NCBI RefSeq assembly: GCF_018069755.1
Contig: NZ_JAGQDE010000003.1
Location: 124,001-188,000, forward strand
Reading direction: 5' to 3'
DNA length: 64,000 bases
From: Ideonella aquatica
GTDB taxonomy: Bacteria > Pseudomonadota > Gammaproteobacteria > Burkholderiales > Burkholderiaceae_C
Shown here: in pieces, positions 1-64,000 of the stretch
Layout of the letters: each line of letters opens with the position of its first letter
How positions within the stretch are numbered: the first letter of the stretch is position 1
Made by a program: the position numbers and the translations under genes
The notes under the pieces: model-generated
The model's database searches: none
Told to the model about the DNA's origin: nothing
What the model saw: only the letters and a program-made list of their open reading frames with translations

Positions 1-765
1 CACCGCACCCAGCACCACCGCGATCGCGTAGCGGATGAAGGCCAGCGGAGCGCGGGTGCTGATCAGCGAGCCGATCAGCACGCCCGGCACCGAACCGATC
101 AGCAGGTTCAGCAGCAGCGTCCAGTTCACGTTGCCCAGCGCCAGGTGGCCCAGGCCGGCGATCAGCGCCAGCGGGATCGCATGGGCCAGATCGGTGCCCA
201 CCAGCTTGGCGGCATTCAGGCGCAGCGGGTACAGGTAGACCAGCATCACCGTGCCCAGGGCGCCGGCGCCGATCGAGGTCAGCGTGACCATCACGCCCAG
301 CACGATGCCGCCCAGCACGGTCAGCACCGGCTGCAGGTGCTTGAACTGGTCGGCGTTGCCCACGCGCAGCTTGCGGCCCAGGCCATGCAGCCAGTCCTTA
401 GTCAGCATGCCCAGCGCGGTGATGATCAGCATGGTGGCGACCATGCTGATGATGAAGCCGTCCTTGACCCGCGAGGCCTCGGAGAAGTGCATCCAGGCCA
501 GGGTCAGGGCGGCGGCGGGCAGACTGCCCAGCGCCAGCCGGCGCACCACCTGCCAATCGACCGTGCCGTGGCCGTGGTGCACGCCCACGCCGAACATCTT
601 GGTGATCGACGCATAGAGCAGGTCGGTGCCGACCGCCGTGGTGGGTGCCACGCCGAACAGCATCACCAGGATCGGCGTCATCAGCGAGCCGCCCCCCACG
701 CCAGTGACACCCACCATCGCACCGACCAACAGGCCGGCGAGTGCGGGCATGGATTCCAACTGCAT
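1..765 (-). CDS. TauE/SafE family sulfite/anion exporter (3' end outside window)
   Basis: Integral inner-membrane exporter of the TauE/SafE (DUF81) family, whose members move sulfite, sulfoacetate or other organosulfur anions. The N-terminus carries the glycine-rich hairpin GLLVGAMVGVTGVGGGSL followed by MTPIL, and GTDLLYASITK; the second half repeats the pattern with SIGAGALGTVML and GTDLAHAIPLA. This internal repeat is typical of the family. All 255 codons in the window are open and the gene continues past base 1, so the C-terminus is missing. The start is ATG at 765; an in-frame ATG at 750 is an alternative. It lies 115 bases downstream of xdhC on the same strand, so it could be the last gene of the xdh operon or have its own promoter. 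Substrate unknown. Confidence 0.85.
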   Translation of the reverse strand, partial: MQLESMPALAGLLVGAMVGVTGVGGGSLMTPILVMLFGVAPTTAVGTDLLYASITKMFGVGVHHGHGTVDWQVVRRLALGSLPAAALTLAWMHFSEASRVKDGFIISMVATMLIITALGMLTKDWLHGLGRKLRVGNADQFKHLQPVLTVLGGIVLGVMVTLTSIGAGALGTVMLVYLYPLRLNAAKLVGTDLAHAIPLALIAGLGHLALGNVNWTLLLNLLIGSVPGVLIGSLISTRAPLAFIRYAIAVVLGAV

Positions 766-880
766 GGGCGCTCCGATATGAGAAAAACGATGAACAGCAT
801 CGATTCTTCCAGCCGCCGCACAGCGATGGACCCCCTAAAACAATTTCTGACTAAACTTATTCGCGGAACAAATAAGCAGT

Positions 881-1720
881 TCAGTCGGCGGCGTGCGGCC
901 AGGCCGCCAGCAGCTGTGCCACCACCGCCACCGCGATCACGCCCGGCTCCTTGCCGGTGATGCCGGGCCAGCCGATCGGGCAGTGCATGGCGGCGATGCG
1001 CTCGGCCGGGATGCCGCGTTCGGCCAGCCGGTGCTCGAAGCGGGCGCGCTTGGTGGCCGAGCCGATCAGGCCGAACCAGCCGACATCGTCGCGCCGCAGG
1101 ATGGCCTGGGTCAGCGCCAGGTCCAGGTCGTGGCTGTGGGTCAGCACCAGGTAGGCGCTGCCGGGCGGCGCCTGCGCCACCTCGGCCTCGACCGGCTCGA
1201 CGCAGACCCGCTCGATGTGCGGTGGCAGCGGGCCCGGCGGGAATTCGGCCTCGCGCTCGTCGATCCACTGCACCCGGCAGGGGATCTGCGCCAGCAGCGC
1301 GATGATCGCCCGACCGACATGTCCGGCCCCGTAGAGCTGCAGGTGAAAGCGGGGCGCGTCCAGCGGCCAGTCGGCCAGCGCGGCGGCGTCCAGCGGCCGG
1401 AAGTGCAGCGTCAGCGCACCACCGCAGCACTGGCCCAGCGACGGACCCAGGGCCACCGGCCAGTCCCAGGCCGACGGGGCGCCGGCGGCCAGCCGCTCGC
1501 GCGCCTGGGCGATGGCCTGCCACTCCAGGTGACCGCCGCCGATCGTGCCGGCCACCTCGTCCAGGGCCACCAGCATGCGGGTGCCGCGCTCGCGCGGCAC
1601 AGAGCCGCGCGTCTCCCCCACCACCACCACCACCGCGGGCCTGCCGCGGCCCAGCCAATCGGCAGCCAGTGCGGCATCGGCCACCGGCAGGGCGGCGGGG
1701 GCAGGGTGGGGCGCGGTCAT
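881..1720 (-). CDS. xdhC: Xanthine dehydrogenase accessory protein XdhC
   Basis: A 279-aa XdhC. In this family the protein binds molybdenum cofactor, helps its sulfuration and inserts it into the XdhB subunit. The N-terminal XdhC/CoxI domain shows VVVVVGETRGSVPRERGTRM and GTIGGGHLEW. The middle has a Rossmann-like motif, LYGAGHVGRAI. The C-terminus has the family signature GLIGSATKRARF and GITGKEPGVIAVAVVAQLL. The ATG at 1720 is 13 bases after the xdhB stop, so it is the third gene of an xdhABC operon, the usual order in proteobacteria. The length is normal. Confidence 0.93.
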   Translation of the reverse strand: MTAPHPAPAALPVADAALAADWLGRGRPAVVVVVGETRGSVPRERGTRMLVALDEVAGTIGGGHLEWQAIAQARERLAAGAPSAWDWPVALGPSLGQCCGGALTLHFRPLDAAALADWPLDAPRFHLQLYGAGHVGRAIIALLAQIPCRVQWIDEREAEFPPGPLPPHIERVCVEPVEAEVAQAPPGSAYLVLTHSHDLDLALTQAILRRDDVGWFGLIGSATKRARFEHRLAERGIPAERIAAMHCPIGWPGITGKEPGVIAVAVVAQLLAAWPHAAD

Positions 1721-1733
1721 CGCCGCGATTGTC

Positions 1734-4055
1734 TCAGTCGCGCACCGCGTCGATGGCCCGCAACAGGGCCTCCGGCGTGGCCGGCGCCGTCAGCGGCGGC
1801 TGGCAGCCGGGTGCGCCGGTGGCGGCCACCGCATCCCGCAGCGCCAGCCAGACCGAGAAGGCCAGCAGCAGCGGCGGCTCGCCCACCGCCTTGCTGCGGT
1901 GGATGCTGTCGGCGACGTTGGCGTTCTCGAACAGCCGGGTGTGCAGCGCATCGGGCACGTCGTTGGCGGTGGGGACCTTGTAGGTCGACGGCGCGTGGGT
2001 CAGCAGCGCGCCGGTCTGCGGGTGCCAGACCAGCTCCTCGCTGGTCAGCCAGCCCATGCCCTGGACGAAGGCACCCTCGATCTGGCCGATGTCCAGCGCG
2101 GGGTTCAGCGAGCGGCCAGCGTCATGCAGCAGGTCGGCGCGCAGCAGGCGCCACTCGCCGGTCAGGGTGTCCAGCAGCACCTCGGACACCGCGGCGCCGT
2201 AGGCGAAGTAGTAGAAGGGCTTGCCGGTCAGCGTGGCGCGGTCCCAGTGCAGACCGGGCGTGGCGTAGAAGCCTTCGCTCCACAGCTGCACGCGGGCCAC
2301 GTAGGCGCGCTGCACCAGGGCGTTGAACTCGACGCTGCGGCCATCGGGCGCGCGCAACTGGCCATCCACGAACACGATGTCCGCGGTCGGCAGCTGCCAC
2401 TCGGCTGCCTGCAGCGCGGCCAGGCGTTCGCGGATGCGCCGCGTCGCGTCCTGCGCCGCCTGGCCGTTCAGGTCGGCGCCGGTGGACGCGGCGGTGGCCG
2501 AGGTGTTGGCCACCTTGCTGGTGTCGGTGGCGCTGCAGCGCACGCGGCCGATCGGCAGGCCCAGCTCATGCGCCACCACCTGCGCCACCTTGGTGTTCAG
2601 GCCCTGGCCCATCTCGGTGCCGCCATGGTTGACCAGCACCGAGCCATCCAGGTAGACATGCACCAGCGCGCCGGCCTGGTTGTAATGGTTGACGTTGAAC
2701 GAGATGCCGAACTTCACCGGCGACAGCGCCAGCCCCTTCTTCAGCACCGGGCTGGCGGCGTTGAACAGCGCCACCTCGGCGCGGCGCTTGGCGTAGTCGG
2801 CGCTGACGCTGAGCTGGTCCACCAGCGGTGCGATCACGTTGTCCTCGACCACCTGGCCATAGGGCGTGACATTGCGCTCGGTGGTGCCATACCAGTTGGC
2901 CCGGTGCACCGCCAGCAGGTCGATCGATCGGTGGTGGGCGATGTGGTCCAGGATCACCTCGGTCACCAGCGCGCCCTGCGGGCCGCCGAAGCCGCGGAAG
3001 GCGGTGTTGCTCTGGCGGTTGGTGCGCGGCAGGTAACCGTGCAGCGCCACGTTGGGCAGCCAGCAGGCGTTGTCGATGTGGCACAGCGCGCGCGTCATCA
3101 CCGGTGGCGACAGGTCGGCCGAGTGGCCGGCGTCGCCCAGCAGCGTGATCTCCAGCGCCAGCACGCGGCCGGCGTCGTCAAAGCCCACCGCCCAGTCGAA
3201 CTCGAAGCCATGCCGGCGGCCGGTGATCAGGAAGTCGTCGTCGCGGTCCACGCGCAGCTTGACCGGCCGCTGCAGCCGCCGTGCCGCCAGCGCCGCCACG
3301 CAGGCGAACAGCGCCGACTGCGACTCCTTGCCCCCGAAGCCGCCGCCCATGCGCCGGCAGCTGACCTGCACCGCATGGCTGGGCAGGTGCAAGGCATGGC
3401 CGATCAGCGCCTGCATCTCGCTGGGGTGCTGGGTGGAGCAATGCACCAGCAGGCCACCGTCGTCCTGCGGCAGCGCGAAGCTGATCTGGCCCTCGAGGTA
3501 GAACTGCTCCTGGCCGCCCAGCGTCCAGCGGCCGCTCAGGCGGTGCGGCGCCTCGGCCATGGCGGCGTCGACACCGCCGGGGTGCGTGGCGCGGCTGAGG
3601 TGCATCGGCGGCACCACCCAGTCCGCGGCCGCATGGGCGGCGCGCAGGTCCAGCTGCGCCGGCAGCGGCTCGATCTGCAGCACCGCCTTGGCCTGCGCGG
3701 CGGCGCGGCGCGCCGCATCGCGGCTCTCGGCCACCACGGCAAAGACCGGCTGGCCCAGGTAGCGCAGCGTGCCGTCAGCGAGGATCGGATCGTCGTGGAC
3801 GATCGGCCCGCAGTCGTTGGGGCCGGGGATGTCGGCGGCGGTGTAGACCGCCACCACGCCCGGCAGCGCCTGCAACCGCGCCAGGTCGATGCCCAGCAGG
3901 CGGCCGTGCGCCACCGGTGACAGGCCCAGCGCGGCGTGCAGCGTGCCGACCGGTTCGGGGATGTCGTCGCAGTAGGCGGCACGGCCGCTGACATGGCCGC
4001 GGGCGGACTCGTGCGGCAGCGGCTGGCCAACGGCGCCGGTGAGTGTGGCGGTCAT
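1734..4055 (-). CDS. xdhB: Xanthine dehydrogenase molybdopterin-binding subunit XdhB
   Basis: Large (773 aa) catalytic subunit of the two-subunit bacterial xanthine dehydrogenase, which oxidises hypoxanthine to xanthine and xanthine to urate. Seen in sequence: the N-terminal SARGHVSGRAAYCDDIPEP, the molybdopterin motif MGGGFGGKES, TAFRGFGGPQG, GTEMGQGLNTKVAQ, and near the C-terminus KAVGEPPLLLA, which holds the catalytic glutamate (Glu1261 of the bovine enzyme by family knowledge). The frame is open further upstream, but the start at 4055 is chosen because its ATG overlaps the xdhA stop by four bases (ATGA) and begins MTATLTGAVGQPLPHESARG, the expected N-terminus. Cytoplasmic, paired with XdhA. 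Confidence 0.95.
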   Translation of the reverse strand: MTATLTGAVGQPLPHESARGHVSGRAAYCDDIPEPVGTLHAALGLSPVAHGRLLGIDLARLQALPGVVAVYTAADIPGPNDCGPIVHDDPILADGTLRYLGQPVFAVVAESRDAARRAAAQAKAVLQIEPLPAQLDLRAAHAAADWVVPPMHLSRATHPGGVDAAMAEAPHRLSGRWTLGGQEQFYLEGQISFALPQDDGGLLVHCSTQHPSEMQALIGHALHLPSHAVQVSCRRMGGGFGGKESQSALFACVAALAARRLQRPVKLRVDRDDDFLITGRRHGFEFDWAVGFDDAGRVLALEITLLGDAGHSADLSPPVMTRALCHIDNACWLPNVALHGYLPRTNRQSNTAFRGFGGPQGALVTEVILDHIAHHRSIDLLAVHRANWYGTTERNVTPYGQVVEDNVIAPLVDQLSVSADYAKRRAEVALFNAASPVLKKGLALSPVKFGISFNVNHYNQAGALVHVYLDGSVLVNHGGTEMGQGLNTKVAQVVAHELGLPIGRVRCSATDTSKVANTSATAASTGADLNGQAAQDATRRIRERLAALQAAEWQLPTADIVFVDGQLRAPDGRSVEFNALVQRAYVARVQLWSEGFYATPGLHWDRATLTGKPFYYFAYGAAVSEVLLDTLTGEWRLLRADLLHDAGRSLNPALDIGQIEGAFVQGMGWLTSEELVWHPQTGALLTHAPSTYKVPTANDVPDALHTRLFENANVADSIHRSKAVGEPPLLLAFSVWLALRDAVAATGAPGCQPPLTAPATPEALLRAIDAVRD

Positions 4056-5599
4056 GCGCAGCCCTCCCACACGCGCAGGGCAGTGGCATCGAGAGGCGCC
4101 TGCGGGCGGGTTTCCAGCCACAGCCGCTCCAGCAGGCCGCGCGCCACGCGTTGCCGGTAGGCGGCGCTGGCGCGCAGGTCATTCAGGGGTCGGAAGTCGG
4201 CGTCCAGCGCGTCCTGGGCGGCAAGCAGTGTGGCCTCGGTCCAGGGCCGGCCATTGAGCGCGGTCTCGGCGCCCGAGGCGCGGCGCACGGTGGCGGCCAT
4301 GCCGCCAAAGGCCAGCCGGGCCTCGGCCACGACGCCCGCGTCCAGACGCAGCGCCAGGCCGCAGCTGACACCAGAGATATCGCAGTCGAAGCGCTTGCTC
4401 TGCTTCCAGGCGCGCACGACCCACACGGGGTCGGTGGTGGTCAGCGGCACCTCCACCGCCTCGATGAACTCGCCGGGCTGCAGCGCGTTCTTCATGTAGT
4501 CGAGGTAGAAATCCTCCAGGGCCAGGTGGCGCGTGGCGTCTCCCTGGCGCAGGCACAGCCGTGCGCCCAGTGCCATCAGCACCGGCGGGGCGTCACCGAT
4601 CGGCGAGCCGTTGGCCAGGTTGCCCACCAGCGTGCCGGCATGGCGCACCGGCGGTGCGGCAAAGCGGCGGTGCATCTCGGACAGCGTGGGCCAACGCGCC
4701 ACCAGGGCGCGCCAGCCGTCTTCCAGCGTCACCGCGGCGCCAATGCGCAGTGCGCCATCGGCCTCATCGATGCGGCGCAGCTCGGCCACATCGCCCAGCC
4801 AGATCAGCTCGCCCAGCTCACGCAGTTGCTTGGTGACCCACAGGCCCACATCGGTGGCGCCGGCCAGCAGCCGCGCCTGGGGCCGGGCTGCGCGCAAGGC
4901 CGCCAATTCGGCCAGGCTGCGTGGCGCGTGCCAGCGGCCGGGCTGGCTCAGTGCCGGGGCGGCCTGCAGCCCGCGCAGCTGCTCGGCCAGGCCGTCCAGC
5001 GGCAGCCCGCGCGACAGGTCCTGGCCCATGCGCTGGCCGGCGTCCAGGATCGGCCGGTAGCCGGTGCAGCGGCACAGGTTGCCGGCGATCGCATCGGCCA
5101 GCTCGCCCCGGCTGGGAGGGGGCCCACCGGCGCGCTGCCGCTCGTGTTCGGCGGCCAGGCTCATCGCGAAGCCCGGGGTGCAGAAGCCGCACTGGTGGCC
5201 GTGGCAGTCGACCAGGGCCTGCTGGGCGGGGTGCAGCGGTGCATCGGGCGCCGGGCCGGCCAGGTCCTCCACCGTCAGCAGCGCCTTGCCGTCCAGGCTG
5301 GGCAGGAAGCGGATGCAGGCATTGACCGGCCGGATCGCCAGGCCGGCGCTGCGCACCGCCGCGGTGTCGCCCAGCACCGTTTCGGCGAGTTCGGCCAGTT
5401 CAGCCACCAACACGGTGCAGGCGCCGCAGTCCCCCTCGGCGCAGCCTTCCTTGGTGCCGCAGGCCCGGGCGTCCTCGCGCAGCCACTGCAGCACGCTGCG
5501 CGTGGGGGGCGCGTCGTTCACCTCAACGGTGCGGCCACGGAAGACGAAGCGCACCGGGCGGGTGGCGGCCTCGGGAGAAACCTGGGGGTGGGCGTCCAT
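4052..5599 (-). CDS. xdhA: Xanthine dehydrogenase iron-sulfur/FAD subunit XdhA
   Basis: 515-aa small subunit that carries electrons from the molybdenum centre of XdhB through two [2Fe-2S] clusters to FAD. Cysteines of the plant-type ferredoxin cluster lie at 47, 53, 58 and 61 (ACGTKEGCAEGDCGACTVLV). The second cluster has CGFC at 137-140 and CRC at 176-178. The FAD-binding domain follows, with ARLLAGATDVGLWVTKQ, and the CO-dehydrogenase flavoprotein C-terminal domain ends the chain. First gene of the minus-strand operon, translationally coupled to xdhB. Divergent from the LysR regulator, with 59 bases between the chosen starts, so both promoters share one control region. Confidence 0.95.
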   Translation of the reverse strand: MDAHPQVSPEAATRPVRFVFRGRTVEVNDAPPTRSVLQWLREDARACGTKEGCAEGDCGACTVLVAELAELAETVLGDTAAVRSAGLAIRPVNACIRFLPSLDGKALLTVEDLAGPAPDAPLHPAQQALVDCHGHQCGFCTPGFAMSLAAEHERQRAGGPPPSRGELADAIAGNLCRCTGYRPILDAGQRMGQDLSRGLPLDGLAEQLRGLQAAPALSQPGRWHAPRSLAELAALRAARPQARLLAGATDVGLWVTKQLRELGELIWLGDVAELRRIDEADGALRIGAAVTLEDGWRALVARWPTLSEMHRRFAAPPVRHAGTLVGNLANGSPIGDAPPVLMALGARLCLRQGDATRHLALEDFYLDYMKNALQPGEFIEAVEVPLTTTDPVWVVRAWKQSKRFDCDISGVSCGLALRLDAGVVAEARLAFGGMAATVRRASGAETALNGRPWTEATLLAAQDALDADFRPLNDLRASAAYRQRVARGLLERLWLETRPQAPLDATALRVWEGCA

Positions 5600-5631
5600 G
5601 GCGTGAACTTACCTGCGGCAGGCCGATGTTG

Positions 5632-5644
5632 GCATACGATATGC
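5632..5644. promoter_or_regulatory. Palindromic candidate LysR operator between xdhA and the regulator gene
   Basis: GCATA-CGA-TATGC is a perfect inverted repeat with a 3-base spacer. It lies in the short divergent gap between xdhA and the LysR gene. ATATGC recurs as a direct repeat 18 bases further on (5657-5662). The size and the T/A-flanked dyad fit a LysR-type recognition box. Function is inferred from position only. Confidence 0.45.
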
Positions 5645-5658
5645 GACATGCAGGGAAT

Positions 5659-6624
5659 ATGCCCACGCGTATGACGAAGCCGTCCGATGCCGCCAACATC
5701 GACCTCCATCTCGTGAAGGTCCTGCACACCGTGATCACTGAACGCAGCGTCTCCCGTGCCGCGATGCGCCTGGGCAGCAGCCAGCCCCAGGTCAGCGCGC
5801 AGCTGCGCCGCCTGCGTGCGCTGACCGGCGACGCCCTGCTGGTGCGCGCCGGTGGCGGCATGGTGCCCACCGAGGCCGCACAGGCCATGCTGGTGCCCGC
5901 CGAGAGCCTGCTGCGCGAGGCCGAAGCGCTGTTCGGCGGCGCCCGCGTGCAGCGCCGCTTCGAGCCGCAGCGCGCCGAGATGACGCTGCGCATCGCCGCC
6001 AGCGACTACCTCGACCCGCAGTTCCTGCCCGGTGTCGCCGCCGAACTGCGCCGGGCGGCGCCGGGCCTGACGCTGGAGATCCATCCGCTGTCGGCCGAGT
6101 TCGACTACCGCCGCAAGCTGGCCTCGGGCGAGGTGGACCTGGTGATCGGCAACTGGCTGCGCCCGCCGGACGAACTGCACCTGGGCCGCCTGCTCAGCGA
6201 CGAGGTGGTCTGCCTGGTGGCCGCCGACCACCCCGCGGTGAAGAACCCGCGCAGCTGGACCGAGGAGCGTTACCTGGACGCCGAGCACATCGCCCCGATG
6301 CCGCTGCATCCCGGCGCGCTGGGCGTGATTGACGAGCACCTGGCAGCGCGCGGCCTGAAGCGGCGTATCGCGGTGCGCTGCGCCCACTTCGGTCTGGCAC
6401 CGCGCATGGTGGCCGACAGCCGTCTGGTGCTGACCACCGGTCGCCAGTTCTGCCAGCGCTACCTGGGCGCCCTGCCGCTGCGCATCGTGCGCTGCCCGGC
6501 CGGCTTTCCGCCGATGGCCTACTACCAGCTGTGGCACGACCGCGCCCATGCAGCGCCGGCCCAGCGCTGGCTGCGTGAGCAGGTGCGCGACGTGGCGCGT
6601 GCGCTGGCGGGGAGTGCTGCATGA
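5659..6624 (+). CDS. LysR-family transcriptional regulator of purine catabolism genes
   Basis: LysR-type regulator of about 320 aa. The N-terminal winged helix-turn-helix is clear (HLVKVLHTVITERSVSRAAM, then SSQPQVSAQLRRLRALTGD), followed by a substrate-binding effector domain. The divergent position next to xdhABC and the ATGA overlap with guaD downstream make it the likely activator of purine degradation, possibly responding to xanthine, guanine or urate (inference). The start is uncertain: ATGs at 5626, 5641, 5659 and 5671 are all in frame. The first two are disfavoured because they lie before or within the palindrome at 5632-5644. Neither of the others has an ideally spaced ribosome-binding site; AGGGA is at 5652-5656. 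Confidence 0.87.
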   Translation: MPTRMTKPSDAANIDLHLVKVLHTVITERSVSRAAMRLGSSQPQVSAQLRRLRALTGDALLVRAGGGMVPTEAAQAMLVPAESLLREAEALFGGARVQRRFEPQRAEMTLRIAASDYLDPQFLPGVAAELRRAAPGLTLEIHPLSAEFDYRRKLASGEVDLVIGNWLRPPDELHLGRLLSDEVVCLVAADHPAVKNPRSWTEERYLDAEHIAPMPLHPGALGVIDEHLAARGLKRRIAVRCAHFGLAPRMVADSRLVLTTGRQFCQRYLGALPLRIVRCPAGFPPMAYYQLWHDRAHAAPAQRWLREQVRDVARALAGSAA

Positions 6625-7955
6625 GCCTGCATGTGGGGCACGACCAGAAGCTGGCGCTGTTCGGCGACCTGCTCGATTTCACTGAAGCGCCACCACTCAC
6701 CGATCCAGGCGCCGAGCCCCGCTGGCGGCCGGCGCACTGGCTGCTGATCGAGCATGGCCGCATCGTCGGCGTCCAGCGCCACGAACCCGATGCCAGCTGG
6801 CCCAAGGAGCGCCACCCCGGCCGGCTGATCCTGCCCGGCTTCATCGACACCCATGTGCACAGCGCGCAGATCGATGTGCTGGGTGCCTGGGGCACCGAGC
6901 TGCTCGACTGGCTGGAACGCCACACCTTCCCGGCCGAGGCACGCATGGACGACCCCGAGCACGCGCGCTTCATCTCGGCGCTGTTCCTGGATGGCCTGCT
7001 GGCCACCGGCACCACCTCGGCGATGGTCTTCCCCACGGTGCACCGCGATTCGGTCGATGCGCTGTTCGAGGCCGGCAGCGCGCGCGGCATGCGCCTGATC
7101 GCCGGCAAGGTGCTGATGGACCGCCACGCCCCCGAGTTCCTGCGCGACGACGTGGCCCAGGCCGAGCAGGACTGCGTGGAGCTGATCGCCCGCTGGCACG
7201 GGCATGGCCGCCTGGCCTATGCGGTGACGCCGCGCTTCGCGCCCACCTCCACCGATGCCCAGCTGGCCATGGCCGGTGCACTAATGGCGGCGCACCCGGG
7301 CCTGTACATGCAGACCCACGTGGCCGAGAACCGCGACGAGGTGCGCTGGGTCAGCGAGCTGTTCCCCTGGTCGCGCAGCTACCTGGACGTGTACGAGCAT
7401 TTCGGCCTGCTGGGCCCGCGCAGCATGCTGGCCCACGGCATCTGGCTGGACAGCGACGACCGTGCCCGCCTGGCGGCCACCGGCGCCATGATCTCGCACT
7501 GCCCCAGCTCCAACCTGTTCCTGGGCAGTGGCCTGTTCGACTGGCCGGCGGCGCGCGCCGGCGGCGCCGCGGTGACGATGGGCTGCGATGTGGGCGGCGG
7601 CACCAGCCTGTCGATGCTGCGCACGCTGGCCGATGGCTACCAGGTGCAGGCCCTGGCCGGGCGGCGCATCACCGCCTGGGCGCTGCTGCACGCGGCCACC
7701 CGTGGCGCCGCCGAGGCCCTGGGTCTGGCCCATGAAATCGGCTCGCTCGAGCCCGGTACACTGGCCGACGTGGTCGTCTGGGACACCGCCCGTTCGCCCG
7801 TCGAGCGCCGCCGCCAGTCGGTGGCCCGCGACTTGCATGATGCGATCTTTGCCTGGCTGACCCTCGCCGGCGACGACCACGTGGTGAGCACCCGCGTGGC
7901 CGGCGTCGAGCGGTACCGGCGGCCGGCCGACCACGACGAGAAGCCCACCGCATGA
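6621..7955 (+). CDS. guaD: Guanine deaminase
   Basis: 444-aa amidohydrolase that converts guanine to xanthine and ammonia in the cytoplasm. The zinc ligands and family motifs are present: GFIDTHVHSAQ (His78, His80), QTHVAENRDEVRW, LAHGIWL, SHCPSSNLFLGSG and MGCDVGGGTSLSML, in the order found in bacterial guanine deaminases. Length is typical. It overlaps the LysR gene and the ABC ATPase gene by ATGA on both sides, so it is translated as part of one operon. Its product, xanthine, is the substrate of the divergently encoded XdhAB. Confidence 0.94.
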   Translation: MSLHVGHDQKLALFGDLLDFTEAPPLTDPGAEPRWRPAHWLLIEHGRIVGVQRHEPDASWPKERHPGRLILPGFIDTHVHSAQIDVLGAWGTELLDWLERHTFPAEARMDDPEHARFISALFLDGLLATGTTSAMVFPTVHRDSVDALFEAGSARGMRLIAGKVLMDRHAPEFLRDDVAQAEQDCVELIARWHGHGRLAYAVTPRFAPTSTDAQLAMAGALMAAHPGLYMQTHVAENRDEVRWVSELFPWSRSYLDVYEHFGLLGPRSMLAHGIWLDSDDRARLAATGAMISHCPSSNLFLGSGLFDWPAARAGGAAVTMGCDVGGGTSLSMLRTLADGYQVQALAGRRITAWALLHAATRGAAEALGLAHEIGSLEPGTLADVVVWDTARSPVERRRQSVARDLHDAIFAWLTLAGDDHVVSTRVAGVERYRRPADHDEKPTA

Positions 7956-9484
7956 CCTTCCTCCCCGCACGCCTCGAACTGCGCGGCATCACCAAGCAGT
8001 ACCCCGCGGTCCGGGCCAACGACAGCGTGGCGCTGAGCGTGGCCCCGGGCCAGATCCATGCGGTGCTGGGCGAGAACGGTGCCGGCAAGTCCACGCTGAT
8101 GAAGATCATCTACGGCGCGGTCAAGCCCGACGCCGGCGAGATCCTCTGGAACGGCCAGCCGGTGCAGGTGGCCAGCCCGGCGGCGGCGCGGCAGCTGGGC
8201 ATCAGCATGGTCTACCAGCACTTCTCGCTGTTTGACACCCTCACCGCCGCCGAGAACGTCTGGCTGGGCCTGGACAAGGCGATGAGCCTGGACGAGGTGA
8301 CGGCCCGCATCCGCGAAGTCGCCGCCGGCTACGGCCTGGAGGTCGACCCGCTGCGCCCGGTGCACACCCTCAGCGTGGGCGAGCGCCAGCGCGTCGAGAT
8401 CGTGCGCGCGCTGCTCACCAAGCCGCAGCTGCTGATCCTGGACGAACCCACCTCGGTGCTCACCCCGCAGGCGGTGGAGAAGCTGTTCGTCACGCTGCGC
8501 CAGCTCAGCAGCGAGGGCTGCTCCATCCTCTACATCAGCCACAAGCTCGACGAGATCCGCAGCCTGTGCCACCGCTGCACCGTGCTGCGCGGTGGCAAGG
8601 TGACGGGTGAGGTCGACCCCAGCCAGGAGACCAACGCCGGCCTGTCGCGCCTGATGATCGGCGCCGAGCCGCCGGCGCTGCACGCGCGCGCCGCCACGCA
8701 AGGCGCCACGGTGCTGCAGGTCCAGGGCCTGTCGCTGCCCACCACCGACCCCTTCGGCATGGCGCTGAAGGACATCGCGCTGGATGTGCGCGCCGGCGAG
8801 ATCCTGGGCATCGCCGGGGTCTCGGGCAATGGCCAGCAGGAGCTGATGGCCGCGCTCTCGGGCGAGGACCCGCGGGCGCCGGCCGGCTCGGTCACGCTGT
8901 TCGGCCACGACATCGCCACCGCCTCGCCGCGCAAGCGGCGCCACCTGGGCCTGCACTTCGTGCCCGAGGAGCGCCTGGGCCGCGGCGCGGTGCCCACGCT
9001 GTCGCTGGCCGCCAATACGCTGCTCACCCGCACCGAGGCCGTGGGCCGCGGCGGCTGGCTTGATCTGGCGGCCACGCGCGCGCTGGCGGCCAGCCTGATC
9101 GATCGCTTCAAGGTCAAGGCGGGCGGGCCGGATGCCGCGGCCAGGTCGCTGTCGGGCGGCAACCTTCAGAAGTTCATCGTCGGCCGCGAGATCGATGCGA
9201 ATCCGAAGCTGCTGATCGTCGCCCAGCCCACCTGGGGCGTGGACGTGGGCGCGGCCGCACAGATCCGCGGCGAGCTGCTGAAGCTGCGCGACGCCGGTTG
9301 CGCGCTGCTGGTGGTCAGCGAGGAACTGGACGAGCTGTTCGAGCTGAGCGACCGCCTGCAGGTGATCGCGCAAGGGCGGCTGTCGCCATCGGTGCCGGTC
9401 AAGGAGGCCACGGTGGAGATGATCGGCGAGTGGATGTCGGGCCTGTGGAACGCCGCCCCGGCCGCGCAGGGGGTGGCCGCATGA
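7952..9484 (+). CDS. Nucleoside/purine ABC transporter, tandem ATP-binding protein
   Basis: 510-aa ATPase with two ABC domains, as in the BMP-dependent nucleoside importers and sugar importers. Domain 1 has a full Walker A (GENGAGKST, residues 40-48), signature LSVGERQRVEI and Walker B LLILDEPTS. Domain 2 has a degenerate Walker A (GVSGNGQQELM), signature LSGGNLQKFIVGRE and a divergent Walker B (LLIVAQPTWGVDVG); this asymmetry is normal for the family. It overlaps guaD and the first permease gene by four bases each. The genetic coupling to guaD supports a purine base or nucleoside as substrate. Confidence 0.92.
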   Translation: MTFLPARLELRGITKQYPAVRANDSVALSVAPGQIHAVLGENGAGKSTLMKIIYGAVKPDAGEILWNGQPVQVASPAAARQLGISMVYQHFSLFDTLTAAENVWLGLDKAMSLDEVTARIREVAAGYGLEVDPLRPVHTLSVGERQRVEIVRALLTKPQLLILDEPTSVLTPQAVEKLFVTLRQLSSEGCSILYISHKLDEIRSLCHRCTVLRGGKVTGEVDPSQETNAGLSRLMIGAEPPALHARAATQGATVLQVQGLSLPTTDPFGMALKDIALDVRAGEILGIAGVSGNGQQELMAALSGEDPRAPAGSVTLFGHDIATASPRKRRHLGLHFVPEERLGRGAVPTLSLAANTLLTRTEAVGRGGWLDLAATRALAASLIDRFKVKAGGPDAAARSLSGGNLQKFIVGREIDANPKLLIVAQPTWGVDVGAAAQIRGELLKLRDAGCALLVVSEELDELFELSDRLQVIAQGRLSPSVPVKEATVEMIGEWMSGLWNAAPAAQGVAA

Positions 9485-10545
9485 TCCGCCTGATTCCGCG
9501 CCCGCAGCCCTCAAAGGCCATGTCCTTCGCCTCGCCGCTGATCGCGCTGGCGATCACCGTGCTGGTGGGCATCGCGCTGTTCAGCGTGCTGGGCAAGGAC
9601 CCGCTGAAGGCGCTGCAGGTCTTCTTCATCGAGCCGGTGAAGAACGGCTACGCGCTGTCCGAGCTGAGCGTCAAGGCGGTGCCGCTGGTGCTGATCGCCC
9701 TGGGCCTGTCGGTGTGCTACCGCTCGAACGTGTGGAACATCGGTGCCGAGGGCCAGTTCGTGCTGGGCGCGATCTTCGCCAGCGGCGTGGCCATGCAGGC
9801 CGGGCCCGACACCTCACGCTGGGTGGTGGTGCCGGTGCTGGCCGCCGGCGTGCTGGGCGGCATGGTCTGGAGCGGCATCGTCGCGCTGCTGCGCGACCGC
9901 TTCAACGCCAGCGAGATCCTGGTCAGCCTGATGATGGTCTATGTGGCCGACATGCTGCTGGCCTGGCTGGTCTACGGCCCCTGGAAGGACCCCAACGGCT
10001 ACAACTTCCCGCAGACCATCACCTTCGCCGCGGCTACCAAGATCCCGCGCCTGGTCGATGGCTGGCGCATGAACGTGGGCGTCTTCATCGCGCTGGCCGC
10101 GGTGCTGGGCCTGTGGGCCTTCCTGTTCCGCACCTACCGCGGCTTCTCGCTGCAGGTGGGCGGGCTGGCGCCCGACGCGGCGCGCTACGCGGGCTTCTCG
10201 TCGCGGCGCGCGCTATGGATCGCGCTGCTGATCAGCGGCGGCCTGGCCGGTCTGGCCGGCGGCCTGGAAGCGGCGGGCCCGCTGGGGCAACTCACCCCTT
10301 ACGTGCCGGCCGGCTATGGCTTTGCCGCGATCATCGTCGCCTATGTGGGGCGGCTGCATCCGGTGGGGGCGGTGTTCTCGGCGGTGCTGATGAGCATGTT
10401 CTACATCGGCGGTGAGCTGGCGCAGTCGCGCCTGGGCCTGCCCAAGGCCCTGACCGGTGTGTTCCAGGGCCTGCTGCTGTTCGCGCTGCTGGCCTGCGAC
10501 ACGCTGATCCACTACAAGCCACAGTTCGGACGGAGGGGCCCGTGA
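9481..10545 (+). CDS. Nucleoside ABC transporter permease (first subunit)
   Basis: 354-aa multi-spanning inner-membrane permease of the BPD_transp_2 family. Several hydrophobic helices are visible, starting with SPLIALAITVLVGIALFSVL. The family hallmark NVWNIGAEGQFVLGAIFASG is near residue 85, and the cytoplasmic loop RYAGFSSRRALWIALLISGG lies in the second half. The frame is open further upstream, but the ATG at 9481 overlaps the ATPase stop (ATGA) and gives the expected short, positively charged N-terminus before the first helix. It forms the membrane pore with the next gene's product. Confidence 0.92.
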   Translation: MIRLIPRPQPSKAMSFASPLIALAITVLVGIALFSVLGKDPLKALQVFFIEPVKNGYALSELSVKAVPLVLIALGLSVCYRSNVWNIGAEGQFVLGAIFASGVAMQAGPDTSRWVVVPVLAAGVLGGMVWSGIVALLRDRFNASEILVSLMMVYVADMLLAWLVYGPWKDPNGYNFPQTITFAAATKIPRLVDGWRMNVGVFIALAAVLGLWAFLFRTYRGFSLQVGGLAPDAARYAGFSSRRALWIALLISGGLAGLAGGLEAAGPLGQLTPYVPAGYGFAAIIVAYVGRLHPVGAVFSAVLMSMFYIGGELAQSRLGLPKALTGVFQGLLLFALLACDTLIHYKPQFGRRGP

Positions 10546-11465
10546 TGGAACAGTTCGCGCTGCTGCTGGGCGCCACCTTCAACGCCGGCACCGTGCTGGC
10601 GATCGCCGGCCTGGGCCTGCTGATCAATGAGCGTGCCGGCATCATCAACCTGGGCGCCGAGGGCATGATGCTGGTGGCGGCGATCGCCGGCTTTGCCACT
10701 GCGGTGCACACCGGCTCCGACCTGGCGGCCTTTGCCGCGGGCGCGGGCGTGGGGGCCGTGATGGCCGCCATCTTCGGCGTGCTGGTGATCTGGCTGAACA
10801 CCAACCAGTACGCCACCGGGCTGGCGCTGAGCCTGTTTGGCACCGGCTTCTCGGCCTTCGTGGGCACCGCCTACACGCAGGCGCGCCTGAGTGACCGAGC
10901 CAAGTTCGACATCCCGCTGCTGGCCGACATTCCGTTGGTCGGCCCGGCGCTGTTCCGCCATCATCCGCTGGTCTATGGCGCGGTGCTGCTGGCGCTGGGT
11001 CTGGCCTGGTTCCTGTACCGCTCGCGGCCGGGCCTGGTGCTGCGTGCGGTGGGCGAGTCGCCCGAATCAGCCCATGCGCTGGGCTACCCGGTGCGGCGCA
11101 TCCGCCTGGTGGCGGTGATGACCGGCGGCGCGCTGTGCGGCCTGGCCGGCGCCTACCTGTCGGTGATCTACACGCCGCTGTGGGTGGAGGGCATGGTGGC
11201 CGGCAAGGGCTGGATCGCGCTGGCCCTGACCACCTTCGCCACCTGGCGCCCGGCGCGGGTGCTGCTGGGCGCCTACCTGTTCGGCGGCGTCACGATGCTG
11301 CAGTTCCACCTGCAGGGCGAAGGCGTGCAGATCGCCAGCCAGTGGCTCACCATGCTGCCCTATGTGGCCACCATCGTCGTGCTGGTGCTGATCTCGCGCA
11401 ATCCGACCTGGATTCGTGTGAACATGCCGGCTTCGCTGGGCAAACCCTTCTTCCCGGGCGGCTGA
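10542..11465 (+). CDS. Nucleoside ABC transporter permease (second subunit)
   Basis: 307-aa permease, paralogue of the preceding one, with the corresponding hallmark AGIINLGAEGMMLVAAIAG near residue 40 and about eight or nine hydrophobic helices. Translation can begin at GTG 10542, overlapping the upstream stop as GTGA, or at the adjacent ATG 10545; the two differ by one residue. The C-terminal segment WLTMLPYVATIVVLVLISRN is typical of NupQ/YufQ-like subunits. Confidence 0.92.
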   Translation: MMEQFALLLGATFNAGTVLAIAGLGLLINERAGIINLGAEGMMLVAAIAGFATAVHTGSDLAAFAAGAGVGAVMAAIFGVLVIWLNTNQYATGLALSLFGTGFSAFVGTAYTQARLSDRAKFDIPLLADIPLVGPALFRHHPLVYGAVLLALGLAWFLYRSRPGLVLRAVGESPESAHALGYPVRRIRLVAVMTGGALCGLAGAYLSVIYTPLWVEGMVAGKGWIALALTTFATWRPARVLLGAYLFGGVTMLQFHLQGEGVQIASQWLTMLPYVATIVVLVLISRNPTWIRVNMPASLGKPFFPGG

Positions 11466-11510
11466 GCCGTCCACGACCCCCGCTTTCATCCCCCCACGCA
11501 CGGAGAACCC

Positions 11511-12671
11511 ATGACCCTGCATACCAAGCGTTCGATGCTTCGCCTGTCCGGACTGGCCACGGTGGCCGCCGCTGCCGCCCTGGTCGGCTGCGGCAAGAAG
11601 GAAGAGGCCGCGCCGGCCGCTGCGTCGGCGCCGGCCTCGGCCGCCGCCCCGGCCAAGGCCGAGCCGCTGAAGATCGCCTTCGCCTACGTCGGCCCGGTGG
11701 GCGACGGCGGCTGGACCTTCGCCCACGACAATGCCCGCAAGGCGCTGGAGAAGGAACTGGGCGACAAGATCGTCACCAGCTTCGTCGAGAAGGTGCCCGA
11801 GGCCGCCGACGCCGAGCGCGTCTTCCGCGACATGATCGGCCAGGGCAACACGCTGATCTTCGGCACGACCTTCGGCTACATGGAGCCGATGCTCAAGGTG
11901 GCCGCCGACAGCCCGAACGTCAAGTTCGAGCATGCCACCGGCTACAAGACCGCGCCCAACATGCGCACCTACGACAGCCGCACCTACGAGGGCGCCTACA
12001 TGGCGGGCGTGGTGGCGGGTGCCATGACCAAGTCCAACACGCTGGGCGTGGTGGGCTCGATCCCCATCCCCGAGGTGATCCGCAACATCAACAGCTTCAC
12101 CATGGGCGCGCAGAGCGTGAACCCCAAGGTCAAGACCAAGGTGGTCTGGGTCAACGAGTGGTTCAACCCGCCCAAGGAAACCGAAGCCGCCACCGCGCTG
12201 ATCAACGGCGGCGCCGACGTGCTGATGCAGAACACCGATTCGCCCGCGGTGCTGAAGACCGCGCAGGAAAAGGGCAAGCGCGCCTTCGGCTGGGATTCCG
12301 ACATGACCGCCTACGGCCCCAAGGCCCACCTGGGCTCGGCCGTGATCAACTGGGGCCCGTACTACATCAAGGCCACCAAGGACGCGCTGGAAGGCAAGTG
12401 GGCCACCGGCCAGAGCTGGTGGGGCGTCAAGGAAGGCGCGATCGACTTCGTGTCCATCGCCGAAGACGTGCCGGCCGACGTGAAGGCCAAGGTCGACGCC
12501 GTCAAGGCCGGCCTGAAGGACGGCAGCTTCGCGATCTGGAAGGGTCCGATCGTCGACAACACCGGCAAGGAAGTCCTGGCCAAGGACGCCGTGGCCGATG
12601 ACGCCTTCCTGGGCGGCATCAAGTTCTACGTCAAGGGCGTGGAAGGCAAGGTGCCGGGCGACGGCAAGTGA
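11511..12671 (+). CDS. BMP-family nucleoside-binding lipoprotein
   Basis: 386-aa periplasmic receptor of the BMP/PnrA family feeding the ABC system encoded just upstream. The signal peptide ends in the lipobox LVGC, giving a lipidated Cys27, followed by a flexible Ala/Pro-rich linker. The mature domain starts LKIAFAYVGPVGDGGWTF, characteristic of BMP proteins, and includes FGTTFGYMEPM and ADVLMQNTDSPAV. The gene is 45 bases after the permease stop, with a good Shine-Dalgarno (GGAG) before ATG 11511. In PnrA the ligand is a purine nucleoside; here the guaD/xdh setting fits that. Confidence 0.92.
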   Translation: MTLHTKRSMLRLSGLATVAAAAALVGCGKKEEAAPAAASAPASAAAPAKAEPLKIAFAYVGPVGDGGWTFAHDNARKALEKELGDKIVTSFVEKVPEAADAERVFRDMIGQGNTLIFGTTFGYMEPMLKVAADSPNVKFEHATGYKTAPNMRTYDSRTYEGAYMAGVVAGAMTKSNTLGVVGSIPIPEVIRNINSFTMGAQSVNPKVKTKVVWVNEWFNPPKETEAATALINGGADVLMQNTDSPAVLKTAQEKGKRAFGWDSDMTAYGPKAHLGSAVINWGPYYIKATKDALEGKWATGQSWWGVKEGAIDFVSIAEDVPADVKAKVDAVKAGLKDGSFAIWKGPIVDNTGKEVLAKDAVADDAFLGGIKFYVKGVEGKVPGDGK

Positions 12672-12677
12672 AGGCGA

Positions 12678-12700
12678 GCCGCGGGCCCCGCGCCCGCGGC
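12678..12700. terminator. GC-rich hairpin after the BMP gene
   Basis: GCCGCGGGC (12678-12686) and GCCCGCGGC (12692-12700) form a perfect 9-bp stem with a 5-base loop, seven bases after the BMP stop codon. There is no T-run directly behind it, so it may act as an mRNA 3'-end stabiliser rather than a terminator. Confidence 0.45.
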
Positions 12701-12712
12701 CACCACGCAGGC

Positions 12713-12738
12713 AGGGCCGCCCTCGGGTGGCCCTTGTT
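12713..12738 (+). terminator. Probable rho-independent terminator of the guaD-ABC transporter operon
   Basis: AGGGCCGCC (12713-12721), loop CTCG, then GGTGGCCCT (12726-12734): a 9-bp stem with one G-U pair, followed by a short T-rich tail (TGTT). It lies downstream of the BMP gene and faces the convergent small gene at 12811. Confidence 0.6.
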
Positions 12739-12804
12739 CATGGGCCACTGGCGTGCGTGACCGACTGCGCCGCGCACGGCGCAGAGTGTTCGCTTACGCG
12801 AGTT

Positions 12805-12819
12805 GGCGGCTCAGCCGCC
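12805..12819. other. Hairpin with a stop codon in its loop
   Basis: GGCGGC-TCA-GCCGCC is a perfect 6-bp stem whose 3-base loop is the stop codon (TGA on the minus strand) of the small gene. A second hairpin, CTGCGCC / GGCGCAG (12765-12771 and 12778-12784), lies just beyond it in the convergent gap. Confidence 0.4.
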
Positions 12820-13137
12820 GAACAGGCGCTTGATCCAGCCCAGCAGGCCGCCGCCCGAGGCGGCGGCGGGGGCCGGCGCAGCAGCCACAGGCCGGACCGC
12901 AGCAGCCGGCGCTGGACGGGCGACTGCGGGCGCTGCGGCGGCGGCGCGTGCTGCCGGGGCTGCCGGGCGCGCCGCCGCTGCGGCCTGGGCCGCCTGCGCC
13001 GCCTGCGCCGCCTGCCATTGGGCGTAGTGGCGCTTGAGCACCGCATCGGTGGGCGGCAGGCCCAGCAGGCGGTTGCGCTCGGTGATGGCGTGGCGGCGCA
13101 GCACGGCGTCGGTGGGCAGCATGTCGGACATGGACAT
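12811..13137 (-). CDS. Small Ala/Pro/Gln-rich protein with duplicated PTDAVL(R/K)RH motif
   Basis: 108 aa, no function recognised. Residues 8-16 and 29-37 are a duplicated motif, PTDAVLRRH and PTDAVLKRH, joined by AITERNRLLGLP. A low-complexity region (about residues 41-93) is made of Gln-Ala-Ala repeats and then Ala/Pro/Arg/Val. The C-terminus is a short hydrophobic-cationic tail, GGGLLGWIKRLFGG, that could touch a membrane. ATG 13137 is preferred over upstream in-frame codons because AGGAGA precedes it at good spacing and it begins the non-repetitive MSMSDMLPTD. The stop codon lies in the loop of a GC hairpin (12805-12819). It is probably a real gene, as the motif copies differ at codon level yet conserve protein sequence. 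Confidence 0.6.
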   Translation of the reverse strand: MSMSDMLPTDAVLRRHAITERNRLLGLPPTDAVLKRHYAQWQAAQAAQAAQAAAAARPAAPAARAAAAAPAVARPAPAAAVRPVAAAPAPAAASGGGLLGWIKRLFGG

Positions 13138-13335
13138 CGTCTCGTCTCCTCGGTGGCCGGTCTGCGCCGGCCGTGTGGTCAGCCGCGGTCCGCGGTAGGG
13201 CGTCGGCTGCAAGTTGCGGGCCAATGAGATCCGGGACAACCATGAGTTGTTGTGCCTGGATCGGTGGCGGCGGCGTTCGCCCTCAGCCGTGTCACCATGC
13301 AGACTGAGCGCGTCAACCCGCAGGGATCACAGAAC

Positions 13336-13788
13336 ATGCGACTTCACGAGCCATTGACCGTCATCGAGTACCGCGACCTGGCGTTCGAGGTCTGGCTGGC
13401 GATGTGGCTGGACTACATCGGGCCGGCGAATGCCGACCTGCCGCCCGCCGTGCACCGCTACACCTACCAGCGCATTCACGACGCGAGCACCAGCCTGCAA
13501 GGCTTCGTCGTGGCCACCGACCGTCCGATCGGCTTTGTCCACTACTACTTCCATCCATCGTCCTACAACCTGACCGAGGCCTGCACCATCGAGGACCTGT
13601 ACGTCGCCCCGACGCACCGCGGACAGGGCGTGGGCCGTTGGTTGATCGAGCGCGTGGCGAGCATCGCAGCGGCGCAGGGCGCGCCCGCCCTCCACTGGAA
13701 GACCGACGCGTCCAACACGGCGGCGATTGCGCTGTACCGAACACTGGCCAGACAGGCCCAGGTGCTGGCGTTTCGCAAGCCCTTGTGA
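13336..13788 (+). CDS. GNAT-family N-acetyltransferase
   Basis: About 150 aa, a GCN5-related acetyltransferase that moves an acetyl group from acetyl-CoA to an amine; the target is unknown. The acetyl-CoA motif A is clear: CTIEDLYVAPTHRGQGVGRW, with the Q/RxxGxG/A signature RGQGVG. The end, WKTDASNTAAIALYRTLA, is the usual motif B with its Tyr. ATG 13336 (MRLHEPLTV) is chosen; in-frame ATG 13297 and an earlier one at 13252 would add residues unlike the family. The roughly 200 bases between this gene and the small gene at 13137 hold two small GC palindromes (for example GGCCGG / CCGGCC) and no other gene that I can support. Confidence 0.83.
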   Translation: MRLHEPLTVIEYRDLAFEVWLAMWLDYIGPANADLPPAVHRYTYQRIHDASTSLQGFVVATDRPIGFVHYYFHPSSYNLTEACTIEDLYVAPTHRGQGVGRWLIERVASIAAAQGAPALHWKTDASNTAAIALYRTLARQAQVLAFRKPL

Positions 13789-13846
13789 CCCATTGCGCCC
13801 GCGCAGCAGCCGGGCCGCGCAAGGCCAATCGTTCAAGCGATGGTCA

Positions 13847-15400
13847 TCACCACTGACCGAAGAACACGCCCGCCTTCTTGTGGTTGTCAGTGCCGCGCTC
13901 GATCTGTTCCAGGCTGACCGTGGTGCGCCGTTTGCGCGCGGCCAGCCAGGCCAGCAGCTGACAGCGGAAGGCCTGGCGCACCCCCTCGGTCGCAGCGGAT
14001 CGACCCAGGTCGACGAACTGGTCCGGATCAGCCTGCAGGTCGTAAAGCTGCTCGGGCGCGCTTTGCCAGTAGACATAGCGCCAGCGCGGGGTGCGCAGAC
14101 TCCAGGCCTGGCACTGGTCGGGCGCCAGGCCCAGGCGCAGGCGCGCGGCCTTGTAAGCGAAGTCGAGTTCGCTGACCGTGGTGTCACGCCAGTCGGCGGG
14201 CGCGGTACCGCGGGTCAGCGGCAGCAGACTGCGGCCCTCGATGCGATGCTGGGGGATGGCCATGCCCAATGCATCCAGGATGGTGGGCACGACGTCGATG
14301 CCCTCAACGAATCGATCGCTGGTGCTGCCGCGCGTGGCATCGGCCGCGGCACTGGGGTCGACCACGATGAAGGGCACGCGCTGTACGGTGTCGTAGAACA
14401 GCTCCTTTTCGCCCAGCCAGTGGTCGCCCAGGAAGTCGCCATGGTCGGCGCAGAAGACGATCAGCGTGTCCTTGAAGCGGCCCTGCTGCTCCAGCGCGTC
14501 AAAGAGGCGCCCCAGGTGGTGGTCGAGCTGCTCGATCAGGCCCTGGTAGGCCGGCCGCACGGTGCGGATGCAGTCGTTCCGGCTGAAGCTCTGGCTCTCC
14601 TCGCTCTGGCGGTAAGCGGCCAGCACCGGGTGGGCATCGATCTTCTCGGCCTCGTTGCGCACCACCGGCAGGCACTGCTCGGGCGTGTAGCGCGCGTGGT
14701 AGGGCGCCGGTGCCATGTAGGGCCAGTGCGGCTTCACGTAGCTCAGGTGCAGCACCCAGGGCTGATCGCCCATGCGCCGGATGTAGGCCAGCGCCTGCTC
14801 GGTCATGTAGGCGGTTTCGGAATGCTCTTCGCGCACCCGCGCCGGCAGATGCACATGGCGCATGTGCCAGCCGCTGACGACCTGGCCGTCCGCATCAACG
14901 CCGCTGATGACGTAGTCACTCCAGGGGTCGGCGCTGTCGTAGCCGTGGGCGCGCAGAAAGGCCGGGTAGCCGCTCTCGGTGCCCGGCGCGTGGTGGCCGT
15001 CGTAGCGGTCGATCTCCTCGAAGCCGCCGCGGGTGAGCAGCGTGTGCAGCTCGGAGCCGCCCTCCAGCTGGAGCCTCGCCAGGCCCTCGTGGTCGACCAT
15101 CACATGGGTCTTGCCGGCCAGCGCCAGGTGCAGGCCCTGGCCGCGCAGGTACTCGCCCAGCGTGACCTCGCCCACCGACAGCGGCACGCGGTTCCAGGTG
15201 GCGCCGTGGCTGCTGGGCGTGCGGCCGGTGTAGTAGCTCATGCGGCTGGGGCCGCAGACGCCGCTGTTGACGTAGGCCTGCGTGAAGCGCACGCCGCGGC
15301 GCGCCAGCGCGTCCAGGTTGGGCGTGCGCAGGTACGGATGACCAGCGCAGGCCAGGTGGTCCCAGCGCAGCTGGTCGGCCATGATGAACAGCACGTTCAT
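13847..15400 (-). CDS. Sulfatase-superfamily hydrolase (arylsulfatase / phosphonate monoester hydrolase type)
   Basis: 517-aa metal-dependent hydrolase of the alkaline phosphatase/sulfatase fold. The N-terminus NVLFIMADQLRWDHLACAGH gives the metal Asp9. The sulfatase signature SGVCGPSRMSYYTGR contains Cys49-Gly-Pro-Ser-Arg53, the CxPxR motif in which Cys is converted to formylglycine. A second metal cluster is FCADHGDFLGDH. DQ instead of DD at the N-terminus, the ~515-aa length and the C-terminal RYVYWQSAPEQLYDLQADPD resemble phosphonate monoester hydrolases as much as true sulfatases, so the ester type is uncertain. There is no signal peptide, so it is cytoplasmic. It starts 10 bases after the Bug receptor gene, indicating co-transcription. 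Confidence 0.85.
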   Translation of the reverse strand: MNVLFIMADQLRWDHLACAGHPYLRTPNLDALARRGVRFTQAYVNSGVCGPSRMSYYTGRTPSSHGATWNRVPLSVGEVTLGEYLRGQGLHLALAGKTHVMVDHEGLARLQLEGGSELHTLLTRGGFEEIDRYDGHHAPGTESGYPAFLRAHGYDSADPWSDYVISGVDADGQVVSGWHMRHVHLPARVREEHSETAYMTEQALAYIRRMGDQPWVLHLSYVKPHWPYMAPAPYHARYTPEQCLPVVRNEAEKIDAHPVLAAYRQSEESQSFSRNDCIRTVRPAYQGLIEQLDHHLGRLFDALEQQGRFKDTLIVFCADHGDFLGDHWLGEKELFYDTVQRVPFIVVDPSAAADATRGSTSDRFVEGIDVVPTILDALGMAIPQHRIEGRSLLPLTRGTAPADWRDTTVSELDFAYKAARLRLGLAPDQCQAWSLRTPRWRYVYWQSAPEQLYDLQADPDQFVDLGRSAATEGVRQAFRCQLLAWLAARKRRTTVSLEQIERGTDNHKKAGVFFGQW

Positions 15401-15410
15401 CGCTGTCCCC

Positions 15411-16376
15411 TCAATCGGCCGGCTTGTAGCCCGAGGCGCGGATCGGCGGGCCCCAGCGCTCGTAGTCGGCCTTCATGATGGCGGCCAGTTGCGCCGGGCC
15501 GTGGCCGGTGGGCTCCAGGCCCATCTCAACCAGGCGCTTGTGTACCGCGGGGTCGTTCACGGCCGCAGCCGCCGCCTTGGCCAGCCGGTCGATCGTGGCG
15601 GGTGGCGTTCCAGCCGGCGCGAACAGCGCATACCAGGGCTGGGCCACCAGGTCGTAGCCCAGTTGCTTGAAGGTGGGTACCTCGGGGAAGGCCGGGTCGC
15701 GCTGCTCGCCGGCCACCGCCAGCAGCCGCGCCTTGCCGCCGGCCACCAGCGGCTTGATGTCCGCCACCACGGTGGAGGCGGCATTGACCTCGCCGGCCGC
15801 CAGCGCCTGCATGGCGGGCGCGGTGCCCTTGTAGGGCACATGGGTCATGGTGATGCCGGCCGAGCGCGCGAACATCACGCCGAAGAAGTGCGGGATGCTG
15901 CCGGCCGCGGCCGAGGCGTAGAAGCCGTTCTTGTCCGGGTCGGCCTTGACCCAGGCCACATAGTCGGCCAGCGTCTTCACCGGCGCCGCTGACTGCACCG
16001 CCAGACCGACCTGGAAGTTGCTCAGGTGGGCCACCGGCGCGAAGTCCTTGAACGGGTCGTAGCGCAGCTGGCCGGCATACGAGTGCGGGAAGATCGACAT
16101 CGTCGCCACCGGCGTCATCAGCAGCGTCAGGCCATCGGGCGCGGCAGCCTTGACCGCCTCGTTGGCGATGCGGCCGCCGGCCCCGGCCTTGTTGTCCACC
16201 ACCACCGTCTGCTTCAGCGTGCGCTGCATGTGCTCGGCCACGATGCGCGTGAGGGAGTCGCTGGTGGCGCCGGGCGGGTAGCCGACGATCAGCTTGATCG
16301 TGCCCTCCTGGGCGCCGGCGGGCAGCGCACAGGCCAGCGCGGCGGCGGCCAGCAGGGTGCGGCGGTTCAGGCTCAT
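15411..16376 (-). CDS. Bug/TctC-type periplasmic solute-binding protein
   Basis: 321-aa tripartite tricarboxylate transporter receptor, a family greatly expanded in Burkholderiales. The Sec signal peptide MSLNRRTLLAAAALACALPAGAQ is followed by the family start IKLIVGYPPGATSD. Further motifs: VVDNKAGAGGRIANEAVKAA, MTHVPYKGTAPAMQALAAGE and PTFKQLGYDLVAQPWYALFA. No TctA/TctB membrane subunits are encoded nearby, which is common for Bug proteins. The gene leads a two-gene operon with the sulfatase-like hydrolase and is divergent from a MarR gene, so its ligand may be the hydrolase substrate (inference). Confidence 0.9.
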   Translation of the reverse strand: MSLNRRTLLAAAALACALPAGAQEGTIKLIVGYPPGATSDSLTRIVAEHMQRTLKQTVVVDNKAGAGGRIANEAVKAAAPDGLTLLMTPVATMSIFPHSYAGQLRYDPFKDFAPVAHLSNFQVGLAVQSAAPVKTLADYVAWVKADPDKNGFYASAAAGSIPHFFGVMFARSAGITMTHVPYKGTAPAMQALAAGEVNAASTVVADIKPLVAGGKARLLAVAGEQRDPAFPEVPTFKQLGYDLVAQPWYALFAPAGTPPATIDRLAKAAAAAVNDPAVHKRLVEMGLEPTGHGPAQLAAIMKADYERWGPPIRASGYKPAD

Positions 16377-16432
16377 GGTGTCTCCTGGTGTGCGGTGTCT
16401 TGATCCCCGCTAATCTAGGCGCCGCCGCATCA

Positions 16433-16450
16433 ATTGTTGAAATCAACCAT
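16433..16450. promoter_or_regulatory. Candidate MarR operator in the Bug/MarR divergent region
   Basis: ATTGTTGA-AA-TCAACCAT is an 18-bp palindrome with 7 of 8 arm positions matching (GTTGA-AA-TCAAC perfect). An overlapping dyad TCAA-TTG-TTGA starts at 16430. This fits the MarR operator style (TTGTTGA...TCAACAA) and sits between the two divergent starts. Confidence 0.6.
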
Positions 16451-16464
16451 CCCTGGGATTCACC

Positions 16465-16977
16465 CTGAGCCTGCGCCAGCCGACCAGCCTTGACGACCTG
16501 CTGAACTACCGCCTGCTGCGCCTGCACGCCTACAGCGGCGCACCGGTGGTGCGCCTGTTGGAGGGCCGCTACGGCATCGCCCGCCGCGAATGGCGGCTGC
16601 TGGCGGTGCTGGCAGCGCAGGGGCCGTTGTCGCCGTCCGCCTTGGCCGAGGCCGCACAGCTGGACCGGCCACGCACCTCACGCGCCACTGGCGTGCTGGC
16701 CGCCAAGGGCCTGCTGAGCCGCCAGGTTCAGGCTGGTGACGCGCGCCGTGCCATGGTGGCGCTGACCGAGGCCGGCAAGCGCCTGCACGACGAGATCTTC
16801 CCGCAGGTGGCGGCGGTCAATGCCCAACTGGTGGCGGTCCTGCACGACGCCCAGGTGGCCGTGCTGGATCAGGCGCTGACGCAGCTGACCGAGCAGGCCC
16901 GGCGCCTGAACGCCGAGCTGGCGCAGGACGTGCGCGCCGACCGCCGGGCAGGCGGCAGCCGGCGTGTGCGGCCTTGA
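16465..16977 (+). CDS. MarR-family regulator with no canonical start codon at the expected position
   Basis: Winged-helix MarR regulator. Conserved sequence begins upstream of any ATG, GTG or TTG: SLDDLLNYRLLRLHAYSGAP is encoded from about 16486, but the first ordinary start codon in frame is GTG 16546 and the frame closes at a TGA at 16438-16440. CTG 16465, six bases after GGGA, or CTG 16453 are the only plausible starts for a full-length protein. Later parts are standard: YGIARREWRLLAVLAAQGPL, LDRPRTSRATGVLAAKGLLS, GDARRAMVALTEAGK. It probably controls the divergent Bug/hydrolase operon through the adjacent palindrome. Full-length 170 aa from CTG 16465; 143 aa from GTG 16546, which would lose the first dimerisation helix. 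Confidence 0.75.
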   Translation: MSLRQPTSLDDLLNYRLLRLHAYSGAPVVRLLEGRYGIARREWRLLAVLAAQGPLSPSALAEAAQLDRPRTSRATGVLAAKGLLSRQVQAGDARRAMVALTEAGKRLHDEIFPQVAAVNAQLVAVLHDAQVAVLDQALTQLTEQARRLNAELAQDVRADRRAGGSRRVRP

Positions 16978-16993
16978 CGGTTATGCTGGGGCG

Positions 16994-17530
16994 ATGAGCG
17001 ACTGGACTGTCTCCGACGCCCGCGCCGATCTGCGTGAGGCCTACCTCGATGGTGCCCCCGGGGTGGCGGCGTCCTCGCTGGCCTGGCTGGTGGCGGCCGG
17101 TGTGGCCGCGCAGGTCTCGGCCCAAGCCGCGGTGCTGGCGCTGCTGCTGGGCGGGGCACTGATCCATCCGGTGGGCGTGCTGCTGGCCAAGGCGCTGGGC
17201 CGGCGCGGTACGCACACGCCGGGCAATCCGCTGGGCACGCTGGCGGTCGAGGGCACGCTGTGGATGCTGGGCGGCATCGCGGTGGCCTACGGCTTGCAGG
17301 TGCTGCGCATCGAGTGGTTCTTTCCGGCGATGCTGCTGACGATCGGTGGGCGCTATCTGACTTTCCAGTCGCTGTACGGCCTGCGCGTTTACTGGCTGAT
17401 GGGCGGCGTGCTGATGGCCGTGGGCTTGGCCTTGGCGCTGCTGCGGGCGACGCCGCTGCATGCGGCGCTGGCCGGGGGCGTGATCGAGGCGGTGTTCGCC
17501 GCCGGGCTGCTGGTGCGGGCGCGCCGCTGA
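16994..17530 (+). CDS. Conserved small integral membrane protein
   Basis: 178 aa with about five or six hydrophobic helices and a short soluble N-terminus (MSDWTVSDARADLREAYLDG). I recall a domain of unknown function with this DAR-x-DLREAY-x-G beginning (possibly DUF7010) but cannot confirm it. No catalytic motif seen. It starts 16 bases after the MarR stop, so it could be co-transcribed with the regulator. ATG 16994 is chosen over an upstream GTG/ATG extension because it starts the conserved region. Confidence 0.72.
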   Translation: MSDWTVSDARADLREAYLDGAPGVAASSLAWLVAAGVAAQVSAQAAVLALLLGGALIHPVGVLLAKALGRRGTHTPGNPLGTLAVEGTLWMLGGIAVAYGLQVLRIEWFFPAMLLTIGGRYLTFQSLYGLRVYWLMGGVLMAVGLALALLRATPLHAALAGGVIEAVFAAGLLVRARR

Positions 17531-17531
17531 G

Positions 17532-17921
17532 TCACGGGGCAGCGTGGCAGGCCACGCCCAGCTTGTTGCCGTCGGGGTCGCGGAAGTAGGCGCCCCAGTA
17601 GTGCGGGTGGTAGTGCGGCCGCAGGCCCGGCGGGCCCTCGCAGCGGCCGCCCAGCTTCAGCGCGGTGGCGTGGGCGCGGTTCACCTGCTCGCGCGTGGCG
17701 GCCAGCAGCGCCACCATCTGGCCGTTGCCGGGCGCGTGCTCGCCCTCGAAAGGACGACCGATCAGCAGCAGCGGTCGCGGCCCGGGCGTGCTCTGCCAGG
17801 CGGCCCAGGGGCGGCTGCGGTCGACGAAACGCGGCGCGATCTCCAGCACCTCGGCCAGCGCGCTGTAGAAACCCAGCGCTCGCTCGAAATCGGTGACGCC
17901 GATGAAGACGTGGGACAGCAT
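17532..17921 (-). CDS. VOC-superfamily (glyoxalase/bleomycin-resistance-like) protein
   Basis: 129-aa single-domain vicinal oxygen chelate protein. Start MLSHVFIGVTDFERALGFYS is the usual first beta-alpha-beta unit with metal His4; the end, HYHPHYWGAYFRDPDGNKLG, matches the VOC consensus. Substrate unknown; relatives bind or modify small electrophiles, antibiotics or do nothing catalytic. The start at 17921 is chosen because upstream in-frame residues do not match the family. It is divergent from the Rieske oxygenase by 30 bases and converges with the membrane-protein gene with a one-base gap. Confidence 0.87.
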   Translation of the reverse strand: MLSHVFIGVTDFERALGFYSALAEVLEIAPRFVDRSRPWAAWQSTPGPRPLLLIGRPFEGEHAPGNGQMVALLAATREQVNRAHATALKLGGRCEGPPGLRPHYHPHYWGAYFRDPDGNKLGVACHAAP

Positions 17922-17951
17922 GGCGCCGCAGTCTACGGGTAAGCTGGCTTC

Positions 17952-18911
17952 ATGGGCTACGAACACGATGTCGCGCACCCGCTGCTGCGGGTGGAGGAAC
18001 TGGGCGACGCGCCGCAGGCGCTGCGCCTGCTGGGCGAGGACTGGGTGGTCTGGCGCGACGGCCAGGGCCAGGCGCGCGCCGCGCGCGACCAGTGTCCGCA
18101 CCGCGGCGCGCGGCTGTCACTGGGCCGCGTCTGCGCGGGTCAGCTGGAGTGCCCGTACCACGGCTGGCGTTTCGACGGCGACGGCCGTTGCGTCGCCATC
18201 CCCGCGGTGCCGGGCTTCACGCCGCCAGCGTCGCATGGGCTGGCCGCGCAGCCGCTGGTGGCCTTCGCTGGCCTGTGGTGGCTGGTGCCACCCGGGTCCA
18301 ATCCACCGGTGTTCGCTGCCGAGTCCGAGCCGCGGCTGCGCAAGCTCACCGTCGGCCCGTTCGATGTGGCCACCAGCGCGCCGCGGGTGGTGGAGAACTT
18401 CCTGGACATGGCGCATTTCGGCTTCGTGCACGAGGGCTGGCTGGGCGAGCGCAGCCATGGCGAGGTGCCGCCCTACCAGGTGGACGCCACCCTCGACGGC
18501 CTGCACGCCCACGGCTGCCGCGCCTGGCAGCCGCGCAGCAACCTGCAGTCCACCGAAGGCTCCTGGGTCGACTACAGCTACCGCGTGCCGGCGCCCTACA
18601 CGGCGGTGCTGGAGAAGGCGCCCGATGCCCAGCAGGGCTGGCGTGAGGGCATCGCCCTGTTCATCTGCCCGCAGGACGAGGAACGCAGCCGTGCCTGGTT
18701 CCGCCTGGCGGTGCCTGACTGGGACAGCAGCGACGAGCAGGTGGCGGCCTTCCAGCACACCATCTTCGCCCAGGACCAGCCGGTGCTGGAGTCGCAGCGG
18801 CCGCGCCGCCTGCCGCTGAGTGGCGAGGTGCACAGCGCCGCCGACCGGATGTCCAGCGCCTACCGGCGCTGGCTGCGCGAGCGGGGCGTGGGCTTTGGCG
18901 TCCTGCCCTGA
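17952..18911 (+). CDS. Rieske [2Fe-2S] non-haem iron oxygenase, alpha subunit
   Basis: 319-aa aromatic-ring-hydroxylating or demethylating oxygenase subunit. Rieske ligands: Cys48 and His50 (CPHRGARLS), Cys67 and His70 (CPYHGW). Mononuclear iron motif: ENFLDMAHFGFVHEG with Asp152, His155 and His160, the normal D-x2-H-x4-H spacing. It is shorter than naphthalene-dioxygenase alpha subunits and closer in size to VanA/Pdmo-type enzymes. No reductase or ferredoxin gene is adjacent, so electrons must come from elsewhere. Substrate not identifiable from sequence. Confidence 0.9.
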   Translation: MGYEHDVAHPLLRVEELGDAPQALRLLGEDWVVWRDGQGQARAARDQCPHRGARLSLGRVCAGQLECPYHGWRFDGDGRCVAIPAVPGFTPPASHGLAAQPLVAFAGLWWLVPPGSNPPVFAAESEPRLRKLTVGPFDVATSAPRVVENFLDMAHFGFVHEGWLGERSHGEVPPYQVDATLDGLHAHGCRAWQPRSNLQSTEGSWVDYSYRVPAPYTAVLEKAPDAQQGWREGIALFICPQDEERSRAWFRLAVPDWDSSDEQVAAFQHTIFAQDQPVLESQRPRRLPLSGEVHSAADRMSSAYRRWLRERGVGFGVLP

Positions 18912-20129
18912 TCAGGCCAGGTCCAGCGTCGGCACGCCCTGGTAGCGGCCGACCAGGCACTGGGCCAGCACGCAGGCCAGGCCCATGTCACCGGTCCACA
19001 GGCCGTGCCAGGGCTGGCCGTGCTGATGCTGCAGGGCCCGCATCTGGCCGATGGCGTGCATCGCGAAGGCGCGCGCCCGCTGCAGCCAGCGCTCGTCGCC
19101 CTGGCGGGCATGCAGCGCCAGCAGCGCCAGCGCGTTGCCGGCCGTGCCGTGGCAGACGCCAGGGCCCTTGGCCAGCGGGCCGGCCTGCCAGATGGCTTCG
19201 CCAGCGGCGGCCAGCAGCGCCTCAAACTCAGCGTCCAGGTTCGAGGGCAGGGCGTTCATCGCGCACAGGATGCCCGGGGCGCCATGGCACCACTGCAGCA
19301 GGGCCAGCGCGCCGCCGGGGCGCGGGGTGTACAGGCCGGGCGGCCAGTTGGCCAGCGCGCCCTCGCGGCGCGCGGTGCGGCTCAGCGTGTCGATCGCCAG
19401 GGCCTGCAGCGCCGCGCGCTCAGCCTCGGGCAGCCAGGCGCTGGCCAGCAGCAGCGCATGCAGGTTGCCGGCAAGGCCGTGGCCGGCGCCCAGGTAGATC
19501 ACCTCGCGGCCATGGATGGCCTGGGTCCACACCTGGCAGCCGCTGTCGTCATGGCGGTGCAGGCCGGCCATGACGGCGCTGACGTTGGCGCGCAGTTCGT
19601 CCACGGCGCGTGGGTCGTTGGCCAGGTGCGCCAGGTGCCAGGCCCCGAGCATCGTGCCCGGGGCGCCCCACAGCGCCTCCTGGCTGGGATGGTGGCGGTT
19701 GGCGGCCGCCACGGCCAGCAGGCGGCTGGCCGCGTCATCGCGGCCGGTCAGCCGCCACTGCACCAGGCGCAGGCCCGCCTCGCCCAGGAACCAGGAGGGC
19801 AAGGGCTCGCCGTTGTCGGGCGCGCGCTGCCAGGCCGCGGCCAGCGCGTCGACGCGCGCCGCCGGGTCCCATGGCAGCGAGGCGTGGCCCTGGCGGCGCA
19901 GCCACCACAGCGCCCACAGCAGGCCGGCGCCGCCCAGGTACAGGCCCTTGAAGCCGCCGTCGGGGGTGTCGCCCGCGTCGTCGCGGGGATGCACGGGCCA
20001 GGTACCGTCGGGACGGGCCGCGGCCTCGCAGGTGCTGACGATCTCCTGCACGGTGGCGCGTGCAGCGTCCGCATCCCAGGCCGGTGCGTCCAGCGGCGTG
20101 TGTCGTTCGGGGTGGAAGATCAGGCTCAT
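18912..20129 (-). CDS. LanC-like (lanthionine synthetase C-like) protein with intact zinc site
   Basis: 405-aa alpha/alpha toroid of the LanC/LANCL superfamily. Seven GxxG-type helical repeats are visible: YLGGAGLLWA, WFLGEAGLRL, LWGAPGTMLG, YLGAGHGLAG, WCHGAPGILC, VCHGTAGNAL and LWTGDMGLAC. The zinc ligands are Cys281 (WCHG), Cys326 and His327 (CHG), 45 residues apart, matching NisC (Cys284, Cys330, His331); His217 fits the NisC catalytic His212. No LanB/LanM dehydratase or lantibiotic precursor is nearby, so it is not an ordinary lantibiotic cyclase. Eukaryotic LANCL enzymes add glutathione to dehydroamino acids in proteins. Here a GST gene is in the same operon. Start 20129 overlaps the upstream GNAT stop as ATGA; an in-frame ATG four codons upstream is less likely. 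Confidence 0.88.
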   Translation of the reverse strand: MSLIFHPERHTPLDAPAWDADAARATVQEIVSTCEAAARPDGTWPVHPRDDAGDTPDGGFKGLYLGGAGLLWALWWLRRQGHASLPWDPAARVDALAAAWQRAPDNGEPLPSWFLGEAGLRLVQWRLTGRDDAASRLLAVAAANRHHPSQEALWGAPGTMLGAWHLAHLANDPRAVDELRANVSAVMAGLHRHDDSGCQVWTQAIHGREVIYLGAGHGLAGNLHALLLASAWLPEAERAALQALAIDTLSRTARREGALANWPPGLYTPRPGGALALLQWCHGAPGILCAMNALPSNLDAEFEALLAAAGEAIWQAGPLAKGPGVCHGTAGNALALLALHARQGDERWLQRARAFAMHAIGQMRALQHQHGQPWHGLWTGDMGLACVLAQCLVGRYQGVPTLDLA

Positions 20130-20527
20130 CCGGGGCGCCACTCCATCAGTCGGTCGGGCGCGGCCGGTGGGCCGAAGCCGAAGAGGCGGTACAGCGCGTG
20201 GGCGTCGCGCGTGGCCAGCAGCCAGCGGCGCAGGCCCTGGAGCTCGGGGTGGCCGGTGATCGCGCCCAGCAACTGGCGCGCCAGACCGCGGCCGCGGTGC
20301 GATTCCAGCACGTAGACATCGGCCAGGTAGGCGAAGCTGCTGCGGTCGGTGATGACCCGCGCGAAGCCGACCTGGGCGCCGTCGTCATAGACGCCAAAGC
20401 ACATCGAGTGGGCGATCGCGCGCGCCACCTTCTCGCGGGCGATGCCGGGCGACCAGTAGGAGCGGCTGAGGAAGGCGTGCACCGCGTCCAGGTCGATGCG
20501 CGCCGGGTCGTCGCTGACCTCGATCAT
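20126..20527 (-). CDS. GNAT-family N-acetyltransferase
   Basis: 133-aa acetyltransferase. It shows SYWSPGIAREKVARAIAHS, then YLADVYVLESHRGRGLARQL with the acetyl-CoA-binding RGRGLA, and ends LLATRDAHALYRLFGF with the typical C-terminal Tyr. Small enough to be a single domain. Substrate unknown. It is the middle gene of a three-gene coupled set: its ATG overlaps the GST stop and its stop overlaps the LanC-like start, both as ATGA, so the three proteins should be made together. Confidence 0.86.
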   Translation of the reverse strand: MIEVSDDPARIDLDAVHAFLSRSYWSPGIAREKVARAIAHSMCFGVYDDGAQVGFARVITDRSSFAYLADVYVLESHRGRGLARQLLGAITGHPELQGLRRWLLATRDAHALYRLFGFGPPAAPDRLMEWRPG

Positions 20528-21147
20528 GGCGCGGCCACCACGCCGTCGCCGTGCGGCGCGCGCTGGAAGCTGGGCTGCTGTTCGGCCTGGGCCGACAGCG
20601 CTGCCAGCGTGGGGTAGGGCGCCGGGTCGACACCGCCCAGCGTGGCCATCAGGAAGTGCCAGACCACGGCGCTGGTGATCGCGTCCTGGGTGGGCTGCTG
20701 CCAGTCGACCGGCTGGCCGGCGTGGGCGGCCTCCAGCGCCGCCAGGCCGCCCTGCATCTGCATCGTCACGCGGTCAACCCAGGGCTGGTGGCGTTTCTCC
20801 TCGGGGCGGATGGCGCGCTCGTAGACCAGCTGCACCGCCTTCTCGCAGGCCGCCAGCGCCAGGCCCAGGCGGTGCAGCGCCTGGCGGCGCTCGGGCAGGG
20901 TGCGGGGCATCAGGCTGCGTGGCGCGGCCAGGGCCTCGGCGTAGTCCAGGATCAGCGTCGAATCGGTCAGCATGGTGCCGTCGTCGCACACCAGCGTGGG
21001 CGCCTTGACCACCGGGTTGATGCGGCGGAACTCGTCGACGTGGCGGAACACCGACAGCGGCCGGTGCTGGAAGGGCAGGCCCAGGGCCTGCAGCGAGACC
21101 GCCACGCGGCGGACATAGGGCGAATCGAGCATGCCGATGAGTTGCAT
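20524..21147 (-). CDS. Glutathione S-transferase family protein
   Basis: 207 aa with an N-terminal thioredoxin-fold GST domain: MQLIGMLDSPYVRRVAVSLQ, in which Ser9 is the likely thiolate-stabilising residue, the cis-Pro segment VKAPTLVCDDG, and the glutathione gamma-Glu contact LTDSTLILDY. An all-helical C-terminal domain follows. Conjugates or carries glutathione in the cytoplasm. First gene of a GST-GNAT-LanC-like operon and divergent from the alpha-2-macroglobulin gene by 60 bases. Confidence 0.9.
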   Translation of the reverse strand: MQLIGMLDSPYVRRVAVSLQALGLPFQHRPLSVFRHVDEFRRINPVVKAPTLVCDDGTMLTDSTLILDYAEALAAPRSLMPRTLPERRQALHRLGLALAACEKAVQLVYERAIRPEEKRHQPWVDRVTMQMQGGLAALEAAHAGQPVDWQQPTQDAITSAVVWHFLMATLGGVDPAPYPTLAALSAQAEQQPSFQRAPHGDGVVAAP

Positions 21148-21172
21148 CGCGGGGTCCCGTCGTGGTGCTGTC

Positions 21173-21178
21173 CATAAT
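21173..21178 (+). promoter_or_regulatory. Possible -10 element of the alpha-2-macroglobulin operon
   Basis: CATAAT (5 of 6 bases of TATAAT) stands out in GC-rich DNA 30 bases before the ATG at 21208, inside the 60-base divergent gap with the GST gene. No convincing -35 at 16-18 bases was found. Confidence 0.35.
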
Positions 21179-21207
21179 CATCGCAAAGCACGCGGGGAGA
21201 TGCATCC

Positions 21208-24200
21208 ATGGGAGCGATGATGGGGTTCAGGCAGGCACTGGCGGCCGGGCTGTTCGGCGTGTTGCAGGGGGCGATGGCGGCCACGCAGCCGGCGGTGATC
21301 GACACCCGACCCGGCATCGATGGCGTGCTGGAGGGCCGCAGCTGGGTCGCGCTGCGTCTGGCTGCACCGCTGGCCGAGCGGCCCCAGGCGCTGTGCGACA
21401 TCTGGGGCCTGCGCTCGGCGGTGCCGGTCGAGGTGGCCGAGGGCGCCAGCCGCCTGAAGCTGCTGGACGCGGCAGGGGTGCCGCTGGTCGAACGTGACCC
21501 GGGCGCGGCCCAGCCCTGGGCCGTGCTGCGTTGCCAGGCCACGCTGCCGGATGGCGCGCCGCTGTCGCTGCGCTGGCTGCGACCGCGGCGCAACGACGCG
21601 GCGGTGGGCCTGATGCTGTGGGACAGCCAGCGCCTGGACTTCCGTGCGCGCAGTGACTGGCCGCTGGGCGTGGAGTGCTCGCGCAGCACCCAGGGCAGCG
21701 GCTGCAGTCCGCTGGAGCCGGTGCGGGTGCAGTTCCAGCAGCCGGTGCGCCTGAGCGATCTGGCCCAGGTGCGGCTGAAGGCGGCGGATGGCACGCTGGT
21801 GGCCCCGCGCGCGCCGGTGGCCAGCGGCGACGGGGTCGGCGACCAACTGGTCTTCGGCCCGCTGCCGCCCAAGAGCCGCTACCAACTGGTCTGGCCCAGC
21901 CCGCTGGCCGGCGCTGATGGCCGCGACCTGCTGGGTCGCGCGCGCACGCTGGCGCCGCTGCCGGTGCTGGTGGGCGACACGCCGCCGCTGGCCAAGTTCG
22001 GCGGCCGCTTCGGCATCGCCGAGCGCGCCATCGGTGGCGTGGTGCCACTCACGGTGCGTCAGGTCGAGGGCAAGGGCGACTCGGTCCAGGCCACGCTGCG
22101 CACGCTGCGCGTCAGCGACGACGCGACCATGATCCGCGCCTACCAGGAGTTGATGCGCGTCACCCAGGCCGATGACAGCCACGCTCGCCTGGCCGATGAC
22201 TGGGCCGAGGGCGATGAGTCCGAGTCCGCCGCGCCCGCCAAGGGCGCGGCGTTCCGCTACGCCTTCCGCTCCAAGCCCGATGCCGACACCCGCGCGCTGC
22301 CCTGGCTGAAGACGCTGCGCGAGGCGCGCAGCCAGCCGCTGCCGCGCCAGTTCGAGGGCCGTGCCTTCGAGGTGCTGGGCGTGCCGCTGCCCGAGCCCGG
22401 CCTGCACCTGATGGAGGTGGAAAGCCGCGCGCTGGGCCGCGGCCTGCTGGGCGGATCGCAAACCATGTATGTGCGCGCCGGGGCGCTGGTGACCGACCTG
22501 GGCGTGCACCTGCACCTGTCCGAGCGCCAGGCCGCGGTGTGGGTGACGCGCCTGTCCAGCGGACAGCCCCAGGCCCACGCGGCGATCACACTGTACGACT
22601 GCCGCGCCAAGGTCCTGGCCCAAGGCCGAGCCAATGCACAAGGCTGGCTGACGCTGGACGTGGCCCAGGGCGACGACCGCTGGTCCTGCCCGCTGTTCGC
22701 CTTTGCCCATGTGGGCGACGACACCGGCTTCGTGAGCAGCCGCTGGCAGCAGGGCATCGAGACCTGGCGCTTCGAGACCCTGCGCGAGGGCTGGGCGCCC
22801 AGCTCCGACCGCATCACCCACGCGGTACTGGCGCGCTCGCTGCTGCGCCCGGGCGAGACGCTGCATGCGCGCCTGTACTGGCGCCGCATCGGCGCGCATG
22901 GCGAGCTGCTGGCGCCCGATGCGGCCCAGCTGCCGCGCAGCATCGACCTGGTGCACCAGGGCAGCGGTGAGCGCCGCAGCCTGCCGGTGAGCTGGGATGC
23001 GCGCGGCCAGGCCGAGCTGGTGTGGCCGCTGCCCAGTGGCCTCAAGCGCGGCGCCTGGGCGCTGGCCTTTGGCGATGCCTATGGCGAGACGGTGCAGTTC
23101 CGCGTCGAGGAGTTCCGCCTGCCGCTGCTCAAGGCCGAGGTGCTGGCGCCCACCGCCGCGCAGGTGCTGGTACCGATCAGCGACGGCCATCCGGCGCGCG
23201 TGGCCTCGTCGCTGCGCCTGTCCTACCTGGCCGGCGGTGCGGCGGCCGGCGAAAGCGTCAAGGTCTTCCAGCGCCTGGCGCCGCTGACGCCGCGCTTCGA
23301 GCAGCATGAGGGCTTCTGGTTCGGCCATGACGACCGCTGGCGCAGCGAGGATGCCGGCAGCGAAGCCGCGCTCGGCAGTGCGGTGGACGGCGAGGCCATC
23401 GGCGACGAGCGCGCCCGCACGCTGGACGCCCAGGGCACGCTGAAGGTGGAGGCACTGATCCAGCGGCCGCTGGACCGCCCGCGCACCCTGGTCACCGAGA
23501 TGGAATACCGCGACCCCAACGGCGAAACCTACCGCGCCCAGGGCCGCACGCCGCTGTGGCCGGCGTCCCTGGTGCTGGGCATCCGCGCCGCGCCCTGGAG
23601 CAACGAGGCCCGGCGCAGCGTCGAGCTGCTGGCGGTGGACCCCAGCGGCAAACCGGTGGCCGATGCCGCGGTGCGGCTGGAAGGCGGCTGGGACGGCTAT
23701 GTGTCGTACCGCCGCCGCTCGGTGGGCGGCTTCTACGGCTATGCCAGCGAGCGCCGCGACTACACACCCGAGCCGGTCTGCGAGGGCCGCACCGATGCCC
23801 AGGGCCGGCTGCGCTGCCAGGTGGCGCCCACGATGGACGGCCTGGACGCGGGCGAGTACACGCTGCGCGGCATCGCCACTGATGCCCAGGGCCGCCAGGC
23901 CCGGGTGGGCACCACGCTGTGGTTCTATGGCGGCGGCGAGCTGTGGTTCGCCCAGGGCGACCACGACCGCATCGATGTGCTGTCCGAGAAGACCCGCTTC
24001 AAGCCCGGCGAGACCGCCACGCTGCAGGTGCGCTCGCCCTTCCGCGAGGCCACCGCCTGGGTCAACGTGATGCGCGGCGGCCAGGTGGTCGACACCCTGG
24101 TGCTGCCGATCAGCGGCCAGCAGCCGCAGATCAGCCTGCCGATCAAGCCCAGCTACGCGCCCAACGTGTTCGTCAACGTGCTGGTGATGCGCGGCCGCGT

Positions 24201-26685
24201 GGCCGAGCCGCCGGCCACCGCGCTGGTCGACCTGGCGCGCCCGGCCTTCAAGCTGGGCCTGCTGGCGCTGCAGGTGGGGGCCGACGGGCAGAAGCTGGCC
24301 GTGTCGGTGAAGACCGACAAGCCGGCCTACCAGACGCGCGAGAAGGCGCGCGTGTCCCTGCAGGTGCGTGCGGCCGACGGCGCGCTGCCGGCGCAGCGTG
24401 AGGCCGCGGTCTTCGTCATCGACGAGGCGCTGCTGGAGCTGCTGCCCAACACCAGCTGGGACCTGTTCGGTGTGATGCTGGCGCGGCGCGGCTATGGCTT
24501 CGAGACCGCCAGCGCCGCGATGCAGGTGCTGGGCAAGCGCCACTACGGCCGCAAGGCCTTGCCGCCCGGCGGCGGGGGTGGCCGCAGTGCCGCGCGTGAG
24601 CTGTTCGACACGCTGCTGCTGTGGCAGGGCGCGGTGCCGCTGGATGCCGAGGGCCGCGCCACGGTGGAGGTGCCGATCAACGACAGCCTGACGCGCTTCA
24701 GGGTGGTCGCGGTGGCCAATGCGGGCAGCGACCGCTTCGGCACCGGCGAGGCCAGCTTCACCGTCAGCAAGGACCTGCAGCTGTTCTCGGGCCTGCCGGC
24801 CACGGTGCGCGAGGGCGACCGCTTCAGCGCCGGCTTCACGCTGCGCAACACCACCAGCGCGCCGATGAAGATCAGCGTGCAGGCCACGCTGGGCGGCCAG
24901 ACACTGCCGGCGCGCAGCCTGAGCCTGGCCGGCGGCGAGGCGCGCGGCGTGGACTGGCCGGTCGACGTGCCGGCTGGCGCCAGCGCGTTGGAGTGGAGCG
25001 TGCAGGCGCGCGGCGAAGGCCCCGGCGGCGTGCGCGAGGATGCGCTGAAGCTGCGCCAGCCGGTGCACTCGCCGCTGCAGCCGCTGCGCTACGACGTCGG
25101 CCTGCTGAAGCTGCAGCCCGGCGCCGACGCGCAGACCCTGGGCGTTCAACCCCCCGCCGGCAGCCTGGTCGGCCGCGGCGAGGTGCGTGTCAGCCTGGCG
25201 CCGGCGCTGGCCGCCGATGCCTCGGGCGTGCGCGCCTACATGCGCGCCTACCCCTTCGCCTGCCTGGAGCAACGCACCAGCAAGGCGGTGTCGCTGCGCG
25301 ACCCGGCGCTATGGAAGATCATCAGCGAGGGCATCGACGCCTACCAGACCGCCAGCGGCCTGCTCACCTACTACCCCGGCAGCGGCCACGCCGACCAGGG
25401 CTTCGATGTGCTGACCAGCTACGTGCTGTCGGTGGCCCACGAAGCCGGCCTGACGCTGCCCGAAGACGCCCAGCGACGCGCACTGGATGCGCTGGAGCAG
25501 TTCGTGCGCGGCCGGCTGACGCTGCGCTGGGACTACTGGGGCGGCGACGGCCTGGACCTGACCGAGCGCAAGCTGCTGGCGCTTGAAGCCTTGTCGCGCT
25601 GGCGCAAGCTGCCGCCCGCCCTGGGTGAGAGCCTGCGCCTGGACCCGGCCAAGGACCTGCCCAGGCTGAGCCACCGCGCCATCGTGCAATGGCTGGACCT
25701 GTTGCAGCGCAGCCGCTGGCCGCGCAACGCCGAGGCCACCACCGCTGCGCTGGCCGAACTGGACAAACGCCTGATCGATGACGGCCAGGGCGGCCTGCGC
25801 CTGCGCACCCGCGCCGAGGAGCGCCGCTGGTACTTCATGTACAGCGAACCCGTCAGCCAGGTGCGGCTGGCGCTGTTGGCGCTGGACCACCCGGCGCTGA
25901 AGGCCCGCGCCGACGCGCTGGCGCGCGGTGCGCTGCACCTGCAGAACCCCGGCGGCCACTGGTGGGACACGCAGGCCAATGTCTGGGGTGCGCTGATGCT
26001 GGACAAGCGCGCCCGCCAGGCCAGCGGCGAGATCAGCGGCAGCACGGTGCTGGCCCTGGGCACGCAGACCCGCACCCACGACTGGGCGCGCCAGCCCGCG
26101 GGTGAGACCTATGTCTTCAGCGCCGAGGGCCTGGGCCCGCAGCGCCCCGGCGCGGTGGCTGCGCGCCACCTGGGCACCGGCCAGCCAGTGCTGACCGCGC
26201 AGGCCAGCGCACTGGGCCCGCTGAGCACCGCCCAGGCCCACGGCGCCGAGCTCAGCCGCAGTGTGCGCGCGCTCAAGCAGGCCCGGCCCGGCCAGTGGAG
26301 CGTGGGCGACGTGCTGGAGGTGACGCTGCGTTGGCGCCTGCAGCAGCCCGGCGGCGCACTGGTGGTCAGCGACCCCATCCCCAGCGGCGCCACGCTGCTG
26401 GGCAGCGGCCTGAAGGGTCAGGCACCGGTGGATGCGGGCGGCGGGCGGCGCGGCTGGCGCCGCGAGGACGGCAGCTGGGAGGCCTGGCCGGCCTACATCG
26501 AGCGCGGCTTCACCCAGGTGCGCGCCTACTACGAGTACCTGTGGGGCGAGGGGCCGTTCACGATGACCTACCAGCTGCGCCTGAACACCGCCGGCCGCTT
26601 TGCGCTGCCGCCGGTGCAACTGGAGGCGATGTACGACCCCGAGGTCTGGGCCGCGCTGCCGGGCAGCACGGTGGAGGTGAAGTGA
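21208..26685 (+). CDS. Bacterial alpha-2-macroglobulin
   Basis: 1825-aa periplasmic protease trap of the YfhM/MagD type. A Sec signal peptide ends near AMA-ATQ around residue 25; it lacks a lipobox, unlike E. coli YfhM. The MG domains include a bait-region candidate rich in Arg/Gly/Tyr (GYVSYRRRSVGGFYGYASER, about residues 830-850). The thioester motif CLEQ lies at Cys1352-Gln1355 (YPFACLEQRTSKAV), so covalent trapping should work. The C-terminal domain ends MTYQLRLNTAGRFALPPVQL. It overlaps the PBP1C gene by GTGA: in many proteobacteria this pair guards the cell wall when the outer membrane is breached. It is somewhat longer than the usual ~1650 aa. Confidence 0.94.
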   Translation: MGAMMGFRQALAAGLFGVLQGAMAATQPAVIDTRPGIDGVLEGRSWVALRLAAPLAERPQALCDIWGLRSAVPVEVAEGASRLKLLDAAGVPLVERDPGAAQPWAVLRCQATLPDGAPLSLRWLRPRRNDAAVGLMLWDSQRLDFRARSDWPLGVECSRSTQGSGCSPLEPVRVQFQQPVRLSDLAQVRLKAADGTLVAPRAPVASGDGVGDQLVFGPLPPKSRYQLVWPSPLAGADGRDLLGRARTLAPLPVLVGDTPPLAKFGGRFGIAERAIGGVVPLTVRQVEGKGDSVQATLRTLRVSDDATMIRAYQELMRVTQADDSHARLADDWAEGDESESAAPAKGAAFRYAFRSKPDADTRALPWLKTLREARSQPLPRQFEGRAFEVLGVPLPEPGLHLMEVESRALGRGLLGGSQTMYVRAGALVTDLGVHLHLSERQAAVWVTRLSSGQPQAHAAITLYDCRAKVLAQGRANAQGWLTLDVAQGDDRWSCPLFAFAHVGDDTGFVSSRWQQGIETWRFETLREGWAPSSDRITHAVLARSLLRPGETLHARLYWRRIGAHGELLAPDAAQLPRSIDLVHQGSGERRSLPVSWDARGQAELVWPLPSGLKRGAWALAFGDAYGETVQFRVEEFRLPLLKAEVLAPTAAQVLVPISDGHPARVASSLRLSYLAGGAAAGESVKVFQRLAPLTPRFEQHEGFWFGHDDRWRSEDAGSEAALGSAVDGEAIGDERARTLDAQGTLKVEALIQRPLDRPRTLVTEMEYRDPNGETYRAQGRTPLWPASLVLGIRAAPWSNEARRSVELLAVDPSGKPVADAAVRLEGGWDGYVSYRRRSVGGFYGYASERRDYTPEPVCEGRTDAQGRLRCQVAPTMDGLDAGEYTLRGIATDAQGRQARVGTTLWFYGGGELWFAQGDHDRIDVLSEKTRFKPGETATLQVRSPFREATAWVNVMRGGQVVDTLVLPISGQQPQISLPIKPSYAPNVFVNVLVMRGRVAEPPATALVDLARPAFKLGLLALQVGADGQKLAVSVKTDKPAYQTREKARVSLQVRAADGALPAQREAAVFVIDEALLELLPNTSWDLFGVMLARRGYGFETASAAMQVLGKRHYGRKALPPGGGGGRSAARELFDTLLLWQGAVPLDAEGRATVEVPINDSLTRFRVVAVANAGSDRFGTGEASFTVSKDLQLFSGLPATVREGDRFSAGFTLRNTTSAPMKISVQATLGGQTLPARSLSLAGGEARGVDWPVDVPAGASALEWSVQARGEGPGGVREDALKLRQPVHSPLQPLRYDVGLLKLQPGADAQTLGVQPPAGSLVGRGEVRVSLAPALAADASGVRAYMRAYPFACLEQRTSKAVSLRDPALWKIISEGIDAYQTASGLLTYYPGSGHADQGFDVLTSYVLSVAHEAGLTLPEDAQRRALDALEQFVRGRLTLRWDYWGGDGLDLTERKLLALEALSRWRKLPPALGESLRLDPAKDLPRLSHRAIVQWLDLLQRSRWPRNAEATTAALAELDKRLIDDGQGGLRLRTRAEERRWYFMYSEPVSQVRLALLALDHPALKARADALARGALHLQNPGGHWWDTQANVWGALMLDKRARQASGEISGSTVLALGTQTRTHDWARQPAGETYVFSAEGLGPQRPGAVAARHLGTGQPVLTAQASALGPLSTAQAHGAELSRSVRALKQARPGQWSVGDVLEVTLRWRLQQPGGALVVSDPIPSGATLLGSGLKGQAPVDAGGGRRGWRREDGSWEAWPAYIERGFTQVRAYYEYLWGEGPFTMTYQLRLNTAGRFALPPVQLEAMYDPEVWAALPGSTVEVK

Positions 26686-28805
26686 GGCGCTGGGCGCTGG
26701 CGTGGCTGGCGGTGGTGCTGAGCCACAGCGCCGCGGCGCAGACCCTGCCCCGCTTCGAGCAGGTGCGCGCCGCGCACCGGCCCAGCGACGCACTGCTGCT
26801 GGACCGCCATGGCGAGCCAATCGGCGCGCGGCGCGTGGATGCCACGGTGCGGCGGCTGGCGTGGGTCAGCCTGGACGAGGTGTCGCCCGCGCTGCCGGAA
26901 GCCCTGTTGTGGGCCGAGGACCAGCGCTTCTGGCAGCACGGCGGCGTGGACTGGGCGGCCGCCGCGGCGGCGCTGTGGCAGCGCGCCAGCGGCGGCAGCG
27001 CGCGTGGCGCCAGCACGATCAGCATGCAGGTGGCGGCGATGCTCGATCCGGCACTGGCCCGGGGTGGCGCGCCGCGCGACCTGTCGCGCAAATGGAGCCA
27101 GGCCGAGGCCGCCTGGGCGCTGGAGCGCACCTGGAGCAAGCCGCAAATCCTGGAGGCCTACCTCAACGGCCTGGGTTTTCGCGGGGAGTTGCAAGGCCTG
27201 CGTGCCGCCAGCCAAGGCCTGTTCGGCAAGTCGCCCGATGGTCTGGACAAGCAGGACAGCGCGCTGCTGGCCGCACTGGTGCGCGCGCCCGGCGCCCCGG
27301 CCACCACCGTGGCCCGCCGCGCCTGCCAGATCCTGGCCCACACCCGGCCGGGCGAGCCCTGCGACGCGCCGGCGCTGGCCAGCCTGCTGAATGCCGCGCA
27401 GCCGCCGCAGCCGGCCGAGCCGCTGGCGCCGCATGCGGCACGCCGCCTGCTGGCCGATGGCCAGACACGCCGCAGCAGCCTGGACGCCGCCCTGCAGCGC
27501 AGCGCGCGCCAGGTGCTGGCGGCCCAGGTGGCGCAGCTGGCGCCACACGGCGTGGAGGACGCCGCCGCGGTGCTGCTGGACCGCCGCAGCGGCGAGGTGC
27601 TGGCCTATGTGGGTTCGTCCGGCGGCTTCAGCCGCGCCGCCCAGGTGGACGCGGCCGATGCGCCGCGCCAGGCGGGCTCCACGCTCAAGCCCTTCTTCTA
27701 CGCGCTGGCGCTGGAGCGTGGCCTGCTGACGCCGGCCACGCTGCTGGATGACAGCCCGCTGGCGCTGGCGGGCGACAACGGCGTCTACGCGCCACGCAAC
27801 TACGACGGCCGCTACCAGGGGCCGGTGTCGGTGCGGCGGGCGCTGGCCTCGTCGCTGAATGTGCCGGCGGTGCGCACCGTCGGCCTGGTCGGCGTGCCGG
27901 CGGCGCACGCGCTGCTGCGCGCGCTGGACCTGCCGCTGCTGCCCGAGCCGGCGCACTACGGCGACTCACTGGCGCTGGGCAGTGCCGACGTGACGCTGCT
28001 GTCGCTGACCAATGCCTACCGCGCGCTGGCCAACGGCGGCGTCTGGAGCCCGGTGCGCTGGACAACTGACGGCGCACTGCCGCCGGGCCGTCGCGTGCTG
28101 GGTGCCCCGGCCGCCTGGCTGGTCGGCCACATGCTGTCGGACAACGCCGCGCGCGAGACCACCTTCGGCTTCGACAGCGTGCTGGCCACGCCGGTGTGGA
28201 GCGCCGCCAAGACCGGCACCAGCAAGGACATGCGCGACAACTGGTGCATCGGCTTCACCGAACACTATGTGCTGGGCGTCTGGGTGGGCAACGCCAGCGG
28301 CGCGCCGATGCGCGATGTCTCGGGCGTCAGCGGCGCCGCACCGGCCTGGGCCGAGCTGGTGCGCCGGCTGCACCGCGACCTGGCCAGTCGGCCCCCGCCG
28401 GCGCCGCCCGGCGTGGTGGCCCAGACGGTGCGCTTCGAGCCGCCGATCGAGCCGCCGCGCGACGAGTGGTTCCTGGCCGGCAGCGTGCCGGCGGGGCCGG
28501 TCGTCGTCACGCTGCAGGACAGCGCCGGCCGGCCGCGCATCCTGGCGCCACAGGCGGGTGCGCTGCTGGCCTGGGACCCCGACATTCCGCCCGGCCGCCA
28601 GGCCCTGGTGGCGCGCCATTCTGATCCCCAGCGCGCGCTGCAGTGGCAGCTTGATGGGCGCGACGCCGGCCAGGGCGCCACGCTGACCGTGCCGCTGGTG
28701 CCCGGGCCGCACCGCCTGACCCTGCTGGACGCCGCCGGCAGCGTGCTCGACGAGCGCCTGTTCGAGGTGCGCGGCGGCCCGGGCACGCCACGTGCATCCC
28801 GCTGA
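26682..28805 (+). CDS. pbpC: Penicillin-binding protein 1C
   Basis: 707-aa bifunctional peptidoglycan glycosyltransferase/transpeptidase. Short N-terminal membrane/signal segment RRWALAWLAVVLSHSAAAQ. Glycosyltransferase motifs: Glu79 in WAEDQRFWQHGGVDW, and RGASTISMQVAAM. Transpeptidase motifs: Ser333-Thr-Leu-Lys336 (AGSTLKPF), Ser391-Leu-Asn393, and Lys510-Thr-Gly-Thr513. A C-terminal PBP1C-type domain follows (PRDEWFLAGSVPAG, then a beta-rich tail). Start is GTG 26682, overlapping the alpha-2-macroglobulin stop; the frame runs open further upstream inside that gene but those residues are not PBP-like. Partner of the alpha-2-macroglobulin in periplasmic defence. Confidence 0.94.
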   Translation: MRRWALAWLAVVLSHSAAAQTLPRFEQVRAAHRPSDALLLDRHGEPIGARRVDATVRRLAWVSLDEVSPALPEALLWAEDQRFWQHGGVDWAAAAAALWQRASGGSARGASTISMQVAAMLDPALARGGAPRDLSRKWSQAEAAWALERTWSKPQILEAYLNGLGFRGELQGLRAASQGLFGKSPDGLDKQDSALLAALVRAPGAPATTVARRACQILAHTRPGEPCDAPALASLLNAAQPPQPAEPLAPHAARRLLADGQTRRSSLDAALQRSARQVLAAQVAQLAPHGVEDAAAVLLDRRSGEVLAYVGSSGGFSRAAQVDAADAPRQAGSTLKPFFYALALERGLLTPATLLDDSPLALAGDNGVYAPRNYDGRYQGPVSVRRALASSLNVPAVRTVGLVGVPAAHALLRALDLPLLPEPAHYGDSLALGSADVTLLSLTNAYRALANGGVWSPVRWTTDGALPPGRRVLGAPAAWLVGHMLSDNAARETTFGFDSVLATPVWSAAKTGTSKDMRDNWCIGFTEHYVLGVWVGNASGAPMRDVSGVSGAAPAWAELVRRLHRDLASRPPPAPPGVVAQTVRFEPPIEPPRDEWFLAGSVPAGPVVVTLQDSAGRPRILAPQAGALLAWDPDIPPGRQALVARHSDPQRALQWQLDGRDAGQGATLTVPLVPGPHRLTLLDAAGSVLDERLFEVRGGPGTPRASR

Positions 28806-28839
28806 ACTATCCTCTGCCCCTGACCTGACGGAGCCCACC

Positions 28840-29895
28840 ATGACCCCCGCGATCGCCTTCGACCGCATCCCCCGCGACCGCCTGCCGGCGCTGCTGCAGC
28901 GCATGCCCAAGGCCGAGCTGCACATCCACATCGAGGGCTCGCTCGAGCCCGAGCTGATCTTTGCGCTGGCGCAGCGCAATGGTCTGACGCTGGCCTACCC
29001 CAGTGTCGAGGCGCTGCGCGCCGCCTACGCCTTCACCGATCTGCAGAGCTTCCTGGACATCTACTACGCCGGCGCCAGCGTGCTGCTGCACGAGCAGGAC
29101 TTCTTCGACATGGCCTGGGCCTACTTCCAGAAGGCCGCCGCCGACCATGTGGTGCATGCCGAGCTCTTCTTCGACCCGCAGACCCACACCGAGCGCGGTG
29201 TCGACATCGGCGTGGTGATCCGCGGCCTGCACCGCGCCTGCCAGCAGGCGCAGGCCGAGCTGGGCGTCAGCGCCTCGCTGATCCTGTGCTTCCTGCGCCA
29301 CCTCAGCGAGGAGGCCGCGTTCGACACGCTGGAGGCGGCCCTGCCGTACCGCGAGCTGTTCATCGGCGTGGGCCTGGACAGCTCGGAGGTGGGCCACCCG
29401 CCCGAGAAATTCGCCCGCGTGTTCGCCAAGTGCCGCGCCCTGGGTCTGCATGTGGTGGCCCATGCCGGCGAGGAGGGCCCGCCCGCCTACATCCATGCGG
29501 CGCTGGATGTGCTGCAGGTGGAGCGCATCGACCACGGCGTGCGCAGCGTCGAGGACCCGGCGCTGATGCAACGCCTGGCCGCCAACCGCGTGCCGCTGAC
29601 CGTCTGCCCGCTGTCCAACGTCAAGCTGTGCGTCTACCGCACGATGGCCGATCACCAGCTGCCGGCGCTGCTGTCGGCCGGGCTGTGCGCGATGGTCAAC
29701 TCGGACGACCCGGCCTACTTCGGCGGCTACATGAACGACAACTTCCTGGCCACCTTCGACGGCCTGCCGCAGCTGGGCGCCCGTGAGGCGTGGCAGCTGG
29801 CGGCCAACAGCTTCGAGGCCAGCTTCGTGCCGGCTGCGCAGAAGGCGGTGTGGCAGGCTGAATTGGACCGCGTCTTCGCCGACGCCGCTGCCTGA
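28840..29895 (+). CDS. Adenine deaminase-type (adenosine deaminase family) enzyme
   Basis: 351-aa zinc amidohydrolase that removes the 6-amino group of adenine or adenosine. Zinc ligands: HIHIEGSLEPEL near residue 27, the catalytic HAGEEGPPAYIHAALD, SRIDHG-equivalent VERIDHGVRS, and TVCPLSNVKLCV plus NSDDPAYFGGY. The region FFDPQTHTERG and GLDSSEVGHPPEKFARVF matches the subgroup that biochemical work in Pseudomonas assigned to adenine rather than adenosine. I therefore favour adenine to hypoxanthine, feeding Xdh. Start ATG 28840 has GGAG upstream; a possible -10 (TATCCT) lies at about 28808. Confidence 0.88.
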   Translation: MTPAIAFDRIPRDRLPALLQRMPKAELHIHIEGSLEPELIFALAQRNGLTLAYPSVEALRAAYAFTDLQSFLDIYYAGASVLLHEQDFFDMAWAYFQKAAADHVVHAELFFDPQTHTERGVDIGVVIRGLHRACQQAQAELGVSASLILCFLRHLSEEAAFDTLEAALPYRELFIGVGLDSSEVGHPPEKFARVFAKCRALGLHVVAHAGEEGPPAYIHAALDVLQVERIDHGVRSVEDPALMQRLAANRVPLTVCPLSNVKLCVYRTMADHQLPALLSAGLCAMVNSDDPAYFGGYMNDNFLATFDGLPQLGAREAWQLAANSFEASFVPAAQKAVWQAELDRVFADAAA

Positions 29896-30285
29896 TCAGA
29901 CGGCGGCAGGCCGCGGTCGCGAACCGCGGATCACGGCCTGCCAGGCCGCGCCGATGGCCGCCAGCGTCAGCGCGCCCAGGCCCCACAGTGTCCACAGCAG
30001 TGGCGCCAGCCATTCGGCCAGCCACTGCAGCAGGCGCCATTCGTGCGCCGCACCCAGGCCCACCGACACCAGCAGCAGGGCGTCGTCCAGCAGGTTGACC
30101 AGGCCGTCGCGCGCCTGGCGCGCCCACTCGCCCCAGCCCTCCAGTGTGGGCAGCCCATGCAGTGCCTGCTGCGCCGCCAGCACCGTGGCCTGCGGGTCGG
30201 CCAGCAGCGCATGCACGCCCCACAGCGCGCCGCTCCACAGTGCCAGCAGCACGCCGAGTACCATCCACATCAGAGTGATTGCCAT
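29896..30285 (-). CDS. Small membrane protein of unknown function
   Basis: 129 aa with an N-terminal hydrophobic segment (MAITLMWMVLGVLLALWSGA), an amphipathic middle (GWGEWARQARDGLVNLLDDA) and a C-terminal hydrophobic helix (LAPLLWTLWGLGALTLAAIG), ending in a basic tail. No known domain recognised. It abuts the deaminase stop tail-to-tail with no gap and diverges from the SUI1 gene by 36 bases. Confidence 0.72.
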   Translation of the reverse strand: MAITLMWMVLGVLLALWSGALWGVHALLADPQATVLAAQQALHGLPTLEGWGEWARQARDGLVNLLDDALLLVSVGLGAAHEWRLLQWLAEWLAPLLWTLWGLGALTLAAIGAAWQAVIRGSRPRPAAV

Positions 30286-30321
30286 CAGGGCTTCGACTCT
30301 ACGCCACGCCCGAGTTCCCCG

Positions 30322-30690
30322 ATGCCTTCGTCCCGCGACAGCCGTCCCGTCTACTCCACCGACACCGGCCGCCTGTGCCCCGGCTGCGCCCAGCCGGTGG
30401 CGCTGTGCCGCTGCCGTGAACAGGCTCGCGCCGCGGCCCGCCCGGCGGGTGATGGCACGGTGCGCGTCTCGCGCGAGGTGGCCGGCCGCGGCGGCAAGGT
30501 GGTGACCGTGGTGCGCGGCCTGCCCGGCAGCGACGCCGAACTGGCGGCCACCGCCAAGGCGCTGAAGGCCGCCTGCGGCAGCGGTGGCACGCTGAAGGAC
30601 GGTGTGCTCGAGATCCAGGGCGAGCAGCGCGACAAGGTCGTGGCCTGGCTGCAGGCCCGCGGCCTGAGCGTCAAGCGCGCCGGCGGCTGA
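30322..30690 (+). CDS. yciH: SUI1/eIF1-like translation factor YciH
   Basis: 122-aa bacterial homologue of eukaryotic initiation factor eIF1. The N-terminus has a small CxxC...CxC group (LCPGCAQPVALCRC), then a basic SUI1 domain: VSREVAGRGGKVVTVVRGLP, KALKAACGSGGTLKDGVLEI and QGEQRDKVVAWLQARG. YciH is thought to act at the ribosome in initiation fidelity or stress. ATG 30322 is chosen; the frame is open far upstream but that sequence is antisense to the neighbouring membrane-protein gene. Confidence 0.93.
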   Translation: MPSSRDSRPVYSTDTGRLCPGCAQPVALCRCREQARAAARPAGDGTVRVSREVAGRGGKVVTVVRGLPGSDAELAATAKALKAACGSGGTLKDGVLEIQGEQRDKVVAWLQARGLSVKRAGG

Positions 30691-30725
30691 TCGACGAGAA
30701 TCCGCGGCTTTCGAGGAGTCCCGCC

Positions 30726-31088
30726 ATGCGCATTGCCGCCGATCTCGTCACCGCTCTGGTGGCCGCCCTGCACATCTACATCCTGGTGCTGGAGATGTTC
30801 TGGTGGGACACGCCCAAGGGCCGCAAGGCCTTCGGCCTGACGCCGGAGTTCAGCGCCGCCACCAAGGTGCTGGCCGCCAACCAGGGCCTGTACAACGGCT
30901 TCCTGGCGGCCGGCCTGGTCTGGGGCCTGTGGCTGGGCCCGGCCGGCGATGCGGTGAAGGTGTTCTTCCTGCTGTGCGTGGCGGTGGCGGGCCTGTATGG
31001 CGCGGCCACGGCCTCCAAGCGCATCCTGTTCGTGCAGACGGTGCCCGCGGCGCTGGGGCTGGCGCTGCTGTTCCCCCTGCGGGGCTGA
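30726..31088 (+). CDS. DUF1304 membrane protein
   Basis: 120-aa four-helix membrane protein of the DUF1304 family. Recognisable from ALHIYILVLEMFWWDTPKGR, FGLTPEF and LAANQGLYNGFLAAGLVWG; the helices end with AALGLALLFPLRG. Function unknown. A good Shine-Dalgarno (GAGG) precedes ATG 30726. It converges with the spoT gene. Confidence 0.92.
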   Translation: MRIAADLVTALVAALHIYILVLEMFWWDTPKGRKAFGLTPEFSAATKVLAANQGLYNGFLAAGLVWGLWLGPAGDAVKVFFLLCVAVAGLYGAATASKRILFVQTVPAALGLALLFPLRG

Positions 31089-31105
31089 CGCCGTTGCCCT
31101 GAGGC

Positions 31106-33388
31106 TCAGGGCTTGACCCGCTGCACCTTCAGCACCGTGCCATTGCGCTTGAGGGTGCGCAGCACATCGGCCAGGTGCAGGCGGTCGCGCACGCTGACCA
31201 GCAGGCGCAGCTCGGCCACCTCGCCGGGCGGCTCGTCGCCCATGTCGATGTGGGTGATGTCGGCCTCGGCGGCGCTCACCGCCTGCGCCACCTGGGCCAG
31301 CACGCCCTTGCCGTTCTTCAGCAGGATCAGCACGCCGGCCTCGAACGGCCGCACCGGCTCCTCCGCCCATTCCACCTGCATCCAGCGCTCGCGGTCGCGC
31401 TCGAACAGGCGCTTGCCGGTGGAGCACTCGGCGGTGTGCACCACCAGCCCCTCGCCGCGGCCCAGGTAGCCGACGATCGCGTCGCCCGGGATCGGCCGGC
31501 AACAGGTGGCCAGGCTGACCGAGGCGCCCTCGGTGCCGTCGATCACCACCAGGCCCTGGGTGGGCGCGGAGTCGTCGCCACCGTAGCGGCCCAGGCTCAG
31601 CGTCAGCGCATCGGGCCGCTGGCCGGCTTCGCGCAGCTGCTGGGCCATGCGCTTGGCGACGATGGTGGCGATCTTGCGGCCCAGGCCGATGTCGACCAGC
31701 AGGTCGCCCGGCGTGCGGTTGCCACTCCAGCGCAGCACCGGCTGCCAGATCGCGGTGAGCGGCTCACCCTCGCGCGCGGGCAGCGCCAGGCCTTCGGCGC
31801 GCAGCGCCTGGCCCAGCATCTTCTCGCCCAGCGCCTGTGACTCGGCGTGCTCCAGGTTCTTCAGGTAGTGGCGGATTTTCGAGCGCGCGCGGCCGGTGCG
31901 CACGAAATTCAGCCAGGCCGGGTTGGGCCGGGCGCCGGGGGCCGAGATGACCTCGACCACGTCGCCCGAGCGCAGCTCGGTGCGCAGCGCGGCGGCCTCG
32001 CCGTTGATCTTGACGGCCACCGTGCGGTCGCCCACGTCGGAGTGGATGGCGTAGGCAAAGTCCACCGCGGTGGCCCCGCGCGGCAACGCCAGGATCTTGC
32101 TCTTGGGCGTGAACACGTAGACCGCGTCGGGCACCAGGTCGATCTTGACGTGCTCCAGGAACTCGGACGAATCGCGCGTGTCCTGCTGGATGTCGAGCAG
32201 CGACTTCAGCCACATCGCGCCCAGGCGCTGCGCCACATCGGAGGGGCTGCCGCCGATCTTCTGGCCGGTCTTGTAGAGCCAGTGCGCAGCGATGCCGGCC
32301 TCGGCCACCGCATGCATCTCCTCGGTGCGCACCTGGAACTCCACCGCCGTGCCCAGCGGGCTGACCAGGGTGGTGTGCAGCGACTGGTAGCCGTTGGGCT
32401 TGGGAATCGCGATGTAGTCCTTGAAGCGGCCCGGCACCGGCTTGTAGAGCTGGTGCAGCACGCCCAGCGCCAGATAACACTCGGGCAGGGTCTGCACGAC
32501 GATGCGAAAACCGAAGATGTCGTTGACCTGCGCAAAGCCGGCGTGCTTCTCGCGCATCTTGCGGTAGATCGAGAAGACGGTCTTCTCGCGGCCCGAGATC
32601 TCGGCCTTGAGCTTGTTGTGCGCGAAGGCCTTGACCACATCGTCCTGCACCTTGGAGACGATGTCGCGCCGGTAGCCCCGGGCGCGCTGCACCGCCTTCT
32701 CCAGCGCCGCATGGCGCCAGGGGTGGATGTAGCTGAAGGACAGCTCCTGCAGCTCGCGGTAGGTCTGGTTCAGGCCCAGGCGGTGGGCAATGGGCGCGTA
32801 GATGTCCAGCGTCTCGCGCGCGATGCGCGAGCGCTTGTTGGCGGCCATGGCGGCCATCGTGCGCATGTTGTGCAGGCGGTCGGCCAGCTTGACCAGGATG
32901 ACGCGCACATCGCGCGACATCGCCAGCAGCATCTTGCGGAAGGACTCGGCCTGGCCTTCCTCGCGGGTGGAGAACTGCAGCTTGTCGAGCTTGGTCAGGC
33001 CGTCGACCAGCTCCGCCGTGGGCGCGCCGAAGCGCTCGATCAGCTCGGTCTTGGTGACGCCGCAGTCCTCCATGGCGTCGTGCATCAGCGCGGCCATGAT
33101 GGCCTGCGCGTCCAGCCGCCAGTCGGCCACCAGGCCAGCCACCGCGATCGGGTGGGTGATGTAGGGCTCGCCGCTGGCGCGGAACTGGCCCAGGTGGGCC
33201 TCGTCGGCGAACTTGTAGGCGTCGCGCACCAGCTTCAGGTCGGCCTTGGCCAGGTAGCCCAGCTTGTCGGCCAGGCCGGCAAAGGTGGAGACCTCGGGTT
33301 CGCGCGGCGTCGAGGCTCCGGGCGCGGTCTTGGTCCTGCCGACCAGCGCGGCGGGGATCAGTTCGGCGGCGAAGGATCGGATGCCCAT
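31106..33388 (-). CDS. spoT: Bifunctional (p)ppGpp synthetase/hydrolase (SpoT/Rsh)
   Basis: 760-aa stringent-response enzyme. The N-terminal HD hydrolase site is intact: His79 in THPIAV, His103-Asp104 and Glu107-Asp108 in MHDAMEDCG, and KLADRLHNMRTM. The synthetase domain has GRFKDYIAIPKPNGYQSLHT; RFKD is the RxKD form of bifunctional enzymes rather than the ExDD of RelA. Then TGS (PRGATAVDFAYAIHSDVGD), a Zn/helical region with LATCCRPIPGDAIVGY, and a C-terminal ACT domain. So both making and breaking (p)ppGpp are predicted. It lies downstream of gmk-rpoZ on the same strand, the classical order, separated by a strong hairpin. Confidence 0.95.
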   Translation of the reverse strand: MGIRSFAAELIPAALVGRTKTAPGASTPREPEVSTFAGLADKLGYLAKADLKLVRDAYKFADEAHLGQFRASGEPYITHPIAVAGLVADWRLDAQAIMAALMHDAMEDCGVTKTELIERFGAPTAELVDGLTKLDKLQFSTREEGQAESFRKMLLAMSRDVRVILVKLADRLHNMRTMAAMAANKRSRIARETLDIYAPIAHRLGLNQTYRELQELSFSYIHPWRHAALEKAVQRARGYRRDIVSKVQDDVVKAFAHNKLKAEISGREKTVFSIYRKMREKHAGFAQVNDIFGFRIVVQTLPECYLALGVLHQLYKPVPGRFKDYIAIPKPNGYQSLHTTLVSPLGTAVEFQVRTEEMHAVAEAGIAAHWLYKTGQKIGGSPSDVAQRLGAMWLKSLLDIQQDTRDSSEFLEHVKIDLVPDAVYVFTPKSKILALPRGATAVDFAYAIHSDVGDRTVAVKINGEAAALRTELRSGDVVEVISAPGARPNPAWLNFVRTGRARSKIRHYLKNLEHAESQALGEKMLGQALRAEGLALPAREGEPLTAIWQPVLRWSGNRTPGDLLVDIGLGRKIATIVAKRMAQQLREAGQRPDALTLSLGRYGGDDSAPTQGLVVIDGTEGASVSLATCCRPIPGDAIVGYLGRGEGLVVHTAECSTGKRLFERDRERWMQVEWAEEPVRPFEAGVLILLKNGKGVLAQVAQAVSAAEADITHIDMGDEPPGEVAELRLLVSVRDRLHLADVLRTLKRNGTVLKVQRVKP

Positions 33389-33425
33389 CGCCCGAATCTA
33401 ACCGAGAAAGCGCACCCTGAAAGTG

Positions 33426-33452
33426 CAACGGGCGCCAATCTGGCGCCCGTTG
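33426..33452 (-). terminator. Perfect 12-bp hairpin between rpoZ and spoT
   Basis: CAACGGGCGCCA (33426-33437), loop ATC, TGGCGCCCGTTG (33441-33452): a flawless 12-bp stem. On the minus strand it is followed by CACTTTC, a weak T tract. It should end or attenuate the gmk-rpoZ transcript before spoT. Confidence 0.7.
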
Positions 33453-33475
33453 TCAGGGAATGCGGTGCGTGCCGA

Positions 33476-33679
33476 TCAGGTCGGGACCTTGCGCAGCATC
33501 TCCAGGCCCACTTCGCCAGCGGCGATTTCGCGCAGCGCGGTCACGCCGGGCTTGTTCTTCGACTCGACCTTGGGCGCGTGGCCCTGGCTCAGCATGCGCG
33601 CGCGGTAGGTGGCAGCCAGCACCAGCTGGAAGCGGTTGGGGACCTTGTTCAGGCAGTCTTCAACGGTGATGCGGGCCAT
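33476..33679 (-). CDS. rpoZ: RNA polymerase omega subunit
   Basis: 67-aa omega subunit, which helps fold beta-prime and can bind ppGpp. The sequence [20 protein letters not shown], then ATYRARML and a C-terminal [12 protein letters not shown], is characteristic of betaproteobacterial RpoZ. The frame is open upstream into gmk, but ATG 33679 gives the standard protein and has GGA upstream. 41 bases after gmk and before spoT. Confidence 0.96.
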
Positions 33680-33720
33680 GGGTGTCCTTGCGGAGGTCGG
33701 CGCGCGGGCGCCGGGGCAGA

Positions 33721-34341
33721 TCAGGAAATGTCCAGCGCGGCAAACACCTGGGATTTGGCGCGCCGCTGGGCGGCGTACTTCAGGCGCTGGGAATGGACCA
33801 CCGTCTTCAGATCGAAAAGGGCAGTCTCGAACAAGCTGTTGATTATAACAAAGTCGAAATGCCGGGCCTGGGCCACCTCGGTGCGGGCGTTGGCCATGCG
33901 CAGCGCGATCACCTCGGGCTGGTCCTCGCCGCGGCGCTTCAGGCGCTGCTCCAGTTCCTGCCAGCTGGGCGGCAGGATGAAGATCAGCACCGCGTGCGGG
34001 AAGATCTGCTTGATCTGCAGCGCGCCCTGCCAGTCGATCTCGAGGATCACATCCTCGCCGGCCATCAGCCGCGCCTCGATGCCCACGCGCGAGGTGCCGT
34101 AGCGCCGGCCGTGCACCTCGGCCCACTCGAAGAACTCGCCGCGATCCACCATCGCCTGGAAAGCCTCGGGCGTGACGAAGTGGTACTCCCGGCCGTCCTG
34201 CTCCTGGCCGCGCGGCGCGCGCGTGGTGTGCGAGACCGACACGCCCAGGTGCGAGTCCAGCTCCAGCAGCGCCTTGACCAGGCTGGACTTGCCGGCCCCG
34301 CTGGGGGCGGCGACGACGAACAGGTTGCCGGGGGTTTCCAT
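33721..34341 (-). CDS. gmk: Guanylate kinase
   Basis: 206-aa GMP kinase (GMP + ATP to GDP + ADP). P-loop [15 protein letters not shown] near residue 12, GMP-binding [40 protein letters not shown] and [15 protein letters not shown] are all present. ATG 34341 begins [15 protein letters not shown]. Length and order with rpoZ and spoT are standard. Confidence 0.96.
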
Positions 34342-34350
34342 GCGACAAAG

Positions 34351-34370
34351 CCCGGGCCGAGCGGCCCGGG
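34351..34370 (-). terminator. Terminator downstream of the tannase-family gene
   Basis: CCCGGGCCG-AG-CGGCCCGGG is a perfect 9-bp stem with a 2-base loop. On the minus strand it is followed by CTTTGTC. It is 22 bases after the esterase stop and 10 before the gmk start, and should separate the two transcripts. Confidence 0.65.
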
Positions 34371-34392
34371 TGGGGGGCGAAGCGGCCCGATT

Positions 34393-36138
34393 CTAGCGGC
34401 GGGCGGTTGTCGTCGCCGGGGCGCTGGCCGACTGGCAGGACCAGTTCGCGGCCTGTTCCACATCGCCCGAGCCGTTGTAGCGCGCCACCTGCGGGAAGGG
34501 GCACAGCGGCCGGGTGCGGCTGGGCGACCAGTTGGCCGGCACGTCGGCGTTGACGCCACCCGGGTTCCCCGCACCCCGGGCTTGGGCGATCAGCGACTGC
34601 GGCGCCTGGCCCTGCTCGACCCAGGCCACCAGCGGGCTCAGGAAGTCAACCTGGTCGGTGGCCGGCCCGCCCGAGCAATGACCCATGCCGGGGACGCGGT
34701 ACAGGCGGGCAAAGTCGCCTCGCTTGCCCTTCGAGTTGGCCAGCAGGTGGCGGTACCAGTCCACGGTGTCGTCGACCGAGAAGATCGGGTCGCTCACCCC
34801 GTGGTAGACCATGATCTTGCCGCCGCGGCGGTAGACGTCGCCGAAGTCGCTGTCGCCGGGTGTCATGAAGGACATCGCCGACTCGGTGTAGGTGGCGTCG
34901 GTCGCCTGCAGTTCAGACAGGGCCTGGTCGATCCCCAGCCCCAGCGAGAACGCCGGTCCGTTCGTCAGGGCGGCGATGCTGGGAGGCACCTTGAAGATCA
35001 CGCCCACCGCGCCCGAATCCAGGTTCAGCGGTGCGGTGAATTCCCAGAAGGCCGTGCCGCTGCCACCGACACCGCCGTCGTACGGGAAGCTGTTGTAGAA
35101 CGCCGCGCCCGCCGAGGTGGTGGCGCCCTTGAAGATGCTGTCGACCACGCCCTTCTGGGCCTCGGTCAGGCAGGTGCCATCGCGGGCACCGGTGCAGGTG
35201 GGCACATCACGGCGCAGCTTGAAGGCCCGCTGGCAGGCCTTGGTGTCCTGCACCAGACCATCGACCGCGCCATCCAGTGCGTCGCAGCGCGCCAGCACCG
35301 CGTTGGCGACCAGGGTGCGCTCGGCGGCGGTGTAGGCGGTTTCCAGGCCGGCCGGCGTGGCCGGGTCGCCGGTGGCGACGGTGGCGTAGCGCTGCGCGCC
35401 CCAGATGTTGGCCAGCGCCGCCAGTGGCAGGCGGTAGCCGGGGGCGCCGGCCAGGAAGCCGTCGTAGTCCTGCGCGTAGCGCGCGGCGGCCACCAGCGTG
35501 TGGCGGCCACCGTTCGAGCAGCCGCCGAAGTAGGAGCGGTCCGGACCGCGCTCATAGGCCGCGGCGATCAGCTGCTTGGCCATCGGCGTCAGCGAGCCGA
35601 CCGCCTGGTAGCCATAGTCCAGTCGCGCCTGCGGGTCCAGGCCGAAGGCCGGGCCGCCCTGGGCCAGGGTGTGGCCGGCGTCGGAGGACAGCACGGCAAA
35701 GCCCTGCATCAGCGCGCCGGTCAGCGGACCGCCGCCCAGCGCACCCAGCGCGGTGACGACCGAGCCGTCGATGCCACCGTTGCCCTGGTGGTAGAAGCGG
35801 CCGTTCCAGGCCTTGGGCAGGCGCATCTCGAAGCCGATGGCGTAGGTCTTGCCATCGACCGGGCTGACCCGCTCATTCATCTTGCCGGTCACCCGGCAGT
35901 GCTCGGCGACCGGCTGGCCACCCTGGCTGAGCGTGCCAGCTGGCACGGTGGTGCTGCCGGTGATGACGGTGTTGGCCAGGCCGCCCAGGCGGGCGGGCAG
36001 GTCTTCGCAGGTGCCGGCGAAGCTGCCGGGCTGGGCCGGCGGCAGTTGCGGTGGGGCGGCCAAAGCGGGAGCGCTCAGGGCCGAGCAAGCCAGCGCGGCG
36101 ATACTCGCGGCGCGCAGGCGCGGATGGGGGTGTGACAT
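34393..36138 (-). CDS. Tannase/feruloyl esterase family protein, secreted
   Basis: 581 aa with a Sec signal peptide ([18 protein letters not shown]). It belongs to the tannase family, which cleaves ester bonds of gallate, ferulate or related phenolic esters. The nucleophile is Ser208 in [33 protein letters not shown] carries the likely acid and [15 protein letters not shown] the histidine. The Cys pair flanking the site (GCS and GHC) is the CS-D-HC motif of the family. Divergent from a MarR regulator with two palindromes between them, suggesting phenolic-inducible control. No lipobox; probably periplasmic or secreted. Confidence 0.9.
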
Positions 36139-36232
36139 GCGGTCTCCTCGGTGTGTGACGCGGCGGACAACGCTGGCGGACGACCCGGCGTCTGGCGTCT
36201 AATGGTTATTCTGCTTATCTAATTTCAGGGCT

Positions 36233-36255
36233 GACATCGGGCTTACACCGATGTC
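36233..36255. promoter_or_regulatory. 8-bp inverted repeat in the tannase/MarR control region
   Basis: GACATCGG (36233-36240), 7-base spacer GCTTACA, CCGATGTC (36248-36255): perfect arms. It lies beside an unusually AT-rich stretch (36200-36228, containing TTATCTAATTT) likely to hold the promoters. Could be an operator or a leader hairpin. Confidence 0.5.
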
Positions 36256-36270
36256 CATGCCATCAGTATG

Positions 36271-36285
36271 GTTCACTAGATGAAC
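36271..36285. promoter_or_regulatory. Second palindrome 18 bases before the MarR start
   Basis: GTTCA-CTAGA-TGAAC: perfect 5-bp arms with a 5-base spacer, immediately upstream of the MarR ATG. Size and position suit autoregulatory MarR binding. Confidence 0.5.
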
Positions 36286-36302
36286 GAATTGAGGTCCCTC
36301 TG

Positions 36303-36794
36303 ATGACCCGCAAGACCCCCTTGGCGGCGGCCGAGCGCACCCCGGTCGGCCGCCTGGCCGAGCCCGGCCTGCACGACATCATGGGCTACCAGCTGGCCCA
36401 GGCCAGCGTGGTCACCAACGAGATCTTTCGCCGCTGCGTGGCCCAGCCCGAGGGCATGGGCAAAGTGGAGTTCACGATCCTGGCGCTGGTGCAGGCCAAC
36501 CCCGACGTCAGCGCGCGCCAGCTGGCCCAGGCCCTGGCGGTGACGCCGCCCAACATCGCGATGTGGCTGGACAAGCTGGAGCAGCGCGGCTGGGTGGCCC
36601 GCACCCGCAGCACGCGTGACGCCCGCGTGCAGCATGTCAGCCTGACCGCCGAGGGCACCGACACGGTGAACCGCTGCGTGCAGGCCCTGCACGTGGCTGA
36701 ACATGACGCCATGGGCACGCTCAGCGCCGCAGAGCAGGCGATGCTGGTGGAGCTGCTGCACAAGCTGGCCCGGGCGCGCGGCCGGCCGGGCTGA
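36303..36794 (+). CDS. MarR-family regulator of the tannase-like gene
   Basis: 163-aa winged-helix regulator. The HTH region is SARQLAQALAVTPPNIAMWL then DKLEQRGWVARTRSTRDARV, the wing carries STRDARVQHVSLTAEG, and helices at both ends form the dimer. MarR proteins next to phenolic-ester hydrolases usually repress them until an aromatic acid or its CoA thioester binds; that role here is inference from the divergent layout. ATG 36303 is the only sensible start. Confidence 0.87.
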   Translation: MTRKTPLAAAERTPVGRLAEPGLHDIMGYQLAQASVVTNEIFRRCVAQPEGMGKVEFTILALVQANPDVSARQLAQALAVTPPNIAMWLDKLEQRGWVARTRSTRDARVQHVSLTAEGTDTVNRCVQALHVAEHDAMGTLSAAEQAMLVELLHKLARARGRPG

Positions 36795-36800
36795 GCCCGG

Positions 36801-39356
36801 TCAAGCGGGCCGCGCCAGCAGCTTCAGCAGGGTGGCGAACAGCGCCGGGGGATCGATCGGCTTGATCAGCACCTCGTCCATGCCGGCGTCGCGGCAGGCG
36901 CGGTGGTCTTCGGCCAGGGCGCTGGCGGTGAGGGCAATGATCGGCGTGTGCCGATGCCCGGGCAACTGGCGGATCGCCTGAGTTGCGGCGATGCCGTCCA
37001 TGATCGGCATCTGCACGTCCATCAGGATCACATCGCAGGGTCGCTGGCTGGCCTGGGCCAGCGCGGAGCGGCCATCGCCCACGATCTCCACTGTCAGTCC
37101 GACGCTGCGCAGCAACTCGCTGGCCACCAGTTGGTTGACCTCGTTGTCCTCGGCCAACAGCACCCGGGCGCCGGCATGCTGTGCGCGCAGCGCCTGCTCG
37201 GCGGCCAGCAGCGCCGACCCATCGGGCGCGGCGGCTGCGTCGGCGGGCTGCAGAAGGGCGCTGAACCAGAACTCGCTGCCCGTACCGGGCGTGCTGATGG
37301 CGCCGGCATCACCGCCCATCAGTCGGGCCAGGCTGCGTGTGATCGCCAGGCCCAGGCCGGTGCCGCCGTGGCGACGGGTGGTTGAGGCGTCGGCCTGCTC
37401 GAAGGCGGCGAACAGGCGTGTCAGGGCAGCTGGCTCAATGCCAACGCCGGTGTCACGCACGGCAAAGCGCAGCAGCGCCGGGCCCTCGGGCGCCGGCTGC
37501 AGCGTGACGCTCAGGGCCACCTGGCCATGTTCGGTGAACTTGATCGCATTGACCAGCAGGTTCAGCAGCGACTGCGACAGCCGGGTGGCATCGCCCCGCC
37601 ACGCGTCGGGCAGGTCACCGACCTCGGCTGACAGCGCCAGACCCTTGTCGCGGGCCTGTTGCGCCACCATCGCCATGCTGCGATCCACCAGGGCGCGCAA
37701 TGAGAAGGGCGCCTGCTCCAGCACCAGCTTGCCGGCTTCCACCTTGGACAGGTCGAGGATGTCGTTGATCACCTGCAGCAGGTGGCGACCCGCGCCGTCG
37801 ATGCGCTCCAGCCGCTCGGCCGCCAGCGTGTCGACCGCGTCGCGCCGGAGCAAGTAGGTCAGGCCCAGGATGGCATTCATCGGCGTGCGGATCTCATGGC
37901 TCATGTTGGCCAGGAACTCGCTCTTCGCGCGGGTGGCATCCACCGCGCGGTCGCGCGCTGCCAACAGCTCCTGGTTGACCTGCTGGAGCTGGAGCGTGCG
38001 TTCATCGACCAGCTCCAGCAGGTGCTGGCGGTGAGCCTGCAATTCGTCGTCGAGCAGCTTGCGCTCGGTGATGTCGCGGGAGATACCCCAGGTGCCGACG
38101 ATCTCGCCGCTGGCGTCGCGCAGCGGCCCCTTGGTGGCCAGGAAGGTGCGCATGCCGTCGGGCGTGCGCACCTGTTCCTCGAACGTCTCGACCAGCACCT
38201 CCTGCAACGTGCGCAGGTCATTGCGGCGGATCTGCCGCGCCGTTTCGGGCGGGAAGATGGCGTCGTCGGCCAGACCGACGATCTGGGCCGCCGGTCGGCC
38301 CATGGCCTGCGCTGCCGCCTCATTGCTCATCAGGTAGCGGCCATCCAGATCCTTCGCGAAGATCGCGTCCGAGGAGCCATCGGCTATCGCCTTGACCAGG
38401 GCCATCGAGCGCAGCCGCTGCTGTTGCTCAAGCTGGGCGATGCGGGCGTCCACCAGCGCCTGGCGCTGCCGCAGAACCAGGTGGGCCAGCACCACCCCCA
38501 GCGCCGCCAGCAGGCCGACCGCCATGATCCAGGTCTGGTGGCGCAGCACCTCGGCGCGCACCTCCTGCCGAGCGACACGCGTCACCAGGTACCAATCCGA
38601 GCCGGCCACCGGCAGTACCGCGCCCAGCACCGGCTCCCCGCGCAGGTCCACGCCCTCCAGGGCCTGGCCGATTGGCCACTCGCCCAGGATCACCCGCGCC
38701 GGCAGCAGCCCGGGGGTCGACAGCGGCACCGGCCGCCGGCCATAGAGGCCCACCAGCTGGTCGCCACTGCGGCGCACCAGCACTGAGGTACCGGTTTGTC
38801 GCGCCTGCGGCCAGCCCTGCAGCGCCGACAGCAGATATTGCTCAGCGCTTTGGCGCAACACCACGGCCAGCCGCGTGCCGGCCACGGGCACGACGATGTC
38901 GTGCCACATCGGCCCGTCGGTCACGCCATCGTCATGCACCTCGACCTGCTCGATGCGATCTCCGGCGATCGCCCGACGGGCGGCCGATTGCAGCACCGAC
39001 TGGGTGGGACGGCGCTCGCCGGTGCGGGCGTCGATGCGCGCACCGGCTTGGTCGACGAGTTGAATATCGGCCAGATCGAAGGCCTGGGCCAGTTGCAGCA
39101 GCCGAGACTGCAGGGCCGCCAGCGCGGCCGGGTCGCCGCTGCCCTGCCAGCGTTGGATGCCCTCGGCGAAAAGCGGGCTGGTCGACAGGAATCGGGCCTG
39201 GGCCAGGCGCGCGCGCAGCCAGTCGCCCACCTGGGCCGACCGGGTCTGCGCCACCGACTCGACCTGGGCCCGCTCCTGCCGCCAGTGCGTGTCGGCGTCC
39301 AGCCAGCAGGCCAGCGCAGTGACCCCGGCGATCAACACCAGCAGGCCTCCCAGCAC
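36801..39356 (-). CDS. Hybrid sensor histidine kinase with receiver domain (main body)
   Basis: 851 aa from GTG 39356. Order: a transmembrane helix ([19 protein letters not shown]), an extracytoplasmic sensor region (about residues 20-275) starting [19 protein letters not shown], a second helix ([20 protein letters not shown]), a PAS domain ([20 protein letters not shown]) with PAC, a coiled-coil linker, HisKA with His487 ([16 protein letters not shown]), HATPase_c ([27 protein letters not shown]), and a C-terminal receiver with Asp780 ([13 protein letters not shown]). The preceding codon is an in-frame TAG; upstream of it the same frame encodes a 93-residue two-helix domain that in similar proteins is usually fused. 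The gene therefore looks interrupted, or truncated with a rescue GTG start. Confidence 0.85.
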
Positions 39357-39638
39357 CTAAGCGCCGCGTTGGCTGGTCGCGGCCACGAGGCCGCCTTCGC
39401 CCTGGCGCTGCACGTGTCTGAGCGCACGGTAGAGCAACAGGCTGGTCAAGGCGATGAAGGCCCAGCCCTTGTAGGCGCTGACCTGGGCCAAGGTGGGCGC
39501 GTCGCTGATCAGCTGGCCCAGCAGCCAGTCGGAGCCCAGGATCCACAGGCCGCCACCAAAGGCGTAGCCCAGCACGATGATCGGCACCTGCGCCCGGGGG
39601 GTGGCCGCAGCGGCGGGATCCTGATGGGGTGACACCAC
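39357..39638 (-). pseudogene. N-terminal membrane domain split from the hybrid kinase by an amber codon
   Basis: 93 codons ending in TAG at 39357-39359, directly followed in the same frame by the kinase. It encodes VPIIVLGYAFGGGLWILGSD (helix 1), a short loop ending QVSAYKGWAFI, and ALTSLLLYRALRHVQRQ (helix 2). This pair with the YKGW motif is a familiar N-terminal module of PAS/kinase and GGDEF proteins. Alone it has no output domain. Either one substitution created a premature stop in a 945-codon gene, or the two parts are made separately by stop/restart. Sequencing error is also possible. Confidence 0.6.
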
Positions 39639-39719
39639 GGTGGTTGAGAAGGACTATCCCGCGGCGATCTTCGCACGGCATTCCCGCTGCCGGCCACCCG
39701 GTCGATCAAGGGAACAGGG

Positions 39720-40631
39720 TCACTCGATGTTCTGCACCTGCTCGCGCATCTGCTCGATCAGCACCTTCATCTCCACCGAGATGCCGGTCAGCTCCAGCGC
39801 TGCCGACTTGCTGCCCAGGGTGTTGGCCTCGCGGTGCAGCTCCTGGATCAGGAAGTCCAGGCGCTTGCCCAGCTCGCCACCGGCCTGCAGCAGCCGCGCG
39901 ATCTCGTCAAGGTGGGCGCTCAGGCGCGAGAGCTCCTCGGCCACGTCGATGCGGATCGCGAAGGCCGCGGCCTCGCCCAGGGCGCGGTCGCGCGCCGATT
40001 CGGCGCTGACCTGGGCGCCGGCGCCTGCGCTGTCCAGCGCCTCATGCCAGCGCTCCAGGAAGCGCTCCTGCTGCTTCTTCACCACGGCCGGGATCAGCGG
40101 CGCGGCCTGGGCGGCCAGCGCGCGCAGGGCGTCGATGCGCTCCATCAGGATGGCCACCAGGCGCTCACCTTCGCGGGCGCGGGCTTCTTTCAGACCCTCG
40201 ATCGCCTGCCGGCCGGCTTGCATCGCCAGCTCATCCAGTGACTCGCGCGGCGTGCCGGGCGCGCTGCCGCGGCACAGCAGCAGGGCCTCGTGCACGCTCA
40301 AGGGGGCGGCTTTGGGCAGCCAGGCGTGGACCTGCGATTCCAGCCGCGCCAGGCGAGACAGCTGCTCGCTGCCGGGCAGTGGCAGGGCGCCGTCGGCGGC
40401 GCGCTCCAGGTTGCCGCGCACTTCGACCTTGCCGCGGCGCAGCGCGGCGGTCAGGGCCTCGCGCAGCGCGGGCTCGATCTGGCGCAATTCGTCGGGCAGC
40501 CGAAAGGCAATGTCGAGGAAACGGCTGTTGACCGAGCGCAGCTCAAGGTGGACGCCGTCGGTGGCCGCGCCACCCTCGGCCGACGGCTTCGCGCCCGCAT
40601 GGGCGAAACCGGTCATGCTGTAGACTGGCAT
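39720..40631 (-). CDS. yicC: YicC-family endoribonuclease
   Basis: 303-aa YicC protein, a family shown in E. coli to cut RNA and take part in sRNA turnover. The conserved start YSMTGFAHAG, LELRSVNSRFLDIAFRLPDE, the central coiled coil and the C-terminal signature LDFLIQELHREANTLGSKS with MKVLIEQMREQVQNIE are present. ATG 40631 is taken; ATG 40616 (MTGFA) is also possible, and in-frame ATGs further upstream add non-conserved residues. Divergent from the Ser/Thr kinase gene with 34 bases between starts. Confidence 0.93.
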   Translation of the reverse strand: MPVYSMTGFAHAGAKPSAEGGAATDGVHLELRSVNSRFLDIAFRLPDELRQIEPALREALTAALRRGKVEVRGNLERAADGALPLPGSEQLSRLARLESQVHAWLPKAAPLSVHEALLLCRGSAPGTPRESLDELAMQAGRQAIEGLKEARAREGERLVAILMERIDALRALAAQAAPLIPAVVKKQQERFLERWHEALDSAGAGAQVSAESARDRALGEAAAFAIRIDVAEELSRLSAHLDEIARLLQAGGELGKRLDFLIQELHREANTLGSKSAALELTGISVEMKVLIEQMREQVQNIE

Positions 40632-40665
40632 GGCGCTTTTCTTGCAGGAAGACAGACTAGGCATT

Positions 40666-41634
40666 ATGTCAAAGCCCAAACCCGCCCCGTTGCCCGCCGG
40701 CACCGTGGTCGGCGGATACCAGATCATCAAGAAGCTGGCCGCTGGCGGGTTTGGCGTGGTCTACCTGGCCGAGGATGAGCAGCGCCGCCTGGTCGCGCTG
40801 AAGGAGTACCTGCCGGCCTCGCTGGCCGAGCGCTCTGCCGGTGAGCTGATCCCGCGCGTGCGCCCCGAGAAGCAGCCGCTGTACCGCCTGGGTCTCAAGA
40901 GTTTCTTTGAAGAGGGCCGCGCGCTGGCCCAGATCTCGCACGCCAGCGTGGTCTCGGTGCTGAACTTCTTCCGCGAGAACGAAACCGTCTACATGGTGAT
41001 GAACTATCTGCAGGGCGACACACTGCAGGATTTCATCGTCACCGCGCGCGAGCTCAAACGCGAGAAGGTCTTCCGCGAATCCACCATCCGAAGCCTGTTT
41101 GATGAGATCCTGCGCGGCCTGCGCATCGTCCACCAGCACAAGATGCTGCACCTGGACATCAAGCCGGCCAACATCTTCATCACCAACGACAACAAGGCGG
41201 TGCTGCTGGATTTCGGCGCGGCGCGCGAGGTGCTGTCGAAGGAAGGCAACTTCATCCGCCCGATGTACACGCCGGGCTTTGCCGCCCCTGAGATGTACCG
41301 CCGCGACGGCAGCCTGGGCCCCTGGACCGACATCTACGCGATCGGCGCCTGCATCTACGCCTGCATGCAGGGCTACCCGCCGGCCGATGCGCCGCAGCGC
41401 ATCGAGAAGGACCGCCTGCCGATGTCGCTCTCGCGCATGCGCAACACCTACTCGGACAACCTGATCGAGGTGGCCGAGTGGTGCATGTCGCTCGACCCGC
41501 TGTCGCGCCCGCAAAGCGTGTTCGCACTGCAGAAGGAACTCTCGCGTGAGACCGAGCGCCGCTACACCGCGCTCAGCTTCACCGAACGCCTGAAGCTGCA
41601 GATCGAGAACCTGAAGTCCGGCGCCCGGACCTGA
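40666..41634 (+). CDS. Serine/threonine protein kinase
   Basis: 322-aa cytosolic Hanks-type kinase. Glycine loop AAGGFGVVY (residues 25-33), Lys46 in VALKEY, Glu in FFEEGRALAQ, catalytic loop HLDIKPANI with Asp164, DFGAAR with Asp182, and PGFAAPEMY. There is no membrane segment or sensor domain. The C-terminal helix is SFTERLKLQIENLK. The PP2C gene begins 4 bases after its stop, forming a kinase/phosphatase switch. ATG 40666 is taken as start; ATG 40630 in frame would add 12 residues and overlap the yicC start. Such a pair next to yicC and rph is common in Burkholderiales. Confidence 0.92.
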   Translation: MSKPKPAPLPAGTVVGGYQIIKKLAAGGFGVVYLAEDEQRRLVALKEYLPASLAERSAGELIPRVRPEKQPLYRLGLKSFFEEGRALAQISHASVVSVLNFFRENETVYMVMNYLQGDTLQDFIVTARELKREKVFRESTIRSLFDEILRGLRIVHQHKMLHLDIKPANIFITNDNKAVLLDFGAAREVLSKEGNFIRPMYTPGFAAPEMYRRDGSLGPWTDIYAIGACIYACMQGYPPADAPQRIEKDRLPMSLSRMRNTYSDNLIEVAEWCMSLDPLSRPQSVFALQKELSRETERRYTALSFTERLKLQIENLKSGART

Positions 41635-41638
41635 CACC

Positions 41639-42550
41639 ATGCGTTTCTCCGTCTACCAGATCAGCCGCAAGGGCGGCCGCGAACTCAACGAAGACCGCAT
41701 GGGCTACTGCTACACGCGCGATTCGGGCTTGTTCGCGTTGGCCGACGGCATGGGCGGCCACCCCGAGGGTGAGGTCGCGGCCCAACTGGCGCTGCAGACC
41801 CTGGCCTCCACCTTCCAGCGCGAGGCCAAGCCGCAGCTGAAGAACCCGTCCAAGTTCCTGCAGGACGCGATCCTCTCCGGCCACCACCAGCTGCTGCGCT
41901 ATGCCACTGAAAAAGGCCTGGTCGACACGCCGCGCACCACCGTGGTGGCCTGCGTGATCCAGGGCAAGTCGGCCTATTGGGCGCACTGCGGCGACTCGCG
42001 CCTGTACCTGGTGCGCGGTGGCCAACTGCACGCCCGCACGCGCGACCACAGCTACGCCGAGCTGCAGCAGACCCTGGCCCAGGTCGTGCCCATGGAAGCC
42101 AACTTCAACCGCTCGGTGCTGTTCACCTGCCTGGGCAGCCCCGGCAAGCCGGTGGTCGACACCGCCGGCCCCACCGTGCTGCGGCCTGGCGATCGCCTGG
42201 TGCTGTGCTCCGACGGCCTGTGGAGCGTGGTGCCCGACGACGAGATCGTCGACACCCTGACCCAGCGCCCGCTGTCCGACGCCGTGCCCGAGCTGGTCGA
42301 GCAGGCGCTGCGCAACGGTGGCAGCCATGCCGACAATGTCACCGTGCTGGTGGTCGAATGGGAGGCTGCCGAGGACACCGACTCCACCCAGGGCATCTCC
42401 ACCCGCACGCTGGGCGAGGACGTGTTCGCGTCCACCATCCAGGCCAGTGTCGGCGAGGGCCTGCTGGCCGACCTGGACGAGGCCGAGATCGAGCGCTCGA
42501 TCCGCGAGATCAACGAGGCCATCCAGCGCTCGGCCCGCAAACCCACCTGA
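41639..42550 (+). CDS. PP2C-family protein serine/threonine phosphatase
   Basis: 303-aa metal-dependent phosphatase. Metal motifs: [11 protein letters not shown] with Asp19, [20 protein letters not shown] with Asp36, [15 protein letters not shown] and [16 protein letters not shown]. It very likely reverses the phosphorylations made by the kinase encoded immediately upstream. A C-terminal tail of some 60 residues (after VVEWEAAED) is Thr/Ser/Glu-rich and could be a kinase target. Confidence 0.93.
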
Positions 42551-42615
42551 ACCCCTGTCACCCTTTGGCGGCCGGCGTCCTCCAGCGCCGGCCGCGCCAC
42601 TTCAAGAGCACCACC

Positions 42616-43356
42616 ATGAGCTACCAACGCAGCGCCGAGCGCGCGCCCAACGCCCTGCGCCCGCTGCGCATCACCCGCGGCTTCACCCGCCATGCCGAAG
42701 GCTCGGTGCTGATCGAGTTCGGCCAGACCCGCGTGCTGTGCACCGCGTCGGTGGAAGAGCGCGTGCCGCCGCACCAGAAGGGCAGCGGCGAAGGCTGGGT
42801 CACCGCCGAGTACGGCATGCTGCCGCGCGCCACCCACACCCGCTGCGCCCGCGAGGCCGCCAAAGGCAAGCAAAGCGGCCGCACGCAAGAGATCCAGCGC
42901 CTGATCGGCCGCTCGCTGCGCGCGGTGTTCGACCTGAAGGCGCTGGGCGAGCGCACCATCACGCTGGACTGCGACGTGCTGCAGGCCGATGGCGGCACCC
43001 GCACCGCAGCCATCACCGGCGCCTTCGTCGCCGCGCGGGACGCGGTCAACGGCCTGCTGGCCAGCGGCGCGCTGAAGACCGACCCGATCCGCGACCAGGT
43101 GGCGGCGATCAGCGTGGGCATCGTCCAGGGCACACCGCTGCTGGACCTGGAGTACACCGAGGACTCGGCCTGCGACACCGACATGAACGTGGTGATGACC
43201 GGCTCCGGCGGCTTCGTCGAGGTCCAGGGCACCGCCGAGGGCGTGCCCTTCAGCCGCGCCGAGATGGACGCGCTGCTGCAACTCGCCGCCGACGGCATCG
43301 CCACCCTGGTGCAGGCCCAGCAGGCCGCGCTGGCGCAGCCCCTGGTGAAGGACTGA
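42616..43356 (+). CDS. rph: Ribonuclease PH
   Basis: 246-aa phosphate-dependent 3'-5' exoribonuclease that trims tRNA precursors. Family sequence from the start, [20 protein letters not shown], then [37 protein letters not shown] and [18 protein letters not shown] 42616 is selected; the frame is open upstream, but that is antisense/shadow of the phosphatase gene. 65 bases after PP2C and 4 before rdgB. Confidence 0.96.
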
Positions 43357-43360
43357 GGCG

Positions 43361-43990
43361 GTGAAGCTGGTCCTGGCCTCCAACAACGCCAAGAAGCTCA
43401 AGGAGTTGTCGGCGCTGTTCGGCGCGCTGCCGATCGAGTTGGTCACCCAGGGCAGCCTGGGCGTGGCCGAGGCTGACGAGCCGCACATCACCTTCGTCGA
43501 GAACGCGCTGGCCAAGGCCCGGCATGCGGCCCAGGCCACCGGCCTGCCGGCGATCGCCGATGACAGCGGCCTGTGCGTGGACGCGCTGGGCGGCCACCCC
43601 GGTGTGCAAAGCGCCGTCTTTGCGCCGCTGCAGGCCCCGGAAGGCCTGGAGCGCGAGGCCCGCCGCGCCTTGCAGGACGAGGCCAACAACGCGTTGCTGC
43701 TGCAGCGCCTGGCGGGCCAGACCCAGCGCCGCGCCAGCTTCGTCTGCGCGCTGGTGGCGCTGCGCAGCGCCGACGACCCCGAGCCCCTGATCGCCTTCCG
43801 CCGCTGGGGCGGCGAGATCCTCAGCGCGCGCCAGGGCCAGGGCGGCTTCGGCTACGACCCGCTGATGTTCATCCCGGCCTTCGGCCAGACCGTGGCCGAG
43901 CTGGCGCCCGACGTGAAGAACGCCCACAGCCACCGCGCGCTGGCCGCCGCCCAGATGGTGGCGCTGATGCGTGGCGCCTGGGGACTCTGA
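43361..43990 (+). CDS. rdgB: XTP/dITP diphosphatase (RdgB/HAM1)
   Basis: 209-aa house-cleaning enzyme that hydrolyses dITP and XTP to monophosphates, keeping deaminated purines out of DNA and RNA. Starts with GTG 43361: KLVLASNNAKKLKELSALFG; then FVENALAKARHAA, IADDSGLCVDALGGHPGV, GGFGYDPLMF and HSHRALAA. This activity is notable beside the window's strong xanthine metabolism, though the gene's place in the rph-hemW run is standard. Confidence 0.95.
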   Translation: MKLVLASNNAKKLKELSALFGALPIELVTQGSLGVAEADEPHITFVENALAKARHAAQATGLPAIADDSGLCVDALGGHPGVQSAVFAPLQAPEGLEREARRALQDEANNALLLQRLAGQTQRRASFVCALVALRSADDPEPLIAFRRWGGEILSARQGQGGFGYDPLMFIPAFGQTVAELAPDVKNAHSHRALAAAQMVALMRGAWGL

Positions 43991-43997
43991 GGCCGCC

Positions 43998-45194
43998 GTG
44001 GACGAGCTGACATCGCGCTACCTGCGCCCCGGCACGCTGCAGCTGGGCGCGCCGCCGCCGTTGTCGGTGTACGTGCACCTGCCCTGGTGCCTGCAGAAGT
44101 GCCCGTACTGCGACTTCAACTCGCACGCCACGCCCAGCGACGGCCTGCCCGAGGCGCGCTACCTGGATGCGCTGCGCGCCGACCTGGAGCAAAGCCTGCC
44201 GCTGGTCTGGGGCCGCAGCGTGCACAGCGTGTTCATTGGCGGTGGCACGCCCAGCCTGTTCTCGCCCGAGGGCATCGAGCGCCTGCTGGCCGACCTGCGC
44301 AGCCTGCTGCCGCTGCAGCCCGGCTGCGAGGTCACGCTGGAGGCCAATCCCGGCACCTTCGAGCAGGGGCGCTTTCGCGCGTTCCGCGCGGCCGGGGTGA
44401 CCCGGTTGTCGATCGGCGTGCAAAGCTTCGACGACGCTGCACTGAAGGCCCTGGGCCGGGTGCACGACCGTGGCCAGGCGATCGCCGCCGCCACGCTGGC
44501 GGCCGAGGTCTTCGAGACCTTCAACCTGGACCTGATGTACGCGCTGCCCGGCCAGGACCTGGCCGCGCTGGACCGCGATCTGGACCAGGCGCTGGCCTTT
44601 GCGCCGCCGCACCTGTCGCTCTACCACCTGACGCTGGAGCCCAACACGCTGTTCGCGCGGCACCCGCCAGTGCTGCCCGACGACGACACCGCGGCGCTGA
44701 TGCTGGACCGCCTGGCCGAGCGCACCGCGGCCGCCGGCCTGCAGCGCTACGAGGTCTCGGCCTATGCCCGGCCCGGCCACCGCTGCGCCCACAACCTCAA
44801 CTACTGGCAGTTCGGCGACTACCTCGGCCTGGGCGCCGGGGCGCATGGCAAGCTGAGCTTTCCGCACCGCGTGCTGCGCACGGTGAAGTGGCGCGAGCCG
44901 GCGGCCTATCTGCGCGAGGCGCTGGCGGGGCGCGCCACCTCGAACGAGGAGGAGGTGGGCCGCAAGGCGCTGCCCTTCGAGTTCATGCTCAATGCGCTGC
45001 GGCTGCGCGAGGGCTTCGAGGAAGCACTGTTCATGGAACGCACCGGCCTGCCCCCGTCGGCCGTGTTGCCTCGCCTGGAGGCCGCCGCGGCCGAAGGGCT
45101 GGTCGAGCCCTTGATGACGGCGCAGGGCCGCTGGTGGCGGCCCACCGCCCGTGGATTCGACTTCCTCAGCGACCTGCAGGAACGCTTCCTCTGA
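43998..45194 (+). CDS. hemW: Heme chaperone HemW (radical SAM)
   Basis: 398 aa from GTG 43998 (VDELTSRYLR). The radical SAM cluster is Cys31, Cys35 and Cys38 (HLPWCLQKCPYCDFNSH). Other features are SVFIGGGTPSLFSPEGIERL, TLEANPGTFEQ, RLSIGVQSFDD and YEVSAYARPGHRCAHNLNYW, followed by the HemN C-terminal domain. HemW is a heme-binding protein that hands heme to respiratory enzymes and is distinct from coproporphyrinogen dehydrogenase HemN. An upstream GTG at 43971 overlaps rdgB and is less likely. Confidence 0.94.
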   Translation: MDELTSRYLRPGTLQLGAPPPLSVYVHLPWCLQKCPYCDFNSHATPSDGLPEARYLDALRADLEQSLPLVWGRSVHSVFIGGGTPSLFSPEGIERLLADLRSLLPLQPGCEVTLEANPGTFEQGRFRAFRAAGVTRLSIGVQSFDDAALKALGRVHDRGQAIAAATLAAEVFETFNLDLMYALPGQDLAALDRDLDQALAFAPPHLSLYHLTLEPNTLFARHPPVLPDDDTAALMLDRLAERTAAAGLQRYEVSAYARPGHRCAHNLNYWQFGDYLGLGAGAHGKLSFPHRVLRTVKWREPAAYLREALAGRATSNEEEVGRKALPFEFMLNALRLREGFEEALFMERTGLPPSAVLPRLEAAAAEGLVEPLMTAQGRWWRPTARGFDFLSDLQERFL

Positions 45195-45303
45195 CATCGG
45201 CGTGCCACGGGCGCGTCACGGTCTGGTCACCCCGTGTGGCGAGCATCTGCTGCTCGTTCCGCCAGCAGGGCGGACGTCACCGGACGAACACAGGAGGACT
45301 TCC

Positions 45304-46428
45304 ATGCACACCCCCCTCTGGCGCGCGCTCGCGCTGGCCGCAGCCGCGCTGGTTCTGCAGGCCTGCAGCGGTGGCGACACCGTCACCACGCTGGATGGTG
45401 GCCCGACCCTGGTCATCGGCCACCGGGGGGCTTCAGGTCTGCGCCCGGAGCACACGCTGGCCAGCTACCAGCGCGCGATCGATGATGGTGCCGACTTCAT
45501 TGAGCCGGACCTGGTGCTCACCGCGGACGGCGAAATGATCGCCCGCCACGAACCCATGCTCGACAGCACGACAGACGTGGCCGACAAGTTCCCGGCCAGC
45601 CGCATGCGCACCCGCCTGGTCGATGGCGTCGAAACCACGGCCTATTTCGCCGGCGACTTCACGCTGGCGGAGATCAAGACGCTGCGCGCCCGGCAGTCGC
45701 GGGCAGGCCGCTCCACCGCCTACGACGGCCTGTATGAGATCCCGACGCTCGCCGAGGTCATTGCCCTGGCCCAGGGCGCGGGCCGCACGGTCGGCATCTA
45801 CCCTGAGATCAAGCACTCCACCTTTCATGCCGGGCTGTTCGGGGTGAACGTCTTCGAGGACAAGCTGGTCGAGGCCCTGCACACTGCCTGGGGCAACCGT
45901 GCCGATGCCCCGGTGTACATCCAGTCCTTCGAGGTGTCGAACCTGCAGTACCTGCGCACGCGCACGGCGATGCGGCTGGTGCAGCTGATCGATGCCGATG
46001 ACGTCAAGGCCGACGGCTCGATGTCGCTGGTCGCCCCCTACCGCCAGCCTTACGACTTCGTGGTCAAGGGCGATCCCCGCACCTTCGCCGATCTGCTGAG
46101 CGACCAGGGCCTGGATTTCGTGAAGGGCTATGCCGACGCGGTGGGCCCCTGGAAGCCCTACCTGGTGAAGACGGTCGACGATGGCACTGACCGCGATGGC
46201 GATGGCCAACTGACGATCAATGACCGGCGTCTCGTGGGATCGACGGGCGTCATCGAGCGGGCGCACCAGCGTGGCCTGCGGGTCCACACCTGGACCTTCC
46301 GCAACGACGCCAGCGGCTACGGCTTCAGCGATCCGCAGCAGGAAATGACCTACTACATGCAGCTGGGTGTGGACGGCGTGTTCACCGACTTCCCGGCCAC
46401 CGGCGTCGCGGCACGCAAGGCCCTGTGA
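45304..46428 (+). CDS. Glycerophosphodiester phosphodiesterase, lipoprotein
   Basis: 374-aa GDPD. It hydrolyses glycerophosphodiesters to glycerol-3-phosphate and an alcohol. The signal peptide ends in LVLQAC, a lipobox with lipid-modified Cys21. Catalytic residues: His40-Arg41 (IGHRGASGLRPEHTLASY), Glu67 and Asp69 (FIEPDLVL), His82 (ARHEPML) and YPEIKHSTFH. An Asp-rich acidic insert (DRDGDGQLTINDR) resembles a calcium-binding loop. AGGAGG lies just upstream of ATG 45304. Lipidation places it at the periplasmic face or outer membrane. It converges with cheB. Confidence 0.9.
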   Translation: MHTPLWRALALAAAALVLQACSGGDTVTTLDGGPTLVIGHRGASGLRPEHTLASYQRAIDDGADFIEPDLVLTADGEMIARHEPMLDSTTDVADKFPASRMRTRLVDGVETTAYFAGDFTLAEIKTLRARQSRAGRSTAYDGLYEIPTLAEVIALAQGAGRTVGIYPEIKHSTFHAGLFGVNVFEDKLVEALHTAWGNRADAPVYIQSFEVSNLQYLRTRTAMRLVQLIDADDVKADGSMSLVAPYRQPYDFVVKGDPRTFADLLSDQGLDFVKGYADAVGPWKPYLVKTVDDGTDRDGDGQLTINDRRLVGSTGVIERAHQRGLRVHTWTFRNDASGYGFSDPQQEMTYYMQLGVDGVFTDFPATGVAARKAL

Positions 46429-46444
46429 CCGGGCGGCGCCGGGC

Positions 46445-47539
46445 TCACACCCGGTGCAGCATCGCCCCGTGCGTGGCGCGCAGCCGCTCGATCAGCTTGG
46501 GCGCGATCTGGGTGAGCGGCAGCACCTCGTTGGCGGCACCGTGGTTGATGGCCTCGCGCGGCATGCCGAAGACCACGCAGCTGGCCTCGTCCTGGCAGTA
46601 GTTGTAGGCGCCGGCGTCGCGCATCGCCTTCATGGCCTTGGCGCCGTCGCCGCCCATGCCGGTGAGCATGATGCCGATGGCGTTGGGGCCGGCCACGCGC
46701 GCGGCCGATTCAAACAGCACCTCGACCGAGGGCTTGTGGCGGTTGACCGGTTCACCGTCGCGCACGCGGGCGATGTAGTTGGCCCCCGATCGTTCCACGC
46801 TCAGGTGCAGGCCGCCCGGCGCAATGTAGGCGTGGCCGGGCAGGATGCGCTCGCCGTCCACCGCTTCCTTCACGCGGATCTTGCACAGCCCGTCCAGGCG
46901 CGCCGCGTAGCTGCGCGTGAAGCCGGGCGGCATGTGCTGGGTGATCACCACCGCGGGCGAGTCGGGGGGCAGGTTGACCAGCACCTCCTTGGTGGCCTCG
47001 GTGCCGCCGGTGGAGGCGCCGATGAAGATCAGCTTCTCGGTCGAGACCCGGCCCAGGCTGGGCAGGGGGGCGCTGGGCGCCGCCGCAGCAGGCGCCGAGC
47101 CGGCCTGCGCCACCGTGGACGGCGGCAGGCGGCGGATGTGGGCGCGGCTGGCGATGCGGATCTTGTCGGTGATCTCCTCGGCCAGCTGACGCAGGCCGTC
47201 GGAGATGCCCACCTTGGGCTTGGCGACGAAGTCCACCGCGCCCAGCTCCAGCGCCTTGAGCGTGACCTCGGCGCCGCGCTCGGTCAGCGTGGACACCATC
47301 ACCACCGGCATCGGCCGCAGGCGCATCAGGCGGGCCAGGAAATCGATGCCGTCCATGCGCGGCATCTCCACGTCCAGCGTGATGACGTCGGGGTTGATGT
47401 TGCGGATCATCTCTCGCGCGGCAAACGGGTCGGCTGCCGTGCCCACGCACTGCATGTCCGGCTGCCGGTTGATGATCTCGGCCAGCAGGTTGCGCACCAG
47501 GGCCGAGTCGTCGACCACCACGACACGTGTCTTGGCCAT
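46445..47539 (-). CDS. cheB: Chemotaxis response regulator/protein-glutamate methylesterase CheB
   Basis: 364-aa CheB that demethylates chemoreceptors for adaptation. Receiver domain with Asp10-Asp11 and phospho-acceptor Asp56 ([12 protein letters not shown]); linker rich in Ala/Pro (about 140-165); methylesterase domain with Ser176 ([10 protein letters not shown]), His202 (TQHMPPGF) and Asp298 ([12 protein letters not shown]). All catalytic residues are present. 24 bases downstream of cheD; last gene of cheR-cheD-cheB. Confidence 0.96.
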
Positions 47540-47563
47540 GTTGTTTTCCTTGGGTCCGTGTCC

Positions 47564-48259
47564 TCAGAACAGATCGATCGAGCCGCCGCCGGTACTGGCC
47601 GGCACCACCTTCTGGGCCGCGGCGCGTTCCTGTGCCACCAGGGCCTCGGCATTGGTGGGCGCCAGGCGCTTGACCATGGCTTTGCCGCTGGCGGGCAGGA
47701 AGCAGACCTTGCGCGGATAGATGTCCATCACGTCCTTGGAGACGATGGGGATGCGCTCGGTGGCCAGGAAGTGGGTGACGAACTCGGTGTTGCGCTCGCC
47801 CACGTTGATCGAGTTCATGCCGCTGATCACCGCGCCGCCGCCGAAGATCTTGGCCTCCATCGTCAGGCGCGAGGCGCCGCGCTTCATCATCTCGTTGATC
47901 AGCAGTTCCATCGCGTAGCTGCCGTAGCGGCCGCTGTCGCCGCTGCCCTCGGGCAGCATGAAGTGGTTCATGCCACCGATGCGCTTCTCGCGGTCCCACA
48001 GACAGGCGGCGATGCATGAGCCCAGCGTGGTCATCACCAGCAGATCCTCGTTGTCGACGTAGTACTCGCCGGGCAGCACCTTGACGGCCTCGTTCTTGAA
48101 GTGCGCGTCGTAGTAGAAGAACGAGGCTTCTCCGGGCTTGCGCGATGCGGCCTTGAGCCGTTCCAGGCGCGAGCCCGCAGGCGGCAGGCCCGTCAGGCCG
48201 CTCAGGCGCTGGGGCGGCAGGGCAGGCCGGGGCGAGGAGGTCGAGGGCATCAGGGCCAT
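47564..48259 (-). CDS. cheD: Chemoreceptor glutamine deamidase CheD
   Basis: 231 aa. CheD deamidates glutamines on chemoreceptors before methylation. Catalytic Cys82 in MTTLGSCIAACLWD and His99 in IGGMNHFMLPEG; further FGGGAVISGMNSINVGERNT is typical. The N-terminal 40 residues are Pro/Ser/Leu-rich and variable. ATG 48259 is taken; in-frame ATG 48250 would be 3 residues shorter. Between cheR and cheB in one transcript. Confidence 0.94.
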   Translation of the reverse strand: MALMPSTSSPRPALPPQRLSGLTGLPPAGSRLERLKAASRKPGEASFFYYDAHFKNEAVKVLPGEYYVDNEDLLVMTTLGSCIAACLWDREKRIGGMNHFMLPEGSGDSGRYGSYAMELLINEMMKRGASRLTMEAKIFGGGAVISGMNSINVGERNTEFVTHFLATERIPIVSKDVMDIYPRKVCFLPASGKAMVKRLAPTNAEALVAQERAAAQKVVPASTGGGSIDLF

Positions 48260-48290
48260 GGGGTGTCCTGTGAGGCGGGTGGTTTTGGGG

Positions 48291-49139
48291 TCAGCTGCGC
48301 TGATAAATGGTCTTGCCGCGCAGCTGGAACAGGTCGCGCGAGTCGGTGAAGTTCTCCGAGTGGCCAACGAACAGCAGGCCGCCCGGGCGCATCACGCCGT
48401 GGATGCGCTCCAGCACCTTGCGCTGCGTGGCATGGTCGAAATAGATCATCACGTTGCGGCAGAACACCATGTCGAACGGCTCGCCCAGCGACCAGCTGGT
48501 GGCCATCAGGTTGAACTGGCGGAACTCCACCAGCCGCGCCAGCTCGGGCTTGACGCGGATGAAGCCGGCGTTGGGCCCGGTGCCGCGCATGAAGTGGCGG
48601 CGCAGGCGCTCGGGCGACAGGCCGCGCGCATCGGCCGAATAGACGCCGCGCTGCGCGGTGGCCAGCACCTTGGTGTCGATGTCGCTGCACATCAGCTTCC
48701 AGCTGCCGCCGGTGCCCAGCACCTCGGACAACACCATGGCCAGCGAATAGGGCTCCTCGCCGGTGGAGGCAGCGTTGCACCACAGGCGCACCGGTTTGCC
48801 GGCCGGATGGGCCTGCAGGGCCTCGGTCAACGCATGAAAGTGATGCTCCTCGCGGAAGAAGGAGGTCAGGTTGGTGGTCAGGCAGTTGATGAACTCCTGC
48901 CACTCGGACTCGCCGGCGCCGTTTTCCAGCCAGCGCAGGTACTCGGCGAAGCTGCGGTGGCCGGTCTCGCGCAGCCGGCGTGAGAGCCGGCTGTAGACCA
49001 TGGCCCGCTTGCCATCGTGCAGGCTGATGCCGGCGCGCTGGTAGATCAGCTGGCGGGTGCGCTCGAAATCGGCGGTGCCGAAAGCGAACTCCTGCTCGCT
49101 CTCGTCGCCTGGGCGTTGGATCTCGGCTAGCTGGTTCAT
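48291..49139 (-). CDS. cheR: Chemotaxis protein methyltransferase CheR
   Basis: 282-aa SAM-dependent enzyme that methylates chemoreceptor glutamates. N-terminal helical domain (DFERTRQLIYQRAGISLHDG), then the SAM-binding domain: VRLWCNAASTGEEPYSLAMV, CSDIDTKVLATAQRGVY, FCRNVMIYFD and GGLLFVGHSENF. First gene of the minus-strand chemotaxis set and divergent from the GGDEF operon. No chemoreceptor, CheA or CheW gene is visible within the window; they probably lie elsewhere. Confidence 0.96.
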   Translation of the reverse strand: MNQLAEIQRPGDESEQEFAFGTADFERTRQLIYQRAGISLHDGKRAMVYSRLSRRLRETGHRSFAEYLRWLENGAGESEWQEFINCLTTNLTSFFREEHHFHALTEALQAHPAGKPVRLWCNAASTGEEPYSLAMVLSEVLGTGGSWKLMCSDIDTKVLATAQRGVYSADARGLSPERLRRHFMRGTGPNAGFIRVKPELARLVEFRQFNLMATSWSLGEPFDMVFCRNVMIYFDHATQRKVLERIHGVMRPGGLLFVGHSENFTDSRDLFQLRGKTIYQRS

Positions 49140-49316
49140 CGTGGCGCACGCGGTGATCGTGGTCGGTCGGGGCAGGCCGCGCCGGGGCGCAGACCTGCGT
49201 CATGCCCCACAGTCTTGCGGCTGATGGCCGGCCGTGGCGGGTGGAGTTGCACCGGCTTTGGGGGCCTTTTCCGGGCCCTGGCCGGGTGGGGGCCGCTGCT
49301 AGACTGATCCGCACCA

Positions 49317-49342
49317 TCCGGAAGCTGCCCAGGCAGTCCGGA
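49317..49342 (+). other. Hairpin in the leader of the GGDEF operon
   Basis: TCCGGA, CTGCC, CA, GGCAG, TCCGGA: two nested complementary arms (AG bulge on one side) form a stem 20 bases before GTG 49363. A possible -10 (TAGACT) is at about 49300. The 223-base divergent gap to cheR otherwise shows only GC-rich sequence without a gene. Confidence 0.3.
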
Positions 49343-49362
49343 CCACCGCCCCCTCCACCGCC

Positions 49363-50085
49363 GTGACGCCACCCCTCGCCACCCGTCTGTCGGACCCCGC
49401 CGCGCTGCGGCTGGACTCGGCGCTGCAGCTGCTGCAGCAGTCGGGCCATGCCGCGCTGCCGGGTGCGCCGGGCAGCGTGGCCTGGCTGCAGGGGGTGATC
49501 GACGCGCTGTGCGACCTCTCCAGCCGCGACGCCCTGACCGGCCTGGCCAACCGCCGCGCCTTCGAGGCCGCGCTGGGCCGCGAGATCGACCGCGTCGCCC
49601 GCTCCGGCGAGCCAGCCCTGCTGCTGCTGCTGGACATCGACCATTTCAAGCGCGTCAACGACACCTACGGCCACCAGGCTGGCGACATCGTCATCCAGGC
49701 GGTGGCCGACATCCTGCGCGACTGCGTCCGGCCGATGGACCTGCCGGCCCGCATCGGCGGCGAGGAGTTCGCCATCGTGCTGCCCAACTGCCCGCCGGCC
49801 TTTGGCCAGACCGTGGCTGAGCGCCTGCGCGCCCGACTGGAGAGCCAGACCATTGCGCTGGGCCCGCAGCAGCACCTGGGCGTGACCGTCAGCGTGGGCG
49901 GCGCCTACGCTCCGCAATGGGTGCGCTCCTCGCCGACGCTGTGGATCGAGCGCGCCGACCTGCAGCTCTACCGTGCCAAGGCCGAAGGCCGCAACCGCAC
50001 CTGTCTGGAACCGACTCCTGTGTCGCTGGTGAGCGCCGAGGAAAAGGGCATGCTGTTTGGCGGCCCGAGCTGGGATCAATCATGA
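49363..50085 (+). CDS. Diguanylate cyclase (GGDEF domain)
   Basis: 240-aa soluble protein that should make cyclic di-GMP from two GTP. The GGDEF domain covers most of it: DALTGLANRRAFEAALGREI, LLLDIDHFKRVNDTYGHQAGD, and active-site GGEEF at 132-136. An inhibitory site RPMD (123-126) lies five residues before it, as needed for product inhibition. Only about 50 residues precede the domain (a Leu/Gln-rich helix), with no membrane or sensor domain. GTG 49363 is the start; the stop overlaps the MinD-like ATG as ATGA. Confidence 0.92.
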   Translation: MTPPLATRLSDPAALRLDSALQLLQQSGHAALPGAPGSVAWLQGVIDALCDLSSRDALTGLANRRAFEAALGREIDRVARSGEPALLLLLDIDHFKRVNDTYGHQAGDIVIQAVADILRDCVRPMDLPARIGGEEFAIVLPNCPPAFGQTVAERLRARLESQTIALGPQQHLGVTVSVGGAYAPQWVRSSPTLWIERADLQLYRAKAEGRNRTCLEPTPVSLVSAEEKGMLFGGPSWDQS

Positions 50086-50858
50086 CCACCGCCCCCTCCG
50101 ACCACCGCGCCCAGATCACCGCCATCACCAGCGGCAAGGGCGGCGTGGGCAAGACCTTTGTCTCGGCCAACCTGGCCGCCGCGCTGGCCCGCCAGGGCGA
50201 GCGCGTGCTGGTGCTGGACGCCGACCTGGGCCTGGCCAACCTGGATGTGGTGCTGAACCTCTTCCCCAAGGTCACGCTGCACGACGTCTTCACCGGCAAG
50301 AACTCGCTGGAAGACGCCATCCTGCCGGCCCCCGGCGGCTTCTCGGTGCTGCTGGCCGGCTCGGGCATGGTCGAGTACTCGCGCCTGACGCCCGAGGTGC
50401 GCGACCAGTTGACCGAAGTGATCCACCGCGTGCGCCCGCGTTTCGACCGCATCCTGCTCGACACCGGCGCCGGCATCTCCGACGTGGTGCTCTACACCGT
50501 CTCATTGGCCGACGAGGTGCTGGTGGTGGCCACGCCCGAGCCCACCTCGCTGACCGACGCCTACGCCACCATCAAGGTGCTGGCCACCACCCAGGGTCGG
50601 CGCGACATCCAGCTGCTCGTCAACCAGGTCAGCCGCACCGGCGAGGGCCGCACCATCCGCGGCCAGTTGCAGCAGGTGGTGGACCGCTATGTCACGCCGG
50701 GCCTGTCCGAGCCGGTGAAGCTGGCCTTTGTGGGCGAGCTGCCGGTGGACCCCAACGTGCGCGAAGCCGTGAAGCGGCGACAATTGCTGCTCGAATGCTT
50801 CCCCGGGAGCCCTGCCGCCCAGGCCGTGGTGGCCGTGGCCACCCGCTTGGCCACGTGA
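50082..50858 (+). CDS. MinD/ParA-family ATPase (FlhG/FleN-like)
   Basis: 258-aa deviant Walker P-loop ATPase: ITSGKGGVGKTFVSANLAAA (Lys19 signature lysine), LDADLGLANLDVVLNL, and ILLDTGAGISDVVLYTVSLA as switch II. The SIMIBI fold with GLANLD and VNQVSRTGEG resembles FlhG/FleN, which sets flagellar number, or orphan MinD proteins. The N-terminal DQAxxLR activation motif of FlhG is not seen and no flhF lies nearby, so the function is open. Coupled to the GGDEF gene upstream (ATGA) and haemoglobin gene downstream (GTGA). Confidence 0.88.
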   Translation: MTTAPSDHRAQITAITSGKGGVGKTFVSANLAAALARQGERVLVLDADLGLANLDVVLNLFPKVTLHDVFTGKNSLEDAILPAPGGFSVLLAGSGMVEYSRLTPEVRDQLTEVIHRVRPRFDRILLDTGAGISDVVLYTVSLADEVLVVATPEPTSLTDAYATIKVLATTQGRRDIQLLVNQVSRTGEGRTIRGQLQQVVDRYVTPGLSEPVKLAFVGELPVDPNVREAVKRRQLLLECFPGSPAAQAVVAVATRLAT

Positions 50859-51274
50859 GCTCTGCAGACCACCCCGACGACGCCCCGCCACCCGGCCCCA
50901 CGCCTTTTGACCGCCTGGGCGGCGAGCCCGGCGTGCGCGCGCTGGTCGACCGTTTCTACGACCTGATGGACCTGGAGCCGGCCTACGCCCGCCTGCGCGC
51001 GGTGCATGGCAGCACCCTGGCCGACGCCCGCGACAAGCTGTTCTGGTTCCTCTGCGGCTGGCTGGGCGGCCCGGACCATTACATCCAGCGTTTCGGCCAC
51101 CCGCGGCTGCGCGCGCGCCACCTGCCGTTCAGGATCGGCAGCGTCGAGCGCGACCAGTGGCTGGCCTGCATGTTCCAGGCGATGCAGGAGCTGAACGTCG
51201 AGCGCAGTCTGGCCGAGCGGCTCGAGAAAAGCCTGTTCGACACGGCCGACTGGATGCGCAACACGCCGGGGTGA
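50855..51274 (+). CDS. Group II truncated haemoglobin
   Basis: 139 aa from GTG 50855. Group II features: PFDRLGGEPGVRALVDRFYD with Tyr35 (B10), the GGP-containing turn CGWLGGPDHYIQRFG, proximal His89 in RARHLPFRIG, and Trp102 (G8) in ERDQWLACMF. Binds O2 or NO through heme. It is translationally coupled to the MinD-like gene and so to the GGDEF gene, which suggests a link between oxygen or NO and c-di-GMP/motility (inference). Confidence 0.92.
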   Translation: MSSADHPDDAPPPGPTPFDRLGGEPGVRALVDRFYDLMDLEPAYARLRAVHGSTLADARDKLFWFLCGWLGGPDHYIQRFGHPRLRARHLPFRIGSVERDQWLACMFQAMQELNVERSLAERLEKSLFDTADWMRNTPG

Positions 51275-51409
51275 CGTCTCCCTGGCGTCCCCGCTGGCGC
51301 CTTCCCAGGCACCGGTCGCGCCGCCCGCCGTCGTTTCGTCGCAGGCCCGGTGCGCCGTGGCCGCCCTGCCGCGACAGTGGCGCCATCGACTCACGCACCG
51401 GAGACTGCC

Positions 51410-51892
51410 ATGACCGCCACCGTTCCCACCTGGGTTCCCGTCCTGTTCGTCGCGCTGGCCTGGCTGGGCTACCGCCTGTCGCTGCCGCGCACGGTTCGCC
51501 CTGGCAAGCTGCTGCTGGTGGCGCTGGGCATGTTCGCCTTCTCGCTCTACGGCCTGGTGGGCACCTTTGGTCTGGCCCCGCTGGCGCTGGGGCTGTGGCT
51601 GCTGGGCTATGCCTTGTCGATGACCCTGGGCGCCCGACACTTCACGGCGCGCGGCCTGACGGCCGTGGGCGAGCTGGTCCGCATGCCGGGCAGCTGGGTG
51701 CCGCTGGCGCTGTTGATGGGCATCTTCCTGGCCAAGTTCGTGCTGGGCGCGGCCATGGCGATGCGCTCGCCGATGCTGCACGACCTGGCCTTCATCGCCG
51801 GCATGAGCGCGGTGCTGGGCGTGCTGAGCGGCGGCTTCGGGGCCCGTGCGCTGGCGGCGCTGCGTTGCGTGGCCCAGGCCCCGGCGGCCTGA
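51410..51892 (+). CDS. Conserved multi-pass membrane protein (possibly DUF6622)
   Basis: 160 aa with about five hydrophobic helices: VPVLFVALAWLGYRLS, KLLLVALGMFAFSLYGLVG, LALGLWLLGYALSM, WVPLALLMGIFLAKFVLGAA and FIAGMSAVLGVLSGG. It resembles the DUF6622 family; I cannot verify this. ATG 51410 is preceded by GGAG. Function unknown. The 135 bases before it hold nothing recognisable. Confidence 0.72.
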   Translation: MTATVPTWVPVLFVALAWLGYRLSLPRTVRPGKLLLVALGMFAFSLYGLVGTFGLAPLALGLWLLGYALSMTLGARHFTARGLTAVGELVRMPGSWVPLALLMGIFLAKFVLGAAMAMRSPMLHDLAFIAGMSAVLGVLSGGFGARALAALRCVAQAPAA

Positions 51893-51906
51893 GCTCAGCT
51901 CACGCC

Positions 51907-52248
51907 TCAGGACTCTGGATCGAACATGATCTCCCGCACGTCCTGGGCACAGCGGCAGGCGCGGGCGATCTTCCCCGCCCAGGCCAGCGCGTCGTTACGG
52001 CTGGCCACCTCGATGATGGAGAAGCCGCCCACCACCGCCTTGCGTTCGGGCACCGGGCCGGGGATGACGGTGCCGTCCGGCGCCACGATGGCGGCCTGCT
52101 GACGCTGCAGGCCGCCGCCGAAGATCCAGACGCCGGCGGCCTTGGCCTCGCGCAGCACGGCGTGCGCGGCCTCGCCGACAGCGGGCCAGTCGGCGTCGGG
52201 GATGTGGTCCATCGCGCCGTCGTCGAAGGAAATCAGGTAGCGGGGCAT
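51907..52248 (-). CDS. YCII-related domain protein
   Basis: 113 aa. MPRYLISFDDGAMDHIPD, VWIFGGGLQRQQAAIVAPDG and VVGGFSIIEVASRNDALAWA are typical of the dimeric alpha+beta barrel YCII/DGPF proteins, whose substrate is unknown in most cases; some are lyases. ATG 52248 chosen because earlier in-frame residues are not family-like. Divergent from a SRPBCC gene by 92 bases; such pairs with sigma factors or SRPBCC proteins are common in Burkholderiales. Confidence 0.86.
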   Translation of the reverse strand: MPRYLISFDDGAMDHIPDADWPAVGEAAHAVLREAKAAGVWIFGGGLQRQQAAIVAPDGTVIPGPVPERKAVVGGFSIIEVASRNDALAWAGKIARACRCAQDVREIMFDPES

Positions 52249-52340
52249 CGCGGGGTTCCTTGTATCGTGGTCGGTGTCGAATTCCCGGGCGCTCAGGCGT
52301 CGTGCAGGATCCACCCCTCGTCATCGAAAGGCACCCGACC

Positions 52341-52787
52341 ATGAGCACTGGCACCGTCCGACTGCACCGCATCCTCAAGGCGCCGCCCGAGCGTGTCTAC
52401 CGGGCTTTCCTCGAGCCCGACGCGCTGGCGCGCTGGCTGCCGCCGGATGGCTTCACCTGCATCGTCCACCACCTGGACGCCCGCGTGGGCGGCACGCACC
52501 GCCTGTCCTTCCGCAACTTCGGCAGCGGGCACGCCCACTCCTTTGGCGGCGAGTACCTGGAGCTGGTGCCGAACGAGCGCCTGCGCTACACCGACCGCTT
52601 CGACGACGCCAACCTGCCCGGCGAGATGACGGTCACGGTGCAACTGCGGGCCGTGACCTGCGGCACCGAGCTGAGCGTCACGCAGGAGGGGATCCCGGAA
52701 GTGATTCCAGTGGAGATGTGCATCCTGGGTTGGCAGGAGTCGCTGGCGCAACTGGCTCGACTGGTCGAGCCCGAGATCCCGGGCTGA
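52341..52787 (+). CDS. SRPBCC (AHSA1/START-like) protein
   Basis: 148 aa of the AHSA1 ligand-binding fold. Markers: RLHRILKAPPERVYRAFLEP at the N-terminus, DALARWLPPDGFTC, LVPNERLRYTDRFDD and PVEMCILGWQESLAQLARLV near the C-terminus. Family members bind hydrophobic ligands or act on stress; substrate unknown here. Convergent with the Smr gene. Confidence 0.88.
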   Translation: MSTGTVRLHRILKAPPERVYRAFLEPDALARWLPPDGFTCIVHHLDARVGGTHRLSFRNFGSGHAHSFGGEYLELVPNERLRYTDRFDDANLPGEMTVTVQLRAVTCGTELSVTQEGIPEVIPVEMCILGWQESLAQLARLVEPEIPG

Positions 52788-52799
52788 GCGGCGGGCGGC

Positions 52800-53450
52800 T
52801 CAGCGCTGCCGGCTGGCCAGCAGCACGATCAGTGCCCCGGCGCCACCCTGCGGCCCGCTGGCCTGCGCGAAGGCGATGACTTCCTGGCGCTGCGCCAGCC
52901 AGCGCTGCACCTTGGCCTTGAGCACCGGCTGCTTGCCGGGCGAGCCGTGGCCCTTGCCGTGAATCACGCGCACGCAGCGGTGGCTTTGCTGGTGGGCCTG
53001 GCGGATGAAGTGGGCCAGGCTCTCGCGCGCCTCGTCGCGGCGCAGGCCGTGCAGGTCCAGCTGGCGCTGGATCGCCCAATGGCCCTTGCGCAGCTTGGCC
53101 AGCACATCCGGTGCGATGGCGGGCCGGCGAAAGCCCAGACCGTCGTCGGTCAGCAGCAGTGACTCGACATCGACCTCGTCGGACAGCGCCTCGGCCAGCG
53201 CGGCCTGCTCATCCAGCTCGCGCTGGCGTGGTTCGGGCGGCGGCGGCTGGTGGGCATGCAGCACCCGCTGCGGTCCCTTGACCGGCTGCACCGGGCCCAC
53301 GGCCAGCGCGAAGGCCTGCTGCTCCCGCAGCCGGCGCGCCTGCTCAGCGGCCTGGCGCTGGCGCTCGGCCTCGGCGGCCGCCTCGGCGCGGCGCAGCTCG
53401 TCGCGCAGGGCGCCGAGATCACGCAGGTCACGCACGGCTCGCTTGCTCAT
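52800..53450 (-). CDS. Smr-domain (MutS2 C-terminal-like) protein
   Basis: 216 aa. The N-terminal half is charged and Gln/Arg/Glu-rich with coiled-coil character (RRAEAAAEAERQRQAAEQAR). The C-terminal Smr domain shows RQLDLHGLRRDEARESLAHF and VRVIHGKGHGSPGKQPVLKA, the LDLHG and H-G-K-G motifs of the nuclease fold. Stand-alone Smr proteins of this length are related to E. coli YdaL/SmrA/SmrB, in which SmrB cleaves mRNA at collided ribosomes. Confidence 0.9.
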   Translation of the reverse strand: MSKRAVRDLRDLGALRDELRRAEAAAEAERQRQAAEQARRLREQQAFALAVGPVQPVKGPQRVLHAHQPPPPEPRQRELDEQAALAEALSDEVDVESLLLTDDGLGFRRPAIAPDVLAKLRKGHWAIQRQLDLHGLRRDEARESLAHFIRQAHQQSHRCVRVIHGKGHGSPGKQPVLKAKVQRWLAQRQEVIAFAQASGPQGGAGALIVLLASRQR

Positions 53451-53516
53451 GGCCCAAGGCTAACCGATCGCGGCCGGGCAGCAGGCTGAACGGCCGCAAA
53501 CCCCCTTGTCCCACTG

Positions 53517-53606
53517 ACTGGAGCCTCCCTCCTGGAGGGAGGCTGGAGGGAGCCAACGAACGAACTGGAGCCCCCTTCTCGGAGGGGGGCTGGGGGGAGC
53601 TCAACG
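53517..53606. repeat. Two 43-bp imperfect tandem copies, each folding as a hairpin
   Basis: Copy 1 (53517-53559) and copy 2 (53564-53606) are 47 bases apart. Both start ACTGGAGCC and end with CAACGA. Arms in copy 1: AGCCTCCCTC / GAGGGAGGCT; in copy 2: AGCCCCCTTC / GAGGGGGGCT (one G-U pair). Several arm differences are compensated, so the stem is kept although the bases changed. No T-run on either side. Probably a dispersed intergenic repeat family of this genome. Confidence 0.7.
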
Positions 53607-53611
53607 ACACG

Positions 53612-53650
53612 GCCGCAGGCTAGGGCCGCAGGCCAGAGCCGCAGGCTAGG
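53612..53650. repeat. Three tandem 13-bp repeats
   Basis: GCCGCAGGC followed by TAGG, CAGA and TAGG starts at 53612, 53625 and 53638, an exact period of 13. It sits between the hairpin repeats and the lysS 3' end. The period is not a multiple of 3, and no gene covers it. The whole 53451-53664 spacer holds only these repeats and the hairpins listed. Confidence 0.75.
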
Positions 53651-53666
53651 AGCCCCTTGGGCTCCT
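53648..53666 (-). terminator. Hairpin overlapping the lysS stop
   Basis: AGGAGCCC-CTT-GGGCTCCT is a perfect 8-bp stem (53648-53655 and 53659-53666) starting in the lysS stop codon region. A second perfect hairpin, CTTCCCGGCG-CAA-CGCCGGGAAG (53670-53692), lies inside the last codons of lysS. No clear T-run follows in the minus direction; together they may stop transcription or protect the mRNA end. Confidence 0.5.
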
Positions 53667-55188
53667 ATCCTTCCCGGCGCAACGCCGGGAAGAGGATGAC
53701 GTCGCGGATGCTGGGCGAGTTGGTCAGCAGCATCATCAGCCGGTCGATGCCGATGCCGCAGCCGCCGGTCGGGGGCATGCCGTACTCCAGTGCGCGGATG
53801 AAGTCGGCGTCGTAGAACATCGCCTCGTCGTCGCCGGCTTCCTTGTTGGCCACCTGGGCGTGGAAGCGCTGGGCCTGGTCCTCGGCGTCGTTCAGCTCGG
53901 AGAAGCCGTTGCCGAACTCGCGGCCGGTGATGAACAGCTCGAAGCGCTCGGTGATGGTGGGGTTGCTGTCGCTGGCACGGGCCAGCGGCGAGACCTCCAC
54001 CGGGTAGTCGATGATGAAGGTGGGCTGCCACAGCTGCTCCTCCACCACCGCTTCGAACAGACCGAACTGCAGCTGGGCCAGGCCCCAGTGCTTGGGCGGC
54101 TCCTCGCCCAGCTCCTTCAGCCGGGCGTGGATGGCGGCAGCGTCGTCGGCCTGGGCGGCGGTCAGGCCGGCATGGGCCACCAGCGAGTCGCGCACCGACA
54201 GGCGGGCGAAGGGCTCGTCCAGGCGCACTTCCTTGTCACCATAGGTCAGGCGGGCGGTGCCGGTGGCCGCGCGCGCGGCGTGGCGCAGCAGGGCCTCGGT
54301 GAAGTCCATCAGGTCGTGGTGGTTCCAGTAGGCCGCATAGAACTCCATCATCGTGAATTCCGGGTTGTGCCGGACGCTGATGCCTTCGTTGCGGAAGTTG
54401 CGGTTGATCTCGAACACCCGCTCGAAGCCGCCCACCACCAGGCGCTTGAGGTACAACTCGGGCGCGATGCGCAGGAACATCTCCTGGTCCAGCGCGTTGT
54501 GGTGGGTGACGAAGGGCCGCGCATTGGCGCCGCCGGGGATGGGGTGCAGCATCGGCGTTTCCACTTCCAGGAAGCCGTGTTCGACCATGAAGTTGCGGAT
54601 CGACGCCACGCCCTTGCTGCGCGCGATGAAGCGGGTGCGCGCCTCCTCGTCGGTCATCAGGTCGACATAGCGCTGGCGGTACTTCTGCTCCTGGTCGGTC
54701 ATGCCGTGGAACTTGTCCGGCAGCGGGCGCAGGCTCTTGGTCAGCAGGCGGATGCGGCTGGCCTTGACAGAGAGTTCACCGGTCTTGGTCTTGAACAGCG
54801 TGCCCTCGCAGCCCAGGATGTCGCCCAGGTCCCAGTGCTTGAAGGCGGCCAGTGCCTCGGGGCCGACCATGTCCTGGGTGATGTAGAGCTGGATGCGGCC
54901 GGTGGCGTCCTGCAGCGTGGCGAAGCAGGCCTTGCCCATCACCCGCTTGAGCATCATGCGGCCGGCCACGCTCACCTGCACCGGGGCGCCTTCCAGGGCC
55001 TCGTTGTCCTTCTCGCCATGCGCCTGGTGCAACGCGGCGGCGCGGTGGCCGGGCTTGAAGTCGTTGGGGAACACCGCCTGACCGCTGGCCTGGGCCGCGG
55101 CGCGCAGGCCGGCCAGTTTCTCGCGGCGCTCGGCGATCAGCTGGTTGTCGTCGTCGGGCGTCAGGGGAACAGGCGTGTCGTGGCTCAT
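53665..55188 (-). CDS. lysS: Lysyl-tRNA synthetase (class II)
   Basis: 507 aa. Charges tRNA-Lys in the cytoplasm. An N-terminal OB-fold anticodon-binding domain ([35 protein letters not shown]) is followed by the class II catalytic core: motif 2 [20 protein letters not shown] and motif 3 [18 protein letters not shown] 55188 gives [20 protein letters not shown], the expected N-terminus; the open frame further upstream is not conserved. The last coding residues PALRREG are encoded inside a perfect hairpin. Confidence 0.96.
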
Positions 55189-55284
55189 GGCGGAAGACAA
55201 GAAAGGGTGAGGCCCGGAGGCTGCGGGCAAACCCCCGATTGTAGGTGGCCGGCTGAACCGGACATGACACCGGCGGGCGCCTTC

Positions 55285-55290
55285 TAGAAT
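55285..55290 (+). promoter_or_regulatory. Possible -10 element of the polysaccharide cluster
   Basis: TAGAAT (5 of 6 to TATAAT) is 9 bases before ATG 55300 in otherwise GC-rich DNA, in the 111-base gap between lysS and the first gene of the cluster. The -35 is not convincing (ATGACA at 15 bases), and the leader would be very short. Confidence 0.3.
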
Positions 55291-55299
55291 GCGCGCAGC

Positions 55300-55851
55300 A
55301 TGAACGCCGCCCTGCGCGCTGCGCTGGACCAGGGCTATTACCTGGTGCTGCAGCTGATCAATGTCACCCATGGACTGCTGCCCTTTGCGCTGCGGCCGCT
55401 GCTGTACCGGGCCTGCGGCTACCGGGTGCACCGCAGCGCCACGCTGCAGGGCGGGGTGCGCTTCTTCCATGTGGGTCGGCTGGCGGTGGGCGAGGGCACG
55501 CTGATCAACCGCGGCGTGCTGCTGGACAACCGCGGCGGCATTCGCATTGGCCGGCAGGTCTCGATCGCCCACGATGCGCGCATCTACACCATGGGCCACG
55601 ACCCGCATGATCCGGACTTCGCCACCAAGTCGGCGCCGGTGCAGATCGACGACCACACGGTGGTGTTTGCCGCCGCGATGATCATGCCCGGCGTGCACCT
55701 GGGCGAGGGCTGCGTGGTGATGGCCGGCGCGGTGGTCACGCAGGATGTGCCGCCGGGCAGGATGGTCGGCGGCAACCCGGCACGCGACCTGGGTGAGCGC
55801 CGCTGCACGCCGCGCTACCGCCTGAAGCGCCGCTTCTGGTTCGCGCATTGA
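55300..55851 (+). CDS. Left-handed beta-helix acyltransferase (hexapeptide repeat)
   Basis: 183 aa of the LbetaH acetyltransferase family, near WcaF/serine O-acetyltransferase types that acetylate sugars. Hexapeptide turns: [40 protein letters not shown] (catalytic-type His), [20 protein letters not shown] and [20 protein letters not shown]. First gene of a nine-gene polysaccharide cluster; its stop overlaps the TTG start of the next gene (TTGA). Confidence 0.87.
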
Positions 55852-56978
55852 GCACGGCGGCACCGCGGCGCATCGCCCTGGTGGACCCGGGCGCCTATGT
55901 GTTGCCCTACCTGTACCAGCTGGTGTGGGCGCTGGCTGCGCGCGGCGACGGCGTGAGCGTGTGGCTGTCGAGCACCCGCTACAACGCCGAGTTCCTGCAG
56001 GCCCTGCGCGCACTGCCGGGCGTGGTGCTGCACGAGCGGGCGATCTCGTCCTCGGTGGCGCCGCGCTGGCGCGGGGCGCTGGCCTACCTGGCGCAACTGG
56101 CCAGCCTGCTGCGCCATGCGCGGCGGCACGACCTGGTGAACCTGCAGTGGGTGGGCGCCGGGCCCTGGTGGCTGGAGGGCCTGGTGTTCGGCGGGCTGCT
56201 GCCCGCGCTGGGCGTGCCGCTGGCGCTGACCGTGCACAACGCGGTGCCGCATGGCTTTGCGGGCCGCCAGCACCGGCCCACGCGCTGGCTGGCAACGCGC
56301 GCAGCGCGGCTGATCTTCGCCAGCCAGGCCTCGCGGGACGACTTCCTGGCCCGCTATGGCGAAACCTTCCGCACCCGCTGCGCGCTGCTGCCGCACGGCC
56401 TGCTGCCGCTGACGCCCCAGGCGCCGCTGCAGCCGTGTGAGCCGCTGCCGCGGCCCGAGGCGCTGGTGTTCTGGGGCCGCGTCCAGCCCTACAAGGGCGT
56501 TGAGCTGTTTGCCGAGCTGGCGCGCAGCGACGCGCTGCGCCAGCGCGGCCTGGCGCTGGAGGTGCACGGCGCCTGGGCCACCGAGCTGCACCCCTTGCGC
56601 GACCAACTGACGTCGCTGGGCGTGCGCGTGGTCGACACCTACCTGGACGAGGCCGCGCTGCAGGCCCTGATGCGCCGGCCGGTGCTGTTCCTGCTGCCCT
56701 ACCAGCGTGCCACCCAGTCGGGAGCGATGTACGCGCTGCTGCACCACGGCCGATGCTTCGCCTGCAGCGACAGCGGTGACCTGGGCCAGTTCATGCGCAC
56801 CCACGGCCTGCAGGACCTGCTGCTTGGCGAGCGCAGCGCCGCTGCGGTGCTGGCCGTGCTGGACCGCCTGGCCGAGCGCGCCGAACCCCTGGCCGCGGCC
56901 TTCGCGCAGGCCCAGCAGGCCATGGGCTGGGAGCGCCTGCTGCGGATCCACCCCGAGGCCTACGCGCCGCTGCGTTGA
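55848..56978 (+). CDS. Glycosyltransferase (GT4-like, GT-B fold)
   Basis: 376 aa from a TTG start overlapping the upstream stop. The N-terminal Rossmann half includes [20 protein letters not shown] and [20 protein letters not shown]; the C-terminal half includes [20 protein letters not shown] and [20 protein letters not shown], as in GT4 enzymes, although the E-x7-E motif is not conserved (SGAMY instead). The missing glutamates leave the activity open. Role: adds a sugar in the surface polysaccharide. Confidence 0.78.
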
Positions 56979-56999
56979 GCCTGTCCCCCGGGTGCGACA

Positions 57000-57764
57000 A
57001 TGCCCGGTTCCATGAAGAGCATCGTCAAAGCCGCGCTGGCCGGGGCCGGCTGGGAACTCTCCCGCCCCGCCGAGCGCGAAGACCAGGCCCTGGCCGACCT
57101 CAGCGAGGCCGACCGCGCCATCGTCCGCCGCGTGGCCCCGTTCACGATGACCGGGCTGGAGCGCCGCGCCAGCCTGCTGGGCGCGGTCGACCACGTGGTG
57201 CGCCACCGCATCCCGGGCGACATCGTCGAGTGCGGCGTCTGGCGCGGCGGCAGCATGATGGCGATCGCGCTGGCGCTGATGGCGCGTGGCGACACCTCGC
57301 GCCACCTGTACCTCTACGACACCTTCGAGGGCATGAGCGCGCCCACCGAGCACGACCGCGCCCTCAGCGGCGAGGCCGCCGCCGACCAGCTGGCCCGCAC
57401 CGAGCGCGACCACCCGCTGTGGGCCGTGGCCAGCCTGGAAGACGTGCAGGCCAACCTGGCCAGCACCGGCTACCCGGCCGAGCGCATCCATTTCGTGCGC
57501 GGCAAGGTGGAAGACACCCTCCCCGCGACGCTGCCGGCCGCGGTGGCGCTGCTGCGCCTGGACACCGACTGGTACGAGAGCACCCGCCACGAGCTGCAGC
57601 ACCTGTATCCGCTGCTGGCGCGCCACGGCCTGCTGATCATTGACGACTACGGCCACTGGCAGGGCGCGCGGCAGGCGGTGGACGAGTACTTCGCGGCCCA
57701 GCCCGAGCCCGTCTTCCTGCACCGCGTGGACTACACCGCGCGGCTGGTGGTCAAGCACGGCTGA
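57000..57764 (+). CDS. TylF/MycF-family methyltransferase
   Basis: 254 aa. Similar to the TylF/MycF O-methyltransferases, which act on sugar hydroxyls with SAM and a metal. Seen: GAVDHVVRHRIPGDIVECGV, WRGGSMMAIALAL as SAM-binding motif, LYDTFEGMSAPTEHDRALSG, LLRLDTDWYESTRHELQHLY and LLIIDDYGHWQGARQAVDEY with the metal Asp pair. Could methylate a cell-surface sugar. ATG 57000 taken; ATG 57012 is equally likely as neither has a good ribosome site. Confidence 0.87.
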   Translation: MPGSMKSIVKAALAGAGWELSRPAEREDQALADLSEADRAIVRRVAPFTMTGLERRASLLGAVDHVVRHRIPGDIVECGVWRGGSMMAIALALMARGDTSRHLYLYDTFEGMSAPTEHDRALSGEAAADQLARTERDHPLWAVASLEDVQANLASTGYPAERIHFVRGKVEDTLPATLPAAVALLRLDTDWYESTRHELQHLYPLLARHGLLIIDDYGHWQGARQAVDEYFAAQPEPVFLHRVDYTARLVVKHG

Positions 57765-57766
57765 CG

Positions 57767-59005
57767 ATGGCCTCGCCGCGGCTGCTGCACGCGCTGCCCG
57801 CCGTCTACGCGGCGGCCGCGGTGCGCCTGCTGCAGCCGCTGCTGGTGCTGCCGCTGATGGCCCAGCGCCTGGGCCCCGAGGCCTTCGGCCGGGTCAGCTT
57901 CGTGCTGGTCTGGAGCGCGCTGCTGGCGATGCTGGTGGAGGGCGGCTTCCTGGCTGCGGCCACCCGTATGGCGGTGAATGCCGACGCGCCGCAGCGCTGG
58001 CGCCTGGCCCAGCAGGTGGCCAGCGCGCGCAGCCTGCTGTGCCTGCCTACGCTGCTGCTGGCGGGGCTGGTGGTGGCGCTGCTGGGTGCGCCCGGCAGCG
58101 GCCTGACCGAGGCACTGATCATCGCGGCGCTGGCCTGCGCCCTGGGCTGGCCGGCCACCTGGTACCTGCAGGCCAGCCAGCAGCTGGCCGGCTGGGCGCG
58201 CACCGAACTGGTGGTCTATGCCGCGCTGATCGCGGCCACCGTGTGGCTGGCGCATGACGCCGCCACCTTCCTGGCCCTGCAACTGCTCGCCAGCACGGCG
58301 CTGGCCCTGCTGGGCTGGCGCTGGCTGCAGCGCGACCTGGCCCCCGCCGCCCAGGGCCGCGGCCTGCTGCAGCGCGACGCGCTGGCGCCGGGTCTGCGCC
58401 TGGGCTGGACGATGCTGCCGGTGTCGGTGGCCGGCGCCGCCTACAGCGCGGCGCTGCCGGCCGCGGCCTCGGTGCAGATGGGGCCGCAGGCGCTGGGCAC
58501 CTATTTCCTGGGCGACCGGCTGGTGCGCGCGGTACTCAACGCCGCCGAGCCGGTGTTCGCGCTGGTCTACCCGCGCATCGTCGCGCGCCAGGCCCAGGGC
58601 CTGCGCGCCTCGCTGGCCTACGCCGGCCGCTGGGCGGTGGGCGGCAGCCTGGCCGGCCTGGCGCTGCTGGGCGGGCTGGCCCTGGCCTGGCAGACGCTGG
58701 AGCCGCTGGTGGCGCAGCGCGCCGGCCAGGTCGATCTGCCGGCCTTGCGCGCCACGCTGGGGGTGCTGGGCTGGCTGCTGCCGCTGCTGCTGGGCTGGAA
58801 GTTCATTGGCTACTGGATGCTGGGCAGCGGCCGCTTCGACGGCGCCTACCGCGCCTGCGTGGTGGTGGGTGGTGTGGTCGGCACACTGGGCGCAGCCACC
58901 TGGGCCGCAGCGGCCACGCCGCCGGGCCTGGCGCTGCTGGCCGTGGGGGTGGAACTGCTGGTGATCACGGTGGCGGTGGCCGGCATGGCGCTGACGCGCC
59001 GCTGA
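57767..59005 (+). CDS. Polysaccharide flippase (Wzx/MATE-like)
   Basis: 412 aa with about 12 hydrophobic helices. N-terminal PAVYAAAAVRLLQPLLVLPL and LGPEAFGRVSFVLVWSALLA are the typical first helices of the polysaccharide-transport (Wzx) family. Further QQLAGWARTELVVYAALIAA and TYFLGDRLVRAVLNAAEPVF. Likely flips undecaprenyl-linked oligosaccharide units to the periplasm. Two bases after the TylF-like gene. Confidence 0.88.
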   Translation: MASPRLLHALPAVYAAAAVRLLQPLLVLPLMAQRLGPEAFGRVSFVLVWSALLAMLVEGGFLAAATRMAVNADAPQRWRLAQQVASARSLLCLPTLLLAGLVVALLGAPGSGLTEALIIAALACALGWPATWYLQASQQLAGWARTELVVYAALIAATVWLAHDAATFLALQLLASTALALLGWRWLQRDLAPAAQGRGLLQRDALAPGLRLGWTMLPVSVAGAAYSAALPAAASVQMGPQALGTYFLGDRLVRAVLNAAEPVFALVYPRIVARQAQGLRASLAYAGRWAVGGSLAGLALLGGLALAWQTLEPLVAQRAGQVDLPALRATLGVLGWLLPLLLGWKFIGYWMLGSGRFDGAYRACVVVGGVVGTLGAATWAAAATPPGLALLAVGVELLVITVAVAGMALTRR

Positions 59006-59024
59006 ACACACAGAAAGAGCAAGC

Positions 59025-59936
59025 GTGGGCATCGACATCCACAACCTGAACCTGCTGGCCCATGCGCAGGACCTGGGCGTGTCCTTCACGCGCACGCTGG
59101 CCATCGGCCGCCAGGCCCTGTTCATCGAGGCCTACGAGCTGGAGGACCACCGCCGCCTGCGCGGCCTGCCGCCGCTGACCGAGCCGCCGCGGCCGGCGGG
59201 CGCGCCGCGCTACTTCGAGCCGCTGCTGACCCAGTGGCTGGGCGCGCAATCGGCCGAGTCGGTCGATGCCTCGGCCTACGAGCAGGCCACCCACCTGCAC
59301 GACATGAACCAGCCCTGGCCCGCCGACAGCCCGCTGCCCGGCCAGTTCGACGCGGTGCTGGACTTCGGCTGCCTGGAGCATGTGTTCGACTTTCCCGTGG
59401 CCTGGCGCAATGTCACCGCGGCCTGCCGCGTGGGCGGACATGTGCTGCATGCGCTGCCGGCCAACAACCTGTCGGGCCATGGCTTCTACCAGTTCTCGCC
59501 CGAGCTGTTCTTCAACCTCTACCGGCCCGAGCGCGGCTTCGAGCTGCGCGGCCTGTGGTTCGCCGTGAAGGGCGACCGCCGCCACTGGTGGCAGGTGGCC
59601 AACCCGCGTGAGCTGCGCCGCCGCGTCAACCTGTGCAACGCGCACGAGGTCTACATGATGGTGCTGGCGCGCAAGCTGCACGAACCGGGCGAGCTGCCGC
59701 CGCCACAGCAGAGCGACTACGCCGACGACGAGTGGCTCAAGGCGCCCGCTGCGGCCCCCGCACCAGCCGCCGCGCCCGGCCTGCGCCAGCGCCTGCACGG
59801 CGCGCTGGGCCGCCAGGGCCTGATCGACCCGCTGCGTGCGCTGCGAGACCGCCTGCGCGCGGTGCGCAGCAGCGGCTGGGCGCTGCCCGCCCCCGACTAC
59901 ACGCGCGTCGATGTGCACGCGCTGATCCGCCGGTGA
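59025..59936 (+). CDS. Methyltransferase-like protein lacking a normal SAM motif I
   Basis: 303 aa, start GTG 59025 with AGAAAGAG upstream. The part FDAVLDFGCLEHVFDFPVAW and SGHGFYQFSPELFFNLYRPE belongs to a group often found in LPS and capsule clusters, related to class I methyltransferases. The typical E/D-x-G-x-G-x-G is missing; the sequence before the DFGCLEH element is short and unlike a SAM site. Could be a non-SAM relative with another role. C-terminal Ala/Pro linker and basic region. It overlaps the following gene by GTGA. Confidence 0.65.
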   Translation: MGIDIHNLNLLAHAQDLGVSFTRTLAIGRQALFIEAYELEDHRRLRGLPPLTEPPRPAGAPRYFEPLLTQWLGAQSAESVDASAYEQATHLHDMNQPWPADSPLPGQFDAVLDFGCLEHVFDFPVAWRNVTAACRVGGHVLHALPANNLSGHGFYQFSPELFFNLYRPERGFELRGLWFAVKGDRRHWWQVANPRELRRRVNLCNAHEVYMMVLARKLHEPGELPPPQQSDYADDEWLKAPAAAPAPAAAPGLRQRLHGALGRQGLIDPLRALRDRLRAVRSSGWALPAPDYTRVDVHALIRR

Positions 59937-61075
59937 GCGCCTCGCCCAGCGCGCTGCTGCTGTGCGAGCGGCTGGACATTGCCGGCGGCGTGGAGCGCTT
60001 CGCCTGCGAGCTGGCCAACCACCTGGCCAGCCAGGGCTGGGCGGTGGCGCTGGGCAGCCTGGACACCCCGCGCGAGGCGGTGCGCTACCCGCTGGACCCC
60101 GCGGTGCGCGTGCTCTGCGGGCCACAGAGGCCTGCCGCGGCTGCGGCCCGCTCCCGCCTGGGGCGGCTGTGGGCCATGGCGCGCCACCAATGGCGCCTGG
60201 GCCGCGTGCTGGCCGCGCAGATCCGCAGCACGCAGGCCGATGTGGTGCTGCTCAACGGCCTGACCACCGCGGCCTCGGTGCTGCCCCGCTTGCGCCGCGA
60301 CCAGGCCGCCCGCGTGGTCTGCTGCGACCACAACCACTTCTTCGCCCGCTCGCGCTTCTGGCAATGGCTGCGCGCGCGCCAGTACCCCCGCGTGGCGGCC
60401 CTGGTCAGCCTGACGCAGGCCGACGCGCCGCGCTTTGCCCGCCTGCACCCGGTGACCCGCGTGATCGCCAATGCGTCGGCGCTGCAGGCTGCGCAGGCCG
60501 GGGTGGTGGAGGCGCCGGTGGTGCTGGCGGTGGGACGCCACGTGGCGCAGAAGGGCTTCGACCGCCTGCTGCAGGCCTGGGCCCAGGTGCTGCCAGGCCG
60601 GCCGCAGGCCGAGCTGCGGCTGATCGGCGACGGGCCGCTGCTGGCCGAACACCAGGCCCTGGCCCGGCAGCTGGGTGTGGCCGACAGCGTGCGCTTCCTG
60701 CCGCCCACGGCGGCAATGGCCCATGCCTACCGCGACAGCGCCGTCTTCGTGCTACCTTCGCGCTACGAGGGCATGCCGCTGGTGCTGCTGGAAGCCCAGG
60801 CGATGGGCCTGCCGGCCGTGGCCTTCGATTGCCCGACCGGGCCGGCCGATGTGATCGCGCCCGAGACCGGCGTGCTGGTGCCCGACGGCGACATCGATGG
60901 CCTGGCCCGGGCACTGGGCGAGCTGCTCGACGACCCGGCGCGCCGCCAGCGCTTGGGCGCCGCGGCGATCGAGCGCAGCCAGCGCCTCTTCAGCCCGCAG
61001 CGCCACGCCACGGCGTGGACCACGCTGCTGCAGGCGGTGGCCCGACGGACGCCGGTGCCGGAGGTGCTGGCATGA
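59933..61075 (+). CDS. Glycosyltransferase family 4
   Basis: 380 aa from GTG 59933, overlapping the preceding stop. GT-B fold with LCERLDIAGGVERFACELAN at the N-terminus and the GT4 C-terminal donor domain: VVLAVGRHVAQKGFDRLLQA, AELRLIGDGPLLAEHQALAR, and the E-x7-E site PSRYEGMPLVLLEAQAMGLP, all intact. ATGA overlap with the next gene. Adds a sugar using a nucleotide-sugar donor, retaining configuration. Confidence 0.92.
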   Translation: MSASPSALLLCERLDIAGGVERFACELANHLASQGWAVALGSLDTPREAVRYPLDPAVRVLCGPQRPAAAAARSRLGRLWAMARHQWRLGRVLAAQIRSTQADVVLLNGLTTAASVLPRLRRDQAARVVCCDHNHFFARSRFWQWLRARQYPRVAALVSLTQADAPRFARLHPVTRVIANASALQAAQAGVVEAPVVLAVGRHVAQKGFDRLLQAWAQVLPGRPQAELRLIGDGPLLAEHQALARQLGVADSVRFLPPTAAMAHAYRDSAVFVLPSRYEGMPLVLLEAQAMGLPAVAFDCPTGPADVIAPETGVLVPDGDIDGLARALGELLDDPARRQRLGAAAIERSQRLFSPQRHATAWTTLLQAVARRTPVPEVLA

Positions 61076-62127
61076 CGGCGCTGAACCTGCCACCGGCGGA
61101 GCCGGGCTGGGTATCGGTGATCGTGCCCTGCCGCAACGAGGCCCGCTACATCGACGCCTTCTGCACCAGCGCCCTGGCCCAGCAGCTGCCGGCCGGCTGG
61201 CAGCTGGAGCTGCTGGTGGCCGACGGCCAGAGCGACGATGGCACGCGCGAGCGCCTGCAGGCGCTGGCCGCTGCGGATGCGCGGCTGCGCTGGGTGGACA
61301 ACCCCGGGCGCATCGTCTCCTGCGGCCTGAATGCGGCGCTGCAACAGTCGCGCGGCGAGGTGATCGTGCGCATGGACGTGCACACCGAGTACGCGCCCGA
61401 TTACATCGCCCAGTGCCTGGCGGTGCTGGCCGAGACCGGCGCCGACAACGTCGGCGGTCCCTGGCACGCGGTGCCCGAGCCCGGCGCCGGCCCGATGCAG
61501 CAGGCGGTGGCCGCGGCCTTCCAGTCGCGCTGGGTGGCCGGCGGCGCGCGCTCGCGCGACCTGGGCTTTGACGGCTGGGTCGATACCGTCTACCTGGGCT
61601 GCTGGCCACGCCGCGTGCTGGCCCAGCATGGCGGCTTTGACGAATCGCTGGTGCGCAACCAGGACGACGAGCACAACCTGCGCCTGACCCGGGCCGGCGC
61701 GCGGGTGTGGCAGTCCAGCCGCATCCGCAGCACGTACCGCCCGCGCGCGCGGTGGGTCCAGGTGTTCCGCCAGTACCAGCAGTACGGCTACTGGAAGCCC
61801 TTCGTGATGCGCAAGCACGGCCAGGCGGCGGCGCTGCGCCAGCTGGTGCCGGGGCTGTTCGTGGCCGCGCTGGGGCTGGCCTTGCTGGCCTGGCCGCTGG
61901 CGGGCTCCGGCCTGCTGCTGGGCTTGCTGACGCTGTACGCCGCCGCCGTGGCCGCGATGACCGGCGCGGTGGCCGCGTCGTCCGACCTGGATAGCGCCGC
62001 CGTGGCGCGCGTGCCGGCGGTGATCGCCGCCTACCACCTGGGCTACGGCCTGGGCTCGCTGCAGGGCTGGTGGGCCGTGCTGCGCGGCCAGGGGCCGCAG
62101 GACCGCTTCGCGCGGCTCACCCGATGA
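61072..62127 (+). CDS. Glycosyltransferase family 2 with C-terminal membrane segments
   Basis: 351 aa. GT-A fold: VSVIVPCRNEARYIDAFCTS, ELLVADGQSDDGTRERLQAL, a DXD-like RMDVHTEYAPDY, and the acceptor region LGCWPRRVLAQHGGFDESLV with NQDDEHNLRL giving the E/D-D and base residues. C-terminal hydrophobic helices (LVPGLFVAALGLALLAWPLA, LLLGLLTLYAAAVAAMTG) suggest membrane anchoring. Resembles succinoglycan ExoA-like enzymes. Overlaps both neighbours by ATGA. Confidence 0.91.
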   Translation: MTALNLPPAEPGWVSVIVPCRNEARYIDAFCTSALAQQLPAGWQLELLVADGQSDDGTRERLQALAAADARLRWVDNPGRIVSCGLNAALQQSRGEVIVRMDVHTEYAPDYIAQCLAVLAETGADNVGGPWHAVPEPGAGPMQQAVAAAFQSRWVAGGARSRDLGFDGWVDTVYLGCWPRRVLAQHGGFDESLVRNQDDEHNLRLTRAGARVWQSSRIRSTYRPRARWVQVFRQYQQYGYWKPFVMRKHGQAAALRQLVPGLFVAALGLALLAWPLAGSGLLLGLLTLYAAAVAAMTGAVAASSDLDSAAVARVPAVIAAYHLGYGLGSLQGWWAVLRGQGPQDRFARLTR

Positions 62128-62831
62128 GCAGCCCCCCCGACGACGCCGAAACCCGCGCGCTGCGCGAGCGCTACGCCCGCCGCGCGCCGCAGGACCCGCG
62201 CTACGCGCTGACCAACCCGGCCGCGCTGTGGCCGCAGCAGGAGCGCCAGCGCGCGCTGGTGGCGCTGCTGCGCCGCCACGGCTGGGCCGATCCGTCGGCC
62301 TGCCGGCTGCACGAGGTGGGCTGCGGCCACGGCGGCAACCTGCTCGAGGCGCTGCAGCTGGGCTTCCAGCCCGGGCTGCTCAGCGGCACCGAGCTGCTGG
62401 CCGAGCGCTTCGTCACGGCCCGCGAGCGGCTGCCGAGCGCGCTGACGCTGTGGCGGGGCGATGCCCGCCACCTCGGCCCGGCGCCGGGCAGTGTGGACCT
62501 GGTGTGGCAGTCCACCGTGTTCTCGTCACTGCTCGATGACACCGTGCAGCAGCAGCTGGCCCAGGCGATGTGGGCGCAGCTGCGCCCCGGCGGCGCGGTG
62601 CTGTGGTACGACTTCACCGTCAACAACCCCCGCAACCCGGACGTGCGCGGCGTGCCGCTGGCACGCGTGCGCGCGCTGTTCCCGCAGGGCCGCATCGACG
62701 CCCGCCGGGTGACGCTGGCGCCACCGATCGCCCGCGCGGCGGCTCGGCTGCACCCGTCGCTCTACACTGTCTTCAACGCCCTGCCGCTGCTGCGCACGCA
62801 CCTGCTGGCCTGGATCGCCAAACCCGCATGA
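62124..62831 (+). CDS. Class I SAM-dependent methyltransferase
   Basis: 235 aa with a standard motif [16 protein letters not shown], and motif [22 protein letters not shown], then [20 protein letters not shown] as motif III. In context probably methylates a sugar or the end of a glycan. Start ATG 62124 overlaps the GT2 stop; stop overlaps the aminotransferase start. Confidence 0.88.
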
Positions 62832-63994
62832 CCGACACCCAGCCCCCGTTCCTGGCCTTTGCCCTGCCCGACATCGGCGAGGAGGAGATCGCCGAGGTGG
62901 TCGACACGCTGCGCAGCGGCTGGGTCACCACCGGCCCCAAGGCCAAGCGCTTCGAGGACGACTTCGCACGCTACCTGGGTGAGCCCGGGCTGCAGGCGAT
63001 CGCGGTCAACTCGGCCACTGCCGGCCTGCACCTGGCGCTGGAGGCGCTGGGCATCGGCCCCGGGGACGAGGTCATCGTGCCCACCCACACCTTCACCGCC
63101 ACCGCCGAGGTGGTGCGCTACCTGGGCGCCGACGTGCGTCTGGTGGACGTGGACCCGGTGACGCTGAACATCGACCCGGCGCTGGTGGAAGCCGCCATCA
63201 CGCCGCGCACCAAGGCCCTGGTGCCGGTGCACTACGCCGGTCTGGCCGCCGACATGCCGGCGCTGCTGGACATCGCCCGCCGCCACGGCCTGAAGGTGGT
63301 GGAAGACGCAGCCCATGCGCTGCCCAGCACCTGCGGCGGCCGGCTGGTCGGCACGCTGGACAGCGACGCCACGGTGTTCAGCTTCTATGCCAACAAGACC
63401 ATCACCACCGGCGAGGGCGGCATGCTGGTCACCCGCGATCCGGCGCTGGCGGCGCGTGCGCGGGTGATGCGCCTGCACGGCATCAGCCGCGATGCGTTCG
63501 ACCGCTTCACCGCCACCGTGCCCAGCTGGCACTACGAGATCGTGGCCCCCGGCTTCAAGTACAACCTGACCGATATCGCCGCCGCGCTGGGCCTGCACCA
63601 GCTGCGCAAGGCCGACGCCTTTGCCGCGCGCCGTGCCGAACTGGTGGCGCGCTACAACGCCGCCCTGGCCGACCTGCCGGTGCTGCGCCCGGCGCTGCCG
63701 CCGGCCGGCGAGCGCCACGCCTGGCACCTGTATGTGCTGCGCCTGGCCGATGAGGCCCGCATCGGCCGCGATCAACTCATCGAGGCGCTGTTCAGCGCCC
63801 GCATCGGCTGCAGCGTGCACTACATCCCGCTGCACCTGCAGCCCTACTGGCGCGACCGCTACGGCCTGCGGCCCGAGCAGTTCCCGCACAGCCAGCGCGC
63901 CTACGAGCGCATGTTGAGCCTGCCGCTGCACACCCGCATGAGCGATGCCGACGTCGACCGCGTCGCTGCCGTGCTGCGGGCTGCGCTGGCCTGA
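62828..63994 (+). CDS. DegT/DnrJ/EryC1 family sugar aminotransferase
   Basis: 388-aa PLP-dependent enzyme that aminates a nucleotide keto-sugar. Starts [20 protein letters not shown], then [46 protein letters not shown] and the Schiff-base Lys190 in [14 protein letters not shown]. The C-terminus [19 protein letters not shown] is typical of the AHBA_syn family. It implies the polysaccharide contains an aminosugar such as 4-amino-4-deoxy sugar. The gene ends 6 bases before the window edge; the cluster probably continues. Confidence 0.93.
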
Positions 63995-64000
63995 GCCGCC

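Follow-up and report, generated by a model that had tools for sequence, protein, structure and literature searches.

In this study, we describe a LanC-like protein encoded by the last gene of a three-gene cluster of Ideonella aquatica, located in a stretch of 64,000 nucleotides that was analysed as a whole (the window), and propose, with a probability of about 0.5, that it is a stand-alone, zinc-dependent thia-Michael enzyme of the LANCL kind, probably using glutathione and having no fixed partner genes. The LANCL enzymes of animals and plants use glutathione to cap protein residues that have been damaged. By sequence profile and predicted model, rather than by a rooted tree, the Ideonella protein is closer to LANCL1/2 and GCR2 than to the lanthipeptide cyclases among solved structures. 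It belongs to a clade of patchy, stand-alone bacterial proteins that has apparently been transferred horizontally. The exact arrangement of the three genes is recent and local, and the operon matters less than the LanC-like protein itself.

LanC chemistry has been described as intramolecular in bacteria, giving lanthipeptides, and as intermolecular in eukaryotes, with glutathione (PMC9934072). A survey of 2024 places eukaryotic sequences apart from those of bacteria in its trees, and was unable to decide which of the two functions, damage repair or lanthipeptide synthesis, came first (PMC11251773); orphan LanC homologues have been found with NisC as the driver (PMC3091789). Among the titles listed in our literature search, none dealt with a bacterial stand-alone LANCL-type family or with an operon of glutathione S-transferase (GST) and LanC. 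A stand-alone bacterial clade that is nearer to LANCL than to the known cyclases would make the question of the ancestral function testable by simple assays.

Methods

The locus set comprised 120 loci, reduced by 11 duplicates and by one locus lacking a LanC match (L135) to 108, many of which are shortened by contig ends; L136 is a LanM-type locus. Residues were counted in an alignment of 102 rows (101 loci and the window), from which four loci with a stop inside the gene (L034, L076, L082, L117) and three of low score (L122, L123, L136) were left out. ORF calling with a codon model missed LanC in 3 of the 108 loci. The upstream neighbours numbered 88 after removal of two LanC fragments from 90.

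Results

The three-gene cluster

An earlier note, made from the letters of the window, had presented GST, GNAT and LanC-like genes as fused into one translationally coupled operon. Three complete, open frames are indeed present on the minus strand, and both ATGA overlaps between them were read directly (Table 1); the genes are separate reading frames and are not fused. The ORF list starts the LanC-like gene at a GTG at 20141; a start at the ATG at 20129, which lies within the overlap, is more likely. Overlaps of four bases are not unusual upstream of LanC-like genes: with the beginning of the LanC match as the reference point, 5 of 90 upstream slots have one, that of L017 among them, and the overlap of L065 escapes this measure. 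A promoter and terminator scan found none. The closest solved relative of the GNAT is 2ozh (XCC2953, a hypothetical protein). Between the window and Ideonella alba, dN/dS was 0.33 for LanC, 0.10 for GNAT and 0.08 for GST, so all three genes look functional, with LanC the least constrained.

Table 1 Positions of the features of the cluster (in the window) and of the L093 gene run (in that locus)
Feature	Position	Strand	Basis or remark
Glutathione S-transferase (GST), 207 aa	20524..21147	(-)	ORF; Pfam GST_N_3, 3.1e-23
GNAT acetyltransferase, 133 aa	20126..20527	(-)	ORF; Pfam Acetyltransf_1, 7.1e-15
Putative LANCL-type stand-alone LanC-like protein, 405 aa	18912..20129	(-)	Pfam LANC_like, 3.3e-25; profile, model, Foldseek
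ATGA overlap, GST stop/GNAT start	20524..20527	(-)	Read directly
ATGA overlap, GNAT stop/LanC-like start	20126..20129	(-)	Read directly
His217 codon	19479..19481	(-)	Conserved in 101/102 rows, one gap
Cys281 (predicted zinc ligand; LANCL1 Cys276) and His282 (LANCL1 His277) codons	19284..19289	(-)	Alignment
Cys326 and His327 (predicted zinc ligands; LANCL1 Cys322, His323) codons	19149..19154	(-)	Alignment
L093 LanC	6001-7203		Same strand as run
L093 GNAT	7229-7744		Same strand as LanC, 25 bases on
L093 GFA, "glutathione-dependent formaldehyde-activating enzyme"	7863-8273		Same strand as LanC
L093 ABM	8270-8665		Same strand as LanC
L093 VOC	8662-9048		Same strand as LanC
L093 GST	9045-9704		Same strand as LanC

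Downstream of the LanC-like gene lies a convergent Rieske oxygenase gene with its end at 18911, and the gene diverging upstream of the GST is presumably YfhM-like. The 5' ends of this VanA-type Rieske oxygenase gene (17952-18911, plus strand) and of a VOC/glyoxalase ORF (17532-18101, minus strand) overlap as listed, the true start of the latter probably lying further in. The genes of a MarR-type regulator and of a DUF7010 protein overlap at 16546-17530 (plus strand).

Family and fold of the LanC-like protein

The protein matched PF05147 (LANC_like) with 88.9 bits, against a curated cut-off of 23.2. When a 13-row profile was run against the PDB sequences with E up to 10, it returned LANCL2 (1.2e-32), LANCL1 (about 1e-31) and GCR2 (2.5e-28), followed by LicM2 (3.8e-6) as the sole further match; NisC and MadC were not reached. 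In Foldseek, the nine best matches of an AlphaFold model of the protein (pLDDT 86.4, pTM 0.90) were all to LANCL1, LANCL2 and GCR2, with MadC (4.9e-8), CuvL (8.1e-7), LicM2 (3.0e-6) and NisC (4.7e-5) lower down. A model of the 102-row clade scored 110 bits on a GCR2 stretch and 23-63 bits on LanC-domain proteins at eight other bacterial loci. All three comparisons place the protein with the LANCL kind, which is in favour of the reading given in the earlier note.

It is highly improbable that the protein is an orphan lanthipeptide cyclase serving precursors and a dehydratase encoded elsewhere. It does carry a LanC domain, and its best NCBIfam match is LanL, although at 88.8 bits this lies far below the cut-off of 650. 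Against this reading, LANCL is nearest both by profile and by Foldseek, and a PF05147 search of the genome found this one protein and no LanM, LanL or LanKC. A LanB search (PF04738) found no match in the genome, and was equally silent in 14 of 14 control genomes, so that a LanB gene may still be present. Among small Cys-containing ORFs (25-110 aa, clustered at 1e-5) within 3 kb of the 108 loci, none recurs beyond close kin or other family-limited groups, and no lanthipeptide precursor was seen. The single PF05147 protein, the LanB search with its silent control and the lack of a recurrent Cys-containing ORF together make the lanthipeptide reading unlikely.

Active site and glutathione contacts

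The zinc ligands of LANCL1 are Cys276, Cys322 and His323, and its His277 sits near the substrate carbonyl (PMC9934072). Alignment places C281, C326 and H327 of the window protein at the three ligands and H282 at His277, so that the zinc site claimed earlier, together with His217, is intact with numbering from the ATG at 20129; the plain GxxG pattern occurs eight times and not seven, as had been stated. Conservation over the 102 rows was complete for C326 and H327 and reached 101/102 for C281 and H282. Bacterial LanCs predominantly carry Tyr where eukaryotic LANCLs have His277, and His is found there in some LanMs as well (PMC9934072), for which reason the His is not decisive for the LANCL type.

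Glutathione is contacted in LANCL1 by Arg4 and Lys317 at its Gly end, by His274 at the Cys carbonyl, and by His323, Arg364, Asp367 and Glu374 at its Glu end (PMC9934072). This full set is not found in the window protein: in the sequence alignment Lys317 (as K321) and His323 are kept, whereas His274 is replaced by Q279 and, with less sure equivalence, Arg364 by Q369, Asp367 by Q372 and Glu374 by T379. K321 and Q279 are present in 102/102 rows, D381 in 101/102, R9 in 99/102 and T379 in 95/102, and H10 is near-invariant over the same rows, while the Arg364 and Asp367 columns are variable, the former holding Arg in 23/102. As far as alignment can tell, the catalytic centre is retained and so is the contact to the Gly end, but not those to the Glu end; that R9 stands in for LANCL1 Arg4 would be a guess.

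The replaced contacts could also mean that the pocket has been rebuilt for a thiol other than glutathione, or for a protein cysteine. The clade-wide Q279, D381, R9 and H10, where LANCL1 has other contacts, fit this alternative, as does Arg at column 374 (window numbering) in 93/102 rows, although the window protein has Trp there. We nevertheless consider it unlikely, as the equivalent of Lys317, a contact of the glutathione Gly end, is invariant, and the majority of the searched host genomes carry a gshB-type gene. The gshB-type domain (PF02955) was found in 49 of 51 chosen host genomes, with E of 6.2e-51 or better in 48, the misses being a Rubrivivax MAG and the genome with a contig labelled Actinomycetota. 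Since glutathione makers dominate the phyla of these hosts and PF02955 also matches in 9 of 14 control genomes, this result lends glutathione weak support.

Spread and phylogeny of the clade

When genomes drawn from the family, the order and the phylum were searched with the 13-row alignment, the LanC-like protein was present in 37 of 399, 6 of 399 and 7 of 398, respectively; the three draws have genomes in common, and the weakest matches resemble LanM or LanL in their length. Among named genomes, a scan gave 259 relatives, of which the best 80 were taken up. Among these 80, the closest is Ideonella alba 4Y16, with a LanC-like protein 95% identical to that of the window, and the majority of hosts are Burkholderiales and their neighbours; the remainder are Gammaproteobacteria, Alphaproteobacteria, Myxococcota, one cyanobacterium and the one contig labelled Actinomycetota. 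Because the 80 are the best of 259, distant relatives are under-sampled; Burkholderiales dominate. The contig of L032 is labelled as a Bordetella parapertussis MAG, a label that may be wrong, its protein grouping with environmental rows in the tree.

A quick tree of the 102 rows (SH-aLRT only) does not track species, which we read as horizontal transfer. Nannocystis (Myxococcota) falls inside a Burkholderiales-rich group, Sorangium groups with Microvirga, and the four rows from Ideonella split into two separate pairs, with no resolved relation between them. LanC-like genes with an internal stop or in pieces occur at L034, L076, L082 (genome G640) and L117 (G662), and in genomes G592, G610, G722, G725 and G783; it is as if the gene were frequently lost, or as if assembly errors had broken it.

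These broken copies in relatives, the long branch (0.89) to the pair of the window and I. alba, the highest dN/dS of the three genes and the Trp at column 374 would all suit a protein that is diverging or decaying, with little activity left in the window lineage. Such decay seems very unlikely to us, given zinc ligands that are intact, a dN/dS well under 1, and the chance that some of the broken copies are assembly errors.

Conservation of the gene trio

Among the 108 loci, the homologous GST-GNAT-LanC trio was found in the window and I. alba only, so the trio does not stand as a conserved system. With the window proteins as queries on the best 80 of the 259 loci, GST and GNAT again lay beside LanC in I. 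alba only, and one weak match to the window GST was seen, in L079. Ideonella sp. B508-1 and I. oryzae (L029, L031) showed no homologue of the window GST or GNAT within the fetched flanks. With 1e-50 as the upper limit for E, 41 of 279 relatives had a homologue of the window GST; thirty of these were fetched with flanks of 1.5 kb, and at the 28 other loci none adjoined, within these flanks, a homologue of the window GNAT or LanC.

GST genes near LanC-like genes

Using a GST model built from the loci, GST genes were detected in the flanks of 10 of 108 loci against 3.0 expected, and within 500 bp in five (L017, L047, L067, L065 and L079) against 0.31 expected (P 1.8e-5). The expectation derives from 180 matches to PF13417 alone in 59.7 Mb of ten chosen host genomes, five of which are the genomes where a GST adjoins LanC; in the window genome there are 14 such matches. 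GST had been chosen beforehand by the earlier reader, and the P values are uncorrected for the number of families testable. The five loci represent four tree lineages, requiring at least four changes on starred branches; leaving out the Ideonella locus gives three lineages (P 0.004), and setting aside the case of maleylacetoacetate isomerase (MaiA) as well gives P 0.039. Counted by slots, on the assumption of 950 genes per Mb, GST accounted for 4 of 88 upstream neighbours and for none within 500 bp downstream, with 0.59 expected in 187 slots (P 0.003). When the ORFs of the best 80 of 259 loci were clustered all against all (at least four loci, 1e-8), LanC and its shadow frames being set aside, GST was the only cluster with several close members in several lineages.

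The GST of L065 overlaps LanC by ATGA on the same strand, and in L079 the stop of GST lies one base before the TTG start of LanC, again on the same strand; in two Paraburkholderia loci the GST and LanC genes diverge. These GSTs are 15-26% identical to that of the window, and the one in L079 is MaiA (209 bits, NCBIfam cut-off 171). In 98 of the 108 loci, the fetched flanks contain no GST, many of these flanks being cut by contig ends. GSTs adjoin the LanC-like clade more often than genome density predicts; those adjacent outside Ideonella are unrelated to the GST of the window.

The L093 gene run and other neighbours

L093, a Pseudoxanthomonas MAG, contains a same-strand run of LanC, GNAT, GFA, ABM, VOC and GST (Table 1), of which the last four are linked by three ATGA overlaps, with an AsnC-type regulator upstream. 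A second lineage thus has GST and GNAT in one row with LanC, in a gene order other than that of the window, and no homology was detectable between the two GNATs. Together with the GST excess, this run argues against purely opportunistic neighbours, and the glutathione link suggested by the two is a good lead.

The earlier note envisages GST as the supplier or releaser of glutathione, the LanC-like enzyme as the catalyst of its addition to dehydroamino acids or electrophiles, and GNAT as the enzyme that marks a product. The LanC-like protein is of the LANCL kind, and the tight overlaps in the window, the five adjacent GSTs, the two tight same-strand pairs (L065 and L079) and the L093 run, which raised our estimate of it somewhat, speak for such a system. 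The proposal remains improbable as a whole, because the homologous trio is confined to two Ideonella, the great majority of loci lack a flanking GST, the adjacent GSTs belong to different subfamilies, and four of the LANCL1 glutathione contacts are replaced.

Other neighbours vary widely, 110 Pfam families being represented among 88 upstream proteins. VOC genes adjoin LanC in L029, L031 and L050 and an ABM gene does so in L032, and a VOC model built on five loci detected a single further case, weak and distant, in 109 loci; all of these are raw counts. Acetyltransf_1 was present in 2 of 88 upstream neighbours and in four of the 97 downstream ones; three of these four come from related loci. 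Acetyltransf_CG was present at L028. A CoA-transferase gene precedes the LanC-like gene on the same strand, 0-83 bases off, in six related loci (L104, L105, L106, L117, L119 and L051; 6 of 88 upstream neighbours). A PP2C-type phosphatase gene lies directly upstream on the same strand in L023, L025 and L035 (3 of 88, one clade), which is of interest because pSer and pThr can yield dehydroamino acids.

Discussion

In the mechanism that we favour, a zinc ion held by C281, C326 and H327 would activate a small thiol, most likely glutathione, which would add to a dehydroalanine or dehydrobutyrine residue or a similar electrophile with the assistance of H282 and H217. The LanC-like gene would need no partner: it appears to have spread horizontally and to have no fixed neighbour in its many contexts, several of which hold other glutathione or detoxification genes. 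In the Ideonella lineage, its position behind a GST and a GNAT gene would lead to co-expression.

More tentatively, and with somewhat less than even confidence, the results may point to a LANCL-type family of bacteria's own, stand-alone and horizontally spread, that joins dehydroamino acids or related electrophiles to a small thiol, be it glutathione or another; it could represent damage repair parallel or ancestral to the eukaryotic kind, with GST and glutathione genes repeatedly recruited to its operons. The L093 run moved us slightly towards this broader view.

Comparison with known systems

The window GST is an ordinary member of the bacterial family of its closest solved relative, 3lxt/3m0f (5.6e-60), and is unusual solely by its position before the GNAT and LanC-like genes. 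Class I LanC (NisC, MadC) and the cyclase domains of LanM, LanL and LanKC have the same predicted fold as the LanC-like protein and give weaker Foldseek matches than LANCL; unlike them, it has no detected dehydratase or precursor partner, and it has His, not Tyr, after the first zinc Cys. With eukaryotic LANCL1 and LANCL2 and plant GCR2, it shares the alpha/alpha-toroid fold of its model, the putative CCH zinc site, a single stand-alone domain, and the His and Lys at the places of LANCL1 His277 and Lys317. It differs from them in an identity of about 20% in the Foldseek alignment and in the residues Q279, D381, R9 and H10, near-invariant in its own clade, and from LANCL1 in the replacement of His274, Arg364, Asp367 and Glu374.
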